From Clostridia bacterium (GTDB lineage: Bacteria; Bacillota; Clostridia; Christensenellales; Borkfalkiaceae): a DNA stretch of 64,000 nucleotides. The position numbers and the translations under genes were made by a program. The stretch covers positions 1-64,000 of the forward strand of contig JAFTKX010000056.1 in the NCBI GenBank assembly GCA_017453045.1, read 5' to 3'. Of the stretch, positions 1-64,000 are shown in pieces. The notes under the pieces were generated by a model. The model was not told the origin of the DNA, searched no databases, and saw only the letters and a program-made list of their open reading frames with translations. How positions within the stretch are numbered: the first letter of the stretch is position 1; each line of letters begins with the position of its first letter.

Positions 1-10
1 AAGCAGGACC

Positions 11-1114
11 TTATTGAATTTTGCCTTTTGCTATGCTTGATTGAAAACATCCAAGTAGCGTCATAAGTTCGGCGTTCATCTTGGGGTTAAGGTTGAAAAG
101 CACGGTTTTAGGCAAAGAATTTTCCATTTCAAGTCTATCTAAAAGGCGAGAAAGGTTTGCCGTGGAATTGTCTTCGGCAATACTGTCGTAACCTGTGTCA
201 AGACCTAAAATGCCAAGCATTTTCGTATTATTGTTTCGCATTGCCCCTAAATGAAGTTCGGTTGCAATATCGTATTTTGCGTAGAGTTTGAATAAAAAGT
301 AAGTGAGATAGCCTTTGAATATTTTAGCGTCGTCTTCGCTAATTTGTTCTCCGTTTAATCTGCGTTTAAAAACTTCGTCAGCGTCTTTTTGTTGGCTGAC
401 TTTATAAACTGATTGAAGGGCGATATCCGAAGCGGTAGTTCCTACTTTTATAAACTCTTGAAGTCTTTGTTCGATTTTTTCTTCTAAATCTAAAAGATTT
501 TCCACCTTGCCGAGTTTTTGTAAAAATCCGAGATAGCCGTCGGCTTCGATATTCATAATTTTATCCGCTCTAAACGCAGGAACAACCTTAAACTTATAGT
601 CTTTTTTAGCGATTTCTTTAAAGGTAGAAAGGTCGTCGAAAATTTCGTTGGTAGTAAAAACGTGGGTAACGTTAGACTGTTCGATAAGTTTTTGCGGAGT
701 TATATTATTGATTTTAATAAACTCGTTACACCAGTCCCAAATCAAATCGGCGTTTTTGGCGTTGATTTCAAGTTCGCAATTAAAAAACTCTTTAAGTTCA
801 ACTTGCGACCAATGATATAATGGGTTTCCAAACGCCGTTTCAAGAGCCGTGCAATAACTTACGAATTTTTCTTTATTAGTAGCGTCGCCCGTGATGAACT
901 TTTCGTCTATTCCGAAATTTCTCATAAGACGCCATTTGTAATGGTCGCCTGCAAGCCAAACTTCAAAAATATCGTTGAAAGGCTTGTTTTCGAGAATTTG
1001 TTTTTCGGGCAAATGGCAATGATAGTCGCAAATAGGCATTTTCTTCGCGTAATCTTCGTAAAGTTTTTTTGCCGTTTTAGTTGTCAATAAAAAATTTTCT
1101 GTTAAATAACTCAT
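11..1114 (-). CDS. uxaC: Uronate isomerase, C-terminus cut by an in-frame stop
   Basis: Isomerises galacturonate to tagaturonate and glucuronate to fructuronate, the first step of hexuronate catabolism in the cytoplasm. The family-typical N-terminal CDYHCHLP metal motif (about residue 29) and LHLGAMRNNNTKM (about residue 290) are present. The protein is 367 residues, whereas family members are about 460. It stops with TAA directly after GKIQ, where homologues continue with FG(P/S)AWW. The three codons after the TAA, read in the same frame to the window edge, encode G-P-A. This looks like a nonsense codon inside an otherwise intact gene. The start ATG overlaps the uxaA stop (ATGA), so it is the last gene of uxaB-uxaA-uxaC. 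It may be a pseudogene or an assembly error; the family assignment is firm. Confidence 0.85.
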   Translation of the reverse strand: MSYLTENFLLTTKTAKKLYEDYAKKMPICDYHCHLPEKQILENKPFNDIFEVWLAGDHYKWRLMRNFGIDEKFITGDATNKEKFVSYCTALETAFGNPLYHWSQVELKEFFNCELEINAKNADLIWDWCNEFIKINNITPQKLIEQSNVTHVFTTNEIFDDLSTFKEIAKKDYKFKVVPAFRADKIMNIEADGYLGFLQKLGKVENLLDLEEKIEQRLQEFIKVGTTASDIALQSVYKVSQQKDADEVFKRRLNGEQISEDDAKIFKGYLTYFLFKLYAKYDIATELHLGAMRNNNTKMLGILGLDTGYDSIAEDNSTANLSRLLDRLEMENSLPKTVLFNLNPKMNAELMTLLGCFQSSIAKGKIQ

Positions 1115-2511
1115 AACGTAACTCCCGTTTTGTAAAAGGCGATTTCTCTTACGTCTTCGCTTTTACATTTATAATTTCCATTTATCGTTTTTAATAATAG
1201 GTCGAAAAGACCTTTATCATCCATAGAATAGGCGTTAAAGTCTATCCAGTTTGACTTAAAAGTAGACAGATTGTCGTTAGTTGAAATTTTCATCGTAGGA
1301 ACGAAAGTTGAAAAAGGCGTGCCCCTACCCGTTGTAAATAAAACTATTTGACAACCGCTCGCCGCGAGCGCGGTGGCTGCTATAAGGTCGTTGCCGGGCG
1401 CGTTTAAAAGGCTTACCCCCGTTTTTTCAACCTGCTTTGCGTAAGGCAAAACGTCTACGATTTTAGTTTTCCCCGCCTTTTGTACGCAACCTAAAGATTT
1501 TTCTTCTAAAGTGGTTATTCCGCCTTGCTTATTTCCGGGGCTTGGGTTTTCGTAAACGGGAAAACCGTTCGATTTATAAAAGCCCTTGAAATCTTCAATC
1601 ATCTTTACTAAATCGCCCCAAATCGACTTATCGGCGCACTTATTCATTAAAATTTGCTCCGCGCCGAACATTTCGGGCACTTCGGTTAAAATTGCGCTAC
1701 CGCCAAAACTTATAACTTTATCGGTAATTTTCCCAACGAGCGGATTTGCGGTAATTCCTGAAAATCCGTCGCTTCCGCCACATTTTAATCCTATGCAAAG
1801 TTCGGAAAAATCTATTTCTTCACGCTTTAAATCTTTTGCCTTTTGGATAAAGTCTTTTAAAATTGAAAGACCGTATTCGTGTTCGTCTTCAACGTCTTGA
1901 CAGTTAAAATAAACTATATTATCTCTGCCGTAAGGCTCAAGGCAGTCTTTAACTCCTTGCAGTTGGTTGTTTTCACAGCCCAAGCCTACGAATAAAACGA
2001 AAGTTGCGTTTGGGTTTAAGGCGATAGAGCAGAGAAGTTTTTTTACGTTTTGGTTGTCTTCGCCAAGTTGAGAACAGCCGAATTGATGGGTAAGGGCGTA
2101 AACCCCGTCGATACTTCCCGTTATCAAAGGCTCGACTGCTTTGGCAAGCCTTATGCAAACGTCGTTTACGCAACCTACCGTTGGAATAATATATATCTCG
2201 TTTCTTATTCCAGCCCTGCCACGTTTTCTTTTATAGCCTAAAAAATTCGCTTTTTGGCTCGGCGTAGATAAGGCGTTAAATTCGTACGAATAGGTGGGCT
2301 GTTCGTCGAGAGCGGATTGTAAATTGTGCGAATGCACCCACTCGCCCTTTTTGATATCTTTCGTCGCTCTGCCTATAGGGTAGCCGTACTTTTTTACTTT
2401 TTCTCCCTTTTTTATATCGCGAAGGGCAAATTTATGACCTTTGGGAATACCGTCGGTATCAACAAGATAAACGCCTACGTCGTCGCGCTCGTCAATTATA
2501 TATTCGTTCAT
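1111..2511 (-). CDS. uxaA: Altronate dehydratase
   Basis: Dehydrates D-altronate to 2-keto-3-deoxygluconate. The N-terminal SAF-like region (to about residue 75) and the large C-terminal domain are both present, including GFGY-like/KRKRGRAGIRNE, THQFGCSQLGED and GLKCGGSDGFSG motifs of the UxaA/GarD family. At about 466 residues it is slightly shorter than the E. coli enzyme. The ATG at 2511 is chosen over an upstream TTG at 2520 because it overlaps the uxaB stop as ATGA and lies about 11 nt after AAGGA; the TTG would sit on the ribosome site. It is translationally coupled to uxaB upstream and uxaC downstream. Confidence 0.92.
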   Translation of the reverse strand: MNEYIIDERDDVGVYLVDTDGIPKGHKFALRDIKKGEKVKKYGYPIGRATKDIKKGEWVHSHNLQSALDEQPTYSYEFNALSTPSQKANFLGYKRKRGRAGIRNEIYIIPTVGCVNDVCIRLAKAVEPLITGSIDGVYALTHQFGCSQLGEDNQNVKKLLCSIALNPNATFVLFVGLGCENNQLQGVKDCLEPYGRDNIVYFNCQDVEDEHEYGLSILKDFIQKAKDLKREEIDFSELCIGLKCGGSDGFSGITANPLVGKITDKVISFGGSAILTEVPEMFGAEQILMNKCADKSIWGDLVKMIEDFKGFYKSNGFPVYENPSPGNKQGGITTLEEKSLGCVQKAGKTKIVDVLPYAKQVEKTGVSLLNAPGNDLIAATALAASGCQIVLFTTGRGTPFSTFVPTMKISTNDNLSTFKSNWIDFNAYSMDDKGLFDLLLKTINGNYKCKSEDVREIAFYKTGVTL

Positions 2512-3884
2512 AAAAGGCAAATTCCTTTTTCAATTTTTTCAACGTTTGAAATTACCGTTTCAACAAGGTTTTTATACTCGCCCAAGTTTTCGCCCCAAAC
2601 CGACTTGTCGCATAAAAAGTCGGCTATAGGTCGATTATTTGCAAAATAATCGAGATATTTTACGTCGTCTTTAAGTTCTATAACTCTATCTTTAACTTTT
2701 GCAAGATATTTGCCGTCGACCTTTTCAACCCTGTTATAAAGGGCGATAAGATATGAAAAACCTATGGTAAGATAGGTGGGGATAACGCCGTGAGTAGCGT
2801 AGTAATCTTTAAAAGACGGAAGGTTTCTTGCCGACCATTTTGAAATAGAGTTTAACGCAATGCTCGTGAGTTGGTGATTTAAAAACGGATTTAAAAATCT
2901 TTGTTTTACGCTGTTTGCAAAATCGGTAGTCGCCGAAATATCGTTTGAAACGAACGGTATAATTTCTTCACGCAAGGCGTTTTCTAAAAATGCGGAAAGT
3001 TTTGGATTGTTCATACAGTCGTCAACGGTAACCGCGCCTAAAATAAGCCCTGCGGGAACGACGTTCGTATGACTGCCGTTTAAAACTCTTACCTTTCTCT
3101 TTTTATAGTAAACTATGTCGTCGGTTAAAACTACGTCGATATTGTGTTTACCTTCTTTTAAGATTGATTTTAAATCGCCTTTGTTTTGAATTGCCCAAAG
3201 ACCGAAAGGCTCGCCGATTGTAACGAGTTCGTCGTTTTCACCTATTAAATCTAAAACGTGAGAAAGAGTTTGCTCGTCTTTAGGATAACCCGAAACGATA
3301 CGGTCTACCAAAGTATTGCAGTAAAAGTTATGCTCGTCGTTCCATTTTTTAAATTCTTCGGGCAAATTCCAAAGTTTAATATATCCGTCGACGCATTTTT
3401 TCAAGTTGTCGGCGTTGTCGTCGATAAGTTCTACGGGCAAAAGGTAAACGCCCGAAAGCCCTGCGTTAAATCTTTCGTATAAAAACTGGGTGAGTTTTGC
3501 AGGATAGGTAACCTTTTCAAATCCGCCGAACTCGTCGCGTACGTCAAAACAAATACCTGCTTCGGTAGTGTTTGAAACTATAATTTTTAAATCTTTGTCT
3601 TTTGCAAGAGAAATATAGTCCGAAAAATTAGAAAACGGGTCTATAGCGCGATTAACGCAAGTTACCTTATACGGTTTTTCAACCGATTGACCGTTTTCAT
3701 ATCCCCTTAAAACGACGTGATAATTACAGTTTTGCTTTTCAAATTTTTCTAAAGAGCCAAAAGTTGCAGGCTTTACTATCGTTACCGAAAAGTCGCCGTA
3801 GCATTCTTCGTTTAAGGTATTAAAATAAAGGTCGGCAAACGCTCTTAAAAAATTGCCTTCGCCGTATTGCATAATCTTTATCAT
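2508..3884 (-). CDS. uxaB: Tagaturonate reductase (mannitol dehydrogenase family)
   Basis: NAD-dependent reduction of tagaturonate to altronate. The N-terminal IMQYGEGNFLRAF motif is characteristic of UxaB, and VLNGSHTNVVPAGLI near residue 270 is the conserved catalytic-domain segment of the mannitol dehydrogenase/UxaB family. The start is ATG 3884, preceded by AGGAG at good spacing. An upstream in-frame ATG at 3932 is rejected because it lies at the promoter -10 region and has no ribosome site. First gene of the uxaB-uxaA-uxaC operon, divergent from an AraC regulator with which it shares a compact promoter region. Fructuronate reductase is a possible alternative, but linkage to uxaA supports UxaB. 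Confidence 0.88.
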   Translation of the reverse strand: MIKIMQYGEGNFLRAFADLYFNTLNEECYGDFSVTIVKPATFGSLEKFEKQNCNYHVVLRGYENGQSVEKPYKVTCVNRAIDPFSNFSDYISLAKDKDLKIIVSNTTEAGICFDVRDEFGGFEKVTYPAKLTQFLYERFNAGLSGVYLLPVELIDDNADNLKKCVDGYIKLWNLPEEFKKWNDEHNFYCNTLVDRIVSGYPKDEQTLSHVLDLIGENDELVTIGEPFGLWAIQNKGDLKSILKEGKHNIDVVLTDDIVYYKKRKVRVLNGSHTNVVPAGLILGAVTVDDCMNNPKLSAFLENALREEIIPFVSNDISATTDFANSVKQRFLNPFLNHQLTSIALNSISKWSARNLPSFKDYYATHGVIPTYLTIGFSYLIALYNRVEKVDGKYLAKVKDRVIELKDDVKYLDYFANNRPIADFLCDKSVWGENLGEYKNLVETVISNVEKIEKGICLL

Positions 3885-3922
3885 AAAACGCTCTCCTAAA
3901 GATGAATATAATTTACTGTAAT

Positions 3923-3969
3923 ATAATACCATTTTGGCTGTTGACTTTCAATATAAAATATGATAATAT
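3923..3969. promoter_or_regulatory. Face-to-face uxaB and araC promoters with overlapping -35 boxes
   Basis: Plus strand toward the AraC gene: TTGACT 3941-3946, 17 bp, TAATAT 3964-3969. Minus strand toward uxaB: TTGAAA (as TTTCAA 3946-3951), 17 bp, TATTAT (as ATAATA 3923-3928). The two -35 boxes share one base and form TTGACTTTCAA, so RNA polymerase can probably occupy only one promoter at a time, and a regulator bound here would switch both. Confidence 0.65.
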
Positions 3970-4005
3970 TTATTAAAATTACATATTTATTTCAAAAGGA
4001 GAAAA

Positions 4006-4800
4006 ATGCCGTTTATAGAATTTGAAAAATCGGTAAAAGACCAAGACTGGTCAATGCTCGATTTGCACTCTCATAAATATTACGAAATATATTTTTTATC
4101 AAAAGGCGAAAGGACGATTTTTTTGGCGGACAGGCTTTACGAAGTAAGCGCGCCGTCGCTTTTTATATATCCGCCGAGCGCCGTACATAAAACCGAAGGC
4201 GGTAGTTTTGAGCGACATATAATAAACGTTTCGACAAACTATCTAAACGAGTTTCAGGTTAGCGTTTTAGAAGAAAAGAAATTAAAACTTTTAAAATTGA
4301 CGGAAAATGAAGGGGAAAAACTACTAAATTTGTTTGAAACTGCTTATAAAATAAAAGATGGCGACAAGTATTTTGATTTAAAGCAAAACGCAGTTTTTTC
4401 TTCGGTTATATTAGAGATTGAAAGGCTCGGCGATTTAGTCCAAGCCCCCCAAACCGAATTCACAAAACCCATACCGTCGAGCATTTTGAAAATTTTAGAC
4501 TATTTGACGGCAAATTGTGAAAAGTCTTTTACCCTTTGCGAAATTGCAAACAAGTTTTTTATTTCAAAAACTACGCTTATTTACAATTTTAAAAAGCACG
4601 TTGGGCGTTCGCCTATGGATTATTTGTTAGCCGTGAGAATAAACAAGGCTAAACAAATGCTCGTAGCGACGAAAAAAAGTATAGGTAAGATAGCCGAAGA
4701 CTGCGGTTTTTCTTCAGCGAATTATTTTGGGCTTATCTTCAAAAAAAGAGAAAAAGTTTCGCCTATGCAATACCGAAAACTTCAAAACGGAAAGAATTGA
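4006..4800 (+). CDS. AraC-family regulator next to the uronate operon
   Basis: 264-residue transcription factor. The N-terminal cupin-like sensor contains HSHKYYEIYF (about residues 21-30), and two C-terminal helix-turn-helix units span about 165-260, ending with the family signature CGFSSANYFGLIFKKREKVSPMQYR. ATG follows AAAGGAG. It is divergent from uxaB and shares its promoter region, so it is the likely local activator of hexuronate use. Its effector is not readable from sequence; in this family the cupin usually binds a sugar or sugar acid. Well supported as AraC type; the target is inferred. Confidence 0.85.
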   Translation: MPFIEFEKSVKDQDWSMLDLHSHKYYEIYFLSKGERTIFLADRLYEVSAPSLFIYPPSAVHKTEGGSFERHIINVSTNYLNEFQVSVLEEKKLKLLKLTENEGEKLLNLFETAYKIKDGDKYFDLKQNAVFSSVILEIERLGDLVQAPQTEFTKPIPSSILKILDYLTANCEKSFTLCEIANKFFISKTTLIYNFKKHVGRSPMDYLLAVRINKAKQMLVATKKSIGKIAEDCGFSSANYFGLIFKKREKVSPMQYRKLQNGKN

Positions 4801-4840
4801 CGAAAATTTCTTGAAATATCGTTCAAACGGCTAAAAACTA

Positions 4841-4869
4841 TTGTAAATAGTTTCTATGCGTGGTAAAAT
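4841..4869 (+). promoter_or_regulatory. Promoter of the YfhO-family gene
   Basis: TTGTAA 4841-4846, 17 bp, TAAAAT 4864-4869. It overlaps the first in-frame ATG (4856), which therefore cannot be the start on this transcript and supports GTG 4892. Confidence 0.55.
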
Positions 4870-4891
4870 AAAAGCGTTAGGAGAAGAAAAC

Positions 4892-7800
4892 GTGGAAAGT
4901 GAACAAGTTTACGCAAAAAAACCTGAAAACAATCTCCTTTCAAAGATGAAAAAGGTTTTTAATTGCTGTTTTAATTTTATAAAAGAAAAATACGGGTATT
5001 TTTTATTACCTATTTTTATCGCCGTTATTTTCGGCGTGGCTTTGGCAACGTTCGGCATTTGGCCGTTTGGGAAAACTATAATGGCAAGTTACGATATGCT
5101 CGCCCAAGTTTGCCCTATGCTCGAACACTTTTTTGACGTTTTTTCGGGCGAAAGCGGACTTTTCCACACCTTTTACTTGGGCGGTGGAATGGATATGTTC
5201 GGAATTCTCGCCTACTGCGCGGTAAGTCCGTTTACGTTTTTGTTCTTGCTCGCAGGCGAGGGCGGTTCTATATATATGGTAAGTATCGTTTTACCTTTAA
5301 AACTAATATGTATATCCCTTTCCGCTTTCGTATTTTTAAGGGTGTATTTTAAGAGATTACCGCAGTACGTTCAAGTATTTTTGGCTATTTTATACGCTTA
5401 TTCGGGTTATACTTTCGTCGCGAACACGTATATTATTTGGCTTGATATAATGACGTATATGCCTATTCTCGGCGCAGGGTTTATCGAGTTTGTAAATAAG
5501 AAGAAAATTCGCCTTTTGGTGATAGGGCTTGCGATAAATATCTACGCTTGTTTTTCTATCGTTTGTTTCTCGTTTTTTACCCTTTTTCCAGTATTCGTTT
5601 GTTATATTTTAATTTGTAAGGATAAAAAGGAGTGGCGAGAATATCTTTCAAAACTTTGTTTGGCTTTCGTTTTTGCGGTTGCCGTATCCTTGCCGATTTT
5701 AATTCCGAGTCTGTTCGCTTATTTAAAAGCAGGCAGAAACACGGGGATTTTTTCGCAAGTATTTCTTGCTAAAGAGCAAAAAGATATGGGCGTGCATCTT
5801 TATGAAAAATTGTCTTATATCTTTACAGATACGCCGTCTTTGGCGCTCGTTTTAGTCTACTTTTTCCGCTCTAAAAAAGACGATAAAACGTCGTACTTTT
5901 TGATGGCGACGCTTGCTTATTTACTTATTCCGTGTATCGTTGACGAGAGTATGTTACTTCTTAATATGGGCTCGTATAACAGTTACGCTCTTAGATTTGG
6001 CTTTTTGATAAGTTTTTATTTTCTTTTCGTCGGGGCAAAGGCTATCGACGGATATTTAGCCGACAAAGCCGACGATTTTGAGCCGAGCAAGAAAAAATCT
6101 GCGATTTCAATGCTATTCGTGTCGGCGCTCGTTATCGTAGGAGTGTTGTTTACCTTTAGATTTTTTAACTATATATATAACGAAGAATTTAGGTCGAGTT
6201 CGTTTATAATGAACTTTTTTGGCGAAAATTCGGACATGTATCCTTTCCAAGACTTTTTCGCTTGTTTCGCGCACTCGGAAGGGGCGTTAGAAGGGGTAGG
6301 CGTGTTGCTCGTCGTTATGACGATAATATTTATCGTTTCCGCCGTGCTCGTTAAGTTTAAGTGCGTAAGATTTCAGGATATAGCCTGCTTTTTGATTATT
6401 TTATCACTTTCGCAAACTGTGTTTTACAATTTCAGTTTAGTAAAGGGTAACCGTCAAGGCGGTAGCGGAGAAAAGTTCGATTATTATAACGAATTACTTT
6501 CTAATGTTGAAGACGACGAAACGTATAGGCTAAAAAGTTACGGCTATTATATATCGGCGGACGCTCCGCTTATTTTAGGGGAATATTCACACTCGTTTTT
6601 CAGTTCTATGGCGGACGCTAAAAACACGACTTTACCAAAATTCTTCGGCTACGGCGGATCTCACACGATAGGCACGAGAAGTAACTACGGTACGATTTTT
6701 TCAGACGCGTTGATGGGTTATAAATATACCGTTTACGAAGCGGTGAATTTTTCTTCGGCTAACGGCTACGTTAAAGATAACGAGTATAAAAACTCTGACA
6801 AGTATTTCTTAACTCAAGTCGGCTCGGCTGTGTATAAATACCCGTCGGTAAAAGTTGCTCAAGGGGTTGTGGGAAAGACCGACCAAGAGAAAATTTGGAT
6901 AAATTTATCTAAAGAAGAACACGGCGTAAACTGTTGGTCAAGTTTGAAAATAGTGTTAGACGGCAATGTTTTTAAAGGGTATTTAGGCGAAGAACTTATA
7001 TATTCTTTGGTTACGTCGTCGGACGAAATAGTAAGAATATCGGCAATTACAAAAGATACTTACGGCTCGTTTAAAAACTTAAAGGCTTTTGACGGTAACG
7101 GAAAAGAAATCGCAGGCGAGTGGACTTATAAAAGCGGTTGGAAAGTTGAAGACGGCGTTTATACTACGATAAAAGGGGATAATTCTATGGAATTTACCCC
7201 CGACGGCGACGAAAATTTGAAAACTTTACAAGCCGACGTTTGTTTTACCGAAAGCGAGCACGATTACGACTATATCGGAATAAGCGTAACCGATTCTAAC
7301 GACAACGAATACAAGTTGCTTATAGAGCCGAACGTAGGCTACAAAATTTATCAAAACGCGCTTGCGTTTCCGCTTGCGTCGGTTATAAATTCGGGCGAAC
7401 TCAAGTTTTCGGGCATTGATAAAAAGGCTCATTTCCAGCAATTTTTAACCCTTTTAAACGACGGAGAAACAATCGTTCCCGACGGCTCGACGACTTTAAA
7501 CTCGTCGAAAACGGCTCAACTTCGAGATAAATTAAAACAAGGCGAAGTGAAATATACGCTTGTAAAAAACGGTATAAAATTCGAGCCTTTCGTTTGTGAA
7601 AAAGGCAAGATGCTTTACCTAAATTACGTCAATTTGGACGGGTATAAAGTGTACGTAAACGGAACTGAAAGAGAGTTAAAAGACAACGATTTAGATATAA
7701 TGCTCGTCGATTTGGACGAAGGTAAAAACGTTGTGGAAATAAAATACGTTTCGCCGTATATATCGTATGTTTTGATAGGCGTAATGCTCGGCGCGCTCAT

Positions 7801-7981
7801 TATCGCTCTTGGCGTTTTGGCGTATAAAGTAAAGCCTATCGTGTTTGAAAAAGTAAGCGTCGTTATACCTTATCTTGCAATAGGGCTTGCGCTTGCGATA
7901 ACGATATTTTTCTTTATCTATCCGATAGGAATTTATATAAGTAAATTTTTCGGTACTTATATAAAGTATTTCTTCGTTTAA
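4892..7981 (+). CDS. YfhO-family polytopic membrane protein
   Basis: About 1029 residues. A long N-terminal half has about 12 hydrophobic segments with the early SYDMLAQVCPMLEHFF and FYLGGGMDMFG motifs typical of YfhO proteins. A soluble beta-rich extracellular part follows (about 540-950), then a C-terminal pair of membrane segments. Family members in Bacillus and Listeria act in glycosylation of wall polymers using lipid-linked sugars; the substrate here is unknown. GTG 4892 is chosen because it has AGGAG 8 nt upstream, while ATG 4856 lies inside the promoter. Apparently monocistronic. Confidence 0.8.
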   Translation: MESEQVYAKKPENNLLSKMKKVFNCCFNFIKEKYGYFLLPIFIAVIFGVALATFGIWPFGKTIMASYDMLAQVCPMLEHFFDVFSGESGLFHTFYLGGGMDMFGILAYCAVSPFTFLFLLAGEGGSIYMVSIVLPLKLICISLSAFVFLRVYFKRLPQYVQVFLAILYAYSGYTFVANTYIIWLDIMTYMPILGAGFIEFVNKKKIRLLVIGLAINIYACFSIVCFSFFTLFPVFVCYILICKDKKEWREYLSKLCLAFVFAVAVSLPILIPSLFAYLKAGRNTGIFSQVFLAKEQKDMGVHLYEKLSYIFTDTPSLALVLVYFFRSKKDDKTSYFLMATLAYLLIPCIVDESMLLLNMGSYNSYALRFGFLISFYFLFVGAKAIDGYLADKADDFEPSKKKSAISMLFVSALVIVGVLFTFRFFNYIYNEEFRSSSFIMNFFGENSDMYPFQDFFACFAHSEGALEGVGVLLVVMTIIFIVSAVLVKFKCVRFQDIACFLIILSLSQTVFYNFSLVKGNRQGGSGEKFDYYNELLSNVEDDETYRLKSYGYYISADAPLILGEYSHSFFSSMADAKNTTLPKFFGYGGSHTIGTRSNYGTIFSDALMGYKYTVYEAVNFSSANGYVKDNEYKNSDKYFLTQVGSAVYKYPSVKVAQGVVGKTDQEKIWINLSKEEHGVNCWSSLKIVLDGNVFKGYLGEELIYSLVTSSDEIVRISAITKDTYGSFKNLKAFDGNGKEIAGEWTYKSGWKVEDGVYTTIKGDNSMEFTPDGDENLKTLQADVCFTESEHDYDYIGISVTDSNDNEYKLLIEPNVGYKIYQNALAFPLASVINSGELKFSGIDKKAHFQQFLTLLNDGETIVPDGSTTLNSSKTAQLRDKLKQGEVKYTLVKNGIKFEPFVCEKGKMLYLNYVNLDGYKVYVNGTERELKDNDLDIMLVDLDEGKNVVEIKYVSPYISYVLIGVMLGALIIALGVLAYKVKPIVFEKVSVVIPYLAIGLALAITIFFFIYPIGIYISKFFGTYIKYFFV

Positions 7982-8028
7982 AAGATATCTTTTTTAAGTC
8001 GACAATCCTAATGACGAGGACTAAATAT

Positions 8029-8041
8029 AATTGACTTATAG
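8029..8041 (-). repeat. Dispersed word, variant copy
   Basis: Minus-strand reading CTATAAGTCAATT, a one-base variant of the recurring word TATAAGTCGATTAT. Lies in the 260-bp gap after the YfhO gene, which otherwise holds only a terminator. Confidence 0.4.
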
Positions 8042-8173
8042 TTCTATCACTTGCATTTTCGTTGCTACGTAGTTGTAGGACTTAAAAACTTTGATTTTAA
8101 GACCGATTTCGTTGGGCAACTTCAATTTTACATTACGGCAGTTGACTATTTCGCTTTCAAGCGGTCAAAAAAT

Positions 8174-8208
8174 AAAACTCGACTTTAGTAAAAGTCGAGT
8201 TTTGTTTT
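8174..8208. terminator. Bidirectional terminator between YfhO and BspA-like genes
   Basis: Perfect 13-bp stem: AAAACTCGACTTT 8174-8186, loop AGTA, matching arm 8191-8203, with T-rich flanks on both strands. Serves the convergent genes on either side. Confidence 0.8.
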
Positions 8209-8241
8209 TGTGGAAAGGATACAAGCGTTGAATTTTAGATT

Positions 8242-10227
8242 TTACGCAACTTCGGTGTAGTTGTATCTAACCGTTATTGTTTCGTTGGACTCAATTTTAT
8301 CGGCTTGTTGAATTTCGTAAACGTTTCCGTCTTCGTCAACGTAGAACGTTCCTTTTGGATAGCCACTATGTCCGTAAGGTTTAAAAATAATTCTATCGTT
8401 AAGTTCTACGTAGGTAAACGGAATGTCCGTACCTAAATCGTTCGTAACTTTAACTATTCCGTCCGTTCCAAATTCGCAAATGGCTAATTGGTTGCCGTAA
8501 ATTTGACCTAATGCGGTTTCAAATTCGGCTTTGGTTGAAGAAATTAGTGCCGCTTCATAGATATCACCGCTAAAATATTGGTCTAATATGTCGTGTTCTT
8601 TTGCGGTAACTATTAAATTCCAGTAGTAGTCGGAAACGGTTACTTCTGCGCTTGTTACTTCAAACGTTTTTCCCGCTAAGTTATTTTTAACGGTGAGCCA
8701 AGTTACAGGCATGTCGTTTGCGTCGTAATGCCATCTAATATAACTTGAGTAATCGTCAATCGTCTGCTCGCTTGCGGAGTAGAAGTAAGGGTTAACGTCT
8801 AAACAAGAGTTGTCTTTTTGAATAGACGTCCACTCGTAAGGATACTCACCGCCAAAGTAAATAAATTCAAGACTATCACAACCGTAGAAAGCGTTTTCGC
8901 CAACGGTTGCTAAATCTCTTGAAAGAACTACGTAGCCAAGCGCAGAGCAGTTTTTAAAAGCGTTTTGTCCGATAGAATTTACGCCCTTGTCATAGTCGCC
9001 GTGCATAATCGCCCAAGCAAGAGACGAGCAGTTTTCAAACGCTCCGTTATCAATTTGCGTAACAGAAAGTGGAATGCGAATACTGGTTATGGTAGAGTTT
9101 GCAAAAGCCGTGCCAAAACTAACAATTCCATCTGGAACAACAACGTCGCCACTTGGCGTAGATAAAATAGAGTGAACGTTTTTATTTCGCAAATCGTATA
9201 AAACGTTGTTTCTTACGAGATAATTTGGGTTTGAAGAAGAAAGGGTTAACTTTGCGTTAGAGTCTGCAAAAGCGTTTTCTTCAAAAATCGCGTTGTCTCC
9301 GATAACGATTTCATTTATCAAACCGCTTGAAAAAGCGTAAGCGGGGATATTGGTAATCGTGTCTGGAAGAATCAATTTGTCGATTGTGGCAGAGCCTTGG
9401 TGAACGTTAGAATTAATAAAGAGAACGGGTAAGTAGTTACACGTTTCCGGTATTGTTAAAGTAGAAATAGATTGGTTATTATCTATCTTAGTTAAAGTGT
9501 AGTAAAATACGTGTTCTTCTTTGTCGTAGTCGTAAGTGCGCCCGAATTCAAAATAAAGTCCTACGTAGGTCCACTTTGCGTAAACGTCAACGTTTTGAGC
9601 AAAACTTGGTTGTAAAGCAAGTGGGGTTTGATAGTTCTCGTCTAAATACCAACCGTCAAAAACGTATCCGTCGCGATAGACGTTTTCAACTTTACCACTG
9701 GAGTAATAATTAAAGTCAACTAAAGAAGAAAGTAACGTATGCGACGCTTGGTCGTATATACCTTCGTCAGATTCAATCGAGAATTCAATCTCGGTCGAGA
9801 AACCGTCGTAACCGTGAACGGTTGCAGTATAGTTTTCATATTCCCACCATAAACCGAAAGAACCGTAATATTCGTCCCAGTTGCCGTCAGGACCTGTGTT
9901 TTTAGCGCCTTCGTAAAACATATCTTCGGTTACGGTAAATTGCTCGCCCGAACCAACCGTAAAGTCTGGGCGTTCTGATGAGTTCCACTCGTTAAAGCGA
10001 ACGCCTGCATATTGCGGATACTCAGGGGCGGTAATAACCTCGCCTATAGAGCATTGAACGTCAATTCTTTGAGGTTCGCTCGAGTCTGGTAAATCATAAG
10101 AAAAAGTAAGGAAATAGTGCTTTTCATTTTCTTTTGGTTTCTTTTTGCAACTCGTAATACACAAAACTGTTGCAAAACACAAAATTACGCTTAAAAGAGC
10201 AATTAAAAGTTTTCTTGTTTTTTTCAT
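8242..10227 (-). CDS. BspA-like leucine-rich-repeat surface lipoprotein
   Basis: 661 residues. A signal peptide with lipobox ITSC (Cys27) predicts lipid anchoring outside the membrane. After an acidic beta-rich region comes an InlB-type B repeat (about 180-220; GYVFDGWYLDENY then VDVYAKW). A tandem LRR_5/BspA block follows at about 285-475, with repeats such as IPETCNYLPV, LILPDTITNIPAYAF and IRIPLSVTQIDNGAFENC. A C-terminal beta domain ends the protein. Such proteins bind host or polymer surfaces in gut bacteria; the ligand here is unknown. ATG follows AGGGGG. No operon partner. Confidence 0.85.
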   Translation of the reverse strand: MKKTRKLLIALLSVILCFATVLCITSCKKKPKENEKHYFLTFSYDLPDSSEPQRIDVQCSIGEVITAPEYPQYAGVRFNEWNSSERPDFTVGSGEQFTVTEDMFYEGAKNTGPDGNWDEYYGSFGLWWEYENYTATVHGYDGFSTEIEFSIESDEGIYDQASHTLLSSLVDFNYYSSGKVENVYRDGYVFDGWYLDENYQTPLALQPSFAQNVDVYAKWTYVGLYFEFGRTYDYDKEEHVFYYTLTKIDNNQSISTLTIPETCNYLPVLFINSNVHQGSATIDKLILPDTITNIPAYAFSSGLINEIVIGDNAIFEENAFADSNAKLTLSSSNPNYLVRNNVLYDLRNKNVHSILSTPSGDVVVPDGIVSFGTAFANSTITSIRIPLSVTQIDNGAFENCSSLAWAIMHGDYDKGVNSIGQNAFKNCSALGYVVLSRDLATVGENAFYGCDSLEFIYFGGEYPYEWTSIQKDNSCLDVNPYFYSASEQTIDDYSSYIRWHYDANDMPVTWLTVKNNLAGKTFEVTSAEVTVSDYYWNLIVTAKEHDILDQYFSGDIYEAALISSTKAEFETALGQIYGNQLAICEFGTDGIVKVTNDLGTDIPFTYVELNDRIIFKPYGHSGYPKGTFYVDEDGNVYEIQQADKIESNETITVRYNYTEVA

Positions 10228-10347
10228 AAAGGTTTCCCCCTAAATTTATTTCACTTATTCATTATAATAAAATTTACAAAATATTGCAAACGTAATTAAA
10301 GAAAAAGCCTACAAAGTTTGACTTTGCAGGCTCAAATTTTTCATTCT

Positions 10348-11160
10348 TTAGTCGTTTTTAACGTGAACGTCAAGTTGATTGTACGGAATTTCAATGCCGT
10401 TTGCTTCAAATTCAGTCTTAACTTTTTCCATTACGTCAAAGTAAACGTCCCAATAATCGTCGGCTTTTACCCAAACTCTTGCAACCAAGGTAATGGCGCT
10501 TGCGTCGTGTCTAACGAGTCTACACATAGGAGCGGGATCTTTTAAAGATTTCTCGTGCGCGCCTATGATAGAAAGGACGATTTCTTCGGCTTTTTTGTGG
10601 TCGTTTGCATAAGAAATGCCAAACTCAAAATCAACTCTCCTAAGGTCTTTCTTGCTATAGTTTACTATAACGTTGTTTGCAAGATTTCCGTTAGGAAGAG
10701 CAATTACTTTGTTGTCGCCCGTTCTTATATAGGTGTATATAAGGTGTATGTCTTCAACCGTGCCCGAAACGCCTTGCGCTTCGATATAATCGTCAACTCT
10801 AAACGGACGAAGAAGAATAATAAGCACACCGCCTGCAACGTTTGCAAGCGAGCCTTGAAGAGCAAGACCAACGCCTACGCCGGCAGTAGCGATTACCGCT
10901 GCAACACCCGAGGTGTCAAGACCAAGGTAGCCCAAAAGAGCCAAAACAACCAAGATTTTTAAACCCAAGTTTAAAATGTAGCAAATTGTCTTTCCAATGG
11001 TTTTATCAACGTTTTTCTTGGTAAAGGTTTTTCTAAGCCCCCTTACTATAAAGCCGATAATGATAAAGGAAAGAATTAACACAACGAAGGCAATTAAGAT
11101 TTTTAAGCCTTCGGTCGAACACCAGTTAATGACGTTCGTCAAGATTTGTTCCCAATCCAT
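10348..11160 (-). CDS. mscS: MscS-family mechanosensitive channel
   Basis: About 270 residues. Three N-terminal membrane helices precede the pore helix and hinge, seen as GVGVGLALQGSLANVAGGVLI, followed by the PFRVDDYIE beta domain and NGNLANNVIVNYS; this order is diagnostic for small MscS channels. It releases solutes under hypo-osmotic shock. The start is ATG 11160, with AAGGAG 8 nt upstream; the longer frame beginning at 11190 lacks a ribosome site. Monocistronic, divergent from the YlmH gene. Confidence 0.9.
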   Translation of the reverse strand: MDWEQILTNVINWCSTEGLKILIAFVVLILSFIIIGFIVRGLRKTFTKKNVDKTIGKTICYILNLGLKILVVLALLGYLGLDTSGVAAVIATAGVGVGLALQGSLANVAGGVLIILLRPFRVDDYIEAQGVSGTVEDIHLIYTYIRTGDNKVIALPNGNLANNVIVNYSKKDLRRVDFEFGISYANDHKKAEEIVLSIIGAHEKSLKDPAPMCRLVRHDASAITLVARVWVKADDYWDVYFDVMEKVKTEFEANGIEIPYNQLDVHVKND

Positions 11161-11291
11161 AGTAAAACTCCTTATTTTATGACAAAGCATATTCTAACAA
11201 ATATTTTATCACTTTTTATACTTCTTGTAAAGTTATGACAAACGTTAACAGCCGATTTTATGTGAAAAATAGTTGAAAAAAGTAAAAACGA

Positions 11292-11326
11292 TAGACTTTT
11301 AAGGGTAATAATGATAAAATCTACCT
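11292..11326 (+). promoter_or_regulatory. Promoter directly abutting the ylmH start (leaderless candidate)
   Basis: TAGACT 11292-11297, 17 bp, TAAAAT 11315-11320, then six bases and the ATG at 11327. Transcription is predicted to begin at or next to the start codon, and no Shine-Dalgarno sequence is correctly placed. Confidence 0.5.
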
Positions 11327-12070
11327 ATGATTAGTGAAGATAGAAAAAATAGAATAAAAGAACTTGAAAGCCGAAGTCAAACGCGTCGAATTTTCGTTTT
11401 TTCGGACTTTTTAAGCCCATCGTCGATAGCCGACGCCACGGATATGCTTAAAAAGGGCAGTCTTACGGTTTTCGGCGGAGCGGACTTTACCGAAAGAAAG
11501 ATGATTCGTTTTGGCAACGCCGACGAGTTGGGCTACGACGAGCCTTTTCCGATAGCCGTTTTAAAAATTACTTTAACGGGCGGGAAATTCGCTACGCCCA
11601 TATCTCATAGGGACGTTTTAGGGGCGGTTACCGCTCTTGGCATAGAAAGGCAAAAGTTGGGCGATATGTTCGTTATCGAAGGTTTTGCTTACGTTTTAGC
11701 CGACAAGACCGTCGCAAAACTGATACTTTCGGATTTAAGGTCGATAGGCAGAAATAACGTTTTAGTAGAAGAAGTTTCTTATCTGCCAAAAGACCTTGCG
11801 CCAAAGACTGAAACCTTGCGTTTTTCAGTTTCGTCAAATAGGGCGGACGGGATAATTTGCAAGGTGTTTAACCTTTCGAGAGAAGACTCGAAAACTCTTT
11901 TTCAAAAGGAACTCGTTTTAATTAACGGCAAAGCAATCTCAAACCCGTCAAGACAACTTAAAGAGAGCGAGACGGTTGCTGTTCGGGGGTTCGGTAAATT
12001 CATTTTTGTTAAGGAAGACGGTTTAAGTAAAAAGAATAAACCTTACGTTGAAATAGAATTGTTTGTATAA
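11327..12070 (+). CDS. ylmH: YlmH-type S4-domain RNA-binding protein
   Basis: 247 residues with the YlmH arrangement: an N-terminal mixed domain, the signature ISHRDVLGAVTALGIERQKLGD (about residues 90-110), and a C-terminal S4 RNA-binding fold (about 175-245). YlmH proteins bind ribosomal 50S-peptidyl-tRNA complexes and have been linked to stalled-ribosome quality control and cell division gene clusters. Here it stands alone rather than in the division cluster. ATG lies six bases after a -10 box, so the mRNA may be leaderless. The assignment is strong. Confidence 0.85.
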   Translation: MISEDRKNRIKELESRSQTRRIFVFSDFLSPSSIADATDMLKKGSLTVFGGADFTERKMIRFGNADELGYDEPFPIAVLKITLTGGKFATPISHRDVLGAVTALGIERQKLGDMFVIEGFAYVLADKTVAKLILSDLRSIGRNNVLVEEVSYLPKDLAPKTETLRFSVSSNRADGIICKVFNLSREDSKTLFQKELVLINGKAISNPSRQLKESETVAVRGFGKFIFVKEDGLSKKNKPYVEIELFV

Positions 12071-12101
12071 AAAAGGCTACGCGGACAAGCGTAGCCGTTT
12101 T
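12070..12101. terminator. Terminator after ylmH
   Basis: GGCTACGC 12075-12082 pairs with GCGTAGCC 12089-12096 around a six-base loop, followed by GTTTT. A-rich on the other side, so it can also act on transcripts from the convergent WYL gene. Confidence 0.75.
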
Positions 12102-12118
12102 GACCTTAAATTTAAAAC

Positions 12119-12130
12119 AATCGACTTATA
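12119..12130 (-). repeat. Dispersed post-stop word
   Basis: Minus-strand TATAAGTCGATT, lying 7 nt past the stop of the WYL gene in its sense orientation. Confidence 0.55.
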
Positions 12131-12136
12131 TGGCGA

Positions 12137-13060
12137 TTAATATAGATTGAAAACTTCTTTCGCGGAGCGTAATACACCATCTTTTAAACTTGCGGGAGCA
12201 AGAACTTTTACCTTTGAGCCAAAACTTAAAATCTTTGAAATTAACCAGTTGTTTACGGGTAAACTCACTTCGGCAATCAGTTGTCCGCTTGATGAAAAAA
12301 CGCTGTTTACGCCAAGCCATTCTTCGATTTCCGATTTTGCCGATTTTTCGATTTGTAAGCGTACGAGTTCGCTTTCGAGATTTTCAAACCAACGCCCCGT
12401 AGTTAGAGCCGAAAGGTCAACCCTTCTTTTTTCAAAAGTTTCGTCTTTTACGTCGGCAAAGGTCATGCGCGAGAGTTTGAACATTCTAAAAGCGTTTCGC
12501 ATATTACAAAATGCGTAAACGTACCAAACGCCTTGCTTTAGAATAATGACGTGTGGCTCTATTTTTCTTACAGTTTCTTTGCCGTTTCCGTCAACGTAGC
12601 CGATAACCGTTTTTTTGCAGTCGTCAATGGCGTTTGAAATTATCGACGCGACGTTTCTCGCATTGTCGTTTCCGTGCCAAGACGAGCCGTCTATAATAAG
12701 GTTACCCGTTTTAACGTCAACCAAGTTTTCTGCGGGTTTTTTAATTGAAGAAAGTTTGTCTATCGCGCTTTCTATCGCCTTGCTTTGCACGCTCTCGTTA
12801 TACCCCTTAAGTGTGGCTATAACCGCATTAAACTCCTTTTCGGTCATAAAACTTGCGGGTAGTTTGTAAGAATCTGCAATATAAAAACCGCCGTTTCTAC
12901 CGGGGTCGGCAATGACGGGAACGTTCGCCAAACTCATTGCGTCTAAATATCTCATAACCGTACGGGTAGAAACGTCAAATCTTTGCGCGATATACTTTGC
13001 CGAAACTTTACCCTTTGAAAGTAGCAAAAAGAGAATTTTTATCATTATTTCGTATTTCAT
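12137..13060 (-). CDS. HTH-WYL transcriptional regulator (YafY type)
   Basis: 307 residues. An N-terminal HTH_11 domain (about 1-60; VSAKYIAQRFDVSTRTVMRYLDAM then GRNGGFYI) is followed by a WYL effector domain (about 140-220) and a C-terminal WCX-like region. These are usually repressors or activators responding to nucleotides, DNA damage or metabolites. AAGGA precedes the ATG. A TGACA-N5-TGTCA palindrome in its own promoter suggests autoregulation. No adjacent target gene is co-oriented, so the regulon is unknown. Confidence 0.85.
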   Translation of the reverse strand: MKYEIMIKILFLLLSKGKVSAKYIAQRFDVSTRTVMRYLDAMSLANVPVIADPGRNGGFYIADSYKLPASFMTEKEFNAVIATLKGYNESVQSKAIESAIDKLSSIKKPAENLVDVKTGNLIIDGSSWHGNDNARNVASIISNAIDDCKKTVIGYVDGNGKETVRKIEPHVIILKQGVWYVYAFCNMRNAFRMFKLSRMTFADVKDETFEKRRVDLSALTTGRWFENLESELVRLQIEKSAKSEIEEWLGVNSVFSSSGQLIAEVSLPVNNWLISKILSFGSKVKVLAPASLKDGVLRSAKEVFNLY

Positions 13061-13073
13061 AAAATTTCATCCT

Positions 13074-13120
13074 TGACAGTTCTTGTCATATATTTTAAAC
13101 TAAACGGCAATGTGTTGGCA
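13074..13120 (-). promoter_or_regulatory. Promoter and palindromic operator of the WYL gene
   Basis: Operator TGACA 13074-13078, five bases, TGTCA 13084-13088. The minus-strand -10 TAAAAT is 13092-13097, with a weak -35 TGCCAA 13115-13120 at 17 bp. The palindrome sits at the predicted transcription start, the expected place for an autorepressor site. Confidence 0.5.
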
Positions 13121-13140
13121 AGTAAAAATAGAAAAAATTT

Positions 13141-13169
13141 ACGGCGTGGCAAAATTATTGCCACGCCGT
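13141..13169 (-). terminator. Terminator after the zinc-ribbon gene
   Basis: Perfect 12-bp stem ACGGCGTGGCAA / TTGCCACGCCGT around five bases, with a run of T on the minus strand. Confidence 0.8.
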
Positions 13170-13183
13170 TAAAATGCGTAAAA

Positions 13184-13654
13184 TTATCTAAGTGTAGGAC
13201 CGTTTTTGCGTTGCTCGGGGCGAGAAAGAGACGAGTCCGACTTTCTGTCGTTATTTACGTCGCCGTCCATATCCGAAATCGTGCCCGATATTTCGCCTTC
13301 GTTTCCGCAAGGAATACATTTAAAACGTTTTCCGCCTTCTGGAAAACAAGTGAGTTCGCCACACGAACCGCATTTTACAAAACTTTTATTTCCGCAAAAC
13401 GGACATTTCATATCGCCTATAAAAAACGCTCCTTTAACGTGCTTTTTTGGCGGATTGTAAGTAGTCGTCGTTGGTTTTGAAGAAAACGCCAAGCCTAATT
13501 TCTGAAAAAACGACTGTTTTTGCGCCGGTTTTTCGGGTGGGAGCGGTTTTGCTTCCATCGAGTACCATTCTTCGCTTTTTAGTTCTTCAAAAACGGCGAT
13601 AAACGCGCCCTTTCCCGTTTGGCAATACATTTTAGTTTCCATCTTTTGTCCCAT
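13184..13654 (-). CDS. Zinc-ribbon protein resembling the TerY C-terminal domain
   Basis: 156 residues. An N-terminal stretch contains WYSMEAKPLPP (about 30-40). A central low-complexity proline/threonine linker follows. A tandem zinc ribbon then carries CPFCGNKSFVKCGSCG and, after FPEGGKRFK, CIPCGNEGEISG (about 85-130). The pairing of CxxC knuckles resembles the TerY-C metal-binding domain of tellurite/stress clusters, but no vWA, kinase or phosphatase partner gene is nearby. The charged C-terminus is probably disordered. ATG has GGGGG 8 nt upstream. The fold is clear; the role is unknown. Confidence 0.6.
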   Translation of the reverse strand: MGQKMETKMYCQTGKGAFIAVFEELKSEEWYSMEAKPLPPEKPAQKQSFFQKLGLAFSSKPTTTTYNPPKKHVKGAFFIGDMKCPFCGNKSFVKCGSCGELTCFPEGGKRFKCIPCGNEGEISGTISDMDGDVNNDRKSDSSLSRPEQRKNGPTLR

Positions 13655-13744
13655 ATCTTTATCCCCCTAATGCTTATGAATAAATTGTAACATAGTTAGT
13701 TTTCTTTCGTCAAGGGCAAAGAAAAATATTTTTTTAAAATTTAC

Positions 13745-13773
13745 TTTACAATTAGTCTTTTTAGGTGTAAAAT
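13745..13773 (+). promoter_or_regulatory. Promoter of the 232-aa protein
   Basis: TTTACA 13745-13750, 17 bp, TAAAAT 13768-13773, followed by AAAGGAG ahead of the ATG at 13811. Confidence 0.6.
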
Positions 13774-13810
13774 TAAATAAAAGGAATAAACTCTTAAAGG
13801 AGAAACAGTT

Positions 13811-14509
13811 ATGGCTAATAAACATACACATATTTACGTTGGTAAAGCAAGTGTTACGGATTGGGGCAAAAAAGATATGGAAGAACGCGGGATTGCAATT
13901 GAAAGTACAACTTTTGCATCTGTCGCTAAGAAAACCAAAATTCACGGATACGAAAACTATTGCGCTATTGAACAAAACGGTAGGGTTTTAGGTCGCGAAG
14001 AAAAGCACTCAATGGCGTCTTGGGTAAAAGATATTGAAACTTTAGCGCCAAACCTTAAAGCGTCTTTCTTTGGTCTTGGCTCTTATAAAAACGTAACCGT
14101 AACGGGCGTTAACTCAAGGGGAACTAAACAAAACGTAAGCACGTCCGCAAAGAGCGCTAACGGCATTACTTGTTATTTTAACGCAACCGTAACCGTTTAT
14201 TTAGGTCCTATCGACATTAAGAAATTTAGATCTTGGATGGCTGAGTGGGGACATAAGTTCGGCTTAAAGAAAAAGGGTAACGTTTGGATTTCTAAGGCAG
14301 AGTGGCAAAACTTTATTATGAAAATGCTCGTTCCTTTCTGCGTAGATTCTTCGGTAAAGACTATGGACGCTCCAAAGACCAACCCAACTTTCAACATGAC
14401 TAAAACTAACGCTAAAATAGTTTACGAAGAAGTTGAAAAGATGATGAAGAGTTACTTGCTCAAAAACTTAGGTCTTGAAGTTTCAGTTTATTTCGACTCA
14501 ACTCTTTAA
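13811..14509 (+). CDS. Unknown 232-aa protein, probably well expressed
   Basis: Not recognised. There is no signal peptide or membrane segment. It is lysine-, serine- and threonine-rich, with beta-prone stretches (for example KNVTVTGVNSRGTKQNVSTS, about 98-117) and a C-terminal helical part rich in Lys and Met. The N-terminus MANKHTHIYVGKASVTDWGK lacks a known motif. It has its own promoter, a strong AAAGGAG site and a good terminator. Codons lean to those of abundant proteins (AAC, GGT, AAA). It is divergent from the zinc-ribbon gene, which may be only a neighbour. A structural or substrate-binding cytoplasmic protein is possible but unsupported. Confidence 0.7.
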   Translation: MANKHTHIYVGKASVTDWGKKDMEERGIAIESTTFASVAKKTKIHGYENYCAIEQNGRVLGREEKHSMASWVKDIETLAPNLKASFFGLGSYKNVTVTGVNSRGTKQNVSTSAKSANGITCYFNATVTVYLGPIDIKKFRSWMAEWGHKFGLKKKGNVWISKAEWQNFIMKMLVPFCVDSSVKTMDAPKTNPTFNMTKTNAKIVYEEVEKMMKSYLLKNLGLEVSVYFDSTL

Positions 14510-14525
14510 TAGTTGGTAAAAAACA

Positions 14526-14556
14526 AAGCAGTTTCCTTTCGGAGACTGCTTTTTAT
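14526..14556 (+). terminator. Terminator after the 232-aa protein gene
   Basis: AAAGCAGTTTCC / GGAGACTGCTTT hairpin with a TTTC loop and trailing T run. Confidence 0.8.
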
Positions 14557-14680
14557 ATCAAAAAAGAGTAATTGGCAAACTTTTTTTATCTACCAACTCT
14601 ATTATACCATAGATTTATATGAACTTCTTTTTCTCTTAAAGTGTTGGGGTTAAAAGTATAATTCACCCGTAACAAAAATA

Positions 14681-14711
14681 AAAAGGTAGACTTCACGTCT
14701 ACCTTTTTTAT
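14681..14711 (-). terminator. Terminator of tRNA-Thr
   Basis: AAAAGGTAGAC 14681-14691 pairs with GTCTACCTTTT 14697-14707, immediately downstream of the tRNA on the minus strand. Confidence 0.75.
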
Positions 14712-14712
14712 G

Positions 14713-14788
14713 TGGAGCTGGTGATCAGACTTGAACTGACGACCTGCTGATTACGAATCAGCTGCTCTACCGACTGAGCCACACCAGC
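14713..14788 (-). tRNA. tRNA-Thr (anticodon CGT)
   Basis: Full cloverleaf, 76 nt with encoded CCA. Acceptor GCTGGTG/CACCAGC, D stem GCTC/GAGC, anticodon stem GCTGA/TCAGC with loop TTCGTAA giving CGT, and T arm GTCAG-TTCAAGT-CTGAT. All stems pair. Reads ACG codons. A minus-strand promoter TTGATA-17-TATAAT lies just upstream. Confidence 0.97.
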
Positions 14789-14807
14789 ATTTTTATTGAC
14801 TTTTAAT

Positions 14808-14836
14808 ATTATATCATATAAAATAAGTTTTATCAA
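14808..14836 (-). promoter_or_regulatory. Promoter of tRNA-Thr
   Basis: Minus strand: TTGATA (14831-14836), 17 bp, TATAAT (14808-14813), about 20 nt before the tRNA 5' end. Confidence 0.65.
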
Positions 14837-14896
14837 GGATTTTGGCAACGATTTTTTGCTATAAAATAATAAAATTTGAAAAGGGGGCGCGTGAAA

Positions 14897-15199
14897 GTGT
14901 CGTTTTTTGAAAAAGTATATTTGCTTTTGAAAACTATTCCAAGGGGTAAGGTGACGACTTACGGCGATATTGCAAGAGCGATAGGCGCGCCTAAAAGTTC
15001 AAGGGCGGTGGGCTATGCTTTGCACGCTAATCCCGATCCCCAAAATATTCCGTGTTATAAAGTAGTAAATAGAGAAGGTTACCTTGCTCCGTCGTTTGCG
15101 TTTGGTGGGGAAGACGTACAAAAGGCGCTACTTGAAAGCGAAGGAATAAAGGTCGTCGACCATAAAGTTGACCTTGAAAAATATAGGCACGAATTTTAA
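14897..15199 (+). CDS. MGMT-family (Ogt/ATL-like) DNA alkyl-repair protein
   Basis: About 100 residues, only the C-terminal alkyltransferase domain. The helix-turn-helix GKVTTYGDIARAIG and SSRAVGYALHANP are followed by the active-site loop IPCYKVVNREG, in which the cysteine is kept and Tyr-Lys replace the usual His-Arg. Short stand-alone versions are common in Clostridia and are annotated as MGMT-family; whether they transfer alkyl groups or only flag lesions is unsettled. GTG 14897 is preferred because AAGGGGG lies 9 nt upstream; GTG 14891 and TTG 14876 are too close to or before it. Confidence 0.8.
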   Translation: MSFFEKVYLLLKTIPRGKVTTYGDIARAIGAPKSSRAVGYALHANPDPQNIPCYKVVNREGYLAPSFAFGGEDVQKALLESEGIKVVDHKVDLEKYRHEF

Positions 15200-15228
15200 G
15201 CGAACACAAAAACCACCGTTTTCATATA

Positions 15229-15567
15229 ATGAAAAGTAGGTTGGTTAGGTGTATGCCCGTTTTAAAATGGTTAAAAATAGTAACGAGCGGTCTTTTCGCA
15301 ACGCACGAAAGACCGATTTTTTTGCTTTTAGACGAAAATTCGCAAGATTTTGCAAGCGCTATTTGTAAATTTATTGCGTTTTTGGGTGGCGACGTCGTTA
15401 GGCTTTGCGAAAAAGATTCGGTTTCGTCAAAAGATTATCTTTTTTACGACGGGGTGTTTACCGTAAGTTCAACCAAAAAACACGTCGCTTTAGTTTTTAA
15501 AAGACAAAAAGGTCAAAAAAAGAAGATTTATCGTAAAATTTTCCCTATTAGATATTTTGCCGTTTAA
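15229..15567 (+). CDS. Small unknown protein, basic C-terminus
   Basis: Up to 112 residues; not recognised. There is a hydrophobic central helix (FASAICKFIAFLGGDVVRL) and a very basic tail (KRQKGQKKKIYRKIF). The start is uncertain: ATG 15229 has no ribosome site, and ATG 15253 (MPVLKWLK) follows a weak TTAGGTG. Codon choice matches the surrounding genes, which supports it being real. It lies 29 nt after the MGMT-family gene and may be co-transcribed. Confidence 0.45.
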   Translation: MKSRLVRCMPVLKWLKIVTSGLFATHERPIFLLLDENSQDFASAICKFIAFLGGDVVRLCEKDSVSSKDYLFYDGVFTVSSTKKHVALVFKRQKGQKKKIYRKIFPIRYFAV

Positions 15568-15777
15568 AACAAAAAAGTACACTAAAAGATACGAAACTTG
15601 TAAAAAAAGACACAAATTGAAAATGAAAAACTAAATAATTTACAAATTTCTACCAAAGGTTTATCATTAAGTTGTCAATTGACGAGATTGACTGATGTAG
15701 CTCATCATTTTCCCCCTTATCATATATTTTTCAAAGAGCAGTTTGCGAAGAGTTCGCGAACTGCTCTTTGAGTTTTT
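15568..15777. other. Non-coding stretch ending in a long hairpin
   Basis: A-rich sequence without a supported ORF. It ends with a hairpin at 15732-15770: CAAAGAGCAGTT pairs with AACTGCTCTTTG, and an inner GCGAA/TTCGC continues the stem. GTTTTT follows, so this is probably the terminator of the preceding genes. Confidence 0.65.
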
Positions 15778-16437
15778 AAAGGGTTATCTACTTCGCAATA
15801 CGGCGTTTCTGCAAGTAATTTACGACTGGGATGACCGACAAGGTCTATCCCACCCGCAAATTCCATGCGAGCCTTGTTTTGCTCGCATCTAACCCTTTAA
15901 TTTAAACTGCTATCTACTTCGCAATACTGCGTTTTTATTTATTGTCACTCTGGCAGTCGCCCTAAAGGGCGACAATAGAGTCTCCCTTTAGAGTGCGTGC
16001 TTTTAAAAAGAGATTCTATAATTTTTCTTTGAAAAATTGCAACTCGTCGAAGTTCTAAACCCTTGCAGGTCGTATGGGAGGGGCTTGCCCCTCCTGCAAA
16101 ACGATAAAGAACGAGATTCTATTGTCGGCTACGCAGACTGCCAGAATGACAATAGAAAAAGTAGTTGTTTTATACTCGTATAATTAAAAAATATTTCGTA
16201 GGGGAGGGGCTTGCCCCCTCCCGCAAATATAGTCCAAGCGAGATTCTATCACTTCATTGCATTTCGTTCCAGAATGACAGTAATAAAAGGTGTAAAAGTC
16301 GTAGGGGAGAGGCTTGCCCCTCCCGAAAAAGATAACGAAAGAAAGATTCAACCTTTTTTCGTAAACTGCCGAAATAACAATAGCGAAGGTCATTTCTGTT
16401 TTACTCGACAAGGCGTATCAATTTAGAAGGTATACTT
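15778..16437. repeat. Repeat cassette, copy 1 (order A-P-B-P-C-P-D)
   Basis: Block A (15778-16070) begins AAAGGGTTATCTACTTCG and contains internal repeats of CTACTTCGCAATACTGCG, a palindrome around GCCCTAAAGGGC, and CCCTTGCAGGTC. Three GC-rich palindromes of the type GGAGGGGC-TT-GCCCCTCC follow at 16077-16094, 16202-16223 and 16303-16324. Between them are block B (CGAGATTCTATTGTCGG...ATGACAATAG) and block C (CGAGATTCTATCACTTC...AATGACAG). No ORF here has coding character. A second copy lies at 17515-18066 with B and C exchanged. Confidence 0.85.
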
Positions 16438-16499
16438 GCAAAAAAGCGCGAATATATTTTCATATAAATTTTGTTAAAAGGTTATTTGTCAAAAAAGTA

Positions 16500-16528
16500 T
16501 TGCAAATTCAAGGCGTTTAGTATATAAT
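16500..16528 (+). promoter_or_regulatory. Promoter of the repeat-flanked membrane-protein gene
   Basis: TTGCAA 16500-16505, 17 bp, TATAAT 16523-16528, then AAAGGAG before the ATG. Confidence 0.7.
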
Positions 16529-16555
16529 AATTAGGTAATTATAAAGGAGTGTTTT

Positions 16556-17509
16556 ATGAGAGCAAGAAACGCTTTAAAAATAGCCATGGGCAATTACTCG
16601 CTCGTGTTTAAAAACCTTTTGTATAAATTCGCGGTGTTTTCAATATTCGCCCTTTCGTTAGGGTTGATATTAAAAATTGCCATAAATCCTTTCGTCGAGG
16701 CGTTTCGCCCCGTACTTAAAGCCCTTTGGGGCGTGGTAACCGCAATAGTTAGCGGAGACGCGCACGATAGCGCAAGGGCGCTCCTTAAAGGCGAGTTTAA
16801 CGTCTTTTTAACTTTCCTTTCAGACAATATCGGCGGAATAGTTTGGATGGTGGTTATCGTCGTCGTTTTCGTTTTGGTATATAGATTTGTAACGGGCGTT
16901 AGCGATTGTACCCTTATGATTTTGGTTAACGGACACATGACCGATATGTCGCACAGGGGATATTTAGTCGTAATGATTGAAAATCTTAAAAAAATACTCG
17001 TTTATCAACTTATAGACGCGTTTTCTACGGTAATATACTCGGTGGTCGTTGGCGTTATAGTATGGGGAGTTTTCAAACTTTTGATATTAGTTATGCCACT
17101 TTTGGCTCTTTTCGGATGCGGACTCGTTCTTGTTTTAGCCGTCGCTTTATACAGTACGGTTTTCAGTCAAGTAATGGCAAATTTGTTAATAGGCGGACAC
17201 AAGAGCGTTAAAACCGCCTTTGCAAGCGGTTTCGTTCCTAAAAAAGAATATTTCTTTAAAATGTTCGCGTCTTATCTTGCCGTGGCTTTAATAATCGTTT
17301 ATCTTTACGTATCGGTTGCAATATTTACTTTCGGCGTTGGATTATTACTTCTTATTCCGTTCTCGTCGCTACTCGTCGTATGTATGAAAACGGTTGACTT
17401 TTTTACCATAAATAAGAAAAAATATTTCGTAGATTACGACACAATCGTTGTTCCAAAAGAACTTAGGGAGAATGATGAGAAGTTGTTGTCGGATGAGATA
17501 GAAATCTAA
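16556..17509 (+). CDS. Unknown polytopic membrane protein between two repeat cassettes
   Basis: 317 residues with about six hydrophobic segments (near 25-45, 95-115, 150-175, 177-205, 240-265 and 265-280) and short charged ends. No known family motif is recognised; the layout resembles poorly characterised Clostridial membrane proteins. AAAGGAG precedes the ATG and a consensus promoter lies upstream. The gene is bracketed on both sides by near-identical repeat cassettes, so it could be moved or deleted by recombination between them. Codon use is like the neighbours, so no sign of recent foreign origin. Confidence 0.75.
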   Translation: MRARNALKIAMGNYSLVFKNLLYKFAVFSIFALSLGLILKIAINPFVEAFRPVLKALWGVVTAIVSGDAHDSARALLKGEFNVFLTFLSDNIGGIVWMVVIVVVFVLVYRFVTGVSDCTLMILVNGHMTDMSHRGYLVVMIENLKKILVYQLIDAFSTVIYSVVVGVIVWGVFKLLILVMPLLALFGCGLVLVLAVALYSTVFSQVMANLLIGGHKSVKTAFASGFVPKKEYFFKMFASYLAVALIIVYLYVSVAIFTFGVGLLLLIPFSSLLVVCMKTVDFFTINKKKYFVDYDTIVVPKELRENDEKLLSDEIEI

Positions 17510-17514
17510 AATTT

Positions 17515-18066
17515 AAAGGCTTATCTGCGTCGCAATACTGCGTTTCTGCAAGTCATTTACGACTGGGATGACCGATAAGGTCTATCCCACCTGCAAATTT
17601 CTTGCGAGCCTTGTCTTGCTCGCATCTAACCCTTTAATTTAAACCGCTATCTACTTCGCAATACTGCGTTTATATTTTTATTGTCACTCTAGCAGTCTCC
17701 CCAAAGGGCGACAATAGAGTCCCCCTTTATAAAATGCGCGCTTGCAAAAAAGAGATTCTATAATTTTTCTTTGAAAAATTGCAACTCGTCGAAGTTCTAA
17801 ACCCTTGCAAGTCGTAGGGGAGGGGCTTGCCCCTCCCGCAAATATAGCCCAAGCGAGATTCTATCACTTCATTGCATTTCGTTCCAGAATGACAGTAATA
17901 AAAAATTGTAAAACTCGTAGGGAGGGGCAAGCCCCTCCCGCAAAACGCTAAAGAACGAGATTCTATTGTCGGCTATGCCGACAGCCAGAATGACAATAGA
18001 AAAAGTAGTTGTCTTATGCTCGTATAATAAAAAAATATTTCGTAGGGGAGGGGCTTGCCCCTCCCT
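17515..18066. repeat. Repeat cassette, copy 2 (order A-P-C-P-B-P)
   Basis: Block A (from AAAGGCTTATCTGCGTCG to about 17810) matches copy 1 almost throughout. Palindromes follow at 17817-17837, 17920-17939 (here GGGAGGGGCAAGCCCCTCCC, with an AA centre) and 18044-18065. Block C now precedes block B, the reverse of copy 1. The stretch has no supported gene. Confidence 0.85.
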
Positions 18067-18110
18067 GTTTTGAGCCTTGTATTGCTCGTGTGTAAAATCT
18101 AAAATAAGTT

Positions 18111-18140
18111 CGCCGTTGCTGTCTGCAACGGCGTTTTTTT
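18111..18140 (+). terminator. Terminator closing the repeat region
   Basis: CGCCGTTGC 18111-18119 pairs with GCAACGGCG 18125-18133, followed by seven T. Confidence 0.75.
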
Positions 18141-18141
18141 A

Positions 18142-18378
18142 TCATTTCGTTTTACAAATAGTCTTTTTAAATTCGTCGTGTTTTTTGTAAAAGTCAATCA
18201 TTTTTTCATTCATCATATAATGTTTCGGCGGATAAACCGCGGTGTCGGTCAACTCGCTTTTAACAGGTTGGCTTTGGCTATTGGAGGTTTGTTCTGTTTC
18301 TTTTTTTGCAAACTCCTTTTTGCCGTTTGGCGATAAACTCAATTTGTCTATTAGGTCAAAAAGCCCGAATTTTTCCAT
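18142..18378 (-). CDS. Small unknown soluble protein
   Basis: About 78 residues; not recognised. A lysine-rich N-terminal helix (KFGLFDLIDKL), a polar serine/glutamine linker, then YPPKHYMMNEKMIDFYKKHDEF, probably helical. No signal peptide or membrane segment. ATG 18378 has AGGAG 7 nt upstream; the GTG two codons earlier is too close to it. Possibly a short adaptor, but the sequence gives no partner. Confidence 0.55.
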   Translation of the reverse strand: MEKFGLFDLIDKLSLSPNGKKEFAKKETEQTSNSQSQPVKSELTDTAVYPPKHYMMNEKMIDFYKKHDEFKKTICKTK

Positions 18379-18426
18379 TTTCACACTCCTTTTTTTATTT
18401 TTAAATAAAAATATGCCGTTAAATAA

Positions 18427-18455
18427 TTGCGTATTTGAAAAATTTAGTATATAAT
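18427..18455 (+). promoter_or_regulatory. Promoter of the beta-propeller-like lipoprotein
   Basis: TTGCGT 18427-18432, 17 bp, TATAAT 18450-18455. The predicted 5' leader is about 68 nt. Confidence 0.55.
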
Positions 18456-18529
18456 TGTAAAGTGCATATGTATCTAATTAACAATATGTAATTATAATTT
18501 TAGATATTCCAAAAATTAAGGAGTAGAAA

Positions 18530-20092
18530 ATGGGCAAAAAACTTTTATGCTTTATCATTGCTGTATGTTGCGCGCTCGGTCTCGTGGCTTGTGGAGGCGG
18601 TAAAAAAATCGCTATGGACTCGTCGAGTAGAGTAGACAACACTTTAAAGGCAGGTTTCGTTGCAGAAACTGCCGATTACGTTTACTTTATTAACGGCGCG
18701 GAAAGTTACGCAACCACTTACACTACTGGCGACGTAACCAAAGGCGCTCTTATGAGAGTTAAAAAATCAGAATTTGCAGACCTTTCAACCGCAAATTACG
18801 AAACCGTCGTTTCAAAACTTATAGTTGCAGACGATACGAAGGCTGGTTTCTATATTTTCGGCGATTACGTTTATTACGCTGTTCCGTCTACCGAAAAGGA
18901 CACGACGGGCGCGCTTAAAAACGACCAACTCAATTTCTTCAGTACCAAACTTGACGCAACTGGGACGTCATCAAACATTACCGGTCGCGATTTTCCACAC
19001 TCGGCGCAATATAGATATATTAAGTCGGGCGACAACGTTTATCTCGTCGTTTATAGTACTGAACTCTACGTTTACGACGCTAAAACTTGCAAAGAAGTTT
19101 ATACAACCGAAGCAGGTAAGGACGATAAAAAGGTAGACAAGATTGACGTTGCCGAAGTTTTATTCTCGGATAGCGCGGTATATTTTACCACTCTCCCTGT
19201 AAATAAAGACCTTTCGGATGAAGAAAACGTACAAAAGCACGCTTTCCATAACGTTTACAAAGTAAATCTTGGCGCAACCGTTACCGGAGATTTAGTAATC
19301 GACGGCGCGGGCGAAACCTTTGGCGGAAAAGCAGGTTTATTAGGCGTAACCGTTGACCTTTTAAGAGCGCACAACGGAAAAGTTTACTTCTCGTATACTC
19401 AAATCAATACGGGAACGGGCGCAAGTTCGGTTTACGTTGCAGTTGAAGAAAGCAAGTTAGCGAGCGACAAATCGGCTACTTGGATGGCTGATAACACTCC
19501 TATCGCAAAGAATAAACATACTGCAAACGCGTATGCGGACACTTCTATATTCCACGGCGATTTAGTTTATTACGTTGACGCTACTTTCGGTCTCGTTTGT
19601 TACGACGCAAGCAAAGTTGGCGACGCGGAAAACACCGACCTTGGACTTTCGGTTGTTAAATATTCCGAAACTTTAAAAACGGCTACTTTGTGTTTTGTAA
19701 GCGTTGAAGGCGAAGATACCTATATGTATTTCCGCGATTCTTCAAACAATTACTACAAGGTAAACCTTAACGGCGAAAGCGACGAATTAAGACTTAATAC
19801 CTTTGCCGTAAACGCAACTTGGTATTCTCCCGAAGTTGTAAAGGTTGGCGACGCGTACTATTTCGTATGCAGTTATTCCGACTCTAAATTCGGTTCTTAC
19901 GTATATGCAATCAACACTACCAAACTTGCTGAAGAATACGAAAAACTCAGCGACGACGACAAGGCTGATTTCTACACCGAAAGAACTGAAGACGACGAAG
20001 AAGTTTTAGTAAGAGCAGAAGATTTCAGTTCGCTTCTTGGTCAAAAGTCTGAAGCAGACTTAAAGGCTGAAGAAGAAAGCGCTGACGCTTAA
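18530..20092 (+). CDS. Secreted lipoprotein, DUF5050/beta-propeller-like
   Basis: 520 residues. Signal peptide with lipobox LVAC (Cys21), then GGGKK. The mature part carries recurrent YVYFINGAESY, YVYYAVPSTEK, VYFSYTQI, LVYYVDATFG and AYYFVCSYSD strands, spaced as in DUF5050/propeller proteins that read as repeated Tyr-rich blades. The acidic C-terminal tail is rich in Glu/Asp/Ala. Ligand and role are unknown. AAGGAG precedes the ATG. Monocistronic, with a strong terminator downstream. Confidence 0.75.
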   Translation: MGKKLLCFIIAVCCALGLVACGGGKKIAMDSSSRVDNTLKAGFVAETADYVYFINGAESYATTYTTGDVTKGALMRVKKSEFADLSTANYETVVSKLIVADDTKAGFYIFGDYVYYAVPSTEKDTTGALKNDQLNFFSTKLDATGTSSNITGRDFPHSAQYRYIKSGDNVYLVVYSTELYVYDAKTCKEVYTTEAGKDDKKVDKIDVAEVLFSDSAVYFTTLPVNKDLSDEENVQKHAFHNVYKVNLGATVTGDLVIDGAGETFGGKAGLLGVTVDLLRAHNGKVYFSYTQINTGTGASSVYVAVEESKLASDKSATWMADNTPIAKNKHTANAYADTSIFHGDLVYYVDATFGLVCYDASKVGDAENTDLGLSVVKYSETLKTATLCFVSVEGEDTYMYFRDSSNNYYKVNLNGESDELRLNTFAVNATWYSPEVVKVGDAYYFVCSYSDSKFGSYVYAINTTKLAEEYEKLSDDDKADFYTERTEDDEEVLVRAEDFSSLLGQKSEADLKAEEESADA

Positions 20093-20112
20093 TAATCAAT
20101 AATTAAATTGGC

Positions 20113-20141
20113 AAAAGACTCGACTATCGTCGAGTCTTTTT
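20113..20141 (+). terminator. Terminator after the propeller-like lipoprotein
   Basis: AAAAGACTCGAC / GTCGAGTCTTTT, loop TATC. Confidence 0.85.
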
Positions 20142-20279
20142 ATATGCAGTCGAGAGTTAATAAGATTATTATCAAACTAAATTTAAAAAGAGTAATAATA
20201 ATTTTATAAATATAATACACTTTTTATAAAAATATGGTATACTTATTTTATTAGGCGATAAAAAGGAAAATTTATAAAA

Positions 20280-21227
20280 ATGAAAGAAGAAATAAATTTG
20301 AAATTTAAAGACAGTAAGCAGTGGTTTAAAGCCGTAATTTTAGGTGCTTTAATAGGGCTTGCAGTAATTTTCCCCGGAGTTAGCGGAGCGACGATTGCAA
20401 TTATTTTCGGGCTATATTCGAGCATGCTTTATTCGTTAGGGAATATTTTAAAAGAGTTTAAAAAATGCTTTCTATTTTTATTACCTATCGGAATAGGTAT
20501 GGTAGTCGGTTTTGTCGTCGGGTTTTTCTTCGTCAGAGAGATTTTTAATATTCAACCATTTTTAGTTATTTGTCTTTTCGCAGGGCTTATGATAGGTGCG
20601 TTTCCCACGGTTAGCGCGGAAATTAAAGGTGAAAAATGGACTGTAGGTAGAGTAATATCTATTATTATAGGTGTCATAATTCCGATAGTCGTCGGCGTTT
20701 CGTCTATCTTTTTACAAACTTCGTCGTCTGAGCCGATTGTGGCAACTCCAACTCTTATTTTGCTTTATTTTATAATGGGATTTATCGTTAGCGTTACTCA
20801 AATTATTCCGGGGCTTTCTTGTTCGGCGCTACTTATGGCATTTGGTCAATTTGGGGCGATACTTGCGTCAATTCATTTAGAATATTTACAGCAAAATCCG
20901 CTCGTAATCGTCGCCCTTTTATCTTTAGCGGTCGGCTTTATCGTCGGTATCGTAGTATTTTCTAAATTGTTGAACAACTTGCTTGAAAAAAGAAAAGTAG
21001 GCGCGTTTACCGTGATAGTAGGCTTATCGTTAGGCTCTATTGCGTCAATGTTCTTAAACTCTGATATATACGCCGTTTATACTTCGTGGACTACGCCTAT
21101 TGAGGCGGTAAAAAGTATAAGCATAGGAATTCTTTTGCTTGCCGTAGGCTACGTTCTATCTTACTTTCTCGTTAGATATCAAAAACAAGTCGATGTAAAA
21201 ACAAATGCTGAAAACGGGGAAAAATAA
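20280..21227 (+). CDS. popT: DUF368-family polyprenyl-phosphate transporter
   Basis: 315 residues, about eight to nine membrane segments. The defining DUF368 motif FPGVSGATIAIIFG (about 37-50) and its internal repeat IIPGLSCSALLMAFG (about 178-192) are clear; the duplicated PG(V/L)S loops suggest an inverted-repeat fold. DUF368 proteins (PopT) recycle undecaprenyl phosphate across the membrane for wall synthesis. AAGGA lies upstream of the ATG at a long spacing. A P-loop gene follows 29 nt later, and a terminator closes the pair. Confidence 0.85.
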   Translation: MKEEINLKFKDSKQWFKAVILGALIGLAVIFPGVSGATIAIIFGLYSSMLYSLGNILKEFKKCFLFLLPIGIGMVVGFVVGFFFVREIFNIQPFLVICLFAGLMIGAFPTVSAEIKGEKWTVGRVISIIIGVIIPIVVGVSSIFLQTSSSEPIVATPTLILLYFIMGFIVSVTQIIPGLSCSALLMAFGQFGAILASIHLEYLQQNPLVIVALLSLAVGFIVGIVVFSKLLNNLLEKRKVGAFTVIVGLSLGSIASMFLNSDIYAVYTSWTTPIEAVKSISIGILLLAVGYVLSYFLVRYQKQVDVKTNAENGEK

Positions 21228-21256
21228 AAGGTTGAGAAAAACAATGGAGAATAAGC

Positions 21257-21682
21257 ATGGTAATTGCAATAGTGGGAGAAAACTGTGTTGGTAAGTCTAC
21301 GCTTGCTAAACAAATCTCCGAAAAGATGTCGTCTAAAATCTATTCTGGAAAGGACTATTTAAGGCTTGAAAAAAGCCCTCAAATAGCCGAGCAGAAGTTT
21401 ATAAAAATGTTAAGCGATGGGATAAACGGCGAAAACATAATATATCTTGTAACCGAAAAGGAGCATTTAAAACTATTGCCAAACGGAGCAAAGATTATAG
21501 TTATGACCGCAGATTTAGAGCAAATAAAAGAGCGGTTTAAGGTTCGTATGGGCGGAAATCTACCACCGCCCGTAGAGAAAATGTTGGAAAACAGACATGG
21601 GATATTTGACAATTTACAGTGTAGCATAAAAATAAAAAGTGGAGAGTATTCATTAGAAAGCGTATTAAAAGCAATAAAATAA
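21257..21682 (+). CDS. Small P-loop nucleotide kinase-like protein
   Basis: 141 residues. Walker A is GENCVGKST (residues 7-15). A later RFKVRMGGNLPPPVEKMLENR segment resembles the lid or basic region of adenylate/shikimate-type kinases. It lacks a full lid and acceptor signature, so the substrate is unknown. GGAG precedes ATG 21257. It lies downstream of the DUF368 gene and probably shares its transcript. Confidence 0.6.
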   Translation: MVIAIVGENCVGKSTLAKQISEKMSSKIYSGKDYLRLEKSPQIAEQKFIKMLSDGINGENIIYLVTEKEHLKLLPNGAKIIVMTADLEQIKERFKVRMGGNLPPPVEKMLENRHGIFDNLQCSIKIKSGEYSLESVLKAIK

Positions 21683-21684
21683 TC

Positions 21685-21715
21685 AACCGCCCAAGCGTTT
21701 GCTTGGGCGGTTTCA
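21685..21715 (+). terminator. Terminator after the P-loop gene
   Basis: AACCGCCCAAGC / GCTTGGGCGGTTT with a GTTT loop. Confidence 0.85.
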
Positions 21716-21747
21716 CGTTAAACAAGTTTATCCTATGGATAACACGT

Positions 21748-22602
21748 TTAGAGATAATATTTTATAGAATTTTCTATCCAGTAAGAAAAAGTTGCTCGTT
21801 TAAAATTCTTCTCGTAAGGTTTTAATTTTTTTAGCATAGGCGCGCCGTCAGAAACGTCGTGCCACAAGTCGCAAAATACGAAATCAAAATCGGTTTTAGG
21901 CGGACTACTCATAAAGTCGAACGCGTCAGCCTTTATTATTTCAATCTTATCTTTGCAGGGGAACTGCGGTAAAATAAAATTATTAAAAAGGTCGATAACG
22001 TCTTGATTTTTTTCAACTACAGTAACGCTTTTTACGTTATCTTTCATACCGCACGAAAACGCGAAATATCCAAGCCCAAGACCTAAAGTTAAAACCTTTC
22101 CGCTTGCTTTTTGGATGGGCTCTTTCATAGTGTTTATTTCGTTCGGGGTAACGGTCATCCAAATTCTTCCGTTTTCTTTTACGGCAGGGTAGGTAAATTC
22201 TCTATCGAAAAAACTAATTTTAGGTATTATTACGCCTGTAAAATCTTCGGTTAAATCGTCTTCAACGAAAGGCTCGTATTTTCTATATTTTTCGTAGCAA
22301 AGTTCGCTATCGCCGTGTTTTTGGTTTTTAAAACTAATCGTTTTGTAGTACTCGTCTTCTTGGTATTTTTCAGGGGACGATTTTTTAATGGCAAGGGGAT
22401 AATATTTATTAAAAAAATTCCTATCCTTTCCGTACGTGTCAACGTCAACGCTTTCAGCCATAAAAAAGCGGAGCGCTTCTTCGTCGGAAACGCCCGTTTC
22501 CATAATTTCTTCAATCGTTTTGCTTATCGTAGTTTCAAAGTTGGAATTTAAAAACCTTGCGATAAGATTTAAAAGTGTAAAATCTTTTTCTTGAGTATTC
22601 AT
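21748..22602 (-). CDS. Class I SAM methyltransferase / spermidine-synthase-like protein
   Basis: 284 residues. The N-terminal 130 residues are unknown and partly helical. The C-terminal half is a Rossmann fold with motif I VLTLGLGLGYFAF (about 170), acidic strand end VTVVEKN (about 195), and DFVFCDLWHD (about 240), resembling spermidine-synthase-type methyltransferases. No substrate motif for polyamines is evident. Located 26 nt downstream of yugP on the same strand, so the two are probably co-transcribed. Confidence 0.65.
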   Translation of the reverse strand: MNTQEKDFTLLNLIARFLNSNFETTISKTIEEIMETGVSDEEALRFFMAESVDVDTYGKDRNFFNKYYPLAIKKSSPEKYQEDEYYKTISFKNQKHGDSELCYEKYRKYEPFVEDDLTEDFTGVIIPKISFFDREFTYPAVKENGRIWMTVTPNEINTMKEPIQKASGKVLTLGLGLGYFAFSCGMKDNVKSVTVVEKNQDVIDLFNNFILPQFPCKDKIEIIKADAFDFMSSPPKTDFDFVFCDLWHDVSDGAPMLKKLKPYEKNFKRATFSYWIENSIKYYL

Positions 22603-22610
22603 AAATCAGC

Positions 22611-22625
22611 CTATAAGTCGTTTAA
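22611..22625 (+). repeat. Dispersed word between yugP and the methyltransferase gene
   Basis: CTATAAGTCGTTTAA on the plus strand, in the 26-bp gap. It is antisense to both flanking genes, unlike most copies. Confidence 0.5.
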
Positions 22626-22628
22626 TTG

Positions 22629-23351
22629 TCAATCTCTGCTTCTAAATCTGTTTAAAATAAGGATAAATCTTATAAGGTAAAGAGCCGAAACGACGAGCGA
22701 TGCAACGTACGTTAAAGCGGCTGCGGTTAAAACTTTGTTGGCTCTTTTTAATTCCGCGTCGTCTAAAACGGCGGTATCTTTAAGCATTGAAATCGCCCTT
22801 TTCGACGCGTCGAGTTCTACGGGTAGAGTAACGAGCGCAAATATGGTCGAAAGAGAGTAGAGAAAAACGCCTATCGTTATTATTAACGTGCCGAAATTAT
22901 CTCCGCTACCGCCGATTGCAAGTTCGAGTATTACGCCCAAAATCGCAATGGGAACGGCAAGCCGTGAGCCGATATTAGTTACGGGAACTAAAAAACTCCG
23001 CAGTTTTAATAAGATTGAATTAGAGTGTTTTTGAACGGCGTGTCCGCATTCGTGCGCGGCAACTCCGAGAGCGGATATGCTTGAGTTTCCGTAAACGGCG
23101 TCCGACAAACTTAAAACGTCGGTAGACGGGTTGTAATTGTCCGTTAAATTTCCGCTAATTCGCCTTACGGCAACCGAATTACAACCGTTTTTTTCAAGTA
23201 GCATTTGGCTCATTTCGTTAGCAGTCCAGCCTGAAAGAGCGTTTATTTTGGAATATTTTTTAAAGGTTGAATTAACCTTATACTGCGCCCAAATCGACAA
23301 AATAAGACCGGGGATAAGAACGGCGAGCGAGCCGTAAAAAACGTAATACAT
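22629..23351 (-). CDS. yugP: YugP-type membrane zinc metallopeptidase
   Basis: 240 residues. An N-terminal membrane segment (about 5-22), then the zinc site AAHECGHAVQKH (His100, Glu101, His104). Two or three C-terminal membrane helices follow, with LPVELDASKRAI (about 185), which carries the likely third ligand region. This is the standard layout of the YugP family. Its physiological substrate is not established. It heads a two-gene minus-strand unit with the methyltransferase-like gene. Confidence 0.85.
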   Translation of the reverse strand: MYYVFYGSLAVLIPGLILSIWAQYKVNSTFKKYSKINALSGWTANEMSQMLLEKNGCNSVAVRRISGNLTDNYNPSTDVLSLSDAVYGNSSISALGVAAHECGHAVQKHSNSILLKLRSFLVPVTNIGSRLAVPIAILGVILELAIGGSGDNFGTLIITIGVFLYSLSTIFALVTLPVELDASKRAISMLKDTAVLDDAELKRANKVLTAAALTYVASLVVSALYLIRFILILNRFRSRD

Positions 23352-23454
23352 AAATCTCCTATATAAATTGTTTAGTCTTACATATTATGTGTAAAATTTT
23401 ATCATTTAGCCAAAAAATTGTCAATAGGTTTTTGAAAACGGCGTGATAAAAAGG

Positions 23455-24375
23455 TTAGATAATGATAACGTTTTCAATAACGCCACGAACGAGCGATACT
23501 TTTGCGTATTCGACTTTATCGCTGTATAAAAGGGTTACAACGTCGTCGCCAATAAAGTGGGGCGGTGGTAAAACCTTTTCAAAATTTCCTAAAAATTCTC
23601 TTAAGTCTTTAGCCTTTTCCTTTAATTTTGGAGAAAGAAAAACCGACGGGTCGCCGTCAATTAAAATTTCCTCAAAAAAGGCGTAAGGCACTAATTTTTC
23701 GGGAATAGAAAAGGGTGATCGCTTTGTCGAAATTGTAAAATTTAAGAGTTTTACTCCTTCTTCAAATCCCCATTTTGAAGAAATTGAATGTCCAAGCAAA
23801 TCGTTTTTGTTTTCTAAAGTCGTGATGCAGTTGTTTTCAAAGCCGTATCCGTCGCAAAGGTTTTTAAAAACGGGCGTTATTTTTCCGCTTACGCAATATC
23901 CTAAAATTAAACTTTTTTTTGCAACGCATACTGCAACGATATACTCCCGTCCTTTGTAGGCGCAACTTTCAAAAACTATTTTTTCGGGACAGAAAGGCAA
24001 ACCGTCTATAAAAAAGTCCGTTTCGTTTGACAAATAAAGTTTTACTCCGCCGTGATTATAGCACGAAACGGTTACGGGATTGGATAGAGGGAAAATTCGT
24101 TTTTCAATGAGTTTAAAGTCGGAAGAAAGTTTCTTAAAAAACTGCGGAATAAGCAAAAAACCGCCGTATAAGTCGATTATTTTAGTATTTTGGGTGTTGG
24201 AAGTAGTGTTTTTGTTTATAAAAAGGCTCGTTGGGAAAAACGTTTGGTCAAGTGGAAGAAACTCTAAAAAGCCCTCGTCAAACTCTAAAAAGGAAAAATT
24301 TTGCCCTGCCGTTCCAACGTAGTCGCCGTTTAGTTTTACGGCGCACGGCGTGGCGCATAAAAGATAATATAACAT
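23455..24375 (-). CDS. Unknown 306-aa protein
   Basis: Not recognised. Beta-rich throughout, with a hydrophobic N-terminus MLYYLLCATPCAVKLNGDYVG that reads more like a buried strand than a signal peptide. KVEYAKVSLVRGVIENVIII closes the protein. A sugar- or polymer-binding fold is conceivable, but there is no motif to support it. No Shine-Dalgarno sequence precedes the ATG; a weak TAGAAT lies 8 nt upstream, so the message may be leaderless. Divergent from the coiled-coil regulator gene. Confidence 0.6.
   Translation of the reverse strand: MLYYLLCATPCAVKLNGDYVGTAGQNFSFLEFDEGFLEFLPLDQTFFPTSLFINKNTTSNTQNTKIIDLYGGFLLIPQFFKKLSSDFKLIEKRIFPLSNPVTVSCYNHGGVKLYLSNETDFFIDGLPFCPEKIVFESCAYKGREYIVAVCVAKKSLILGYCVSGKITPVFKNLCDGYGFENNCITTLENKNDLLGHSISSKWGFEEGVKLLNFTISTKRSPFSIPEKLVPYAFFEEILIDGDPSVFLSPKLKEKAKDLREFLGNFEKVLPPPHFIGDDVVTLLYSDKVEYAKVSLVRGVIENVIII
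24167..24180 (+). repeat. Dispersed word inside a coding region
   Basis: TATAAGTCGATTAT, exact consensus, within and antisense to the unknown 306-aa gene. The similarity to the copy at 32997 continues about 10 bases beyond the word (TTTTAGTATT). Confidence 0.5.
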
Positions 24376-24465
24376 ATTAAAATTTATTCTAAATCTATTT
24401 TCAATATGTATTATAATTTAAAAAACGGTCAATAATAGGCGTATCAAATTAAAAAAGGAGTAAAT

Positions 24466-25137
24466 ATGGTAAAAGTAAGCGAAAGCGAAATTAAAAAATT
24501 TTTTAAAAGAGCAAGTTTGGCAAAGGAAAGCGGAGAAAGTTTAAGTAAGATTTTTGAAGACTTTGCAAAAAAGACGGGAAAAGCCAAAGGAAGCGTGAGA
24601 AACTTTTATTATAGTTCTTTAAAAAAAGCCGAAATTGACGAAAGTTTTAAACAGCGATATTTGGGCGGATACGACCTTTCGACTAATAAGATTATCGTTT
24701 TCGACCAAGCCGAATCGAAAATGCTACTCAAAAAAATACTAATAGGTCAAACTTTTGGAAAGTCTGTAAGAAGGGTAATATCCGAAATGACTCAAAACCC
24801 ACAAGTTGCGCTTAGGTATCAAAATAAATACCGCAACTTGTTAAAATACGATAAAAAGGCGGTTTTTAGTATTCGCGAAGAAATAATAAAAGAATACGGC
24901 AAGTGTTTTAACCCATATCAAACGAAAGAGAGCGACGACTCTAAATTAAGCGCGCTAAAAAAAGAGATAAACCTTTTGTGCGATAGAATAGCCCTTAAAC
25001 TAAAGGAAGAAAACGAAGATTTAAAAAGAAAACTTGAAGAAAGCGAAAAGGAAAACAAACTATTAAAAGACCTTTTAGAAAAACAGATCAAAACTGCAAG
25101 CACAGTCGATTTGTTAAAAAAGATAGGCGCAGTTTAA
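24466..25137 (+). CDS. Putative Myb/SANT-like DNA-binding protein with coiled-coil tail (RsfA-like)
   Basis: 223 residues. The N-terminal helical domain (about 1-65) has IKKFFKRASLAKESGESLSK and KTGKAKGSVRNFYYS, which resembles the SANT/Myb-like domain of RsfA-type prespore regulators. A central basic part follows, then a long C-terminal coiled coil (about 160-210; rich in KLKEENEDLKRKLEE). It is probably a dimeric DNA-binding protein; a sporulation role cannot be claimed from this window. AAAGGAG precedes the ATG. Confidence 0.5.
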   Translation: MVKVSESEIKKFFKRASLAKESGESLSKIFEDFAKKTGKAKGSVRNFYYSSLKKAEIDESFKQRYLGGYDLSTNKIIVFDQAESKMLLKKILIGQTFGKSVRRVISEMTQNPQVALRYQNKYRNLLKYDKKAVFSIREEIIKEYGKCFNPYQTKESDDSKLSALKKEINLLCDRIALKLKEENEDLKRKLEESEKENKLLKDLLEKQIKTASTVDLLKKIGAV

Positions 25138-25145
25138 ATTCAACA

Positions 25146-25194
25146 AAAAGCCCCGTATAAGTCGATTATCGGCAAAAATGCGGGACTTTTTTAA
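25146..25194 (+). terminator. Terminator with the dispersed word in its loop
   Basis: AGCCCCG pairs with CGGGACT (one mismatch), then TTTTTT. The 25-nt loop contains the dispersed word at 25156-25169. Confidence 0.5.
25156..25169 (+). repeat. Dispersed post-stop word
   Basis: TATAAGTCGATTAT, exact consensus, 19 nt after the stop of the coiled-coil gene, sense orientation. Confidence 0.6.
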
Positions 25195-25255
25195 TTGCTT
25201 TTTTAAACTTGCGACAAAAACTTACAAAGCCGATAGTTTTTTTAAAAATCGAAAA

Positions 25256-25315
25256 TTGTGAAAATTATATGTAAATACATATAATCCGCGTAAAAAAGTT
25301 GATTTTTAAAATCAA
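25256..25315 (+). promoter_or_regulatory. ABC-exporter promoter with two perfect palindromes
   Basis: Promoter TTGTGA 25256-25261, 18 bp, TATAAT 25280-25285. The palindrome ATTATATGTA-AA-TACATATAAT (25264-25285) covers the spacer and the -10 box, the usual position of a repressor site. A second perfect palindrome TTGATTTT-T-AAAATCAA lies at 25299-25315, just past the predicted start. The regulator is not in the neighbourhood. Confidence 0.6.
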
Positions 25316-25360
25316 AAGTGATAACTTTATTTGTATTAGAGATTTAAAGGAGAGAAAGAA

Positions 25361-27157
25361 GTGATTATCGGCAAGTACATAAATAAGTATTACCTAAAAT
25401 ACGGCTGGTTACTTGTGTTTGGAATAATTGCGCTGATTGCCGTCGACTACTTTCAACTTGAAATTCCCGAACTTTACAGTATGGTTCTTAACGGAATGGC
25501 AAATGGGGTCGTGGAAATAGACGGGCAGGCTTACGTTTTTGACGGCGCTTTTATAGTGGATAGAATTTGTATGCCGATGCTACTCGTTATTTTGATAATG
25601 GTAGTAGGTAGATTTTTATGGCGAGTTTGTTTTTTAGGATCGGGCATAAAAGTCGAAGCAAATATCCGTCAAGAGATGTTCAATCATTGCAAAAATCTTT
25701 CACAGCAGTATTATCAAGTAAATAAAGTTGGAAATTTAATGTCGCTTTTTACCAACGATTTAGAAACTATTCAAGAGTGTTTCGGTTGGGGCGTAATGAT
25801 GCTTTGCGACGCGCTATTTTTAGGCGGTCTTGCAATAGTAAAAATGTGGAAAATGAACGCGTTGCTTACTTTGCTTTCGTTAATTCCTATGGCAATGATG
25901 CTTGCGGTAAGTTTGATTGTCGGAAAGTTCTTAACTAAAAAGTGGGATAAGCGTCAAGCGGCTTTTTCGTCGCTTTCGGATTTTACGCAAGAGAACTTTT
26001 CGGGAATTGCCGTAGTTAAGGCGTTTGTAAAAGAAGTGAAAGAGTTGCTTGCTTTCAAAAAAATCAATAAAGAAAACGAAGAAATAAACGTAGAATATAC
26101 TAAATACTCGACTTTACTCAGAATTTTTATAACGCTTTTTATTGAGTCGGTAATTTGCGTAATATTAGGTTACGGCGGTTATCTCGTTTATTTGGGCGCT
26201 GGTGGCGGTGGATTAAACGGCGGTCAACTCTTTGAGTTTATAGGTTATTTCAACGCGGTGATTTGGCCGGTTATGGCTGTTTCCGAACTTATCGAAATGA
26301 CGTCAAGGGGCAAGGCGTCGCTTAAAAGAGTAAGCGAACTTTTAGACGCTAAACAAGACGTCGTTGATAAAGACGGCGCGACAGAAATCGAGCAGGTTAA
26401 AGGCGATATTGAGTTTAAAGACCTTTCTTTCGTTTATCCCGACGGCGATACCGAAGTTTTAAAAAACGTATCGTTTAAAATTAGTGCAGGCGAAAACGTT
26501 GGAATAGTAGGTAAAACTGGTTCGGGTAAAACTACTATCGTAGACCTTTTGTTAAGAGTTTACAACGTTCCCGACGGCACGCTGTTTATCGACGGGAAAG
26601 ACGTAAACGACGTTACTATTTCGTCGGTTAGAAAGTATATGGCGTACGTTCCGCAAGACAATTTCTTGTTTAGCGACACCATAGAAAACAACATTTCTTT
26701 TGCAAGCGACGAAAAAGATTTCGATAAAGTGGTAGAATACGCAAAATATTCGGATATACACGATAACGTAATCGAATTTAAAGAAGGCTATCAAACGGTT
26801 TTAGGCGAGCGTGGCGTAACCGTTTCGGGCGGACAAAAACAAAGAATTTCCATTGCAAGAGCGCTTATGAAGAACGCTCCCGTGCTTATTTTAGACGATT
26901 CGGTTTCGGCGGTTGATACCAAAACTGAAAGAGCGATACTTGAAAATCTCCAAAAGACGAGAAAGGGCAAGACGACCATTTTGATTGCCCACAGAATTTC
27001 GACTATCGCAGGTATGGATAAGATAATTTATTTAGAAGACGGAAAAGTTTTAGACGTGGGAAAACACGACGAACTTTACGCAAGGTGTCCCGAATATAAG
27101 GTTGCGGTAGACCTTCAAAAACTCGAAGACGAAAAGGGGGAAAGTGAAAATGCGTGA
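25361..27157 (+). CDS. ABC exporter half-transporter, subunit 1
   Basis: 598 residues. The N-terminal ABC transmembrane type 1 domain (about 1-330, six helices) is followed by an ATPase domain with Walker A VGKTGSGKTTIVD (about 385), Q-loop VPQDNF, signature VSGGQKQR, Walker B VLILDDSVSAVD (degenerate Asp instead of Glu after the B motif) and H-loop AHRIST. The missing catalytic Glu is typical of the non-canonical site of heterodimers, matched by its partner. GTG start with AAAGGAG 9 nt upstream. Overlaps the next gene. Confidence 0.9.
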   Translation: MIIGKYINKYYLKYGWLLVFGIIALIAVDYFQLEIPELYSMVLNGMANGVVEIDGQAYVFDGAFIVDRICMPMLLVILIMVVGRFLWRVCFLGSGIKVEANIRQEMFNHCKNLSQQYYQVNKVGNLMSLFTNDLETIQECFGWGVMMLCDALFLGGLAIVKMWKMNALLTLLSLIPMAMMLAVSLIVGKFLTKKWDKRQAAFSSLSDFTQENFSGIAVVKAFVKEVKELLAFKKINKENEEINVEYTKYSTLLRIFITLFIESVICVILGYGGYLVYLGAGGGGLNGGQLFEFIGYFNAVIWPVMAVSELIEMTSRGKASLKRVSELLDAKQDVVDKDGATEIEQVKGDIEFKDLSFVYPDGDTEVLKNVSFKISAGENVGIVGKTGSGKTTIVDLLLRVYNVPDGTLFIDGKDVNDVTISSVRKYMAYVPQDNFLFSDTIENNISFASDEKDFDKVVEYAKYSDIHDNVIEFKEGYQTVLGERGVTVSGGQKQRISIARALMKNAPVLILDDSVSAVDTKTERAILENLQKTRKGKTTILIAHRISTIAGMDKIIYLEDGKVLDVGKHDELYARCPEYKVAVDLQKLEDEKGESENA

Positions 27158-29039
27158 GTGGTTACCCCTTTTAATAGTTGGAGCGGTTATAGGAACTTTT
27201 TCTGCAATTTTCATTTTGGCTTACGCCCTTATGAAAGAGAAAAAGCAGTCTATAGGTTTTGAAAGAAATATGAAGGACGGCGAACTTATAAAAAGGCTTT
27301 TAAAGTACGCTAAACCGCATATAGGTAGTTTCGTTATAGTAGGAATTATGATTATCTTCGCAATTTCCTACGAGATAATCTCACCGCTTATAGTGGCTCA
27401 TATCCAAAAAGTTATTTCAACTGCGGGATTTAAAATGAGTTCGCTACTTATCGCCGTAGGCGTGTATGCAAGCGTTTTAATAGTTTCGCTCGTTTGTTCT
27501 TATTTCCAAGCGATAATTTTACAAAAGACGGGGCAAAAAATCGTTGCCACTTTGCGTGAAGAAACGTTTAATCATATCGAATCTTTATCGCACGCGCAAC
27601 TTAATAATATCCCCGTAGGTAAACTCGTAACGAGAGTTACCAACGATACGAACGGCTTATCAATGTTGTTCACAAACATTATAGTAAACCTTACCAAAAA
27701 CGTTTTCGTAATACTCGGCGTGCTTGTGGCAATGCTTTGTTTAAACTATATGCTTACGCTTATGGTGCTTTGTTTCGTTCCGTTTATCGTTCTTTTTACG
27801 GTAATATTCCGTAAATTTTCAAGGAAGTCTTACAGAAAGGTAAAAGACGGAACGACGGATATAAACACCTTTTTGTCCGAGAATTTATCGGGTATGAAAG
27901 TTATTCAAATTTTCAACCGAGAAGACGTAAAAACCGACGAGTTTTCTTCAAAAAACAAGAAACTCGAAGGGGCGAGAAAGAGCCAAATGTTAGTGTTTAG
28001 CATATTTAGACCTACGGTCTATATGCTTTACGTAGCGTCCGTGCTATGTCTGTTTTTCTTCGGCTGTAAGGGCTACGTCGACAACTGGATATTTTTAGGT
28101 CAAACGGTTACCGCTGACGTTTTAGTAGCCTTTTATATGTATCTTTCAAAATTCTTTAACCCTATACAAAACCTTGCGGAAATGTTCAACTGGCTTCAGT
28201 CTGCTTTTGCTTCGGGCGAAAAGATTTTCTCAATACTCGATATGAAACCCGAAGTCGTAGACCAAGACGGCGCTATTGAACTCAACGAAATTAAGGGTGA
28301 AATCGAATTTAAAGACGTTTGGTTTGCATACGTGCCGGGCGAGTGGGTTTTAAAGGGCGTTTCCTTTAAAGTCGAGGCAAAACAAACGGTTGCCTTCGTC
28401 GGAGCGACGGGTTCGGGAAAGACGACTATTTTATCACTTCTTTGCCGAAATTACGATATTCAAAAAGGTGAAATTTTACTCGACGGCATAAATATAAGAA
28501 ATATTAAAATTTCTTCGCTTAGAAAACACTTTGGACAAATGCTCCAAGACGTGTTCTTATTTAGCGGAACGATAAGGAGTAATATCACTTTAAGAGAAGA
28601 AAGTTTTACCGACGACGAAATTATGGAAGTTTGCAAATACGTAAACGCAGATAAACTCGTAAATAAACTTTCAAACGGTCTTGACGAAGAAGTTAGAGAA
28701 AGGGGAAACAATTTCTCTGCGGGCGAAAGACAACTCATATCTTTTGCAAGAACGCTTATTCACCGTCCTGAAGTTATGATACTCGACGAAGCGACTGCAA
28801 ATATCGACACCGAAACCGAAGTTTTAATTCAAGATTCGCTTGATAAAATGATGAACGTCGGCACAATGCTTATCGTGGCGCACAGACTTTCTACGATTCA
28901 AAAAGCAGATAATATTATCGTGCTTTCTCACGGCGAAATATTAGAGCAAGGCTCTCACGACGAACTTTTAAAACTTCGCGGTAGTTATTATAATTTGTAT
29001 ACCTTGCAATATATGAAAGACAATCTTGCAAAGGTGTAA
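27150..29039 (+). CDS. ABC exporter half-transporter, subunit 2
   Basis: About 629 residues. A single extra N-terminal hydrophobic segment (ends about 30), then the six-helix exporter domain and an ATPase with GATGSGKTTI (about 417), signature FSAGERQLISFART and a canonical Walker B with Glu (VMILDEATANID). It thus supplies the competent catalytic site for the degenerate partner; together they form one heterodimeric exporter of drug, lipid or peptide type. ATG 27150 is chosen, with AAGGGGG 9 nt upstream and an 8-nt overlap with the previous stop; GTG 27144 is too close to the ribosome site. Confidence 0.9.
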   Translation: MREWLPLLIVGAVIGTFSAIFILAYALMKEKKQSIGFERNMKDGELIKRLLKYAKPHIGSFVIVGIMIIFAISYEIISPLIVAHIQKVISTAGFKMSSLLIAVGVYASVLIVSLVCSYFQAIILQKTGQKIVATLREETFNHIESLSHAQLNNIPVGKLVTRVTNDTNGLSMLFTNIIVNLTKNVFVILGVLVAMLCLNYMLTLMVLCFVPFIVLFTVIFRKFSRKSYRKVKDGTTDINTFLSENLSGMKVIQIFNREDVKTDEFSSKNKKLEGARKSQMLVFSIFRPTVYMLYVASVLCLFFFGCKGYVDNWIFLGQTVTADVLVAFYMYLSKFFNPIQNLAEMFNWLQSAFASGEKIFSILDMKPEVVDQDGAIELNEIKGEIEFKDVWFAYVPGEWVLKGVSFKVEAKQTVAFVGATGSGKTTILSLLCRNYDIQKGEILLDGINIRNIKISSLRKHFGQMLQDVFLFSGTIRSNITLREESFTDDEIMEVCKYVNADKLVNKLSNGLDEEVRERGNNFSAGERQLISFARTLIHRPEVMILDEATANIDTETEVLIQDSLDKMMNVGTMLIVAHRLSTIQKADNIIVLSHGEILEQGSHDELLKLRGSYYNLYTLQYMKDNLAKV

Positions 29040-29047
29040 AATTAGGC

Positions 29048-29060
29048 TATAAGTTGATTA
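29048..29060 (+). repeat. Dispersed post-stop word
   Basis: TATAAGTTGATTA, 9 nt after the ABC subunit 2 stop, sense orientation, C-to-T variant. Confidence 0.55.
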
Positions 29061-29067
29061 AACGAAT

Positions 29068-29107
29068 AAAAAGGTTGAAAACCATCGTCGGTTTTCAACC
29101 TTTTTTT
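29068..29107. terminator. Bidirectional terminator between ABC and ferritin-like genes
   Basis: AAAAGGTTGAAAACC / GGTTTTCAACCTTTT with a six-base loop, T runs both ways; the flanking genes converge. Confidence 0.85.
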
Positions 29108-29116
29108 ATAATATAA

Positions 29117-30394
29117 TCAGTCGTTACAAGTAAAATTAGTCGAAGTCGTTGCGTTTGGTTTTCTACCTACGCTCGTATTGTCTTCTCTACGGTTTCTAAG
29201 TTGGGGTATGGGATTTGGGGCGGTTTGAAATCTGTAATCAAAACCGTTCTTTTGAATAATCTTTTCAATTACGTTATGCGACGGAACTATATCCGTAGTC
29301 GGATTTACTGCGTTTTGTAAAATAAAAAAGTCCGCTCCGCTCGGCAAATCTTTTATTTTAGCGTAGTCGTCTTTAAGTGAAGTGTATTGCACGGTGTCGG
29401 TCAATATTTTTCTTACGTAATCGACGTTTTCGTGCAGGGAAATAGGCGCGGGGAAATCACCGCAAGGTATAACTTCTTGCCACTCTTTACCTTCGTATTT
29501 TCTAAGAAGTTCAACCGCCTTATGTAAGTGTGAAATTTCGATAGAAAGGTTTTCTTCCCAAAGGTTTTTGACGTACGCGTCGGTTTCGGTTTGATAGCAC
29601 GACCAGTATAAGTAGCACTCGGTATATTCGTGCCAAAGCAGTTTTTCAAGCGGGGTTAAGTTGGCGTCCATTAAAGATTCGTAGTGAGAAACGTGTTCTT
29701 CTTCTACCATTGCAATCTCTTGATAAAGTCGTCTGCCTATATCCGATTGAGCAAAGTTCGTAACGTTCATATAGTAGTTCATAGTTTGCTGTTCGGCGGC
29801 GGTTATAATCATAGTTGAAAGAACGGTTTGAACGTCGGCGGTTTTAAAGTCCGTACACTTTTTAACGTTGTCAAACGGATGGCGGTGATGCGCGATAGTC
29901 GGTCTTGCAGGCATAATTTCGGTATATCTGCCAACTAACCACTCGGCCGCTATTCCGCGCTCGCCCTCAAGCAAGTTAGAGTAGCGGTATAAATGGTCGA
30001 AGTCTTCAAGTAGCGCAAAATCAAGGGCTGTTTTAACGTAGCAGTCAACTTCTCTTTTAGCAAGTTCGGCAGTTAAATCAACGGCTAATTGTTCGTAGGA
30101 AATAGTGTGTTCTAGAATACTTTCGTCTTTGGGTTTTAAAAGCGAAATTTTAAGTTGTTGTTGTTTTTCAATATAGCGTGTTAAGGCAAGTTCTCTGCGC
30201 AAATCGTTATCGCATACGTTTCGGGCAAAACAATGCGAAAACCAGTTTGCTTCAAATTCCGTACCGTTCATTAAAATAATACGCGTTTTGGTGTACGGGT
30301 CTACCGTACGCTTGTCGTACGGCTTTGGATAAAGCCTTTGCCAGTTTTGAATTAACCGTATAAGCGGTTGTGGTTTTTCGTTAAACGGATTCAT
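29117..30394 (-). CDS. Ferritin-like-fold protein of unknown function
   Basis: About 425 residues. Acidic/histidine pairs typical of a four-helix carboxylate-bridged diiron fold are visible: ILEHTISYEQLAVDLTAE (about 110-125), TAAEQQTMNYY and the strong VEEEHVSHYESL (about 240-250), then YTECYLYWSCYQTETD. The C-terminal tail is polar. The substrate is unknown; these proteins can be oxidoreductases or iron-binding. ATG 30394 has AAGGAG at good spacing; the longer frame from 30481 runs back through the upstream terminator. Follows the aminotransferase gene, separated by a hairpin. Confidence 0.6.
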   Translation of the reverse strand: MNPFNEKPQPLIRLIQNWQRLYPKPYDKRTVDPYTKTRIILMNGTEFEANWFSHCFARNVCDNDLRRELALTRYIEKQQQLKISLLKPKDESILEHTISYEQLAVDLTAELAKREVDCYVKTALDFALLEDFDHLYRYSNLLEGERGIAAEWLVGRYTEIMPARPTIAHHRHPFDNVKKCTDFKTADVQTVLSTMIITAAEQQTMNYYMNVTNFAQSDIGRRLYQEIAMVEEEHVSHYESLMDANLTPLEKLLWHEYTECYLYWSCYQTETDAYVKNLWEENLSIEISHLHKAVELLRKYEGKEWQEVIPCGDFPAPISLHENVDYVRKILTDTVQYTSLKDDYAKIKDLPSGADFFILQNAVNPTTDIVPSHNVIEKIIQKNGFDYRFQTAPNPIPQLRNRREDNTSVGRKPNATTSTNFTCND

Positions 30395-30447
30395 AATTTT
30401 CTCCTTCTTATATATTATGAATTCGTTGCGCAAAAAGTTAAAAATTA

Positions 30448-30475
30448 CCGCCGACGGCAAAAAAGCCGTCGGCGG
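30448..30475 (-). terminator. Terminator between aminotransferase and ferritin-like genes
   Basis: CCGCCGACGGC / GCCGTCGGCGG around six A, followed on the minus strand by TAATTTTT. Confidence 0.8.
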
Positions 30476-30492
30476 TTTCATTGTAAGTAGAG

Positions 30493-31668
30493 TTAAATTA
30501 AATTGTAAACTTTAGCGAGTTTTTCAAAAAGGGGCTTGCTGTTTTCTACCGTTTCTTTAGAAACGCAAGTGGCAATTCTTACCCAACCTTTCGCCCCAAA
30601 ACTGTCGGCAGGAACTATTAAAAGCCCTAACTCTTTGGCTCTTTCACTCATTTTTTCGCTGTCGCCGTCGGGCGCTTTTACCATAAGATAGAACGCTCCT
30701 TTAGGCTCGTTACAAGTAAATCCAAGGTTTTTAAGAGTAGATAAAAGAGTTTTTAGGTTGTTTTCGTAAATTGAAAAATCTGAATATTCGCCGTTAAAAT
30801 TTTCAATTAAATATTGAAAAAGACTTGGCGCGCAAACGTAACCAAACGCGCGGAGAGAACCTAAAATACTGGCGTACAAGTCGATAAACTCGCTAATTTC
30901 GCTTGGAATTGCAATATATCCTATGCGCTCGCCGGGGAGAGAAAGACTTTTGCTAAAAGAATAGCAAATTATCGTATCTTTGTAAAAATCGGGAATAAAA
31001 GGCAATTTTGCGTCGCCAAAAACTATTTCTCTATACGGCTCGTCAGAAATAAGGTAGATAGGATGAGAGAACTCTTTTGATTTTTTATTTAAGATTTCAG
31101 TTATTTTACAAATTTCGTCTACGGTGTAAATTTTGCCTGACGGGTTGTTCGGGTTGTTTATAACGAGCGCCTTTGTGTTTTTGGTAATAGCGTTTTCAAG
31201 CGAAGAAAAACTCGGCGAAAAATCGTTATCAAATTCCACGCTCTTAAAATTAGAACTACAACTTTCGATAAACACTTTATATTCGGGGAAGAACGGGGAC
31301 AAAACCACGATTTCGTCGGTACGGCTACTTGTAATCGCTTTAAAAACTCCGCAAAGAGACGCCGCCGCTCCGCAAGTTAGAGCAATACCGTTTTCAGTAA
31401 ACGTCGTCTTGCCTTTTTTGTTTAAGTCGCTTGCAATTTTTTGCCTTGCCATAGCCGAGCCTTGCGCTTGAGTATAAGCGTGTACGTCGCTTTTTTTAAG
31501 CCCGTCTATTAAAATTTGCGTTACGCTATCGGGAGTCTTTACCGACGGATTACCAAGTGTAAAATCGCAAACGGTTTCGCCCTGCTGTTTTAAGATTTTT
31601 CCGTACTCGAACAGGTCGCGTATTTTAGAACGGTTTTGTCCAAGCGCTTTCATTTTTTCGTTTAACAT
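30493..31668 (-). CDS. Class I/II aminotransferase, probably aromatic/aspartate type
   Basis: 391 residues, fold type I PLP enzyme. NNPNNPSGKIY (171-181), SDEPYREIVF (about 209-218), the PLP lysine in SFSKSLSLPGERIGY (Lys240), and the substrate Arg near RIATCVS at the C-terminus. It is divergent from the aromatic operon, which makes both phenylpyruvate and hydroxyphenylpyruvate but contains no aminotransferase. This enzyme is therefore a good candidate for the last step to Phe and Tyr; aspartate aminotransferase is the alternative. AAGGAA precedes the ATG. Confidence 0.8.
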   Translation of the reverse strand: MLNEKMKALGQNRSKIRDLFEYGKILKQQGETVCDFTLGNPSVKTPDSVTQILIDGLKKSDVHAYTQAQGSAMARQKIASDLNKKGKTTFTENGIALTCGAAASLCGVFKAITSSRTDEIVVLSPFFPEYKVFIESCSSNFKSVEFDNDFSPSFSSLENAITKNTKALVINNPNNPSGKIYTVDEICKITEILNKKSKEFSHPIYLISDEPYREIVFGDAKLPFIPDFYKDTIICYSFSKSLSLPGERIGYIAIPSEISEFIDLYASILGSLRAFGYVCAPSLFQYLIENFNGEYSDFSIYENNLKTLLSTLKNLGFTCNEPKGAFYLMVKAPDGDSEKMSERAKELGLLIVPADSFGAKGWVRIATCVSKETVENSKPLFEKLAKVYNLI

Positions 31669-31696
31669 TACAGTTTCCTTAAATTGACTTTTTATT

Positions 31697-31726
31697 ATTT
31701 TAACACGGAGCGGTTTTTATTGTCAA
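31697..31726 (-). promoter_or_regulatory. Aminotransferase promoter
   Basis: Minus strand TTGACA (31721-31726), 18 bp, TAAAAT (31697-31702). Divergent from the aromatic operon promoter 50 bp away. Confidence 0.65.
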
Positions 31727-31772
31727 GAATAACTAAAATCTTTATAGTTTAGACTTTTAATTTTTAAATTAG

Positions 31773-31801
31773 TTGACAATTACGCTAAATAGGTATATAC
31801 T
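31773..31801 (+). promoter_or_regulatory. Aromatic operon promoter
   Basis: TTGACA 31773-31778, exactly 17 bp, TATACT 31796-31801, one mismatch from consensus. Predicted start near 31808, 14 nt before the leader ORF. Confidence 0.85.
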
Positions 31802-31821
31802 TTAAAAAAAGGGACGAAAAA

Positions 31822-31878
31822 ATGAACAAATTTTACGCTTATTTTTATTTTGCATATTATTTTGTAGACCATATTTAA
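31822..31878 (+). CDS. Phe/Tyr-rich leader peptide of the aromatic operon
   Basis: 18 codons: MNKFYAYFYFAYYFVDHI, then TAA. Nine residues are Phe (4) or Tyr (5), none Trp. It starts 14 nt after the predicted transcription start with a modest GGGA ribosome site. Its last codons and stop form one arm of a hairpin with 31881-31890, whose right arm can alternatively pair with the left arm of the terminator at 31918-31951. This is the arrangement of ribosome-mediated attenuators such as E. coli pheA. Too short for ordinary gene finding. Confidence 0.85.
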   Translation: MNKFYAYFYFAYYFVDHI

Positions 31879-31951
31879 TAAAATATCGGTATTTTTTCGC
31901 GTACAAAAAAATTCGTTAAGGCCGATATTAAGAAGATATCGGTCTTTTTTT
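31868..31951 (+). promoter_or_regulatory. Transcription attenuator (pause, antiterminator and terminator hairpins)
   Basis: Arm 1 ACCATATTT (31868-31876) pairs with arm 2 AAATATcGGT (31881-31890, one bulged C). Arm 2 ATATCGG (31883-31889) can instead pair with arm 3 CCGATAT (31922-31928). Arm 3 otherwise pairs with arm 4 ATATCGG (31936-31942), extended by AAG(G)/TCTT, and is followed by a T run to 31951. Stalling on Phe/Tyr codons would cover arm 1, free arm 2 for arm 3 and let transcription continue. The SD of the next gene (GGAG) lies just past the T run. Confidence 0.85.
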
Positions 31952-31962
31952 ATGGAGTAGTT

Positions 31963-32976
31963 ATGATTATAGTAGTTAAGAAAAACTGTGAAGAAAAACA
32001 ACTTGACAACCTTATTAAATGGGTAAAATCTCAAGGGCTTGGCGTTGACGTAAGTCGTGGCGACCATTCAATCGTTTTAGGGCTTATAGGCGATACGCCA
32101 AAAGTCGACATTGACTTAGTGCGCTCTATGGATATAGTTGAAAACGTGAAGCGTATTCAAGAGCCGTTCAAAAGCGCGAATAGAAAATTTCATCCCGACG
32201 ACACTATCGTAGACGTTGGCGGTCATAAGTTCGGCGGGGAGAATTTCCAAATTATTGCAGGACCTTGTTCGGTTGAAAGCGAAAAGCAAATAATCGAAGT
32301 TGCAAAGGCGGTTAAAGCGTCGGGCGCAAATCTTTTAAGGGGTGGCGCGTTTAAGCCGAGAACCTCGCCGTACGCTTTCCAAGGACTTAAAGCAGGCGGT
32401 CTTGAACTTTTAAAACTCGCTAAAAAAGAGACGGGTATGCCTATCGTTACCGAAATTATGTCGGTTGCGCATATCGACCTTTTTGAAGACGTAGATATGG
32501 TTCAAATCGGCGCGAGAAATATGCAAAACTTTGAACTTTTAAAAGCCGTTGGCAAACTTAACAAGCCTGTACTACTTAAAAGAGGACTTGCTAACACTAT
32601 TGAAGAATGGCTTATGAGCGCAGAATACATTATGAGCGAAGGCAATAGACAAGTCGTTTTATGCGAAAGGGGAATAAGAACATTCGAGCCTATGACGAGA
32701 AATACTTTAGACCTTTCGGCAATCCCGCTTTTAAAAGAAAAGACGCATCTTCCCGTAATAGTAGACCCAAGTCACGCGTCGGGACTTTCAAGGCTTGTAA
32801 AACCATTGTCGCTCGCCGCGGTTGGCGCAGGCGCAGACGGACTTATGATAGAAGTTCATAACGATCCTGCGAACGCGCTTTGCGACGGAGCGCAATCTCT
32901 CCGCCCAGAGCAATTTGACGAAGTAGTTAAGGCGACGGACGTTATGCTTCCGCTCGTAAACAAAAAAAGAGTTTAA
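31963..32976 (+). CDS. aroF: DAHP synthase (3-deoxy-7-phosphoheptulonate synthase), AroG-beta type
   Basis: Condenses PEP and erythrose-4-phosphate, the entry step of the shikimate pathway. About 70 N-terminal residues form the small ferredoxin-like domain seen in the Bacillus/Thermotoga type I-beta enzymes. The barrel then carries FQIIAGPCSVES, LLRGGAFKPRTSPYAFQG, VLLKRG and PVIVDPSHASG. 337 residues, the normal length. First structural gene after the Phe/Tyr attenuator, so pathway entry itself is controlled by charged Phe/Tyr tRNA. ATG with GGAG upstream. Confidence 0.93.
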   Translation: MIIVVKKNCEEKQLDNLIKWVKSQGLGVDVSRGDHSIVLGLIGDTPKVDIDLVRSMDIVENVKRIQEPFKSANRKFHPDDTIVDVGGHKFGGENFQIIAGPCSVESEKQIIEVAKAVKASGANLLRGGAFKPRTSPYAFQGLKAGGLELLKLAKKETGMPIVTEIMSVAHIDLFEDVDMVQIGARNMQNFELLKAVGKLNKPVLLKRGLANTIEEWLMSAEYIMSEGNRQVVLCERGIRTFEPMTRNTLDLSAIPLLKEKTHLPVIVDPSHASGLSRLVKPLSLAAVGAGADGLMIEVHNDPANALCDGAQSLRPEQFDEVVKATDVMLPLVNKKRV

Positions 32977-32996
32977 AATTATCCCTAAAAGTAGGC

Positions 32997-33010
32997 TATA
33001 AGTTGATTAT
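32997..33010 (+). repeat. Dispersed post-stop word
   Basis: TATAAGTTGATTAT, 21 nt after the DAHP synthase stop, sense orientation, in the only sizeable gap (69 bp) of the aromatic operon. Confidence 0.55.
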
Positions 33011-33045
33011 TTAGTATTTTAAGCCGAGTAGGCAATAGGTAAAAT

Positions 33046-33891
33046 ATGAACGTTGCAATTATAGGACTTGGGCTTATCGGCGCAAGTTTTGGAAAAAGTT
33101 TAATAAAAAACGGCGAACATAAGGTTTTTGGTTACGATATAAATCCCGACGTTTTGTTAAAAGCAGAACTCGTAAAGGCAATAGACGAGCCGTTGACGGA
33201 CGAAAATATAAAGGATATCGACCTTTTGATAATTTCGGTATACCCAAGGGCGTTTAAGTCGGTTGCAAAAAATTATCTTGCAAAAATGAAAGACGGCGCT
33301 GTTTTGATGGATTTTTGCGGAATAAAAAGGGGTATCGAAGACGATATGAAAGAGTTGTCTTTAGAGTATCCTAATATAAGTTTCGTTGGGGCGCACCCTA
33401 TGGCAGGTAGAGAGTTTTCGGGCATAGACCGCTCTCTTTCCACCCTTTTTGATAAGGCTACTTGCGTGGTCGTTCCCGTAAAAGCCGATTTGTTTATTTT
33501 GGAAAAATTAAGGGACTTGTTTTTGTCTGTCGGTTTTTCAGAAGCGGTATTTTCAACCGCTTACCGCCACGACGAGATAATCGCCTTTACTTCTCAACTT
33601 TGTCATATAGTTTCAAACGCCTTTATAAAAAGCCCTATGGCAAGTAGTCATTTCGGCTTTTCGGCAGGTAGTTATAAAGACTTAACGAGAGTTGCAAGGC
33701 TTAACCCTACTATGTGGACGGAACTTATGATGGACAACCGAGATTTGCTAAAAAACGAACTTAACGGACTTATAGCAAGACTTTCGGAGTATGCTACGGC
33801 TCTTGAAACGGGCGACGAGCAAAGACTTTTCGATCTTTTAAAAGAAGGTAGCGACCTTAAAATTTCTATTGATAAAGGAAAATTTAGATGA
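33046..33891 (+). CDS. tyrA: Prephenate dehydrogenase
   Basis: Oxidatively decarboxylates prephenate to 4-hydroxyphenylpyruvate. Rossmann motif GLGLIGASFG (7-16), VGAHPMAGREFSG (about 115-127) and YRHDEIIAFTSQLCHIVS (about 165-185) are diagnostic. 281 residues and no ACT domain, so feedback by Tyr at the protein level is less likely than in longer homologues. The stop overlaps the aroB start by 4 nt. AGG lies 7 nt before the ATG. Confidence 0.92.
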   Translation: MNVAIIGLGLIGASFGKSLIKNGEHKVFGYDINPDVLLKAELVKAIDEPLTDENIKDIDLLIISVYPRAFKSVAKNYLAKMKDGAVLMDFCGIKRGIEDDMKELSLEYPNISFVGAHPMAGREFSGIDRSLSTLFDKATCVVVPVKADLFILEKLRDLFLSVGFSEAVFSTAYRHDEIIAFTSQLCHIVSNAFIKSPMASSHFGFSAGSYKDLTRVARLNPTMWTELMMDNRDLLKNELNGLIARLSEYATALETGDEQRLFDLLKEGSDLKISIDKGKFR

Positions 33892-34907
33892 AAGAATTAT
33901 TGGTAAAAGCCAAAGAAAGAGAATATAAAGTCGTTATCGAAAAGGACTTTTCACTTCTTTCCCAAAAGGTAAAAGAAGTGTTTGGCGGTAAACTTGCCGT
34001 CGTTTACGACGAAAATACTCACGCCCTTTTTTCAAATGAAATAACGCAAAGGTTAAAGGATTTTCAAATTTTTGAAATTGTTTTTCCCGCGGGCGAAAAT
34101 ACTAAAAGTTTACAAAGTTATGCAAAACTTTTGTCTTTTTTGGCGGACAATAAGTTTACCCGTGGCGACGGAATACTTGCCGTCGGCGGTGGAGTTATAG
34201 GCGATTTATGCGGATTCGTCGCATCGTCTTATATGCGTGGAATTTGCTATATGTCTTGCCCAACGACCTTGCTATCTTGCGTAGATTCTTCTATCGGTGG
34301 AAAGACTGCGGTAAATCTTCCCGAAGGGAAAAATTTAGTAGGGGCTTTTTACGCCCCAAGTTTAGTGTACGTTTCGCTTTCGGCGTTTGATTCGTTGCCC
34401 GAAAGAGAAATAGAGTGCGGTATGGGCGAAATTGTTAAATACGCTTTTTTAGACGGCTCTATGACGGCGAGCGATATAAAAAACGGCGATAGAGAAGACC
34501 TTGTTTTAAAGAGTTTAAAAATTAAGAAAAAAGTAGTTGAAAACGACGAGTTCGATAGGGGCGAAAGGGCAAAACTCAACCTTGGACACACGGTTGGGCA
34601 CGCCGTAGAAAGTTTGTCTTCTTACGCTTATTCGCACGGGCTTTGCGTGGCTAAAGGAATAGATAAAATCATAGATATTTCCTGTAAATATTACGGATAT
34701 AACGACGATAAAAAAGGGGAATTTTCGGCTCTTTTAAACTCGTATAAATTTGATTTAGATATAGAATTTTCTACAGAAGAAATTTTAGAAAAAATTACCG
34801 TTGACAAAAAAGCCGAAACGGGAGCGGTTAATCTCGTTTTGATTAAGGATATAGCAAACGTCGAAGTCGTTAAACTTCCGTTTGAAAGGATAAAGGAACT
34901 TTTTTAA
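33888..34907 (+). CDS. aroB: 3-dehydroquinate synthase
   Basis: NAD- and zinc-dependent cyclisation of DAHP. GGGVIGDLCGFVASSYMRGI (about 100-119), PTTLLSCVDSSIGGKTAVN, the zinc-binding GHTVGHAVES (His near 233) and a full-length 339-residue frame identify it. Coupled to tyrA by ATGA overlap and to aroA by TAATG. Confidence 0.94.
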   Translation: MKELLVKAKEREYKVVIEKDFSLLSQKVKEVFGGKLAVVYDENTHALFSNEITQRLKDFQIFEIVFPAGENTKSLQSYAKLLSFLADNKFTRGDGILAVGGGVIGDLCGFVASSYMRGICYMSCPTTLLSCVDSSIGGKTAVNLPEGKNLVGAFYAPSLVYVSLSAFDSLPEREIECGMGEIVKYAFLDGSMTASDIKNGDREDLVLKSLKIKKKVVENDEFDRGERAKLNLGHTVGHAVESLSSYAYSHGLCVAKGIDKIIDISCKYYGYNDDKKGEFSALLNSYKFDLDIEFSTEEILEKITVDKKAETGAVNLVLIKDIANVEVVKLPFERIKELF

Positions 34908-36151
34908 TGAAGGTAAAAATCACCCCGTTTTCGCCGAGTGGAAAAATAGTAGCGCCACCGTCTAAATCGGTAGCCCACAGGCTACTTATCGGCGCGAGTT
35001 TATCAAAAGGCGAAACTGAGATAAAAAACGTTGGAAATTCTGCCGACGTCATAGCGACTTGTTCGTGTCTGCGCGCTTTGGGGGCGCAAATAGAGTTAAA
35101 AGACGGAAACGCGGTTGTAAAGGGAATAAAAAACATTTCAAAAGGTAACCTTTTAGACTGTAACGAAAGCGGTTCAACCCTACGGTTTTTAATGCCCGTT
35201 GCCTGCGCTTTGGGCGCTGACGCAACATTTACGGGAAGTCAAAAACTTCTTTCCCGTCCAAGCAAGGCTCTTTCCGACGAACTTTCTAACCACGGAATTT
35301 TAGTAGACGGATGGTCGTATTTAGGCGCTCTTAAAAGCGGTAGATATTTTATCGACGCGTCGGTAAGTTCGCAGTATATAACGGGGCTTTTGTTTGCTTT
35401 GCCTATTTTAGACGGCGATAGCGAAATTATTTTAAAGGGCGAAGTCGTTAGTAGAAACTATATAGAAATAACTCTTTCCACGCTCGATAAATTTAAAATA
35501 AAATATCAAAAGTCGGGCAATAGCATCTTTATTAAAGGAAATCAAGAGTTTGTAAGTCCCAAAACTTTAACTGTCGAGGGGGATTGGTCAGGCTCTGCTT
35601 TTCCGCTCGTTTTAGGCGCGGTAGGCGGACAGGTTAGCGTTTATGGGCTTGACGTAAACTCCAAGCAAGGCGATAAAGAAATTTTAAGCGTTTTAGAAAA
35701 ATTCGGCGCGAAAATTGAAATTCAAAAAGGTTTTGTAAAAGTTAGCAAAGATAAAGCAAAGGCGTTTACTCAAGACTTTGAAAATATCCCCGACCTTGCG
35801 CCCGTATGCGCCGTGCTTTCGGCTTGCGCTAAAGGGGAAAGCGTTTTTACGGGTATTCAAAGATTGAAAATTAAAGAAAGCGACAGGGTGGCGACGACGA
35901 TTAAAATGCTGTCGGTAGCAGGTGTTACCGCCTACGAAGAAAACGGGCGAATAGTCATAGTCGGCTCTAACGTAAAGGGTGGAGTTTTCTTTGGCGAAAA
36001 CGACCACAGAATAGTTATGTCTTCGGTGGTGCTTGCTTCGGTTGCAAACGGAGATAGTCAAATCGTTGGGGCGGAAGCCATTGAAAAATCATATCCCGAC
36101 TTTTTTAGAGATTTCAATATTTTAGGGGGGAACGCAAATGTCGATATTTAA
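34907..36151 (+). CDS. aroA: EPSP synthase (3-phosphoshikimate 1-carboxyvinyltransferase)
   Basis: 414 residues. N-terminal PPSKSVAHRLLIGASLS (substrate Lys/Ser), LDCNESGSTLRFLMPVACALG, and C-terminal LKIKESDRVATT and ENDHRIVMSSVVLA complete the family set. It follows AroK in the pathway and supplies aroC next door. It overlaps aroC by 14 nt, and the aroC ribosome site GGGGGG lies inside its coding sequence. Confidence 0.94.
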   Translation: MKVKITPFSPSGKIVAPPSKSVAHRLLIGASLSKGETEIKNVGNSADVIATCSCLRALGAQIELKDGNAVVKGIKNISKGNLLDCNESGSTLRFLMPVACALGADATFTGSQKLLSRPSKALSDELSNHGILVDGWSYLGALKSGRYFIDASVSSQYITGLLFALPILDGDSEIILKGEVVSRNYIEITLSTLDKFKIKYQKSGNSIFIKGNQEFVSPKTLTVEGDWSGSAFPLVLGAVGGQVSVYGLDVNSKQGDKEILSVLEKFGAKIEIQKGFVKVSKDKAKAFTQDFENIPDLAPVCAVLSACAKGESVFTGIQRLKIKESDRVATTIKMLSVAGVTAYEENGRIVIVGSNVKGGVFFGENDHRIVMSSVVLASVANGDSQIVGAEAIEKSYPDFFRDFNILGGNANVDI

Positions 36152-37208
36152 AGGCGAAAAATTAGTCGTAGAAATTTACGGAACTTCGCACGCCCAAAAA
36201 ATAGGGGCGAAAGCGTCGGGTTTTCCACGCCTTAAAATCGACGAGGAAAACCTTAAAAATTTATTAAAAAGAAGAAGTCCGTCAAGTTCAGTCTTTTCGA
36301 CAAAAAGAAAAGAGCCGGACGAGCCGATTTTTGAAAAAGGCGTTAATAACGGTGTTATAGACGGGGATTTTGAAGTTGTAATATATAATAAAGACGTAAA
36401 AAGTAGCGATTATAACGAGTTGTACGCTCGTCCAAGACCGTCGCACGCCGACCTTGTGAGATACTTCCGTAGCGGAGAAAAAGACTATCGTGGCGGTGGG
36501 GAATTTTCTGCGAGAATGACCGCTCCGCTTTGCGCTGTGGGCGCTTTGTGTAAGCAATATCTTTTTGAAAATTACGGCGTTGAAATTTTGGCTTATTTAA
36601 GTTCGGTTGGAAAAGTAGACGGAGCGTCTTATAAAACTCACTCGATTTGTAAAGAAGAAATAAAGGCCTGTCATCAAGGTTTTCCGTCTTTAACAAACGG
36701 CGAAAAAATGATTGAAGAAATTTCAAAGGCTCAATCGGACGGCGATTCGGTTGGTGGAGTAGTAGAGTGCGTAGCGTTTAACGTTCCAAAAGGCGTGGGC
36801 GGAAGTTTGTTTGAAGGGTTGGAAGGTAAAATTTCAAATCTCGTCTACGCTATTCCTGCGGTAAAGGGAATAGAATTTGGCGACGGTTTCGACCTTTCAA
36901 AAATGCTCGGCTCAGTTGCAAACGACCCGATAAGGTTAGAAAACGGTAAAATCGTCGTAGAAAAAAATTCCGCAGGCGGAATAAACGGCGGAATATCTAA
37001 CGGTAATCCGTTAACTATGAGAGTTGGTTTTAGACCTACGCCGTCAATATCTAAAGAGCAACGTACGGTAGACGTCGAGAAGATGGAAAACGTAAATATA
37101 AAAATTAAAGGTCGCCACGACAGTTGCGTTGCGGTAAGAGCAGTTCCTATCGTCGAGTGCGCGGTTGCCATAGCCCTTTTAGACTGTATATTAAAGGAGA
37201 AAAACTGA
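36138..37208 (+). CDS. aroC: Chorismate synthase
   Basis: Makes chorismate from EPSP using reduced FMN. YGTSHAQKIGAKASGFP at the start, RPRPSHADLVRYFRSGEKDYRGGGEFSARMT-type segment (about 98-128) and GRHDSCVAVRAVPIVE near the C-terminus are family signatures. 356 residues. The start overlaps aroA; the stop TGA shares one base with the pheA ATG. The helper oxidoreductase found next to some aroC genes is absent. Confidence 0.93.
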   Translation: MSIFKGEKLVVEIYGTSHAQKIGAKASGFPRLKIDEENLKNLLKRRSPSSSVFSTKRKEPDEPIFEKGVNNGVIDGDFEVVIYNKDVKSSDYNELYARPRPSHADLVRYFRSGEKDYRGGGEFSARMTAPLCAVGALCKQYLFENYGVEILAYLSSVGKVDGASYKTHSICKEEIKACHQGFPSLTNGEKMIEEISKAQSDGDSVGGVVECVAFNVPKGVGGSLFEGLEGKISNLVYAIPAVKGIEFGDGFDLSKMLGSVANDPIRLENGKIVVEKNSAGGINGGISNGNPLTMRVGFRPTPSISKEQRTVDVEKMENVNIKIKGRHDSCVAVRAVPIVECAVAIALLDCILKEKN

Positions 37209-38350
37209 TGAAAACTATGGACGATATTAGAAAAGATATAGATAAAATCGACGACGAAATTGCAGAGTTATACGTAAAAAGGATGGCTCTTTGCAAGGAA
37301 ATAGGTATAAAAAAAGCAGAGCAAGGCTCGGCTGTCAACGTTTCCGAAAGAGAAAAGTCTATCGTAAACAGAATTACCGCAAATAAAGACGACGAAATGA
37401 AAAGGTATATTAAAAACCTTTACGACACGGTGTTTTTCCAAAGCAAAAACTATCAGGGAAAATTCGTTAAGACCAAGTCTGCGACAGCCGACGCGATAAG
37501 GGCGATAATCGCCGAAAAAAAGACCGAATTTCCCGTGTCGGCAACGGTTGCTTGTCAAGGCGTTAGCGGAGCGTATAGCGGTGTCGCCACCGATAAACTT
37601 TTCGATATAAACGACGTCGTTTATTTTAAAACTTTTGAAGGAGTATTTTCCGCCGTAGAAAAAGGTCTTTGCGAGTACGGCGTGTTACCTATCGAAAACA
37701 GTAACGCAGGCTCGGTTTCGCAAGTTTACGACCTTATGAAAAAGTATAAGTTTTATATCGTAAAGAGCGTAAGAGTTCAAATTAGTCATGCCCTTTGCGT
37801 TAAAAAAGGCGTAGATATTAGCAAAATCAAGACCGTATATTCGCACGAGCAAGCGCTTATGCAATGCGCCGAACGTCTTAAAAATATGGGCGTAAAGACA
37901 ATCGCCGTTGAAAACACAGCCGTCGCTGCGAAGATTGTAGCCGAAAGCGACGACGATACTGTTGGCGCAATTTGTTCGAGCGACTGCGCTGAAATTTATA
38001 ACCTTTGCGTTTTAGAACGCGCAATGCAAGACAACGGAAACAACTTTACGAGATTTATTTGCATTTCAAAAAATCTCAAGGTGTTTAAAGGCTCGGATAA
38101 AATCAGCGTTATGACTTCGCTTGCAAACAAGTCGGGAAGTCTTAACAGAATGCTCAGCCGTTTTTCAACTTTAGGGCTTAATCTTACCAAACTTGAATCT
38201 CGCCCCATTGCAAACAGTCAGTTTGAATTTATGTTCTACTTCGATTTTGAAGGTGATATAGAATCCGACGAAGTGTTAAATCTTTTAAGCGAACTCGAAA
38301 ATAGTTCGGATAAATTCGTATTTTTAGGAAGTTATAAAGAGATTATCTAA
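37208..38350 (+). CDS. pheA: Bifunctional chorismate mutase-prephenate dehydratase (P-protein)
   Basis: 380 residues in three parts: an AroQ-type chorismate mutase (about 1-85; DDIRKDIDKIDDEI, LYVKRMALCKEIGIKKAE), prephenate dehydratase (about 110-285; YGVLPIENSNAGSV, ISHALCVKK, NNFTRFICIS) and an ACT regulatory domain (about 295-375; SLNRMLSRFSTLGLNLTKLESRP). The ESRP loop is the known Phe-binding motif, so feedback by Phe is likely in addition to leader attenuation. ATG 37208 with AAAGGAG upstream. Confidence 0.93.
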   Translation: MKTMDDIRKDIDKIDDEIAELYVKRMALCKEIGIKKAEQGSAVNVSEREKSIVNRITANKDDEMKRYIKNLYDTVFFQSKNYQGKFVKTKSATADAIRAIIAEKKTEFPVSATVACQGVSGAYSGVATDKLFDINDVVYFKTFEGVFSAVEKGLCEYGVLPIENSNAGSVSQVYDLMKKYKFYIVKSVRVQISHALCVKKGVDISKIKTVYSHEQALMQCAERLKNMGVKTIAVENTAVAAKIVAESDDDTVGAICSSDCAEIYNLCVLERAMQDNGNNFTRFICISKNLKVFKGSDKISVMTSLANKSGSLNRMLSRFSTLGLNLTKLESRPIANSQFEFMFYFDFEGDIESDEVLNLLSELENSSDKFVFLGSYKEII

Positions 38351-39552
38351 TGAAATTTTGTCTTATAGGTAAAAAATTAGGGCATAGTTACTCTAAAATT
38401 ATCCATCAAAAGCAAGGGCTTGACTATACTTTAATCGAAATTGACAAGAGTCAACTTTCAGAATTCGTAAGCCTTTCGTACGACGGATTTAACGTTACTA
38501 TTCCTTATAAGAAAGATATAATTCCGCTTTTAGACGAAGTTGACGGCGACGCGTTAAAGGTTGGCGCGGTAAACACCGTCGTTAGAAAAAACGGTAGACT
38601 TTTTGGGTATAATACCGACGTGTACGGTATGGAATATTCCTTAAACAGAGTTGGAATAGACCTTTTCCAAAAAAGAGTTATGATTTTGGGAACGGGCGGA
38701 ACTTCGCTTACGGCAAAGACCGTTTGCGAGCGCGCTATGGCGAAAGAAATAATTTTCGTGTCGAGAAGCGGAGAAATAAATTACTCGAATTGCTACGAGC
38801 GCGCCGTAGACGTAATTATAAACACAACTCCCGTAGGTATGTATCCCGACGAAGACCAAAGCCCGATTGACCTTGAAAAATTTTCTTCGCTCGAGGGGGT
38901 TTTCGATTGCATTTATAATCCGCTTAGAACTAAACTTTTATTGCAAGCCGAAAAAATGGGAATAAGACGTTCGGGCGGACTGCCGATGCTCGTCGCCCAA
39001 GGGCTTAAAGCCGAGGAAATTTGGCTTGGCAAAGAAATTCCCAAAGCCCGTTACGAAGAAATTTTAAAAGTTCTTTTAAACGAAAAGAGAAATATCGTTT
39101 TAATATGTATGCCGTCTTGCGGTAAGACGACCGTTGCCAAACTTTTATCTGAAAAAACGGGTAGAAAGGTCGTAGATACCGACTTGCTCGTTTTTGAAAA
39201 CGAAGGCAAAAAACCGTCTGAAATCATCCAAGAGTTTGGAGAAGAAATTTTTAGACAAAAGGAAAGCCTTGCCGTAAGAAAAGCGAGCGAACAAAAAGGG
39301 GTTATAATCGCTACGGGTGGCGGAGCAATTTTAAAAGAAGAAAACGTTACCTATTTAAAGAAAAACGGCGTTTTAATTTATCTTGAAAGAGATTTGTCAA
39401 AACTTATCGACGACGATAGACCGTTGTCTAAAAACGGGGCTATAAGTCGATTATTTGAGCAAAGAAAGCCAATTTACGAAAGCGTTTGCGACAAAAAAGT
39501 TTCAAACGACGGAGATATAGAGCAAACGGTAAAGGAGATATTATCGGTATGA
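38350..39552 (+). CDS. aroE-aroK: Fusion of shikimate dehydrogenase and shikimate kinase
   Basis: 400 residues. AroE part (1-about 240): GHSYSKIIHQ, NVTIPYKKDIIPLLDEVD, AVNTVVRKNGRLFGYNTD, and GTGGTSLTAKT. AroK part (about 250-400): P-loop MPSCGKTTVAKLL, DTDLLV, EIFRQKESLAV, ATGGGAIL and DDDRPL. The P-loop reads C-M-P-S-C-G-K-T, lacking the first glycine of GxxxxGK. Coupled on both sides (TAATG and ATGA). Fusion of the two consecutive-step enzymes may channel shikimate. Confidence 0.92.
   Translation: MKFCLIGKKLGHSYSKIIHQKQGLDYTLIEIDKSQLSEFVSLSYDGFNVTIPYKKDIIPLLDEVDGDALKVGAVNTVVRKNGRLFGYNTDVYGMEYSLNRVGIDLFQKRVMILGTGGTSLTAKTVCERAMAKEIIFVSRSGEINYSNCYERAVDVIINTTPVGMYPDEDQSPIDLEKFSSLEGVFDCIYNPLRTKLLLQAEKMGIRRSGGLPMLVAQGLKAEEIWLGKEIPKARYEEILKVLLNEKRNIVLICMPSCGKTTVAKLLSEKTGRKVVDTDLLVFENEGKKPSEIIQEFGEEIFRQKESLAVRKASEQKGVIIATGGGAILKEENVTYLKKNGVLIYLERDLSKLIDDDRPLSKNGAISRLFEQRKPIYESVCDKKVSNDGDIEQTVKEILSV
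39441..39454 (+). repeat. Dispersed word inside the AroK coding region
   Basis: TATAAGTCGATTAT, exact consensus, sense orientation, coding for part of GAISRLFEQ. One of two copies inside genes. Confidence 0.5.
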
Positions 39553-39983
39553 AAATACTCGTTATAAACGGCGTAAACTTAAATATGGTGGGCATACGCG
39601 AGCCTGAAGTTTACGGCAAAAAAGATTTTAAGGCTCTCGTAAAGTATATCAAGGAAGAAGGCAAAAAAAGGGGTATAAAAGTTACTCATTTTCAGTCTAA
39701 CTGCGAGGGTGAAATTTGCGCTAAAATACAAAGGGCTTACGACAAGTACGACGGCATAATCATAAACGCAGGCGCGTACACTCATACGAGTATTGCCATA
39801 CTCGACGCGTTAAAGGCGGTGGGTATTCCAACCGTAGAAGTTCATTTAAGCGATATTTACAAACGAGAAGAATTTAGGCATAAGAGTTATATAAGTTTGT
39901 ACGCCGAAAAGGTTATCGCAGGCAAGGGCTTTGGCGGATATAGCGAGGCATTGCAATATTTCAAGGATAAAACTGCGTGCTAA
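39549..39983 (+). CDS. aroQ: Type II 3-dehydroquinate dehydratase
   Basis: 144 residues from ATG 39549, which overlaps the aroE-aroK stop as ATGA; the longer frame upstream is out of register with any ribosome site. INGVNLNMVGIREPEVYG (catalytic Tyr), NCEGEICAKIQRAYDKYDG, INAGAYTHTSIAI, VEVHLSDIYKREEFRHKSYIS are the type II signatures. It converts dehydroquinate to dehydroshikimate, completing the shikimate steps of the operon. Confidence 0.94.
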   Translation: MKILVINGVNLNMVGIREPEVYGKKDFKALVKYIKEEGKKRGIKVTHFQSNCEGEICAKIQRAYDKYDGIIINAGAYTHTSIAILDALKAVGIPTVEVHLSDIYKREEFRHKSYISLYAEKVIAGKGFGGYSEALQYFKDKTAC

Positions 39984-39986
39984 CGC

Positions 39987-40015
39987 TTGCAAAAGTAAAA
40001 ATAAAGTAGTAAAAT
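39987..40015 (+). promoter_or_regulatory. queT promoter
   Basis: TTGCAA 39987-39992, 17 bp, TAAAAT 40010-40015. Predicted start about 40022, directly at the riboswitch 5' end, so queT is separate from the aromatic operon. Confidence 0.65.
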
Positions 40016-40021
40016 GATTTT

Positions 40022-40061
40022 CAGAAGGTTTTCGGAAAACACTTCAATAAAAAAACCGAGG
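40022..40061 (+). promoter_or_regulatory. Probable preQ1-I riboswitch of queT
   Basis: A compact H-type pseudoknot can be drawn: GAAG 40024-40027 with CTTC 40042-40045, and loop TCGG 40032-40035 with CCGA 40056-40059 after an A-rich tail (40046-40055). The second helix overlaps GAGG (40058-40061), the only ribosome site of queT, so ligand binding would block translation. Size, A-rich tail, pseudoknot and downstream QueT all fit preQ1-I. A competing plain hairpin (GTTTT/AAAAC) exists and the ligand-binding C cannot be placed with certainty. Confidence 0.5.
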
Positions 40062-40070
40062 TAAACTAAA

Positions 40071-40580
40071 TTGTTATCAACTTCAAAAATTTGCAGAGCG
40101 GGCATTATAGCGAGCGTATATTTCGTTTTAACTTATTTTCTTCAGGCGATTGCGTTCGGGCCGATTCAACTTAGAGTATCCGAAGCGTTGACAGTTCTTC
40201 CCTTACTTTTCGTCGAAGCGGTGCCGGCTCTTTTCGTTGGCTGTTTTTTAGCAAACGCGCTTTTTGGCCTTGCGGTGTACGACCTTACGATAGGCTCTTT
40301 CGCTACGCTGATTTCCGCAGTAATTACCTACTTTGTAGGTAAAACGGTAAAAAACAAACACTTGAAATTCGTGCTTGGAGCAATTCCGCCGATTGCCGTG
40401 AACGCTTTTTTAATACCGCTCGTAATTTGGCTTAGCGGAGCGACGGAGTTTGCGTATTTTATTCAAGTTGCGTTTATAGGCGCAGGGCAGTTTCTCGCCG
40501 TTTTTTTAGTTGGCGGGGCGGTTTATTATCCGCTTATCAATATGAAAGAGAGAAATCCGTCGTCTACTATTTTCAAGTAG
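40071..40580 (+). CDS. queT: QueT-family transporter for a queuosine precursor
   Basis: 169 residues with about five to six membrane helices. The motif GPIQLRVSEALTVLPLL (about 31-47) is the hallmark of QueT, a small vitamin-type transporter component for preQ1 or related bases. TTG start 9 nt after GAGG; no closer ATG exists. The riboswitch-like leader supports precursor-responsive control. No queuosine synthesis genes are in the window, consistent with salvage. Confidence 0.88.
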   Translation: MLSTSKICRAGIIASVYFVLTYFLQAIAFGPIQLRVSEALTVLPLLFVEAVPALFVGCFLANALFGLAVYDLTIGSFATLISAVITYFVGKTVKNKHLKFVLGAIPPIAVNAFLIPLVIWLSGATEFAYFIQVAFIGAGQFLAVFLVGGAVYYPLINMKERNPSSTIFK

Positions 40581-40603
40581 AAAACAAATTGCTCGTTTTT
40601 GCG

Positions 40604-40632
40604 TTGACTTTAGTAAATAATTATGTTAATAT
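40604..40632 (+). promoter_or_regulatory. Promoter of the tyrosine kinase gene
   Basis: TTGACT 40604-40609, 17 bp, TAATAT 40627-40632. Confidence 0.6.
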
Positions 40633-40682
40633 AATAGTTGAGTACGTTAAAAGGGGCGAAGTAGTCCTTTTAGGAGAAATTG

Positions 40683-42056
40683 ATGGAAAACAACGTTAAA
40701 ACCCAAAAAACCTTTGAGTTCAAAGAACTGTTTTACGTTCTTAAGAAAAACTGGATAGTCGAATTGATTATATTCGTGCTTATTTTAAGCGCGGGCGTCG
40801 TTTATACTCGTATCAATAAAGACTATTACGAGGCAAGGGCTACAATCGTAGTAAACGCCGTACCCGGTTCGTCTACGTCGCAATATAACGACACGGTGCT
40901 TTCAAAAATGTATCTCGTTACCGTTGCCGACCTTATGAAAGACGATTCTATCATAGATAGAGCAAACGAAAAAATCGACGGCAGGGGTATTTCGGCGGGA
41001 GCGCTTACCGTTTCTTACGTTGAAGACGGTCTTTTGATAAGATTAAAATATAGAGATTATAATAAGCAAAAATCTATCGACAAACTCGACGCAATCATAG
41101 AAGTTTGCGTGGATATCGCAAATAGCGGAGATTATTTCCCCGCTAGCATAACGATTGAAATGATGAGTTTGAACATCAAGAGTTATCCTGCGTCGGACGA
41201 TAGTAAAATCGTAATTTTAGCAGGTCTTGCGTCAATCGTAGCCGTATTTGCTTACGCGCTTTTGATGTATTTCGTAAAAGATAGAGTTGCGTCGGTTGAC
41301 AGGCTTGAATCTATTACGGGTAAAAAGAATTTCGTTACTATCGAAAAGAAAAAGACGGGTGTAAAACCCCTTCCGCTTGGCGAAGGCGAGAAAGAATCGA
41401 ATTATATCGACATTGACCTTAGCAAACTTTCGGATACGCTTATTTATATGAGCGACGGCGAGAATAACAAAGTTTTCCAAATTCAATCTACTATTTCGGG
41501 CGAAGGTAAAACTACCGTTTCTACCAACCTTGCAAAAGCGCTTGGCGAAAGTCAAAGAAAAACGCTTATTATCGACTGCGACTTTTCTAAACCGTCTATT
41601 CACAGAATTTTCAAACAGCACCGCCACGTTGGTATAACCGATTACTTTAAAGGCGAAAAGACTTTTGATGAAATCGTTAAACCTACGGGCGCTGAAAACG
41701 TTGACCTTATCACTTGCGGAGATAGAATTTCAAACCACACGATTTTCTTTGCGTCTCCAAAGTTTAAAGCGATTATCGAAGAAGCGAAAACTAAGTACGA
41801 TTTCGTTATTTTGGACTGCGCGCCCGTTAGAGCGCTTTCGGACTATATCAATATTTCTGCTGTAACCGACGCGACGCTTTTAGTTGTTGGTAGCGACAAA
41901 CTCAGCGCGAGAGACCTTGATTACACCGTAAGAGAACTTGAATCGTGCGACGCTAACGTTATAGGAACGGTACTCAACTTTACGACGAGCGAAAGCAAAA
42001 AGCATTACTATAATTACTATTACTACAAAAAGAAAAAAGATAATCAAAACAAATAA
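40683..42056 (+). CDS. BY-type tyrosine kinase fused to a Wzz-like chain-length domain
   Basis: 457 residues. Wzz domain with two membrane helices (about 25-45 and 180-200), then a cytoplasmic kinase with Walker A SGEGKTTVSTNLA, Walker A' LIIDCDF and Walker B FVILDCAP. A C-terminal tyrosine cluster HYYNYYYYKKKK is the autophosphorylation tail. Such proteins control export of capsule or exopolysaccharide. In most Gram-positives the two halves are separate genes; here they are fused as in Wzc. No polysaccharide genes are adjacent. ATG 40683 with GGAG upstream is chosen over TTG 40680. Confidence 0.88.
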   Translation: MENNVKTQKTFEFKELFYVLKKNWIVELIIFVLILSAGVVYTRINKDYYEARATIVVNAVPGSSTSQYNDTVLSKMYLVTVADLMKDDSIIDRANEKIDGRGISAGALTVSYVEDGLLIRLKYRDYNKQKSIDKLDAIIEVCVDIANSGDYFPASITIEMMSLNIKSYPASDDSKIVILAGLASIVAVFAYALLMYFVKDRVASVDRLESITGKKNFVTIEKKKTGVKPLPLGEGEKESNYIDIDLSKLSDTLIYMSDGENNKVFQIQSTISGEGKTTVSTNLAKALGESQRKTLIIDCDFSKPSIHRIFKQHRHVGITDYFKGEKTFDEIVKPTGAENVDLITCGDRISNHTIFFASPKFKAIIEEAKTKYDFVILDCAPVRALSDYINISAVTDATLLVVGSDKLSARDLDYTVRELESCDANVIGTVLNFTTSESKKHYYNYYYYKKKKDNQNK

Positions 42057-42068
42057 TTTTAAAAAAGT

Positions 42069-42106
42069 AACGGCGAGCACTTTTTAGTGCTCGCCGTTTG
42101 TTTTTA
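42069..42106. terminator. Terminator after the tyrosine kinase
   Basis: AACGGCGAGCACT / AGTGCTCGCCGTT around a T-rich loop, with TTGTTTTT downstream. The neighbouring gene converges. Confidence 0.85.
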
Positions 42107-42116
42107 TAGAGAATTA

Positions 42117-42605
42117 TTATTTTATTGATAAACTATTTCCGTCAACGGAAATTTCAAACGCGCGGTCAAAAGTTCCTTTCCAACTGAAAATTTTTACGCT
42201 TACGTTTCCGTTTTTCATAAAGCCCAAAAGGTTGTTTGCAATTTGTTCGTTATCGCAGGCGTAAAACAAAGCGAATTCTTCAGCAGTTTTAAAGTTTGCT
42301 TTAGAAGTTTCTCTCGAACCGCCAAAGAGTGGTTTCCCACTTAAAAATATTTCAACCGAGCATAATTCTTCGTTTAAATATTTTTCGGCGTGAATAGCGC
42401 AGTCTTCCTCGTTTCCATACTTAAACCTTGCCGACTGAAAGGTGAATTCCATAGTAAATTCTTCGTCGCCAAAAGAAAACGCCATGTGGTTTTCAGAGTT
42501 GGGGTTTTGTATTGCTAAAAACTCAACCCCGCGGTAATTATAAACGGTAGCGCCGTATTTTTTAAGACGCGTTTCTAAAAATTTAATACAATCTTTCTTT
42601 TCCAT
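42117..42605 (-). CDS. Unknown 162-aa protein
   Basis: Not recognised. Soluble, alpha/beta: an N-terminal helix (KKDCIKFLETRLKKYG), beta strands with EFTMEFTFQSARFKYG, and a helical FKTAEEFALFYACDNEQIANNLLGF (about 105-130). It is the size and pattern of small immunity- or chaperone-like proteins, but nothing specific can be claimed. No clear Shine-Dalgarno sequence precedes the ATG. Divergent from the RHH-clpB promoter, within 50 bp of its outer inverted-repeat arm. Confidence 0.6.
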   Translation of the reverse strand: MEKKDCIKFLETRLKKYGATVYNYRGVEFLAIQNPNSENHMAFSFGDEEFTMEFTFQSARFKYGNEEDCAIHAEKYLNEELCSVEIFLSGKPLFGGSRETSKANFKTAEEFALFYACDNEQIANNLLGFMKNGNVSVKIFSWKGTFDRAFEISVDGNSLSIK

Positions 42606-42660
42606 ACTTATATTTTAACATTAAGTAGGGTAAAATGCAAACGAAAAGAACGCTTTAATT

Positions 42661-42734
42661 AGCAAATAAATTTGTAAAAATAATTATATAATTTCATTGA
42701 CAAATTATATAATGCGTGCTACAATTTATTTGCT
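42661..42734 (+). promoter_or_regulatory. RHH-clpB promoter enclosed by inverted repeats
   Basis: TTGACA 42697-42702, 17 bp, TACAAT 42720-42725, near-consensus. Outer arms AGCAAATAAATTTGTA (42661-42676) and TACAATTTATTTGCT (42720-42734) are inverted copies with one extra base; the right arm contains the -10 box. Between them AATTATATAAT, itself palindromic, occurs twice (42682-42693 and 42703-42713). No CIRCE or CtsR heptad repeat is visible. The co-transcribed RHH protein is the natural candidate binder. Confidence 0.7.
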
Positions 42735-42757
42735 GAAGAAAAACCAAGGAGTATATT

Positions 42758-43390
42758 ATGAAATCGGTATACAGCGTTATTTTACGCGACGAACTCGTTA
42801 AAAAGTTAGACGCCGTTGCTTATGAAAACGGAGTTAGCAGGTCGGTTATGCTAAATAAGATATTAGCCGATTATTTAGAAATGGAAACGCCCGACACGGT
42901 TATGGACGGTATTTTTGCCCGTATGGAAACTTTATTTTCGTCGATTGCAAATATGCGGTTTGTAAATCAAGCGTCGGCTTCGATGGCGTCGGTACAAAGC
43001 GCGCTCGAATATAGGTACAATCCAAAAGTTAAGTACGTTTTGGAACTTTTTCCAAGCGGAGATTTGGGGCAACTTAAAATTACTTTAAGGTCGCAGAACC
43101 CTGCGTTAATCGCCTTATTAGAGGACTTTTATACGTTTTTTGCTCAACTTGAAAGTCATTATATAGGGGAAAGGGCTTACGCGTATCAAGACAATAGGTT
43201 CGTGAGAGTTTTCGTTCGTCCAAACGGCTTTTCGGCTGAAAAAATAGGCGAAGCCATAACTTCTTACGTTCAAAATTTTGACGAATATTTAGGAATATAT
43301 TTTTCTAATCTTTCTCAAATCAATAACGCAAAATATTTAATCGAAGTAAAATACCGTAAGGATATTTCTAAAAAGGAGATACTGCTTTGA
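42758..43390 (+). CDS. Ribbon-helix-helix transcription factor co-transcribed with clpB
   Basis: 210 residues. The N-terminus (about 1-42) is a CopG/Arc-type RHH: SVILRDELVKKLDAVAYENGVSRSVMLNKILADYLE, one beta strand then two helices. The rest (about 50-205) is an unknown domain, with ALIALLEDFYTFFAQLESHY and a C-terminal beta/alpha part, perhaps a sensor or dimer domain. AAGGAG precedes the ATG. Its last 4 nt overlap clpB, so the two are translated together. Likely the autoregulator and clpB regulator; this is inferred from position and the inverted-repeat promoter. Confidence 0.75.
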   Translation: MKSVYSVILRDELVKKLDAVAYENGVSRSVMLNKILADYLEMETPDTVMDGIFARMETLFSSIANMRFVNQASASMASVQSALEYRYNPKVKYVLELFPSGDLGQLKITLRSQNPALIALLEDFYTFFAQLESHYIGERAYAYQDNRFVRVFVRPNGFSAEKIGEAITSYVQNFDEYLGIYFSNLSQINNAKYLIEVKYRKDISKKEILL

Positions 43391-45966
43391 ACGAAAAATT
43401 TACTAAAAAGAGTTTAGAAGCCTTAAACGGCGCAATTTCGCTGGCTAACGAGAACGGCAACCAAGAAGTTCGCGCGGAGCATTTGCTGTTTTCGCTTACC
43501 CAAGACAAAGACGGGCTTATATATAACGTTTTGAAAAAAATGGGTGTTTTGGTTGACGATTTAAACGGCGACGCAAAACTTTTAGTCGAAAAATTAAGTA
43601 AAGTAAGCGGTGGAAACGGACAATATCTTTCAAACAACTTAAACGCAATTTTGCGTTTTTCGGAGAATTTTGCGAGTAGTATGAAAGACGAGTTCGTTTC
43701 GGTTGAGCATCTTTTTATGGGGCTTATCGAAAAAGCAGACCCGAATTTAAAAGACCTTTTAAAAAAACACGGCGTAACAAAAGACGGTTATATGAAGACT
43801 TTAGCGTCGGTTAGGGGTGGAGCAAGGGTTGTAAGCGACAGCCCCGAAGATACTTACGACGTTTTAAATAAGTACGGCGTTGAACTCGTTGAAAAGGCTC
43901 GTCAAGGCAAGATAGACCCCGTGATAGGCAGAGACTCTGAAATTAGAAACGCAATAAGAATTTTATCGCGAAAAACGAAAAACAACCCCGTACTTATCGG
44001 CGAAGCGGGGGTTGGTAAAACGGCTATTTGCGAAGGTCTTGCCATTAGAATTATGAAAGGCGACGTGCCTGAAAATTTAAAGGACAGAAAATTGTTTTCG
44101 TTAGATATAGGCGCGCTTATTGCAGGCGCGAAATACCGTGGAGAATTTGAAGAAAGACTTAAAGCCGTTCTTTCGGAAATTAAAAAGAGCGACGGTAAAA
44201 TTCTTCTTTTTATCGACGAACTTCATACGATAGTCGGCGCGGGAAAAAGCGACGGGGCAATGGACGCGGGCAACCTTTTAAAACCTATGCTTGCAAGGGG
44301 CGAATTACATTGTATCGGCGCAACAACTTTAGACGAATACAGAAAATACATCGAGAAAGATCCTGCGCTTGAACGCCGTTTTCAACCAGTACTCGTCGAA
44401 CAGCCTACCGTGTTAGATACCGTTTCCATACTTCGCGGATTAAAGGAAAGATACGAAGTGTTCCACGGAGTAAAAATTCAAGATAACGCGCTTATAGCCT
44501 CGGCAACGCTTTCGGATAGGTATATTTCGGATAGGTTTTTACCCGATAAAGCAATCGACCTTATAGACGAAGCGTGCGCTTTAATTAAAACCGAACTTAA
44601 CTCAATGCCGAGCGAAATGGAAGACGTTTCAAGGCGTATTATGCAACTTGAAATAGAAGAAACTTCGCTTAAAAAAGAAAAGGACGAAAAATCAGGACAA
44701 AGATTAGAAACTTTAAGAAACGAACTTTTTAGTTTAAAAGAAAAATACGCAGAGTTTTCGGCAAAACTTCAAGCCGAAAAAGACGCTATTATAAAAGTGC
44801 AAAAACTGCGTGAAGAAATCGAGTCGGTAAACGCAAAAATAGAGCGCGCTGAAAGGGAATACGATTTAGAAAACGCGGCAAAATTAAGATACGGAACTTT
44901 GCCCGAATTAAAAACTCAATTAGAACAAGCCGAAAAACTCACTTCAAATAGCGAAAACGGACTTTTACACGATACGGTTACCGAAGAAGATATTGCAAAA
45001 ATCGTCTGTCGTTGGACGGGGATACCCGTGTCAAAACTTATGGAAGGCGAGAGGGAAAAACTGCTTAAGTTAGAAGAAATCTTGCACCAAAGAGTTATAG
45101 GGCAAGACGAAGCGGTTGAAAAAGTTAGTCAAGCAATTCTTCGTTCAAGAGCGGGAATTTCGGACGTTAATCGACCTATAGGCTCGTTTTTGTTTTTAGG
45201 TCCTACGGGCGTGGGCAAGACGGAACTTGCAAAAACGCTTGCAAAAACTCTTTTCGACGACGAGAAGAATATGGTTAGAATAGATATGAGCGAATATATG
45301 GAAAAGTTTTCCGTTTCCCGTCTTATAGGCGCTCCTCCGGGATACGTCGGTTTTGAAGACGGCGGTCAACTTACCGAAGCGGTTAGAAGAAAGCCTTATT
45401 CGGTAATACTTTTCGACGAAATAGAAAAGGCTCATCCCGACGTGTTTAACGTTTTGTTGCAAGTTTTAGACGACGGCAGAATAACCGATTCGCAAGGTAG
45501 AACCATCGATTTTAAAAATACGGTAATAATTTTAACTTCAAATCTTGGCTCGCCGATTATTTTAGAGGGTATCGACGAAAAGGGAAATATCTCCGAAACA
45601 GCCCGTAACGAAGTTGAAAAGATTTTAAAAACTTCGTTTAGACCGGAATTTTTAAACAGACTTGACGAAATCGTGTTTTACAAACCGCTCACGGTAAAAG
45701 AAATAGGAAAAATCGTAGACCTTATGCTTAATTCTTTAAAAAATCGACTTAAAGAAAAGGATATGGATTTAGTAGTTACGTCATCTGCAAAGGAATATAT
45801 TGCGAAAGAAGGCTACGATCCCGTATACGGCGCGCGCCCCCTTCGTAGATTTATTCAAAGGGTAGTAGAAACCGAAATCGCAAAGAGTATCATAGCGGGA
45901 AAATTTGAAAAAGGGCAAACGATTAAAGTAGATTTTGACGGAGAGTCTATTCTTTTGACAGATTAA
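43387..45966 (+). CDS. clpB: ClpB disaggregase
   Basis: 859 residues, full length. Clp N domain (about 1-145), first AAA+ domain with GEAGVGKTA (about 204) and ALERRFQPV, the ClpB-specific coiled-coil middle domain (about 390-520), a second AAA+ domain with [17 protein letters not shown] (about 604), [26 protein letters not shown], and a C-terminal D2-small domain ending near [14 protein letters not shown]. It resolves aggregates with the DnaK system. TTG start overlapping the RHH stop. Confidence 0.95.
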
Positions 45967-45974
45967 AAACTTTT

Positions 45975-46010
45975 AAAGTTCGAGAACGCAAGTTCCCGAA
46001 CTTTATTTTT
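45975..46010 (+). terminator. Terminator after clpB
   Basis: AAAGTTCGAGAAC / GTTCCCGAACTTT, GCAA loop, trailing T run. Confidence 0.8.
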
Positions 46011-46019
46011 AACTTTTTA

Positions 46020-46057
46020 TTGACAAGAGTTATCGCCGTTTGTTATTATATAACAAA
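46020..46057 (+). promoter_or_regulatory. GH78 promoter with overlapping palindrome
   Basis: TTGACA 46020-46025, 18 bp, TATTAT 46044-46049. The palindrome TTTGTTAT-TAT-ATAACAAA (46039-46057) covers the -10 box, suggesting repression, perhaps by a sugar-responsive regulator not in the window. Confidence 0.6.
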
Positions 46058-46082
46058 AAGTTGCAAAATAGGGGAATAAAAC

Positions 46083-47696
46083 ATGCAAATCGTTATTTAT
46101 CCTAAAAAGATTATAGATGGGAGAAATTTTGTCAACGCAAAAAATTTATTAAAGCAAAAATCTATGCAAATAGGTCTTAACGAGCCTGAACTGACGACGA
46201 TAGAAAACGGCGGATACGTCGTTTTAGACTTTGGAAAAGAAATTTGCGGAAGTTTTCGTCTTTTAGCGCACGTTGGGAGCGGTGATAGAAAGGTGAGAAT
46301 CGTATACGGAGAGTCCGTGTCGGAAGCCCTTTCAAAAATTGGCGAAAAGGGGGCTACTAACGACCATATCGTTCGCGACGGAGAGTATTATATTCCCGAT
46401 TATTCGGACACTACTTTTACAAATTCAGGATTTAGATTCGTTACCATTCAAACTGTTGGAAACAGTGTTATAAAAATAAAGAACGCTGTGGTTACCCCAA
46501 CCGTTTACAAAAAAGCGTATAAGGGAAAATTCGTCTGCGACGATAAGAGAATAAATAAAATTTTCCAAACTGCCGCGTGGACTCTTAAACTTTGTTTGCA
46601 AAACGGTATGGTTTGGGACGGAATAAAAAGGGATAGGCTCGTTTGGATAGGCGATATGAACCCCGAAACGCTTTCGGCTAACTGTCTTTTCGGCGAGATA
46701 CCCCATATTGAAAACTCGCTCACTTTTGCAAAAGAGCAATCTCCCCTACCGCTTTGGATGAATAACTTTCCAACCTATTCGCTTTGGTGGATAGTTAATT
46801 TGCGAGATTATTATTTCCAAAATAAAAATATCGGTTATTTAATAGAACAAAAAGAATATTTACAAGGGCTTTTAAAACAAGTTTCTTCTCTTATACGAGA
46901 TGACGGAACTTGCGCGTTTGATTTTATATTTATCGACTGGCCGAGTCATTACGTCGGCGACGGAGACGAGCAAAAACGCCTTGACGAAATTGCGGGAACG
47001 CACGCTCTTACCGTGTACGCGGTGGACTGCGCAAGGCAAATTTTACAAATCTTGGGCGAAGACGTTGCCCTTTGCGAAGATATGCTTGCAAGGCTTAGAA
47101 AAAAGACTTACAAAACTCTTAAGTTTAAGCAAATCGCAGGTATAAGAATAATATCGGGCGAGGGCGCGGAAGACGACGCAAAACTTATAGTAGACGGCGG
47201 AGCAAAGGGTATGTCTACCTTTATGTCGTATTTTATATTAAAAGGCGCGTCAAAATGCGGTTACGTCAACGAAAGTTTGGATATGATGAAAGACTATTAC
47301 GGAGCAATGCTCGACCTTGGCGCAACTTCGTTTTGGGAAGATTTTGATATATCTTGGGCGGAAAACGCAGGCAGAATCGACAGAAAACCGTCTAAAAACA
47401 AAAAGGACGTTCACGGCGATTACGGCGCGTTTTGTTACTTGGGTTTCCGCCACAGTCTTTGCCACGGTTGGTCGAGCGGTGTAGTTCCGTTTTTAATGGG
47501 CGTTATTGCAGGTATTGAAATCGTTAAACCCGGTTGTGAAGAAATTAGAATAAAACCAAATCTCGGCTACTTAAATCACGTTAAAGTCGATTATCCAACG
47601 CCGTTCGGCATATTAAAAGTAGAGCATACTAAAAATGCCGACGGAAGTATTACGACGACTACAAAAGTTCCAAACGGGGTAAAAATAGTACGATAA
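46083..47696 (+). CDS. GH78-family alpha-L-rhamnosidase-like protein
   Basis: 537 residues. The catalytic (alpha/alpha)6 part shows GMVWDGIKRDRLVWIGDMNPET (about 180-200) with the GH78 acidic residues, FDFIFIDWPSHY and SLCHGWSSGVVPFLMG near the C-terminus. It is shorter than typical multi-domain GH78 enzymes. No signal peptide, so it acts on imported oligosaccharides. First gene of a unit with the GH36 alpha-galactosidase 19 nt downstream. The exact sugar specificity is inferred. Confidence 0.75.
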   Translation: MQIVIYPKKIIDGRNFVNAKNLLKQKSMQIGLNEPELTTIENGGYVVLDFGKEICGSFRLLAHVGSGDRKVRIVYGESVSEALSKIGEKGATNDHIVRDGEYYIPDYSDTTFTNSGFRFVTIQTVGNSVIKIKNAVVTPTVYKKAYKGKFVCDDKRINKIFQTAAWTLKLCLQNGMVWDGIKRDRLVWIGDMNPETLSANCLFGEIPHIENSLTFAKEQSPLPLWMNNFPTYSLWWIVNLRDYYFQNKNIGYLIEQKEYLQGLLKQVSSLIRDDGTCAFDFIFIDWPSHYVGDGDEQKRLDEIAGTHALTVYAVDCARQILQILGEDVALCEDMLARLRKKTYKTLKFKQIAGIRIISGEGAEDDAKLIVDGGAKGMSTFMSYFILKGASKCGYVNESLDMMKDYYGAMLDLGATSFWEDFDISWAENAGRIDRKPSKNKKDVHGDYGAFCYLGFRHSLCHGWSSGVVPFLMGVIAGIEIVKPGCEEIRIKPNLGYLNHVKVDYPTPFGILKVEHTKNADGSITTTTKVPNGVKIVR

Positions 47697-47715
47697 ATTG
47701 CTAAAGGGTGCTAAA

Positions 47716-49791
47716 ATGGAAACGTTTAAGTTTAAAAACCTTGAATTTCTAATTGAAGGCGAGAGAATATTTTTAACAAAATGTGGAAATTTAGGTATGC
47801 GCGAGGGGGACGAACTGTTTAAGTTCAATTTTTGCGAAGTAAGTATTTCGGGCGAAAATAAAAACACCCATCTCGGCGCGAAGATGGCAATGTCTACCGA
47901 GTGGGATAAATTGCTTTATAAAAGCCACGAAATCGACGTAAAAGAGTTAAAAGTCGTTTGCCAATCTCAAAAGGTTGAAGTTACCGTAAATTTTAAAACT
48001 TACGACGATTCAAACGCTATAAGAGTTTTCACCGAATATAAAAATATTTCGGCGGAAGAAATTTGGCTTGAAGAAGCGTCGGCTTTCGTCGTAAACGGCG
48101 TTGGAAACATCAACGAAGACGAAAAGTGTAAAATTACTAAATTTACTCAAAGCCATCACAACGAAGTTCAGCCGAGAACTTTTACCTTTAAAGAACTCGG
48201 TCTATTTCGCGGAACGGGGGAAAGTCAACGTAAAATTTACGGCTTAAACGTCGGAAGTTGGTCTACCAAAGAAGAATTACCGCAGGCGATTATTCAAACG
48301 GCTGACGGTAAATTAACAATGTTTGAAATAGAGAGCGACAATAGTTGGTACTGGGAAATAAGCGACAAAATAAGAACGCACTATCTCTATTTAGGCGGAG
48401 CGAACTCCACTTATGGAAGTTGGATGAAAAAACTCGGCGTAAACGAAAGTTATAAAACGGTAAACGTTGCCCTTTGTTTTGGTGAAGATTTAAACGAAGT
48501 CGTCGAAAATATGACTTTGTATAGGCGTACCGTAAAAGGCTCGTGCAAAGCCGACGAAAATTTACCTACTATTTTCAACGAATATATGCATCTTTCTTGG
48601 GATAGCCCGAGCGAAGACAACACAAAAAAATACGCGCCCGTAGCAAAACTTGCGGGTACTGAATATTACGTTATCGACTGCGGTTGGCACGACGACGTTG
48701 AAACTAACCTCGTATATCATTACGTAGGCGAGTGGAAAGAAAGCAAACGGAGATTTCCAAGCGGTGTCAAAGCGATTACCGACTATATCCGCTCTATCGG
48801 TTTAAAAGCGGGGCTTTGGATTGAGCCCGAAGTGGTCGGGTTTAAAAACCAAAAGATGATAGATTATTACGGGGACGAGTGTTTTATTAGGCGAAACGGC
48901 ACAAAAGTAACCGTAATGAACAGACTTATTTTAGACTATCGCCACCCAAAAGTTATCGAATATATGAGCGAAACCATAAGGCGTATGGTAGAAGATTACG
49001 GCGCGCAGTATATAAAAATGGATTACAATCAAGATCTTGGCGTAGGCACGGACCTAAATTCCGATTCTTTGGGCGAAGGGCTTGAAAGTTCTGCAAAGGC
49101 GTTTTCAAACTGGGTAAGTTCTATGACAAAAAAATATCCCGACGTAATATTTGAGGGCTGTTCGTCGGGCGGTATGAGAATGGATTATAAAACGCTTTCT
49201 CTCTATCCGCTCGTGTCGACGTCCGACCAAGTAGACTGCTATAAGTATCCGTATATCGTGGGGAATATTTTGACTGCCGTTTTGCCCGAGCAGGCGGCGG
49301 TGTGGAGTTATCCCGTAGGCGGAATAAACGGAGAGTGTTTAAGAGACGTTTCTAAAAAGTGGACGGATGAAAACGTCGATGAAGACAGGGTTGCGCTCAA
49401 TATGATAAACAGTTTTTTGGGCAGAATGCACCTTGCGAGCAATATAGGTTTGTTAGACGGCGAAAGGCTTGCTCTCGTTAAAGAAGGGGTTGACTACTAT
49501 AACGGCTTAAGCCAAATGAAAAAAACGGCAGTTCCTTATTTGCCGTTAGGGCTTTGCAAAGTGGAAGATACTACCGTTTGCGCGGGGCTTAAGAGCGGAG
49601 ATAAAATTCACCTTGCCGTATATAACCTTGACGGCGAGATGAAAAAAGTTATTCCTATATTTAAAGATATAAAGTTTGCAAATATAGGTTATCCTAAAAA
49701 AAGTTTGACAAAAGTTTGTTTTAAAGGGAAAGAATTAACCGTAGAATTTACGCAAAAACGACAGGCTGTGTTTATAGAAATAGGCGTATAA
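47716..49791 (+). CDS. GH36 alpha-galactosidase
   Basis: About 691 residues. N-terminal beta-sandwich, then a (beta/alpha)8 barrel with WDSPSED, YYVIDCGWHDD, GLWIEPEVVG, YIKMDYNQDLG (nucleophile Asp) and FEGCSSGGMRMD (acid/base Asp), the GH36 order. No signal peptide, so intracellular. ATG 47716 with AAAGGGTG upstream is chosen over TTG 47698. Removes alpha-galactose from raffinose-type or plant oligosaccharides. The stop codon lies within a copy of the dispersed word. Confidence 0.87.
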   Translation: METFKFKNLEFLIEGERIFLTKCGNLGMREGDELFKFNFCEVSISGENKNTHLGAKMAMSTEWDKLLYKSHEIDVKELKVVCQSQKVEVTVNFKTYDDSNAIRVFTEYKNISAEEIWLEEASAFVVNGVGNINEDEKCKITKFTQSHHNEVQPRTFTFKELGLFRGTGESQRKIYGLNVGSWSTKEELPQAIIQTADGKLTMFEIESDNSWYWEISDKIRTHYLYLGGANSTYGSWMKKLGVNESYKTVNVALCFGEDLNEVVENMTLYRRTVKGSCKADENLPTIFNEYMHLSWDSPSEDNTKKYAPVAKLAGTEYYVIDCGWHDDVETNLVYHYVGEWKESKRRFPSGVKAITDYIRSIGLKAGLWIEPEVVGFKNQKMIDYYGDECFIRRNGTKVTVMNRLILDYRHPKVIEYMSETIRRMVEDYGAQYIKMDYNQDLGVGTDLNSDSLGEGLESSAKAFSNWVSSMTKKYPDVIFEGCSSGGMRMDYKTLSLYPLVSTSDQVDCYKYPYIVGNILTAVLPEQAAVWSYPVGGINGECLRDVSKKWTDENVDEDRVALNMINSFLGRMHLASNIGLLDGERLALVKEGVDYYNGLSQMKKTAVPYLPLGLCKVEDTTVCAGLKSGDKIHLAVYNLDGEMKKVIPIFKDIKFANIGYPKKSLTKVCFKGKELTVEFTQKRQAVFIEIGV

Positions 49792-49800
49792 GTCGATTAT
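49787..49800 (+). repeat. Dispersed word overlapping a stop codon
   Basis: TATAAGTCGATTAT, exact consensus; its TAA (49789-49791) is the stop codon of the GH36 gene. Confidence 0.6.
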
Positions 49801-49820
49801 TGCAAGTATAGGGGGATTAA

Positions 49821-51083
49821 ATGAAAGTAAAAACCGTAAAGACGACTTTCGACGAGTTGTTGCAAAAGAAAAAACCTAAAAGAAAAAGACCGCCGTATCC
49901 GGGGCTATTATTTAGAACGCTCGTTAGAATTTTATCTGTCGGCGAACTCAAAAAGACGAAGTTTACTTATAAACTCGAAGGTATGAAAAAGATTCCTAAA
50001 GGTCCGTGTTTGTTTCTTATGAATCACTCGTCGTTTATCGATCCTAAAATGGCGTCGAAAATTCTATATCCAAAGCCGTATAATATAATAGTAACGGCGG
50101 ACGCAATGCTTTCTAAAGAGTGGCTTATGCGTAGGCTCGGTTGTGTTTCAACCAACAAGTTTACGCCCGACGTTGCGCTTGTTTTCGATATGATGCGAAT
50201 TATCAAAAAGAAGAAAAGGTCGGTGCTTTTATATCCCGAAGCAGGTTATTCTTTCGACGGAACGACCACTACTTTGCCAAAGAGTTTGGGCGCGTTGGCA
50301 AAAAAACTCGGCGCTCCTATCGTTACGATTATTTCCGACGGCGCGTATCTTTACGATCCGCTCTATAACGAACTTAAAAAGAGAAAGGTAAAAACTTCGG
50401 CGAAAGTAACCTTACTTTTAGAAGCGGAAGGGGTAAAAAACACTTCGGCTGATAAAATTCAAGCGCTTATAGAAGAAAAGTTTTCTTTTGATAATTTTAA
50501 AACGCAGTACGAAAAAGGCGTTTTGATAACCGAAAAGACGAGAGCGGACGGACTTCACAGAGTTTTGTACCGTTGTCCTTGTTGCAAAGCAGAGGGCAAA
50601 ACAATCGGTAAGGGCGAAACTCTTACTTGTACGGCTTGCGGAAAGGTTTACCGTTTAGAAGAAAACGGACGTATGAAAGCGCAGACGGGCGACACCGAAT
50701 TTAGTCATATTCCCGATTGGTTCGCTTGGCAAAGAGAGTGTGTGAAAAAAGAGATTTTAGACGGTAATTACAAGGTTGAAACCGCCGTTGAAATAGGCGT
50801 AATTTACGACTATAAACGCGTCTATATGCTCGGTAACGGCACTTTAACCCACGACGAAAACGGTTTTTATTTGAACGGAGAGAACGGCAAAATTGAGTTT
50901 AGTCAACCACCGTTATATTCGTATAGCGTAAATGCCGATTTCTACTGGTACGAAGGTAGCGACGTAGTAAGTATAGGCAATAGCGAAATACTTTTTTACT
51001 GTTTCCCCAAAGACGAAACCCCCGTTGCAAAATTGCGTTTAGCAACCGAAGAACTGTATAAGATCAAAAAGGAGAAAAAATAA
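49821..51083 (+). CDS. PlsC-like acyltransferase with a C-terminal zinc ribbon
   Basis: 420 residues. The acyltransferase HX4D motif is NHSSFID (His69-Asp74), with LLYPEAGYSFDGT (about 134-146) the second block of lysophosphatidate acyltransferases. A zinc ribbon follows, with CPCCKAEG and CTACGKVYRLEENG (about 253-280), then an unknown C-terminal beta region. Presumed to make phosphatidic acid or a related lipid at the membrane; the zinc-ribbon extension may recruit a partner. ATG follows AGGGGGA. Followed by MgtC 6 nt later. Confidence 0.75.
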   Translation: MKVKTVKTTFDELLQKKKPKRKRPPYPGLLFRTLVRILSVGELKKTKFTYKLEGMKKIPKGPCLFLMNHSSFIDPKMASKILYPKPYNIIVTADAMLSKEWLMRRLGCVSTNKFTPDVALVFDMMRIIKKKKRSVLLYPEAGYSFDGTTTTLPKSLGALAKKLGAPIVTIISDGAYLYDPLYNELKKRKVKTSAKVTLLLEAEGVKNTSADKIQALIEEKFSFDNFKTQYEKGVLITEKTRADGLHRVLYRCPCCKAEGKTIGKGETLTCTACGKVYRLEENGRMKAQTGDTEFSHIPDWFAWQRECVKKEILDGNYKVETAVEIGVIYDYKRVYMLGNGTLTHDENGFYLNGENGKIEFSQPPLYSYSVNADFYWYEGSDVVSIGNSEILFYCFPKDETPVAKLRLATEELYKIKKEKK

Positions 51084-51089
51084 ATATAG

Positions 51090-51737
51090 ATGAAAGAAGA
51101 ATTAAGAATGCTACTCGACGTAGGGCTTTCGGCGCTACTGGGCTTTTTAATCGGTTTCGAGCGAAAGTTAAGGTCGAAAGAAGCGGGGATTAGAACGCAT
51201 ACCATACTGTCGGTCGGCGCGTGCTTAATGATGCTTATTTCTCGTTACGGATTTGGAAGCGAGCCTACCGACGCGTCGAGAGTTGCCGCTCAGATAGTAT
51301 CTGGCATAAGTTTTTTAGGCGCGGGAATAATCGTTTACCGTAAGCACGAAGTTAAAGGACTTACAACCGCGGCGGGTGTTTGGGCAACCGCGGCAGTCGG
51401 TATGGCGTGTGGCGCAAGACTTTATATTTTAGCAAGCGCGGGATGCGCTTTGCTTATCATTTTGCAAGTCGTTTTCCATATTCCCGTAAAAATCTTTATG
51501 CCAAAGCGTTTTTACACTTTGAAAATTACGTTTATTGAAACGGACGACGAAAGGGCAAAGATAAAAGAAATTTTTAAAGTACAGCATTACAATCATCTCG
51601 TCGTAGAAAGAATAGACGATAAGCTTTTGTATAAAGCGACGATTTTTACCGATAAAGAATTCGATTCTATTACGCTTGATAGCATTATGAAAACCAACGA
51701 ATATATAATTGCAATCGAGCGTGGCGACGAAGATTAA
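51090..51737 (+). CDS. mgtC: MgtC/SapB-family membrane protein
   Basis: 215 residues. About four membrane helices with the MgtC motif GFLIGFERKLRSKEAGIRTHTILSVGA-type segment (about 18-45), RVAAQIVSGISFLGAGII and LTTAAGVWATAAVGMACG. A small C-terminal cytoplasmic alpha/beta domain (about 145-215, ACT-like) is present. MgtC proteins inhibit the ATP synthase or act in magnesium adaptation; a housekeeping role is likely here. No magnesium riboswitch is seen, since it lies within an operon. Confidence 0.85.
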   Translation: MKEELRMLLDVGLSALLGFLIGFERKLRSKEAGIRTHTILSVGACLMMLISRYGFGSEPTDASRVAAQIVSGISFLGAGIIVYRKHEVKGLTTAAGVWATAAVGMACGARLYILASAGCALLIILQVVFHIPVKIFMPKRFYTLKITFIETDDERAKIKEIFKVQHYNHLVVERIDDKLLYKATIFTDKEFDSITLDSIMKTNEYIIAIERGDED

Positions 51738-51940
51738 AGAACAAACAAAATTTTAAAATAAGGAACGCAAAAGGATAAAACAAACAACTTAAACGAGGAA
51801 ACTATTTTATCGAGCGTTTTGGATATAAGCCAAATTGTAACGAAATGCTCGGTTGGTCGGCAGGCGTTTATCGCTTTTTTGCGAGCGAAATGAAATTAAA
51901 TTGTAGATAAAATAATCCGTAAAGGAAAAAGGAGATAGAT
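51738..51940. other. Gap with a possible gene remnant
   Basis: 203 bp with no standard gene. One frame (about 51787-51909) reads without stops through FIERFGYKPNCNEMLGWSAG and on to TAA, but has no good start or ribosome site before it. It may be the end of a decayed gene. The last 30 bp carry the AAAGGAG of the next gene. Confidence 0.3.
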
Positions 51941-53167
51941 ATGGTTATTAACGAAAATCTTACAACGCGTGTTTTAGGCGAATACGACGCAGTAGTCGTT
52001 GGCGCAGGTCCTGCAGGATGTGGCGCGGCTCTTGCTTTGGGAAGATCGGGGATGAAAACCCTTTTAATTGAAAAATTTAATTGTCTTGGCGGAGCGTGGA
52101 CGACGGGTTTTATGAACCCATTTTTCGATTTTCATAACAAGAGCGGTATCGTTGAAGAATTGATTGACGAATTAAAATCAGCGGGGCAGTTCGGCGGTTT
52201 TTGGAATATGAGTTTCAATTACGAGTATATGAAAGTTATTCTTGAAAAGAAAATGAAAGAATCCAACGTCGAGGTTTTGTACAACACGACTTTTTCAAGA
52301 ACTCTTTTTGAAGATAATAGAGTTTATGGAATCGTTGCCGAAAATATCGAAGGTCGTTTTGCCGTTCTTGCAAAAACCGTTTTTGATTGTACGGGCGACG
52401 GTAACGTTGCGGCAAGCGCAGGTTGTCCGTTTGAATTAGGCGTTGACGGCGATTATAAAGAGTGCCAAGCAATGACGCTTATGTTCCTTGTGGGAAACGT
52501 TCCCGAAAAATATAAAGACGGACTTATGATTTTTGAGAAGTTAAACGCCGTTTACGAAAAGGCAGGCAAGCAACTTCCGTTTAAAGTTCCATATCTTATT
52601 CCCGCGCCAAATTCTCATTTTGCCGTAATTCAATTTACGCATATGTACGAGTATAACCCACTTAGCGCGAAAGATTTAACGCAAGCGACTATGGAAGGTA
52701 GACAGCAACTTATCGACGCTTTTGAGTTGTTGACAAAGCACGACGAAGAATTTAAAGATTTAGAACTCATCACCTCGTCGAGCGTGCTTGGGGTAAGGGA
52801 ATCGAGGCGTATTATCGGCGAATACCGTATGAGTACGGACGATATTTTGACGGGAGCGAGATTTGACGACGCCGTAGCGTACGTTACTTTCGGCGCTGAT
52901 TTACATACAAAATCTAACAAAGGACAAAACTGTTTCCAAGTTAAACCGTATCAAATTCCTATGCGCGCCTTAATTCCAAAAGGATATAAAGGAATAATCG
53001 TTGCAGGTAGATGTATTTCGGGCTCGCGAGAGGCAATGGCGTCTTATAGAGTAACGGGCAACTGCGCGCAGATGGGCGAAAGCGCAGGATATTACGTTGC
53101 CGAGTCGATAAAAAACGGCGTGGATATCCGTGAGGTAAAACTCAAATTAAACCTTGCCGAAGAATAA
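51941..53167 (+). CDS. FAD-dependent oxidoreductase (FAD_oxidored family)
   Basis: 408 residues. N-terminal dinucleotide fold AVVVGAGPAGCGAALALGRSG (about 17-37), CLGGAWTTGFMNPFFD, mid-region FDCTGDGNVAASAGCPFELG (about 148-167) and GVRESRRIIGEYRMS (about 288-302), then a terminal CISGSREAMASYRVTGNCAQMGESAG segment; all are standard for PF12831-type flavoproteins. Oxidation substrate unknown. AAAGGAG precedes ATG. Terminator directly downstream. Confidence 0.8.
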   Translation: MVINENLTTRVLGEYDAVVVGAGPAGCGAALALGRSGMKTLLIEKFNCLGGAWTTGFMNPFFDFHNKSGIVEELIDELKSAGQFGGFWNMSFNYEYMKVILEKKMKESNVEVLYNTTFSRTLFEDNRVYGIVAENIEGRFAVLAKTVFDCTGDGNVAASAGCPFELGVDGDYKECQAMTLMFLVGNVPEKYKDGLMIFEKLNAVYEKAGKQLPFKVPYLIPAPNSHFAVIQFTHMYEYNPLSAKDLTQATMEGRQQLIDAFELLTKHDEEFKDLELITSSSVLGVRESRRIIGEYRMSTDDILTGARFDDAVAYVTFGADLHTKSNKGQNCFQVKPYQIPMRALIPKGYKGIIVAGRCISGSREAMASYRVTGNCAQMGESAGYYVAESIKNGVDIREVKLKLNLAEE

Positions 53168-53208
53168 AAAGCGCCTTTAAGTAGTGATATTAAAAAATTT
53201 GAATATAT

Positions 53209-53242
53209 AAAAAGGTGTAAACTGCTTGGTTTACACCTTTTT
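53209..53242 (+). terminator. Terminator after the flavoprotein
   Basis: AAAAAGGTGTAAAC / GTTTACACCTTTTT around TGCTTG. Confidence 0.85.
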
Positions 53243-53424
53243 GCTTTGGGTTTCGATAAGTTTTCTACAATGAAAAGAGAATTAATGTTTATATAAGTGT
53301 AAAGGGAAATCAAACTATGATTTAGCATATAAATGCTTTTAAGTTTGCATAAGCAATTTTTGGTGAAGAGCTAATGATGTTAAGTCTATAAAAGAGTAAA
53401 TTGCCTTAAATTTCGTCAAAATGG

Positions 53425-53453
53425 TTGATTAAACAAATTGTATATGTTATACT
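53425..53453 (+). promoter_or_regulatory. Promoter of the structured RNA
   Basis: TTGATT 53425-53430, 17 bp, TATACT 53448-53453. The predicted start is 53459-53460, the first base of the closing helix. Confidence 0.75.
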
Positions 53454-53456
53454 AAA

Positions 53457-53663
53457 AGTGCCAAACCAACTGAATATTTAAGCAAAGACTATTTTTATTT
53501 ACAGGGATAATTATATTCTTTTTGCGTTATGTCCATAATGAATTTGATAAAAATGCAAATTCCTACTGGATATAGCGTAGAGTTGTTCTTGCTTTTCAGT
53601 TGGTTTGGCGACTATCGGAGTTTGCGTTTTTTCGGTGCGTTAACTTCGGTTAACGCACTTTTT
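53457..53663 (+). ncRNA. Putative structured RNA, about 200 nt (6S-like architecture or leader)
   Basis: GCCAAACCAACTGAA (53460-53474) pairs perfectly with TTCAGTTGGTTTGGC (53595-53609), extended by AGT/ACT past a bulged G to 18 bp. A second helix AAGCAA/TTGCTT (53480-53485 with 53589-53594) follows a five-base bulge. Inside lie a large internal loop and an apical hairpin around CGTTAT-GTCC-ATAATG (53525-53540). A perfect terminator, GTGCGTTAAC-TTCG-GTTAACGCAC then TTTTT (53635-53663), ends it. Length and rod shape fit 6S RNA, but I see no conserved core to prove it. It could instead be a leader of the downstream gene. Confidence 0.55.
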
Positions 53664-53698
53664 AATTAAAAACAAAAAGCCGAAAAAAGGAGAACAAA

Positions 53699-54061
53699 AT
53701 GAAAAAAATTACAACTTTTTTACTTGCTTGTTTAACGATTGCAACTATTTTATCTTTTACGTCTTGCGCAACAAAGAGAGAAAAAGACGCGTTGCGAACA
53801 GCTCAAAGATTTATTGATACTTTTGCAATATCTGAACAAAAAATAATGGAAGATCTTGAAAATTTAGGATATTCATATGAAGAAATAGAGTATGCAATGG
53901 ATAAATGTGATGTAGATTGGTATGATGAAGCTGTTGAGGCAGCAGAGAATTTACTTGAAAGTTCAACTAATCTGACGGAAGATCAAATAATTGCTTGGTT
54001 AGAATTGGCTGGGTTTACGAGTTCTGAAGCTGAATATGCAGCAGAAGAAGTATTAGAATAA
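53699..54061 (+). CDS. Ltp-like surface lipoprotein
   Basis: 120 residues. Signal peptide with lipobox FTSC (Cys23), then two repeats of the Ltp type: ALRTAQRFIDTFAISEQKI...LGYSYEEIEYAMDKC (about 30-70) and AVEAAENLLESSTNLTEDQI...AGFTSSEAEYAAEEV (about 80-118). Ltp domains were described in a phage superinfection-exclusion lipoprotein and occur in many surface proteins. Codons are AT-rich (GAT, GAA, GTT, TAT) compared with neighbours, hinting at transfer. With only 36 nt after the upstream terminator, it has no promoter of its own. Confidence 0.7.
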   Translation: MKKITTFLLACLTIATILSFTSCATKREKDALRTAQRFIDTFAISEQKIMEDLENLGYSYEEIEYAMDKCDVDWYDEAVEAAENLLESSTNLTEDQIIAWLELAGFTSSEAEYAAEEVLE

Positions 54062-54128
54062 TTCACAAAAACTAAAAACACCATGTCAGTTTTTAGTACG
54101 GTATTATAATATAAAATCTACGGGTTAG

Positions 54129-54163
54129 AAAAAATACTGCAGAAAATTTCTGCAGTATTTTTT
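54129..54163. terminator. Bidirectional terminator between the Ltp-like gene and tRNA-Arg
   Basis: Perfect palindrome: AAAAATACTGCAGAAA pairs with TTTCTGCAGTATTTTT around a single A. Confidence 0.85.
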
Positions 54164-54238
54164 GGTGCGTCCGCCGGGGCTCGAACTCGGAACGGAGCCG
54201 TCGGAGGGCTCTGTTTTATCCAATTAGACTACGGGCGC
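54163..54238 (-). tRNA. tRNA-Arg (anticodon CCG) with three C-A mismatches
   Basis: 76 nt with encoded CCA; loop CTCCGAC gives anticodon CCG, and the anticodon stem GAGCC/GGCTC is perfect. Three stems each contain one C-A mismatch: acceptor C4-A69 (GCGCCCG with CGGACGC), D stem C12-A23 (GTCT with AAAC) and T stem A52-C62 (CCGAG with CCCGG). Every mismatch would be repaired by A to G on the tRNA strand. It may be a degrading or unusual tRNA. Reads CGG codons. Confidence 0.85.
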
Positions 54239-54245
54239 AAATTTT

Positions 54246-54271
54246 TTGCGTGGCACTTTAGTGCCACGCAA
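54246..54271 (-). terminator. Terminator of the DUF1292 gene
   Basis: TTGCGTGGCACT / AGTGCCACGCAA with a short loop; A/T runs on both sides. Confidence 0.75.
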
Positions 54272-54289
54272 TTTTCGTTAGTTTAAATC

Positions 54290-54595
54290 TTATTCTTCTT
54301 CTGCTTCTTCTAAAAGTTTGTTATATTCGGTGAAAACCGCGTCGATAATATCGTCGTCAAGTTCGATATTAAAACTGTCTTCTCCGTCAGCGCCACGCGT
54401 AACTTCAAAAACGAGCGCTTCGTCTTCGTCCATACCTTCTAAAAGTTCAACGGGTTGCAAAATTGCGTAGAATTTTCCGTTCAAGTTAATACCTGCTATT
54501 TCTACGAATTCAACTTCTTCGCCGTCTGCTGATTTAAGGATTATAATATCGTCCTCGTCTTCATCTAAAATATCGTTGTAGTTGTCTGTTACCAT
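54290..54595 (-). CDS. DUF1292 family protein
   Basis: 101 residues, very acidic. EDDIIILKSADGEEVEFVEIAGINLNGKFYAILQP and EDEALVFEVT are the DUF1292 (YrzB) pattern, a small beta-rich domain common in Bacillota, usually near tRNA-modification or Holliday-resolvase genes. Here it is divergent from mnmA. Function undefined; no metal motif. AGGAGG-like site before ATG. Confidence 0.85.
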   Translation of the reverse strand: MVTDNYNDILDEDEDDIIILKSADGEEVEFVEIAGINLNGKFYAILQPVELLEGMDEDEALVFEVTRGADGEDSFNIELDDDIIDAVFTEYNKLLEEAEEE

Positions 54596-54771
54596 TTTAT
54601 TTTCCTCCTAATTAGAGCGGTTTTAAAACTTTTAAAAGCCTTTCAAACGCTCTTTTCTAGATATTAGTATATATTATTTTCGTAGTATTTGTCAACAAAT
54701 TTTGTTTTTATTAACTAATACTTTGCTTTTTAGGGTGGGTTATGTTACAATATAGGCGTAAAAGGAGATAA

Positions 54772-55851
<1,080 letters not shown>

Positions 55852-55866
55852 CCTTTAAATAATTTT

Positions 55867-55941
55867 GTGGTAATATTCGTAGTAGCAATATTCGTAGTGG
55901 TAATATTCGTAATGGTAATATTCGTAATGGTAATATTCGTA
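55867..55941 (+). repeat. Five tandem 15-bp repeats
   Basis: Unit GTGGTAATATTCGTA, five copies (55867, 55882, 55897, 55912, 55927) with A/G and GTAGC variants. The unit is the left flank of the adjoining GC palindrome (ATTCGTAGGGG...), so it probably arose by slippage. Immediately after mnmA, no ORF. Confidence 0.85.
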
Positions 55942-55962
55942 GGGGAGGGGCTTGCCTCTCCC
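55942..55962 (+). repeat. GC-rich palindromic repeat, isolated copy
   Basis: GGGGAGGGGCTTGCCTCTCCC, the same family as the six copies at 16-18 kb; preceded by CGTA as in those copies. It has one mismatch in the right arm. Confidence 0.8.
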
Positions 55963-55987
55963 ATTGAATAAGCCTGCAAAATAGAAA

Positions 55988-56033
55988 GAGAGAATAAGTC
56001 GGTTTTAGTCGACAAATTCTCTCTTTTTTATTT
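55988..56033. terminator. Bidirectional terminator between mnmA and the membrane protein gene
   Basis: AGAGAGAATAAGTCG pairs imperfectly with AGTCGACAAATTCTCTCT; ends in a T run. Confidence 0.6.
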
Positions 56034-56043
56034 AGGTACGTTT

Positions 56044-56808
56044 TTAATAACGCTTTTTACGAGTTGAAAGTTTAAACGCAAGGTAGTGTATTCCCGCTGA
56101 AATTTCGGCGAGCAAAAGCGCGAAAATAAAGGTTACCAAGATATGTGGGAAAGCCGACAAAAGATGAGAAAAAATAGGATAAGAAGACTCAAAATAATTG
56201 CCGAAAAAGCACGGAGAAGAAAGGTTTACTAAACTTGCTAAAATAAATTCGCATCCTTCAACCAAAATGAACGCTCCAAAGAATATGCAAAAACCCATTA
56301 AAAAATCAAAAATTTTAAACGATTTAGAATACGATTTTAAGTTTACTACTGCAATTACTATTGTCAATAAAGCGTTTAATTTTTGACCTATTGCAACTCC
56401 GATAAATCCGCTCGGCAAAGAGTTTGGAATAAAAATGACCAACGCTCCTAACACCCCCCCGAACGACGCGTTAAAAGAAGACAAAAGGTCGTGGATTTTT
56501 CCTTTCATAAAAATTCCAGCGAGCAGTATCGTAAAAACGGGGACGTCAAAAGCCGTAATCGGCAATGCGTTTAAGTCGAAACTAAATTCACCGCTTTTAA
56601 ATGAAAAAATAAACAGTCTATATAAAAGGGTAAAGAGCATAATTATTCCGCAAGATAAAAAGTATCTTTGCAAGTGTTTTTTATAGCAAAGTTTAAATGC
56701 AAAAGCCGAGCAAATTATCGTGGCTACTATCCAGCCGAGCCACCAAAAACCGAACGGGGCAAATTTTATATCCGAAAATCCGCCTATTAAGTTTACAAAA
56801 TCTTTCAT
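56044..56808 (-). CDS. Unknown six-to-seven-helix membrane protein
   Basis: About 254 residues from ATG 56808 (MKDFVNLIGG). Seven likely hydrophobic segments, with a conserved-looking FDLNALPITAFDVPVF in the middle; the overall pattern recalls small YwaF-type integral proteins, but this is weak. A longer frame (ATG 56859) is rejected because the promoter TTGACA-17-TACACT (56848-56876) overlaps it. The best ribosome site GGGAG lies 15 nt before ATG 56808, longer than usual. No known substrate. Confidence 0.6.
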   Translation of the reverse strand: MKDFVNLIGGFSDIKFAPFGFWWLGWIVATIICSAFAFKLCYKKHLQRYFLSCGIIMLFTLLYRLFIFSFKSGEFSFDLNALPITAFDVPVFTILLAGIFMKGKIHDLLSSFNASFGGVLGALVIFIPNSLPSGFIGVAIGQKLNALLTIVIAVVNLKSYSKSFKIFDFLMGFCIFFGAFILVEGCEFILASLVNLSSPCFFGNYFESSYPIFSHLLSAFPHILVTFIFALLLAEISAGIHYLAFKLSTRKKRY

Positions 56809-56847
56809 CGCTAAAAAGTGAAACTCCCTTAAATTCTCGTTTGGTAT

Positions 56848-56876
56848 AGTGTACAACATAATAGAAATATTGTCAA
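56848..56876 (-). promoter_or_regulatory. Promoter of the membrane-protein gene
   Basis: Minus strand TTGACA (56871-56876), 17 bp, TACACT (56848-56853). Confidence 0.6.
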
Positions 56877-56928
56877 ACGCAACGGCAAGTTAAGGTGGTA
56901 AAATTTTATGTAAAAAAATAAAAAAGCA

Positions 56929-56957
56929 TTGAAATCGCCCTTTTGAAATGGTATAAT
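56929..56957 (+). promoter_or_regulatory. GH29 fucosidase promoter
   Basis: TTGAAA 56929-56934, 17 bp, TATAAT 56952-56957, followed by AAGGAG. Confidence 0.7.
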
Positions 56958-56988
56958 AAACGTAATATTCGCAAGGAGATTTACGACT

Positions 56989-58182
56989 ATGGACTACGTT
57001 ACTAATTTTGAAAAAAAAGGTTTTGGGCTTTTCGTTCATTTCGGGCTGTATAGCATTTTAGGAAAGGGCGAGTGGGCAAAACATATTTACCAAATTCCCG
57101 ACGAAAAGTATGAAAGTCTTATTAAAAAGTTTAAAGTAAAAAAGACTTGGGCAAAAGACTTGGTAAGACTTGCGAAAAAAGTAGGTTGCAAATATATCAC
57201 TTTAACGACTCGTCATCACGACGGTTTTTCGCTTTACGATACTTGCGGTCTTAACGATTACGACGCTCCGCACTCGCTCGCAGGCAGAGATTTGATTAGA
57301 GAGTTCGTAGACGAGTGTAACGCAAACGAAATTACGCCTATGTTCTATCACACTTTGCTCGACTGGTATCATCCCGATTATAACGTGAATTTCCCGTCTT
57401 ATATAGATTATCTTGTTAAAAGTATAGAAATTCTGTGTAAAAACTACGGCAAAGTTGGAGGGTTTTGGTTTGACGGTATGTGGTCGAAGCCCAACGAAAA
57501 CTGGCAAGAAGATAGGCTTTACGGTACTATAAGAAAATACCAACCCGAAGCCATGATAATTAACAATACGGGGCTTGACGAACTTGGCAAAGTAGGGCAT
57601 CCCGAACTTGATAGCGTTACTTTTGAAAGGGGCAAACCTACTTTCGTCGATAATTCGGACAGGCATAGAGCGGGCGAAATGTGTCAAGTTCTTTGCGACC
57701 ATTGGGGCTACGCTGAAGACGATTACAATTATAAACCCGTTAGAGAAATTATTGAAAATTTAGTCGAGTGCAGATATTACGGTTGCAATTTCCTTTTGAA
57801 CGTAGGACCAAAGGGCGACGGTTCGCTTAAACCTATGGACAAGTGTACGTTAGAGTACGTTGGTAAATGGATAAAGCAAAACAAAAACTTTATTTATAAC
57901 GTAGGGGTATCCGACGTAACGAGCGACGACGCGTATATTTTAAAGGGTGAAAACGGAAAGTATTACGCAGTCGTAACGGGCGTTGATATGCTTGCCGATG
58001 CAAACGTACAAAGGCTTGCTACGGGAAAGACGATAACTTTAAAAACAGACAAAAAAATAGCGAGCGGTAAATGGCTTGATAACGGCAAAAAGATTGTTAA
58101 AAATAAAAATTCTTTCGTGACCGAGTGTTTTCCGTACGGCTCAAGCCACTATTTAAAAGTTGCCGAGTTTACTTTAAAATAA
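56989..58182 (+). CDS. GH29-family alpha-L-fucosidase
   Basis: 397 residues, barrel plus a short C-terminal domain. GLFVHFGLYSILGKGEWAK (about 13-31), CKYITLTTRHHDGFSLYDT (about 66-84), GGFWFDGMW (nucleophile Asp about 164) and NFLLNVGPKGDGSLKP (about 265-280) are GH29 signatures. Without a signal peptide it acts inside the cell on imported fucosylated glycans. Convergent with an AraC regulator. Confidence 0.87.
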   Translation: MDYVTNFEKKGFGLFVHFGLYSILGKGEWAKHIYQIPDEKYESLIKKFKVKKTWAKDLVRLAKKVGCKYITLTTRHHDGFSLYDTCGLNDYDAPHSLAGRDLIREFVDECNANEITPMFYHTLLDWYHPDYNVNFPSYIDYLVKSIEILCKNYGKVGGFWFDGMWSKPNENWQEDRLYGTIRKYQPEAMIINNTGLDELGKVGHPELDSVTFERGKPTFVDNSDRHRAGEMCQVLCDHWGYAEDDYNYKPVREIIENLVECRYYGCNFLLNVGPKGDGSLKPMDKCTLEYVGKWIKQNKNFIYNVGVSDVTSDDAYILKGENGKYYAVVTGVDMLADANVQRLATGKTITLKTDKKIASGKWLDNGKKIVKNKNSFVTECFPYGSSHYLKVAEFTLK

Positions 58183-58186
58183 AGAT

Positions 58187-58222
58187 AAGCCCGATTTGGC
58201 GATTGCCAAATCGGGCTTTAAA
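58187..58222. terminator. Terminator after the fucosidase
   Basis: AAGCCCGATTTGGC / GCCAAATCGGGCTT with a GATT loop; T/A runs serve both strands. Confidence 0.85.
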
Positions 58223-58242
58223 TTGTAACACTAAATGGTGTA

Positions 58243-58256
58243 ATTATCGACTTATA
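58243..58256 (-). repeat. Dispersed post-stop word
   Basis: Minus strand TATAAGTCGATAAT, 3 nt past the AraC stop in its sense orientation. Confidence 0.55.
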
Positions 58257-58258
58257 GG

Positions 58259-59113
58259 CTACTTTATTAGCGTTTTTTTGTATTCCGACGGAGTTAGCGA
58301 CGAAACTGACTTAAATACTTTTGAAAAATACTGTTCGCTTGAAAAAGCAAGTTGTTTTGCTATTTGATTAAAGGGAATCCCTTGCTTTATAAGATTTTTA
58401 GCGCGTGTTATTTTAAGTTCGTTAAACGCCTTCATTACCGATTTTCCCGTATGTTTTTTGAATGCGGTTTTAACGTAAGAAACCGAAAAGAAAAGTTCGT
58501 CGGCAATTTCTTCTAAACTCACGTTTCTATGTAAATTCGCGGATAAATAGTCTAAAATTTTCATAGCCGTTTTTGCAGTTTGACCTTTGCCTGAAAGTGG
58601 ATAATTTAAATCTATAGAAGATTTTTCGGTTGTGTTAGAACATTCCATAACGAGCATTTCCAAGCAGTTTTTTATCATATGCTCGTCGGTTGCGTCAATT
58701 TTTTCAACGATAGACGCGTCGCCGTTTGGGAACGCCAAAGTCGTCGCCCTTGTAAGCCTTTTAAGAAGCGGAAGTTTTAATCCGCTTGCAAAAAAAGTTT
58801 TGTCAAACAAGTCCAAGGGAATTCTCGATACGAGAGAAAAAGCGCATACGAAAATTCTCGTCCTTTGGTTTTTTGCGGTGAACACGCAGTTTACCGACGG
58901 CGGAACGAAACAAAGGTAGTTTTCTTCTACGCTTAAACTAAGCCCTTGATACTGAATTGAAAAACTACCGCTTTCGGCAAAAAGTAAAGTTATATGTTGC
59001 CCGTTTTCAAAAACGAGATCTTTTTCAAAGGAAGTTTTATATCCCCCGAAAAAGAAACCGCTTAAATTTAGGGCGTCTTTTAAAATTCTATTTTTAGTCG
59101 TGCCGTTTAACAT
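58259..59113 (-). CDS. AraC-family regulator, probably leaderless
   Basis: About 284 residues. The N-terminal sensor has cupin-like strands (GQHITLLFAESGSFSIQYQG), a middle linker, and two HTH units (about 180-280) with LEEIADELFFSVSYVKTAFKKH and LAFSSEQYFSKVFKSVSSLTPSEYKK. ATG 59113 follows TATAAT by 6 nt and has no Shine-Dalgarno sequence, so translation probably starts at the mRNA 5' end. Candidate regulator of the adjacent GH29 and/or the divergent CBM9-like gene. Confidence 0.8.
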   Translation of the reverse strand: MLNGTTKNRILKDALNLSGFFFGGYKTSFEKDLVFENGQHITLLFAESGSFSIQYQGLSLSVEENYLCFVPPSVNCVFTAKNQRTRIFVCAFSLVSRIPLDLFDKTFFASGLKLPLLKRLTRATTLAFPNGDASIVEKIDATDEHMIKNCLEMLVMECSNTTEKSSIDLNYPLSGKGQTAKTAMKILDYLSANLHRNVSLEEIADELFFSVSYVKTAFKKHTGKSVMKAFNELKITRAKNLIKQGIPFNQIAKQLAFSSEQYFSKVFKSVSSLTPSEYKKTLIK

Positions 59114-59119
59114 AGTTTT

Positions 59120-59148
59120 ATTATACACTTTAAAAAACTAAAATGCAA
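59120..59148 (-). promoter_or_regulatory. Promoter directly abutting the AraC start
   Basis: Minus strand TTGCAT (59143-59148), 17 bp, TATAAT (59120-59125), then six bases and the ATG. Confidence 0.65.
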
Positions 59149-59170
59149 CAAAATACGAAGGTTATAGGTC

Positions 59171-59199
59171 TTGACAAAAACTCGCCTAAATGATATAAT
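59171..59199 (+). promoter_or_regulatory. Promoter directly before the CBM9-like start
   Basis: TTGACA 59171-59176, 17 bp, TATAAT 59194-59199, perfect consensus. ATG lies at 59209, so the leader is about three bases. Confidence 0.75.
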
Positions 59200-59208
59200 A
59201 TTTACATT

Positions 59209-59727
59209 ATGATGGTAGAATTAAAAGATAACGTAACGGGAGAGAAAACCCCTTTCAAAACGATTTTAGAGTATTCGCGCTTTGGCAACAATATGCTCTT
59301 TAAGTTCACTTGCGAAAAGTCGAAGCGTTTTTCGGCTTATAGCGAACATAACGAGCCTATTTATCGCGGGGACGTTTGCGAAGTTTTTATCTGTACGGGC
59401 GAAGACCTTTCTGAATATTACGAAATTGAAGTTGCCCCTAACGGAGCGACCTTTTTTGCCAAGATAAAAAATAACGACGGGCAACTCGTAACGAGTTTTT
59501 TAGAAAAGAACTTTACTTCAAAAGTTACTTTAACCGAAAGCGGTTACGACGTTGAAATTTTAATTCCTTTCGACGCGGTAAACGCAGGCGCTCATCCTAT
59601 TCGTTTTAACGCGTACAGAATAGAAACCGAAGGCGGATATGAAAATAGGCATTTGCTTGCTCTATCTCCAACAAAGCGTCCGTTTTTCCATTGTCCCGAA
59701 AGTTTCGTAAGGTTTCATTACGACTAA
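59209..59727 (+). CDS. CBM9-like domain protein, cytoplasmic
   Basis: 172 residues, single beta-sandwich. SKRFSAYSEHNEPIYRGDVCEVFICTGEDLSEYYEIEVAPNG-type segment (about 38-80) and YDVEILIPFDAVNAG with the terminal FHCPESFVRFHYD match the CBM9/DOMON-like sugar-binding fold that often reads WxxDxVEVFLxP...YYEIEVxPxG. No signal peptide and no enzyme attached. Perhaps a small carbohydrate sensor or ligand-binding protein. No ribosome site; apparently leaderless. Divergent from AraC. Confidence 0.7.
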   Translation: MMVELKDNVTGEKTPFKTILEYSRFGNNMLFKFTCEKSKRFSAYSEHNEPIYRGDVCEVFICTGEDLSEYYEIEVAPNGATFFAKIKNNDGQLVTSFLEKNFTSKVTLTESGYDVEILIPFDAVNAGAHPIRFNAYRIETEGGYENRHLLALSPTKRPFFHCPESFVRFHYD

Positions 59728-59742
59728 AATTAAAAATTACTC

Positions 59743-59781
59743 TTGGCGTAGCGATTTTATCGCTACGCCAAATTGTTTTTT
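59743..59781 (+). terminator. Terminator after the CBM9-like gene
   Basis: TTGGCGTAGCGAT / ATCGCTACGCCAA, then a T run. Confidence 0.85.
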
Positions 59782-59797
59782 ATAATTAAATAATTCT

Positions 59798-59837
59798 TTG
59801 ACAATATATATTAGATAACGCCAAAAAAGGCGTTTTT
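59798..59837 (+). promoter_or_regulatory. TTGACA followed by a small hairpin ahead of minD
   Basis: TTGACA 59798-59803 has no good -10 partner. AACGCC-AAAAAA-GGCGTT plus TTTTCTTTTT at 59817-59837 looks like a small terminator inside the minD leader region. It may be an attenuator or simply the end of a short transcript. Confidence 0.35.
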
Positions 59838-59879
59838 TCTTTTTGTCAAAAGTGTTAGAATTTTTTTAGCGGAGGGAAT

Positions 59880-60665
59880 ATGACTAAAAAAATTGTTATC
59901 ACTTCGGGCAAAGGCGGAGTGGGGAAAACGACAACCGTAGCAAATTTAGGCGTTAACCTTGCTCTTTTAGGGAAAAGGGTTTGTATGATTGACGCCGATT
60001 TAGGACTAAATAATTTGGATATGGTATTAGGTATAGAAAACCTTATCGTTTACGATTTAAACGATTGTATAGAAGGTAGATGTAGACCGAAACAGGCGCT
60101 CGTTCAATGTAGAAGTTGCAAAAACGCATACCTTTTACCTTCGACGCACTCTTTTGTTAAAAGTCAAGCAAAAGAGCGGTTTAAAGAACTTATAGACGGA
60201 CTTTCTACTTGTTTCGACTATATTTTAATCGACTGTCCGGCAGGTATAGGCGAAGAATTTAGGAGAGCGATAGCCCTTGCCGACGAAGCCATTGTGGTAA
60301 CCACTCCGCACCTTTCAGCCCTTCGCGACGCGGATAAAGTAATTGCAAATTTAAGAAGTTTGAAAATGGAAAAGACCTCTGTCGTAGTAAATCGAGTTCG
60401 CGGAGATTTGGTCGTAAGCGGACGGATGATTTCTCCCGAAGAAATCGAACAAACTCTTAAATGCGCGCTCATAGGAGTAATTCCCGACGACGATTTCGTT
60501 TTTTTATGTAGCGCGGGAGAAATTCCACCCGAAGCCCAGTCGTATAAGGCGTTTAGAATTTTAGCAAGTAATATAATAAACGGAAAGAAAAAGATTTTCG
60601 CTTACGGAAAAGAATATTTAGGTTTTTGGGGAAGTATAAGAAGGGGGCTTAAAAAGACGCTATGA
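59880..60665 (+). CDS. minD: Septum-site determining ATPase MinD
   Basis: 261 residues. Deviant Walker A SGKGGVGKTTTVANLG (8-23), CMIDADLGLNNLDMVLGIE, ILIDCPAGIGEEFRRAIALADEAIVVTTP (about 117-145), and a C-terminal amphipathic membrane helix FWGSIRRGLKKTL. Binds membrane and oscillates with MinE to place the division site. GGAGGG before ATG. Overlaps minE by 4 nt; minC is not in the window. Confidence 0.94.
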   Translation: MTKKIVITSGKGGVGKTTTVANLGVNLALLGKRVCMIDADLGLNNLDMVLGIENLIVYDLNDCIEGRCRPKQALVQCRSCKNAYLLPSTHSFVKSQAKERFKELIDGLSTCFDYILIDCPAGIGEEFRRAIALADEAIVVTTPHLSALRDADKVIANLRSLKMEKTSVVVNRVRGDLVVSGRMISPEEIEQTLKCALIGVIPDDDFVFLCSAGEIPPEAQSYKAFRILASNIINGKKKIFAYGKEYLGFWGSIRRGLKKTL

Positions 60666-60892
60666 AATCAGGCGACGCGTTAAGATTAAAACGGGCTATC
60701 GAGAGCGATAGGATGAGTATGACGGCAACGTCAACCGAACTAATCGTAAAAGATTTAGAAACCGTATTACAAGATTATTTTAAACTTTCAGGTAGTCCGT
60801 CCCTTTCAATAAATTATAAAGACGGAAGTTACGTCGTTGAAATTACCTTTAAAGCAGACGCTTTAAAAACCTTTGCCGTTTTGCCTGCCTAA
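60662..60892 (+). CDS. minE: MinE topological specificity factor
   Basis: 76 residues. SGDALRLKRAIESDRMSMTA (about 2-21) is the MinD-interacting part, and the C-terminal beta strands (SPSLSINYKDGSYVVEITF) form the dimer domain. Short but complete. Coupled to minD by 4 nt overlap; in Clostridia the MinE system replaces DivIVA-type spatial control in some lineages. Confidence 0.85.
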   Translation: MKSGDALRLKRAIESDRMSMTATSTELIVKDLETVLQDYFKLSGSPSLSINYKDGSYVVEITFKADALKTFAVLPA

Positions 60893-60956
60893 CGGCTTGA
60901 TTTAACATTGATTACCCATTATTTACAAAAATTTAACCGCTTTTTCACTAAAACCC

Positions 60957-60985
60957 TTGCAATAAAATTTCGCGGGTAGTATAAT
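60957..60985 (+). promoter_or_regulatory. htpG promoter
   Basis: TTGCAA 60957-60962, 17 bp, TATAAT 60980-60985; directly followed by CIRCE. Confidence 0.8.
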
Positions 60986-60986
60986 A

Positions 60987-61013
60987 TTAGCAGTCAAACA
61001 CATAGAGTGCTAA
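60987..61013 (+). promoter_or_regulatory. CIRCE operator (HrcA site) upstream of htpG
   Basis: TTAGCAGTC (60987-60995), nine bases, GAGTGCTAA (61005-61013). The right arm is perfect and the left arm has one change from TTAGCACTC. It lies at the transcription start, the classic HrcA position. Confidence 0.85.
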
Positions 61014-61031
61014 AAATTGCGAGGTGAAATT

Positions 61032-62915
61032 ATGAAAAGTTTTAAAACACAATCGAAAAGAGTTTTGGACCTTATGATAAACTCGATTTACACGAACAAA
61101 GAGATTTTTTTAAGAGAACTCGTTTCTAACTGTTCGGACGCTATTGATAAACTCTATTACAAGGGTTTAAAAGAAGGAATTTCGGGGCTTACGCGAAACG
61201 ATTTTGCAATAAAGATAAAGGTCGATAGCGAAAAGAGAACTTTAACGATTTCGGACAACGGTATCGGTATGACGGCAGAAGAACTCGAATCAAATCTCGG
61301 TACGATAGCAAAAAGCGGTTCGCTCGCTTTTAAAACCGAAAACGCAGAAGAAATAAAAGCGGACGATATTTCGGTAATAGGTCAATTCGGCGTAGGTTTT
61401 TATTCGGCGTTTATGGTTGCGGACAAAGTTGAAGTTTATTCAAAAGCGTTCGGCTCGGACAGCGCAAATCTTTGGGTTAGCAAGGGTACGGAAGGATACG
61501 AAGTTAAACCTTGTCAAAAACAAGACAACGGCACGGATATCGTATTATATATTAAGAAAGATACCGACGACGATAAATTTTCAGACTTTTTGCAAGAACA
61601 CACCATTAGAAGTTTAATTAAAAAATATTCCGATTATATCCGCTATCCGATAAAGGCGGAAGTTACCAAATATAAAGACCTTACCGACGACGAGAAAAAA
61701 GAAGGTAAGCAAAGGGAAAGTTATACTGAAGAAGAAACCTTAAATTCTATGACTCCGCTCTGGAAAAAGAACAAGTCCGAAGTTACCGATGAACAATACG
61801 ACGGGTTTTATAAAGATACTTTCTACGACTATGAAAAACCGTTAAAGCATATTCACGTATCGGTTGAGGGAAGCGTAAATTACAAGGCTCTTTTGTATAT
61901 TCCGTCAAAAACGCCGTTTAACTATTATGGAAAAAATTATGAAAAAGGGCTTAAACTTTACACCGACGGCGTTTTGATAACTGAAAAATGCGCCGACCTT
62001 TTACCCGATTATTTCGGTTTTGTAAAAGGCGTAGTTGATAGCGAACTTTCCTTAAACATTTCGCGTGAAACAATCCAACAAAGTCGTCAACTTAAACTCA
62101 TAGGCTCTAATATCGAAAAGAAAATCAAAAACGAACTTTTAGATATGCAGAAAAACGAGCGCGAAAAATACGACGAGTTTTTCCAAAATTTTGGGCTTGG
62201 GCTTAAGTACGGGCTTTATTCGAGTTACGGTTTAAACGCCGAAAATTTGAAAGACTTACTTATGTTTAAGTCTGCTAAAGACGGTAAGTTCGTTACCTTA
62301 AAAGAATACGTTGAAAACCTTTCCAAAGAAGATAAATTTATCTATTACGGAACGGCGAAAACGGTTGACGCCGTTAAAAATTTGCCAAAGAGCGAAAGTT
62401 TGTTAGAGAGCGGAAAGGATATACTTTGCTTTTTAGACGACGTTGACGAGTTTGCTATAAAAATGCTCGGCGAATATCAAGGAAAAACCTTTAAAAACGT
62501 TTTAAGCGAAGATTTAAGTCAAAACGACGACGATCAAAAACTAAACCAAGAAAACGACGGAATTTTGCAAGAAATCAAAAATTGTCTTGGGGAAAAGGTT
62601 GCAAAAGTTAAACTTTCGTCAAACCTTAAATCAAGACCTGTAAGCCTTTCTTCCGAAGGTGAAATTACGCTCGATATGGAAAGGGTTTTATCTACAATGC
62701 CGGGTGGCGTAGAAGGCGTGAAAGCGCAAAAAGTTCTTGAAATAAATCCAAATCACGCTATCTTTGAAAAGTTAAAAAAGGTGTATTTAGAAGATAAAGA
62801 CGCTCTTAAAGATTACGCGGAAATTTTATATTTTTCGGCGAGAATTTCTTTAGGGCTTGAAGTTGATAATTCAGCCGAAATGACGGATAAAATAATAGAC
62901 GTTATTTCAAAATGA
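61032..62915 (+). CDS. htpG: HtpG (Hsp90) chaperone
   Basis: 627 residues, complete. GHKL ATPase with LVSNCSDAIDKLYY, DNGIGMTAEELESNLGTIAKSG and GQFGVGFYSAFMVADKV, then middle domain with SRETIQQSRQLK (catalytic Arg region) and C-terminal dimer part. ATG 61032 with GAGGTGA upstream is chosen over TTG 61017, which lies only just past CIRCE. Heat induction through HrcA is predicted. Confidence 0.94.
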   Translation: MKSFKTQSKRVLDLMINSIYTNKEIFLRELVSNCSDAIDKLYYKGLKEGISGLTRNDFAIKIKVDSEKRTLTISDNGIGMTAEELESNLGTIAKSGSLAFKTENAEEIKADDISVIGQFGVGFYSAFMVADKVEVYSKAFGSDSANLWVSKGTEGYEVKPCQKQDNGTDIVLYIKKDTDDDKFSDFLQEHTIRSLIKKYSDYIRYPIKAEVTKYKDLTDDEKKEGKQRESYTEEETLNSMTPLWKKNKSEVTDEQYDGFYKDTFYDYEKPLKHIHVSVEGSVNYKALLYIPSKTPFNYYGKNYEKGLKLYTDGVLITEKCADLLPDYFGFVKGVVDSELSLNISRETIQQSRQLKLIGSNIEKKIKNELLDMQKNEREKYDEFFQNFGLGLKYGLYSSYGLNAENLKDLLMFKSAKDGKFVTLKEYVENLSKEDKFIYYGTAKTVDAVKNLPKSESLLESGKDILCFLDDVDEFAIKMLGEYQGKTFKNVLSEDLSQNDDDQKLNQENDGILQEIKNCLGEKVAKVKLSSNLKSRPVSLSSEGEITLDMERVLSTMPGGVEGVKAQKVLEINPNHAIFEKLKKVYLEDKDALKDYAEILYFSARISLGLEVDNSAEMTDKIIDVISK

Positions 62916-62921
62916 TAGGCT

Positions 62922-62935
62922 ATAAGTCGTTTAAC
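62922..62935 (+). repeat. Dispersed post-stop word
   Basis: TATAAGTCGTTTAA, 7 nt past the htpG stop, sense orientation; the same variant as the copy at 22611. Confidence 0.55.
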
Positions 62936-62961
62936 ATTAAAATTTTAACGAAGGCGGTAAT

Positions 62962-64000
62962 ATGAAAAGCAAAAAAACGCTACTGTTCGCGTCGCGATTT
63001 GTAATTATATTTTTAGCAATTATTTTACAAGTTGCTTCCATTTGGGTGTTGTTTGCAATGCTGGGCGTAAAATACGTTTGGGTAGACGCTTTGTTTAAAA
63101 TTGCAGGCGCGGTGTTGTTCTTCTCTATAATTAATAAAGACAAGCCTGCCGTTTATAAGTTGCCGTGGGTAATAGTTATACTTCTTGCTCCGCTAATGGG
63201 CATAGTAATTTATTATACTTTTGGAAACGTAAAACTCAGCAAAAAGCAAATGAGAAAATTTCGCCGAATTTACGACGAAAAACACGACGAATATTACAAA
63301 CAGTCCGAAATTTTTAGTCAAATGGAAAAGGACGGACTTATGGGCGCAGGCGCGATTAAATACGTAAAGAGTACGACTTCGCTCCCGGTGTTTAACAACT
63401 CGAAAACCACCTATCTGCCGTCTGGCGAAACTTTTTTTGAAAGTCTTTGCGAAGAACTTTTAAAAGCCGAAAAATATATCTTTTTAGAGTATTTTATCGT
63501 CGAAGAAGGTCAGATGTTAGACGGGGTTTTAAAAGCGTTAGAAGATAGGATAAATCACGGCGTTAAAATCTACTTTATGTACGACGACGTTGGTAGCATT
63601 GCAAAGGTTGAAAGCAAGTTTGATAAAAAACTTCGCGCAAAAGGCATAAATGCGAGAAAGTTTTTTAAGTTCGTGCCTATCGCGTCGGTCATTCACAACA
63701 ATAGAGACCATAGAAAAATTGCCGTAATTGACGGAAAGGTTGGTTTTATGAGTGGAGCGAATATTGCCGACGAGTATATCAACGTAAAAAAACCGTTTGG
63801 CAGATGGCTCGATAACGCTATAAAAATCGAAGGTCAAGCAACCGACAATTTGGTAAAACTTTTTATTCAACTTTACAACTTAACGGGTGGCGAAACTCTA
63901 AAAGAAGAAGACTTTATTTCTGTAGAGCATACAAACTTTTCCGATGGTTACGTTTTGCCTTTCGGGGACTCTCCGTCGCCGATTGATAAGGATAGAATTG
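62962..64000 (+). CDS. cls: Cardiolipin synthase, 3' part outside the window
   Basis: Open from ATG 62962 to the edge (346 codons visible of an expected about 500). Two N-terminal membrane helices (about 10-30 and 35-50) and a third (about 70-90), then a phospholipase D domain with LEYFIVEEG and the first HKD-type motif IHNNRDHRKIAVIDG (about 250-265), followed by GGANIADEY-like GFMSGANIADEYI. AAGGCGG lies before the ATG. Follows htpG by 46 nt. Confidence 0.88.
   Translation, partial: MKSKKTLLFASRFVIIFLAIILQVASIWVLFAMLGVKYVWVDALFKIAGAVLFFSIINKDKPAVYKLPWVIVILLAPLMGIVIYYTFGNVKLSKKQMRKFRRIYDEKHDEYYKQSEIFSQMEKDGLMGAGAIKYVKSTTSLPVFNNSKTTYLPSGETFFESLCEELLKAEKYIFLEYFIVEEGQMLDGVLKALEDRINHGVKIYFMYDDVGSIAKVESKFDKKLRAKGINARKFFKFVPIASVIHNNRDHRKIAVIDGKVGFMSGANIADEYINVKKPFGRWLDNAIKIEGQATDNLVKLFIQLYNLTGGETLKEEDFISVEHTNFSDGYVLPFGDSPSPIDKDRI

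Follow-up and report, generated by a model that had tools for sequence, protein, structure and literature searches.

Between positions 53425 and 54061 of the window (the whole 64,000-nucleotide stretch of Clostridia bacterium contig JAFTKX010000056.1 analyzed here), a promoter, a structured RNA, a terminator, and a lipoprotein gene follow one another on the forward strand, raising the question of whether the RNA is a free-standing transcript or a leader whose terminator controls the gene behind it. The sequence-only reading had put forward both possibilities. The evidence described below favors, with a probability of roughly 0.8, a cis-acting transcription-attenuating leader RNA belonging to a new family that occurs in many copies in Clostridia.

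The probable leader locus and its fold

The consensus promoter claimed for this locus was found at 53425-53453 as a sigma-70-type promoter, in which a -35 box TTGATT (53425-53430) and a -10 box TATACT (53448-53453) with an extended -10 motif are separated by a 17-nt spacer. Transcription probably starts at the base of the closing helix P1, around position 53460, and the entire transcribed leader from there to the U run of the terminator (53459-53663) forms a unit of about 205 nt, in agreement with the structured RNA of some 200 nt proposed earlier. Its fold is far more stable than that of dinucleotide shuffles (-74.8 versus -40.1 ± 4.0 kcal/mol for the 208-nt unit, z -8.7, reached by 0 of 200), and the domain without the terminator also gives a z of -8.7. 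Covariance model R1 scores this copy at 191.7 bits (E 1.9e-33), with the copy itself in the seed.

P1 pairs 53459-53474 with 53595-53610, and in the minimum free energy (MFE) fold of the window copy it comprises 16 contiguous pairs including one U.G, rather than the 18 base pairs claimed. Covariation across homologues supports this helix, with compensatory changes in 8 of 13 family pairs in a first alignment and in 11 of 13 among 103 sequences. The apical hairpin P4 (53540-53562, GAATTTG-ATAAAAATG-CAAATTC), present in the MFE fold and the alignment, is 91.7% paired and has compensatory changes in six of its seven pairs. It is borne by P3 (53521-53581), a helix between 53521-53535 and 53567-53581 that recurs in MFE folds of sequence-divergent homologues. 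The side hairpin P2a, around GGGATAATTATATTC (53503-53520), appears in MFE folds and is conserved in sequence in the long subtype (alignment A1). In the predicted folds of many copies, P2, P2a, and P3 would meet in a three-way junction; reliable alignment of these three helices was impossible, so no covariation count is given for them.

An intrinsic terminator closes the unit (53635-53663), with a 10-bp stem (53635-53644 with 53649-53658), the UUCG loop noted previously, and a U run. The gene behind it begins at 53699, 35 nt past the U run instead of the 36 nt claimed, and is preceded by the ribosome-binding sequence AAGGAG (53687-53692). This putatively regulated gene (53699-54061) encodes a 120-aa lipoprotein with an Ltp domain (PF07553, E 5.1e-13 in Pfam), and it matches the superinfection exclusion family phrog_4980 in PHROG (E 3.3e-17). 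A tRNA gene adjoins it at 54166-54238. Synteny comparison around the window copy showed that relatives of the same genus keep the tRNA-mnmA side and differ in the region upstream of it; clean insertion at an empty site was rejected on this ground in favor of a variable region, and the surroundings of the tRNA may be a variable hotspot.

A multi-copy family in Clostridia

The window RNA is one copy of a multi-copy family not previously catalogued, something that the sequence-only reading had no means of revealing. Four copies occur in its own genome and related sequence in 38 of 101 relatives, frequently several copies each; their distribution is patchy even within one genus. The copies run from promoter to terminator, with different flanks. 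Model R1, built from 21 copies, found matches in 80 of 396 genomes of the order and in 82 of 391 genomes of the class Clostridia, and none outside the window's own genome among 299 genomes sampled across the phylum. When more candidates were scored, 12 selected genomes proved to contain 6 to 14 matches each. A pattern of the conserved 3' tail matched at least 119 stretches in species genomes, nearly all of them full-length model matches; the 80 titles listed among these belong to metagenome assemblies that carry the name of Clostridia, of one of its families, or of Bacillota, and the animal sites named among the listed matches are mostly ruminant, deer, or rabbit.

Across 122 non-redundant members, the element is conserved at 1.08-1.24 bits per position and the promoter at 0.61, compared with 0.07-0.08 in distant flanks, so that conservation stops where the unit stops. 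Together with the compensatory changes in P1, this contrast between helix-bearing element and flanks marks a structured unit far beyond chance. The poor conservation relative to flanks that would have told against the sequence-only reading is thus not observed. A -10 box (at least four of six positions) lies at the same place in 223 of 226 copies, 174 of which also carry a -35 box at 16-18 nt spacing.

Copies are also found on mobile elements. The phage record MT835503.1 from human faeces (L349) carries one that scores 125.8 bits and precedes a gene for an EcoRI-type methylase, and leader copies are present on three viral contigs; on plasmids, no copy was matched at the sensitivity used. In bacterial as well as phage records (L104, L115, L241, and L349), the gene directly following the leader is repeatedly one for an EcoRI-type adenine methylase.

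Rfam 15 scans at gathering and permissive thresholds returned only tRNAs and chance matches. Neither 6S RNA nor any other Rfam family was matched, and no family rose above chance, whether for the window copy or for the further copies included in the scans, among which five belong to the short subtype; the earlier statement that no known riboswitch core is present was therefore right. The literature search, which covered published descriptions outside the supplementary motif tables of large screens, likewise yielded no described motif matching the family. By these comparisons the family is new, whereas the type of device to which it belongs, the attenuating leader RNA, is known.

A shorter subtype of 150-190 nt, which lacks the P2a hairpin, is detected by R1 at lower scores. 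It keeps the same pairings, with P4 and tail sequences that differ from those of the long subtype and among themselves. Loci of this subtype (L280, L289-L292, and L299-L332) also lie before genes for secreted proteins, and in genome G669 the 14 model matches are without exception low-scoring and of short-subtype length.

Competing pairings around the conserved tail

Covariation supports three states that compete around one conserved 3' tail: the pseudoknot P5, an antiterminator, and neither of the two, which frees the terminator. The terminator itself is 98.6% paired in 126 sequences, with 79 double-changed cells versus 15 in shuffles. The tail, GGAGTTTGCGTTTTT (53617-53631), provides strand b of P5, and its 5' part together with 53614-53616 provides the 5' strand of the antiterminator.

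In P5, the loop and 3' strand of P4 (AAAAATGCAAATTCC, 53549-53563), identified as the tail's partner by covariation and the own-partner test, pair as AAAAAUGCAAAUUCC with GGAGUUUGCGUUUUU of the tail. The cells of this pairing are 96.7% paired, with 13 double-changed cells versus 3.5 ± 1.6 in shuffles and 14 versus 2.2 in another alignment, mainly AGA/UCU exchanges. In the long subtype P5 is mostly conserved sequence and only four of its 15 pairs truly covary. The antiterminator (53614-53651) joins CAAUCGGAGU of the tail to ACUUCGGUUG of the terminator loop and 3' arm (53614-53622 with 53642-53650), and an inner UGCG/UGCG helix forms with the terminator 5' arm (53623-53626 with 53636-53639). 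It is 95.7% paired, with 37 double-changed cells versus 9.3 ± 2.6 in shuffles, counted in an alignment built on the P1/P4/terminator structure, with the antiterminator playing no part in the fit; another alignment gives 43 versus 11. Sliding the partner by one column lowers the pairing from 96% to 27-37%.

Each tail also pairs better with the partner of its own copy than with foreign ones. In the long subtype the z values are -8.3 for P5 and -12.2 for the antiterminator; in the short subtype, mean energies are -15.6 kcal/mol with the own P4 strand versus -11.3 with foreign ones (z -10.3) and -12.9 with the own terminator versus -10.2 (z -6.7). In both subtypes the observed mean was reached by none of 1000 permutations, although these own-partner controls leave in place the relatedness of the copies, which also inflates the shuffle controls above. 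With the same caveat, the short subtype lends independent support to the competing pairings.

In the window copy, the antiterminator is favored by the nascent tail while the transcript grows from about position 190 to 198, and the terminator takes over from position 200; until the last terminator pairs are made, the antiterminator is the most stable local fold of tail and terminator. Because of this preference up to about position 198, a free tail could delay termination and a tail held in P5 could not.

A course of events compatible with these pairings can be proposed. RNA polymerase would start at the base of P1, and the P1-P2-P2a/P3-P4 domain would fold first, followed by the tail with its two alternative partners. 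Where the tail pairs with the loop and 3' strand of P4, P5 would form as a pseudoknot across P1; a tail so engaged could not make the antiterminator, so that the terminator would form and transcription stop. Where P4 stays closed, the tail would be free to pair with the emerging loop, 3' arm, and 5' arm of the terminator, and polymerase would read into the gene once this antiterminator has formed.

Downstream genes and the nature of the signal

Of 221 distinct copies, 147 are followed at 8-45 nt past the terminator by a start codon with a Shine-Dalgarno motif and 181 by one within 150 nt, the other 40 having no clear start there. Random positions give corresponding frequencies of 4.4% and 15.4%, and the divergent side of the element gives 0.9% and 9.9%. 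The family thus combines a repeated same-strand position 5' of genes with an intervening terminator and a covarying antiterminator, the features of a transcription-attenuating leader, which lends good support to the earlier alternative of a leader with a gene-regulating terminator: the unit recurs before the starts of many unrelated genes, and its tail supplies both antiterminator and anti-antiterminator. Tandem or closely spaced leaders were seen at L014, L044, L234, L243, L308, L333, L335, and L338, and wherever such an arrangement was inspected, no clear gene could be assigned to the first copy.

Lipoproteins are about eight-fold enriched among the otherwise diverse downstream genes: in a subset of loci, a regular expression found a lipobox in 49 of 139 downstream proteins versus 40 of 669 other genes (odds ratio 8.6, p 2e-18). 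A Pfam scan of 150 downstream proteins gave BspA-type leucine-rich repeats (LRR) most often (17), then zinc ribbons (13), with surface repeats and Ig-like, dockerin, EcoRI-type methylase, SPFH, and YspA/SLOG domains coming after these. No pathway is common to these genes, and by analogy such a set may resemble a second-messenger regulon. Genes that look as if they encode SLOG/YspA-like proteins, whose folds sense nucleotide derivatives, stand behind the leaders L143, L226, L257, and L243 (3232-3684), and the scan of 150 proteins includes two matches to the Pfam YpsA model; these genes are possibly a hint to the signal. Likely regulators, recognized by eye behind some leaders, include a Rho-N-like small protein (L111, 2157-2483) and an AbrB-like protein (L182, 1575-1805).

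Several known systems share parts of this organization. Terminator-type riboswitches, including second-messenger classes such as that for c-di-GMP in Clostridioides difficile (reviews PMC11477304 and PMC6366702), are likewise 5' leaders with a large P1-closed domain and anti-antiterminator/antiterminator/terminator logic, and they occur in many copies per genome before surface and accessory genes. The present family differs from known riboswitches in its fold, the lack of an Rfam match, the sequence conservation of tail and terminator, and a promoter fixed at the base of P1. It also resembles the orphan riboswitch candidates from genome-wide searches (for example PMC11109978, PMC8040213, and PMC2864571), which are intergenic, were recognized by conservation and covariation, and have no assigned ligand; within the section and terms consulted in two of these sources, no such motif is named.

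Comparative analysis establishes P1, the terminator, the antiterminator, and P5 as existing, covarying pairings and places the element before genes. A signal would then choose between the states. Architecture, copy number, and type of regulon favor a small molecule, most likely bound by the P1-P4 domain, and stabilization of P4 would turn the gene on. Several points count against the preferred reading: P5 must span a rod of about 30 bp, for which the junction has to fold back; gene-less tandem leaders exist beside the 40 copies without a clear start; and there are the inflated shuffle controls and the few truly covarying P5 pairs of the long subtype noted above.

The main rival to a small molecule, clearly the less probable of the two, is that a trans-acting RNA-binding antiterminator protein or another RNA throws the same attenuator, with P4 or its loop as the binding site. 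P4 and tail are nearly fixed in the long subtype while P1 varies, their near-identity among paralogues would permit trans pairing between copies, and no feature found here indicates a ligand pocket. Typical protein-binding antiterminator sites, however, are smaller than a 150-nt three-way-junction domain, and the short subtype alters the P4 and tail sequences yet keeps own-partner complementarity, which fits pairing in cis and not a fixed protein site. That the element is a signal-free expression cassette, with a strong promoter and a leaky terminator setting a low or stochastic level of accessory-gene expression, is improbable: promoter, leader, and terminator do move as a unit before unrelated, sporadic genes, with patchy copies even within a genus, but a constant terminator would not need three mutually exclusive pairings kept by selection.

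Very little weight falls on an independent noncoding RNA that lies upstream of genes by chance. Such an RNA, 6S RNA for example, is a rod-like molecule of about 200 nt with its own promoter and terminator, as here, and some tandem copies indeed lack a gene of their own; the rod-shaped 6S-like alternative nevertheless fails on the absence of a match to 6S or any other Rfam family, the up to 14 copies per genome, the leader position directly before a same-strand start codon in two thirds of them, and the switch architecture with its covarying antiterminator. An antitoxin of a type III toxin-antitoxin pair such as ToxI/ToxN, in which promoter, RNA, terminator, and gene stand in the same order, is practically negligible as an explanation, since the family has a single domain in place of a tandem RNA repeat array and no conserved toxin, its downstream genes being mutually unrelated and mostly lipoproteins, LRR, and zinc-ribbon proteins. 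A retron-like RNA was discarded on inspection because the downstream genes vary without a common reverse transcriptase. A leader peptide is unlikely: the transcript probably starts at P1, internal open reading frames of at least eight codons with a Shine-Dalgarno-like motif occur in only 29 of 122 copies, and early stop codons in other copies interrupt the apparent small frame with which the 5' end of L002 begins.

Returning to the attenuating leader with a small-molecule signal, there is about an even chance that the family is a new riboswitch class with two subtypes, a candidate sensor of a signaling molecule whose regulon would consist of lipoproteins, LRR surface proteins, zinc-ribbon membrane proteins, and mobile accessory genes of gut Clostridia. 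The exact pairings make mutational testing immediately possible, and a regulon delimited by the leader that its genes share would offer a direct handle on the signal. If this reading is right, a large family of RNA switches, with up to 14 copies per genome, controls surface and accessory genes in uncultured Clostridia of the gut and rumen.
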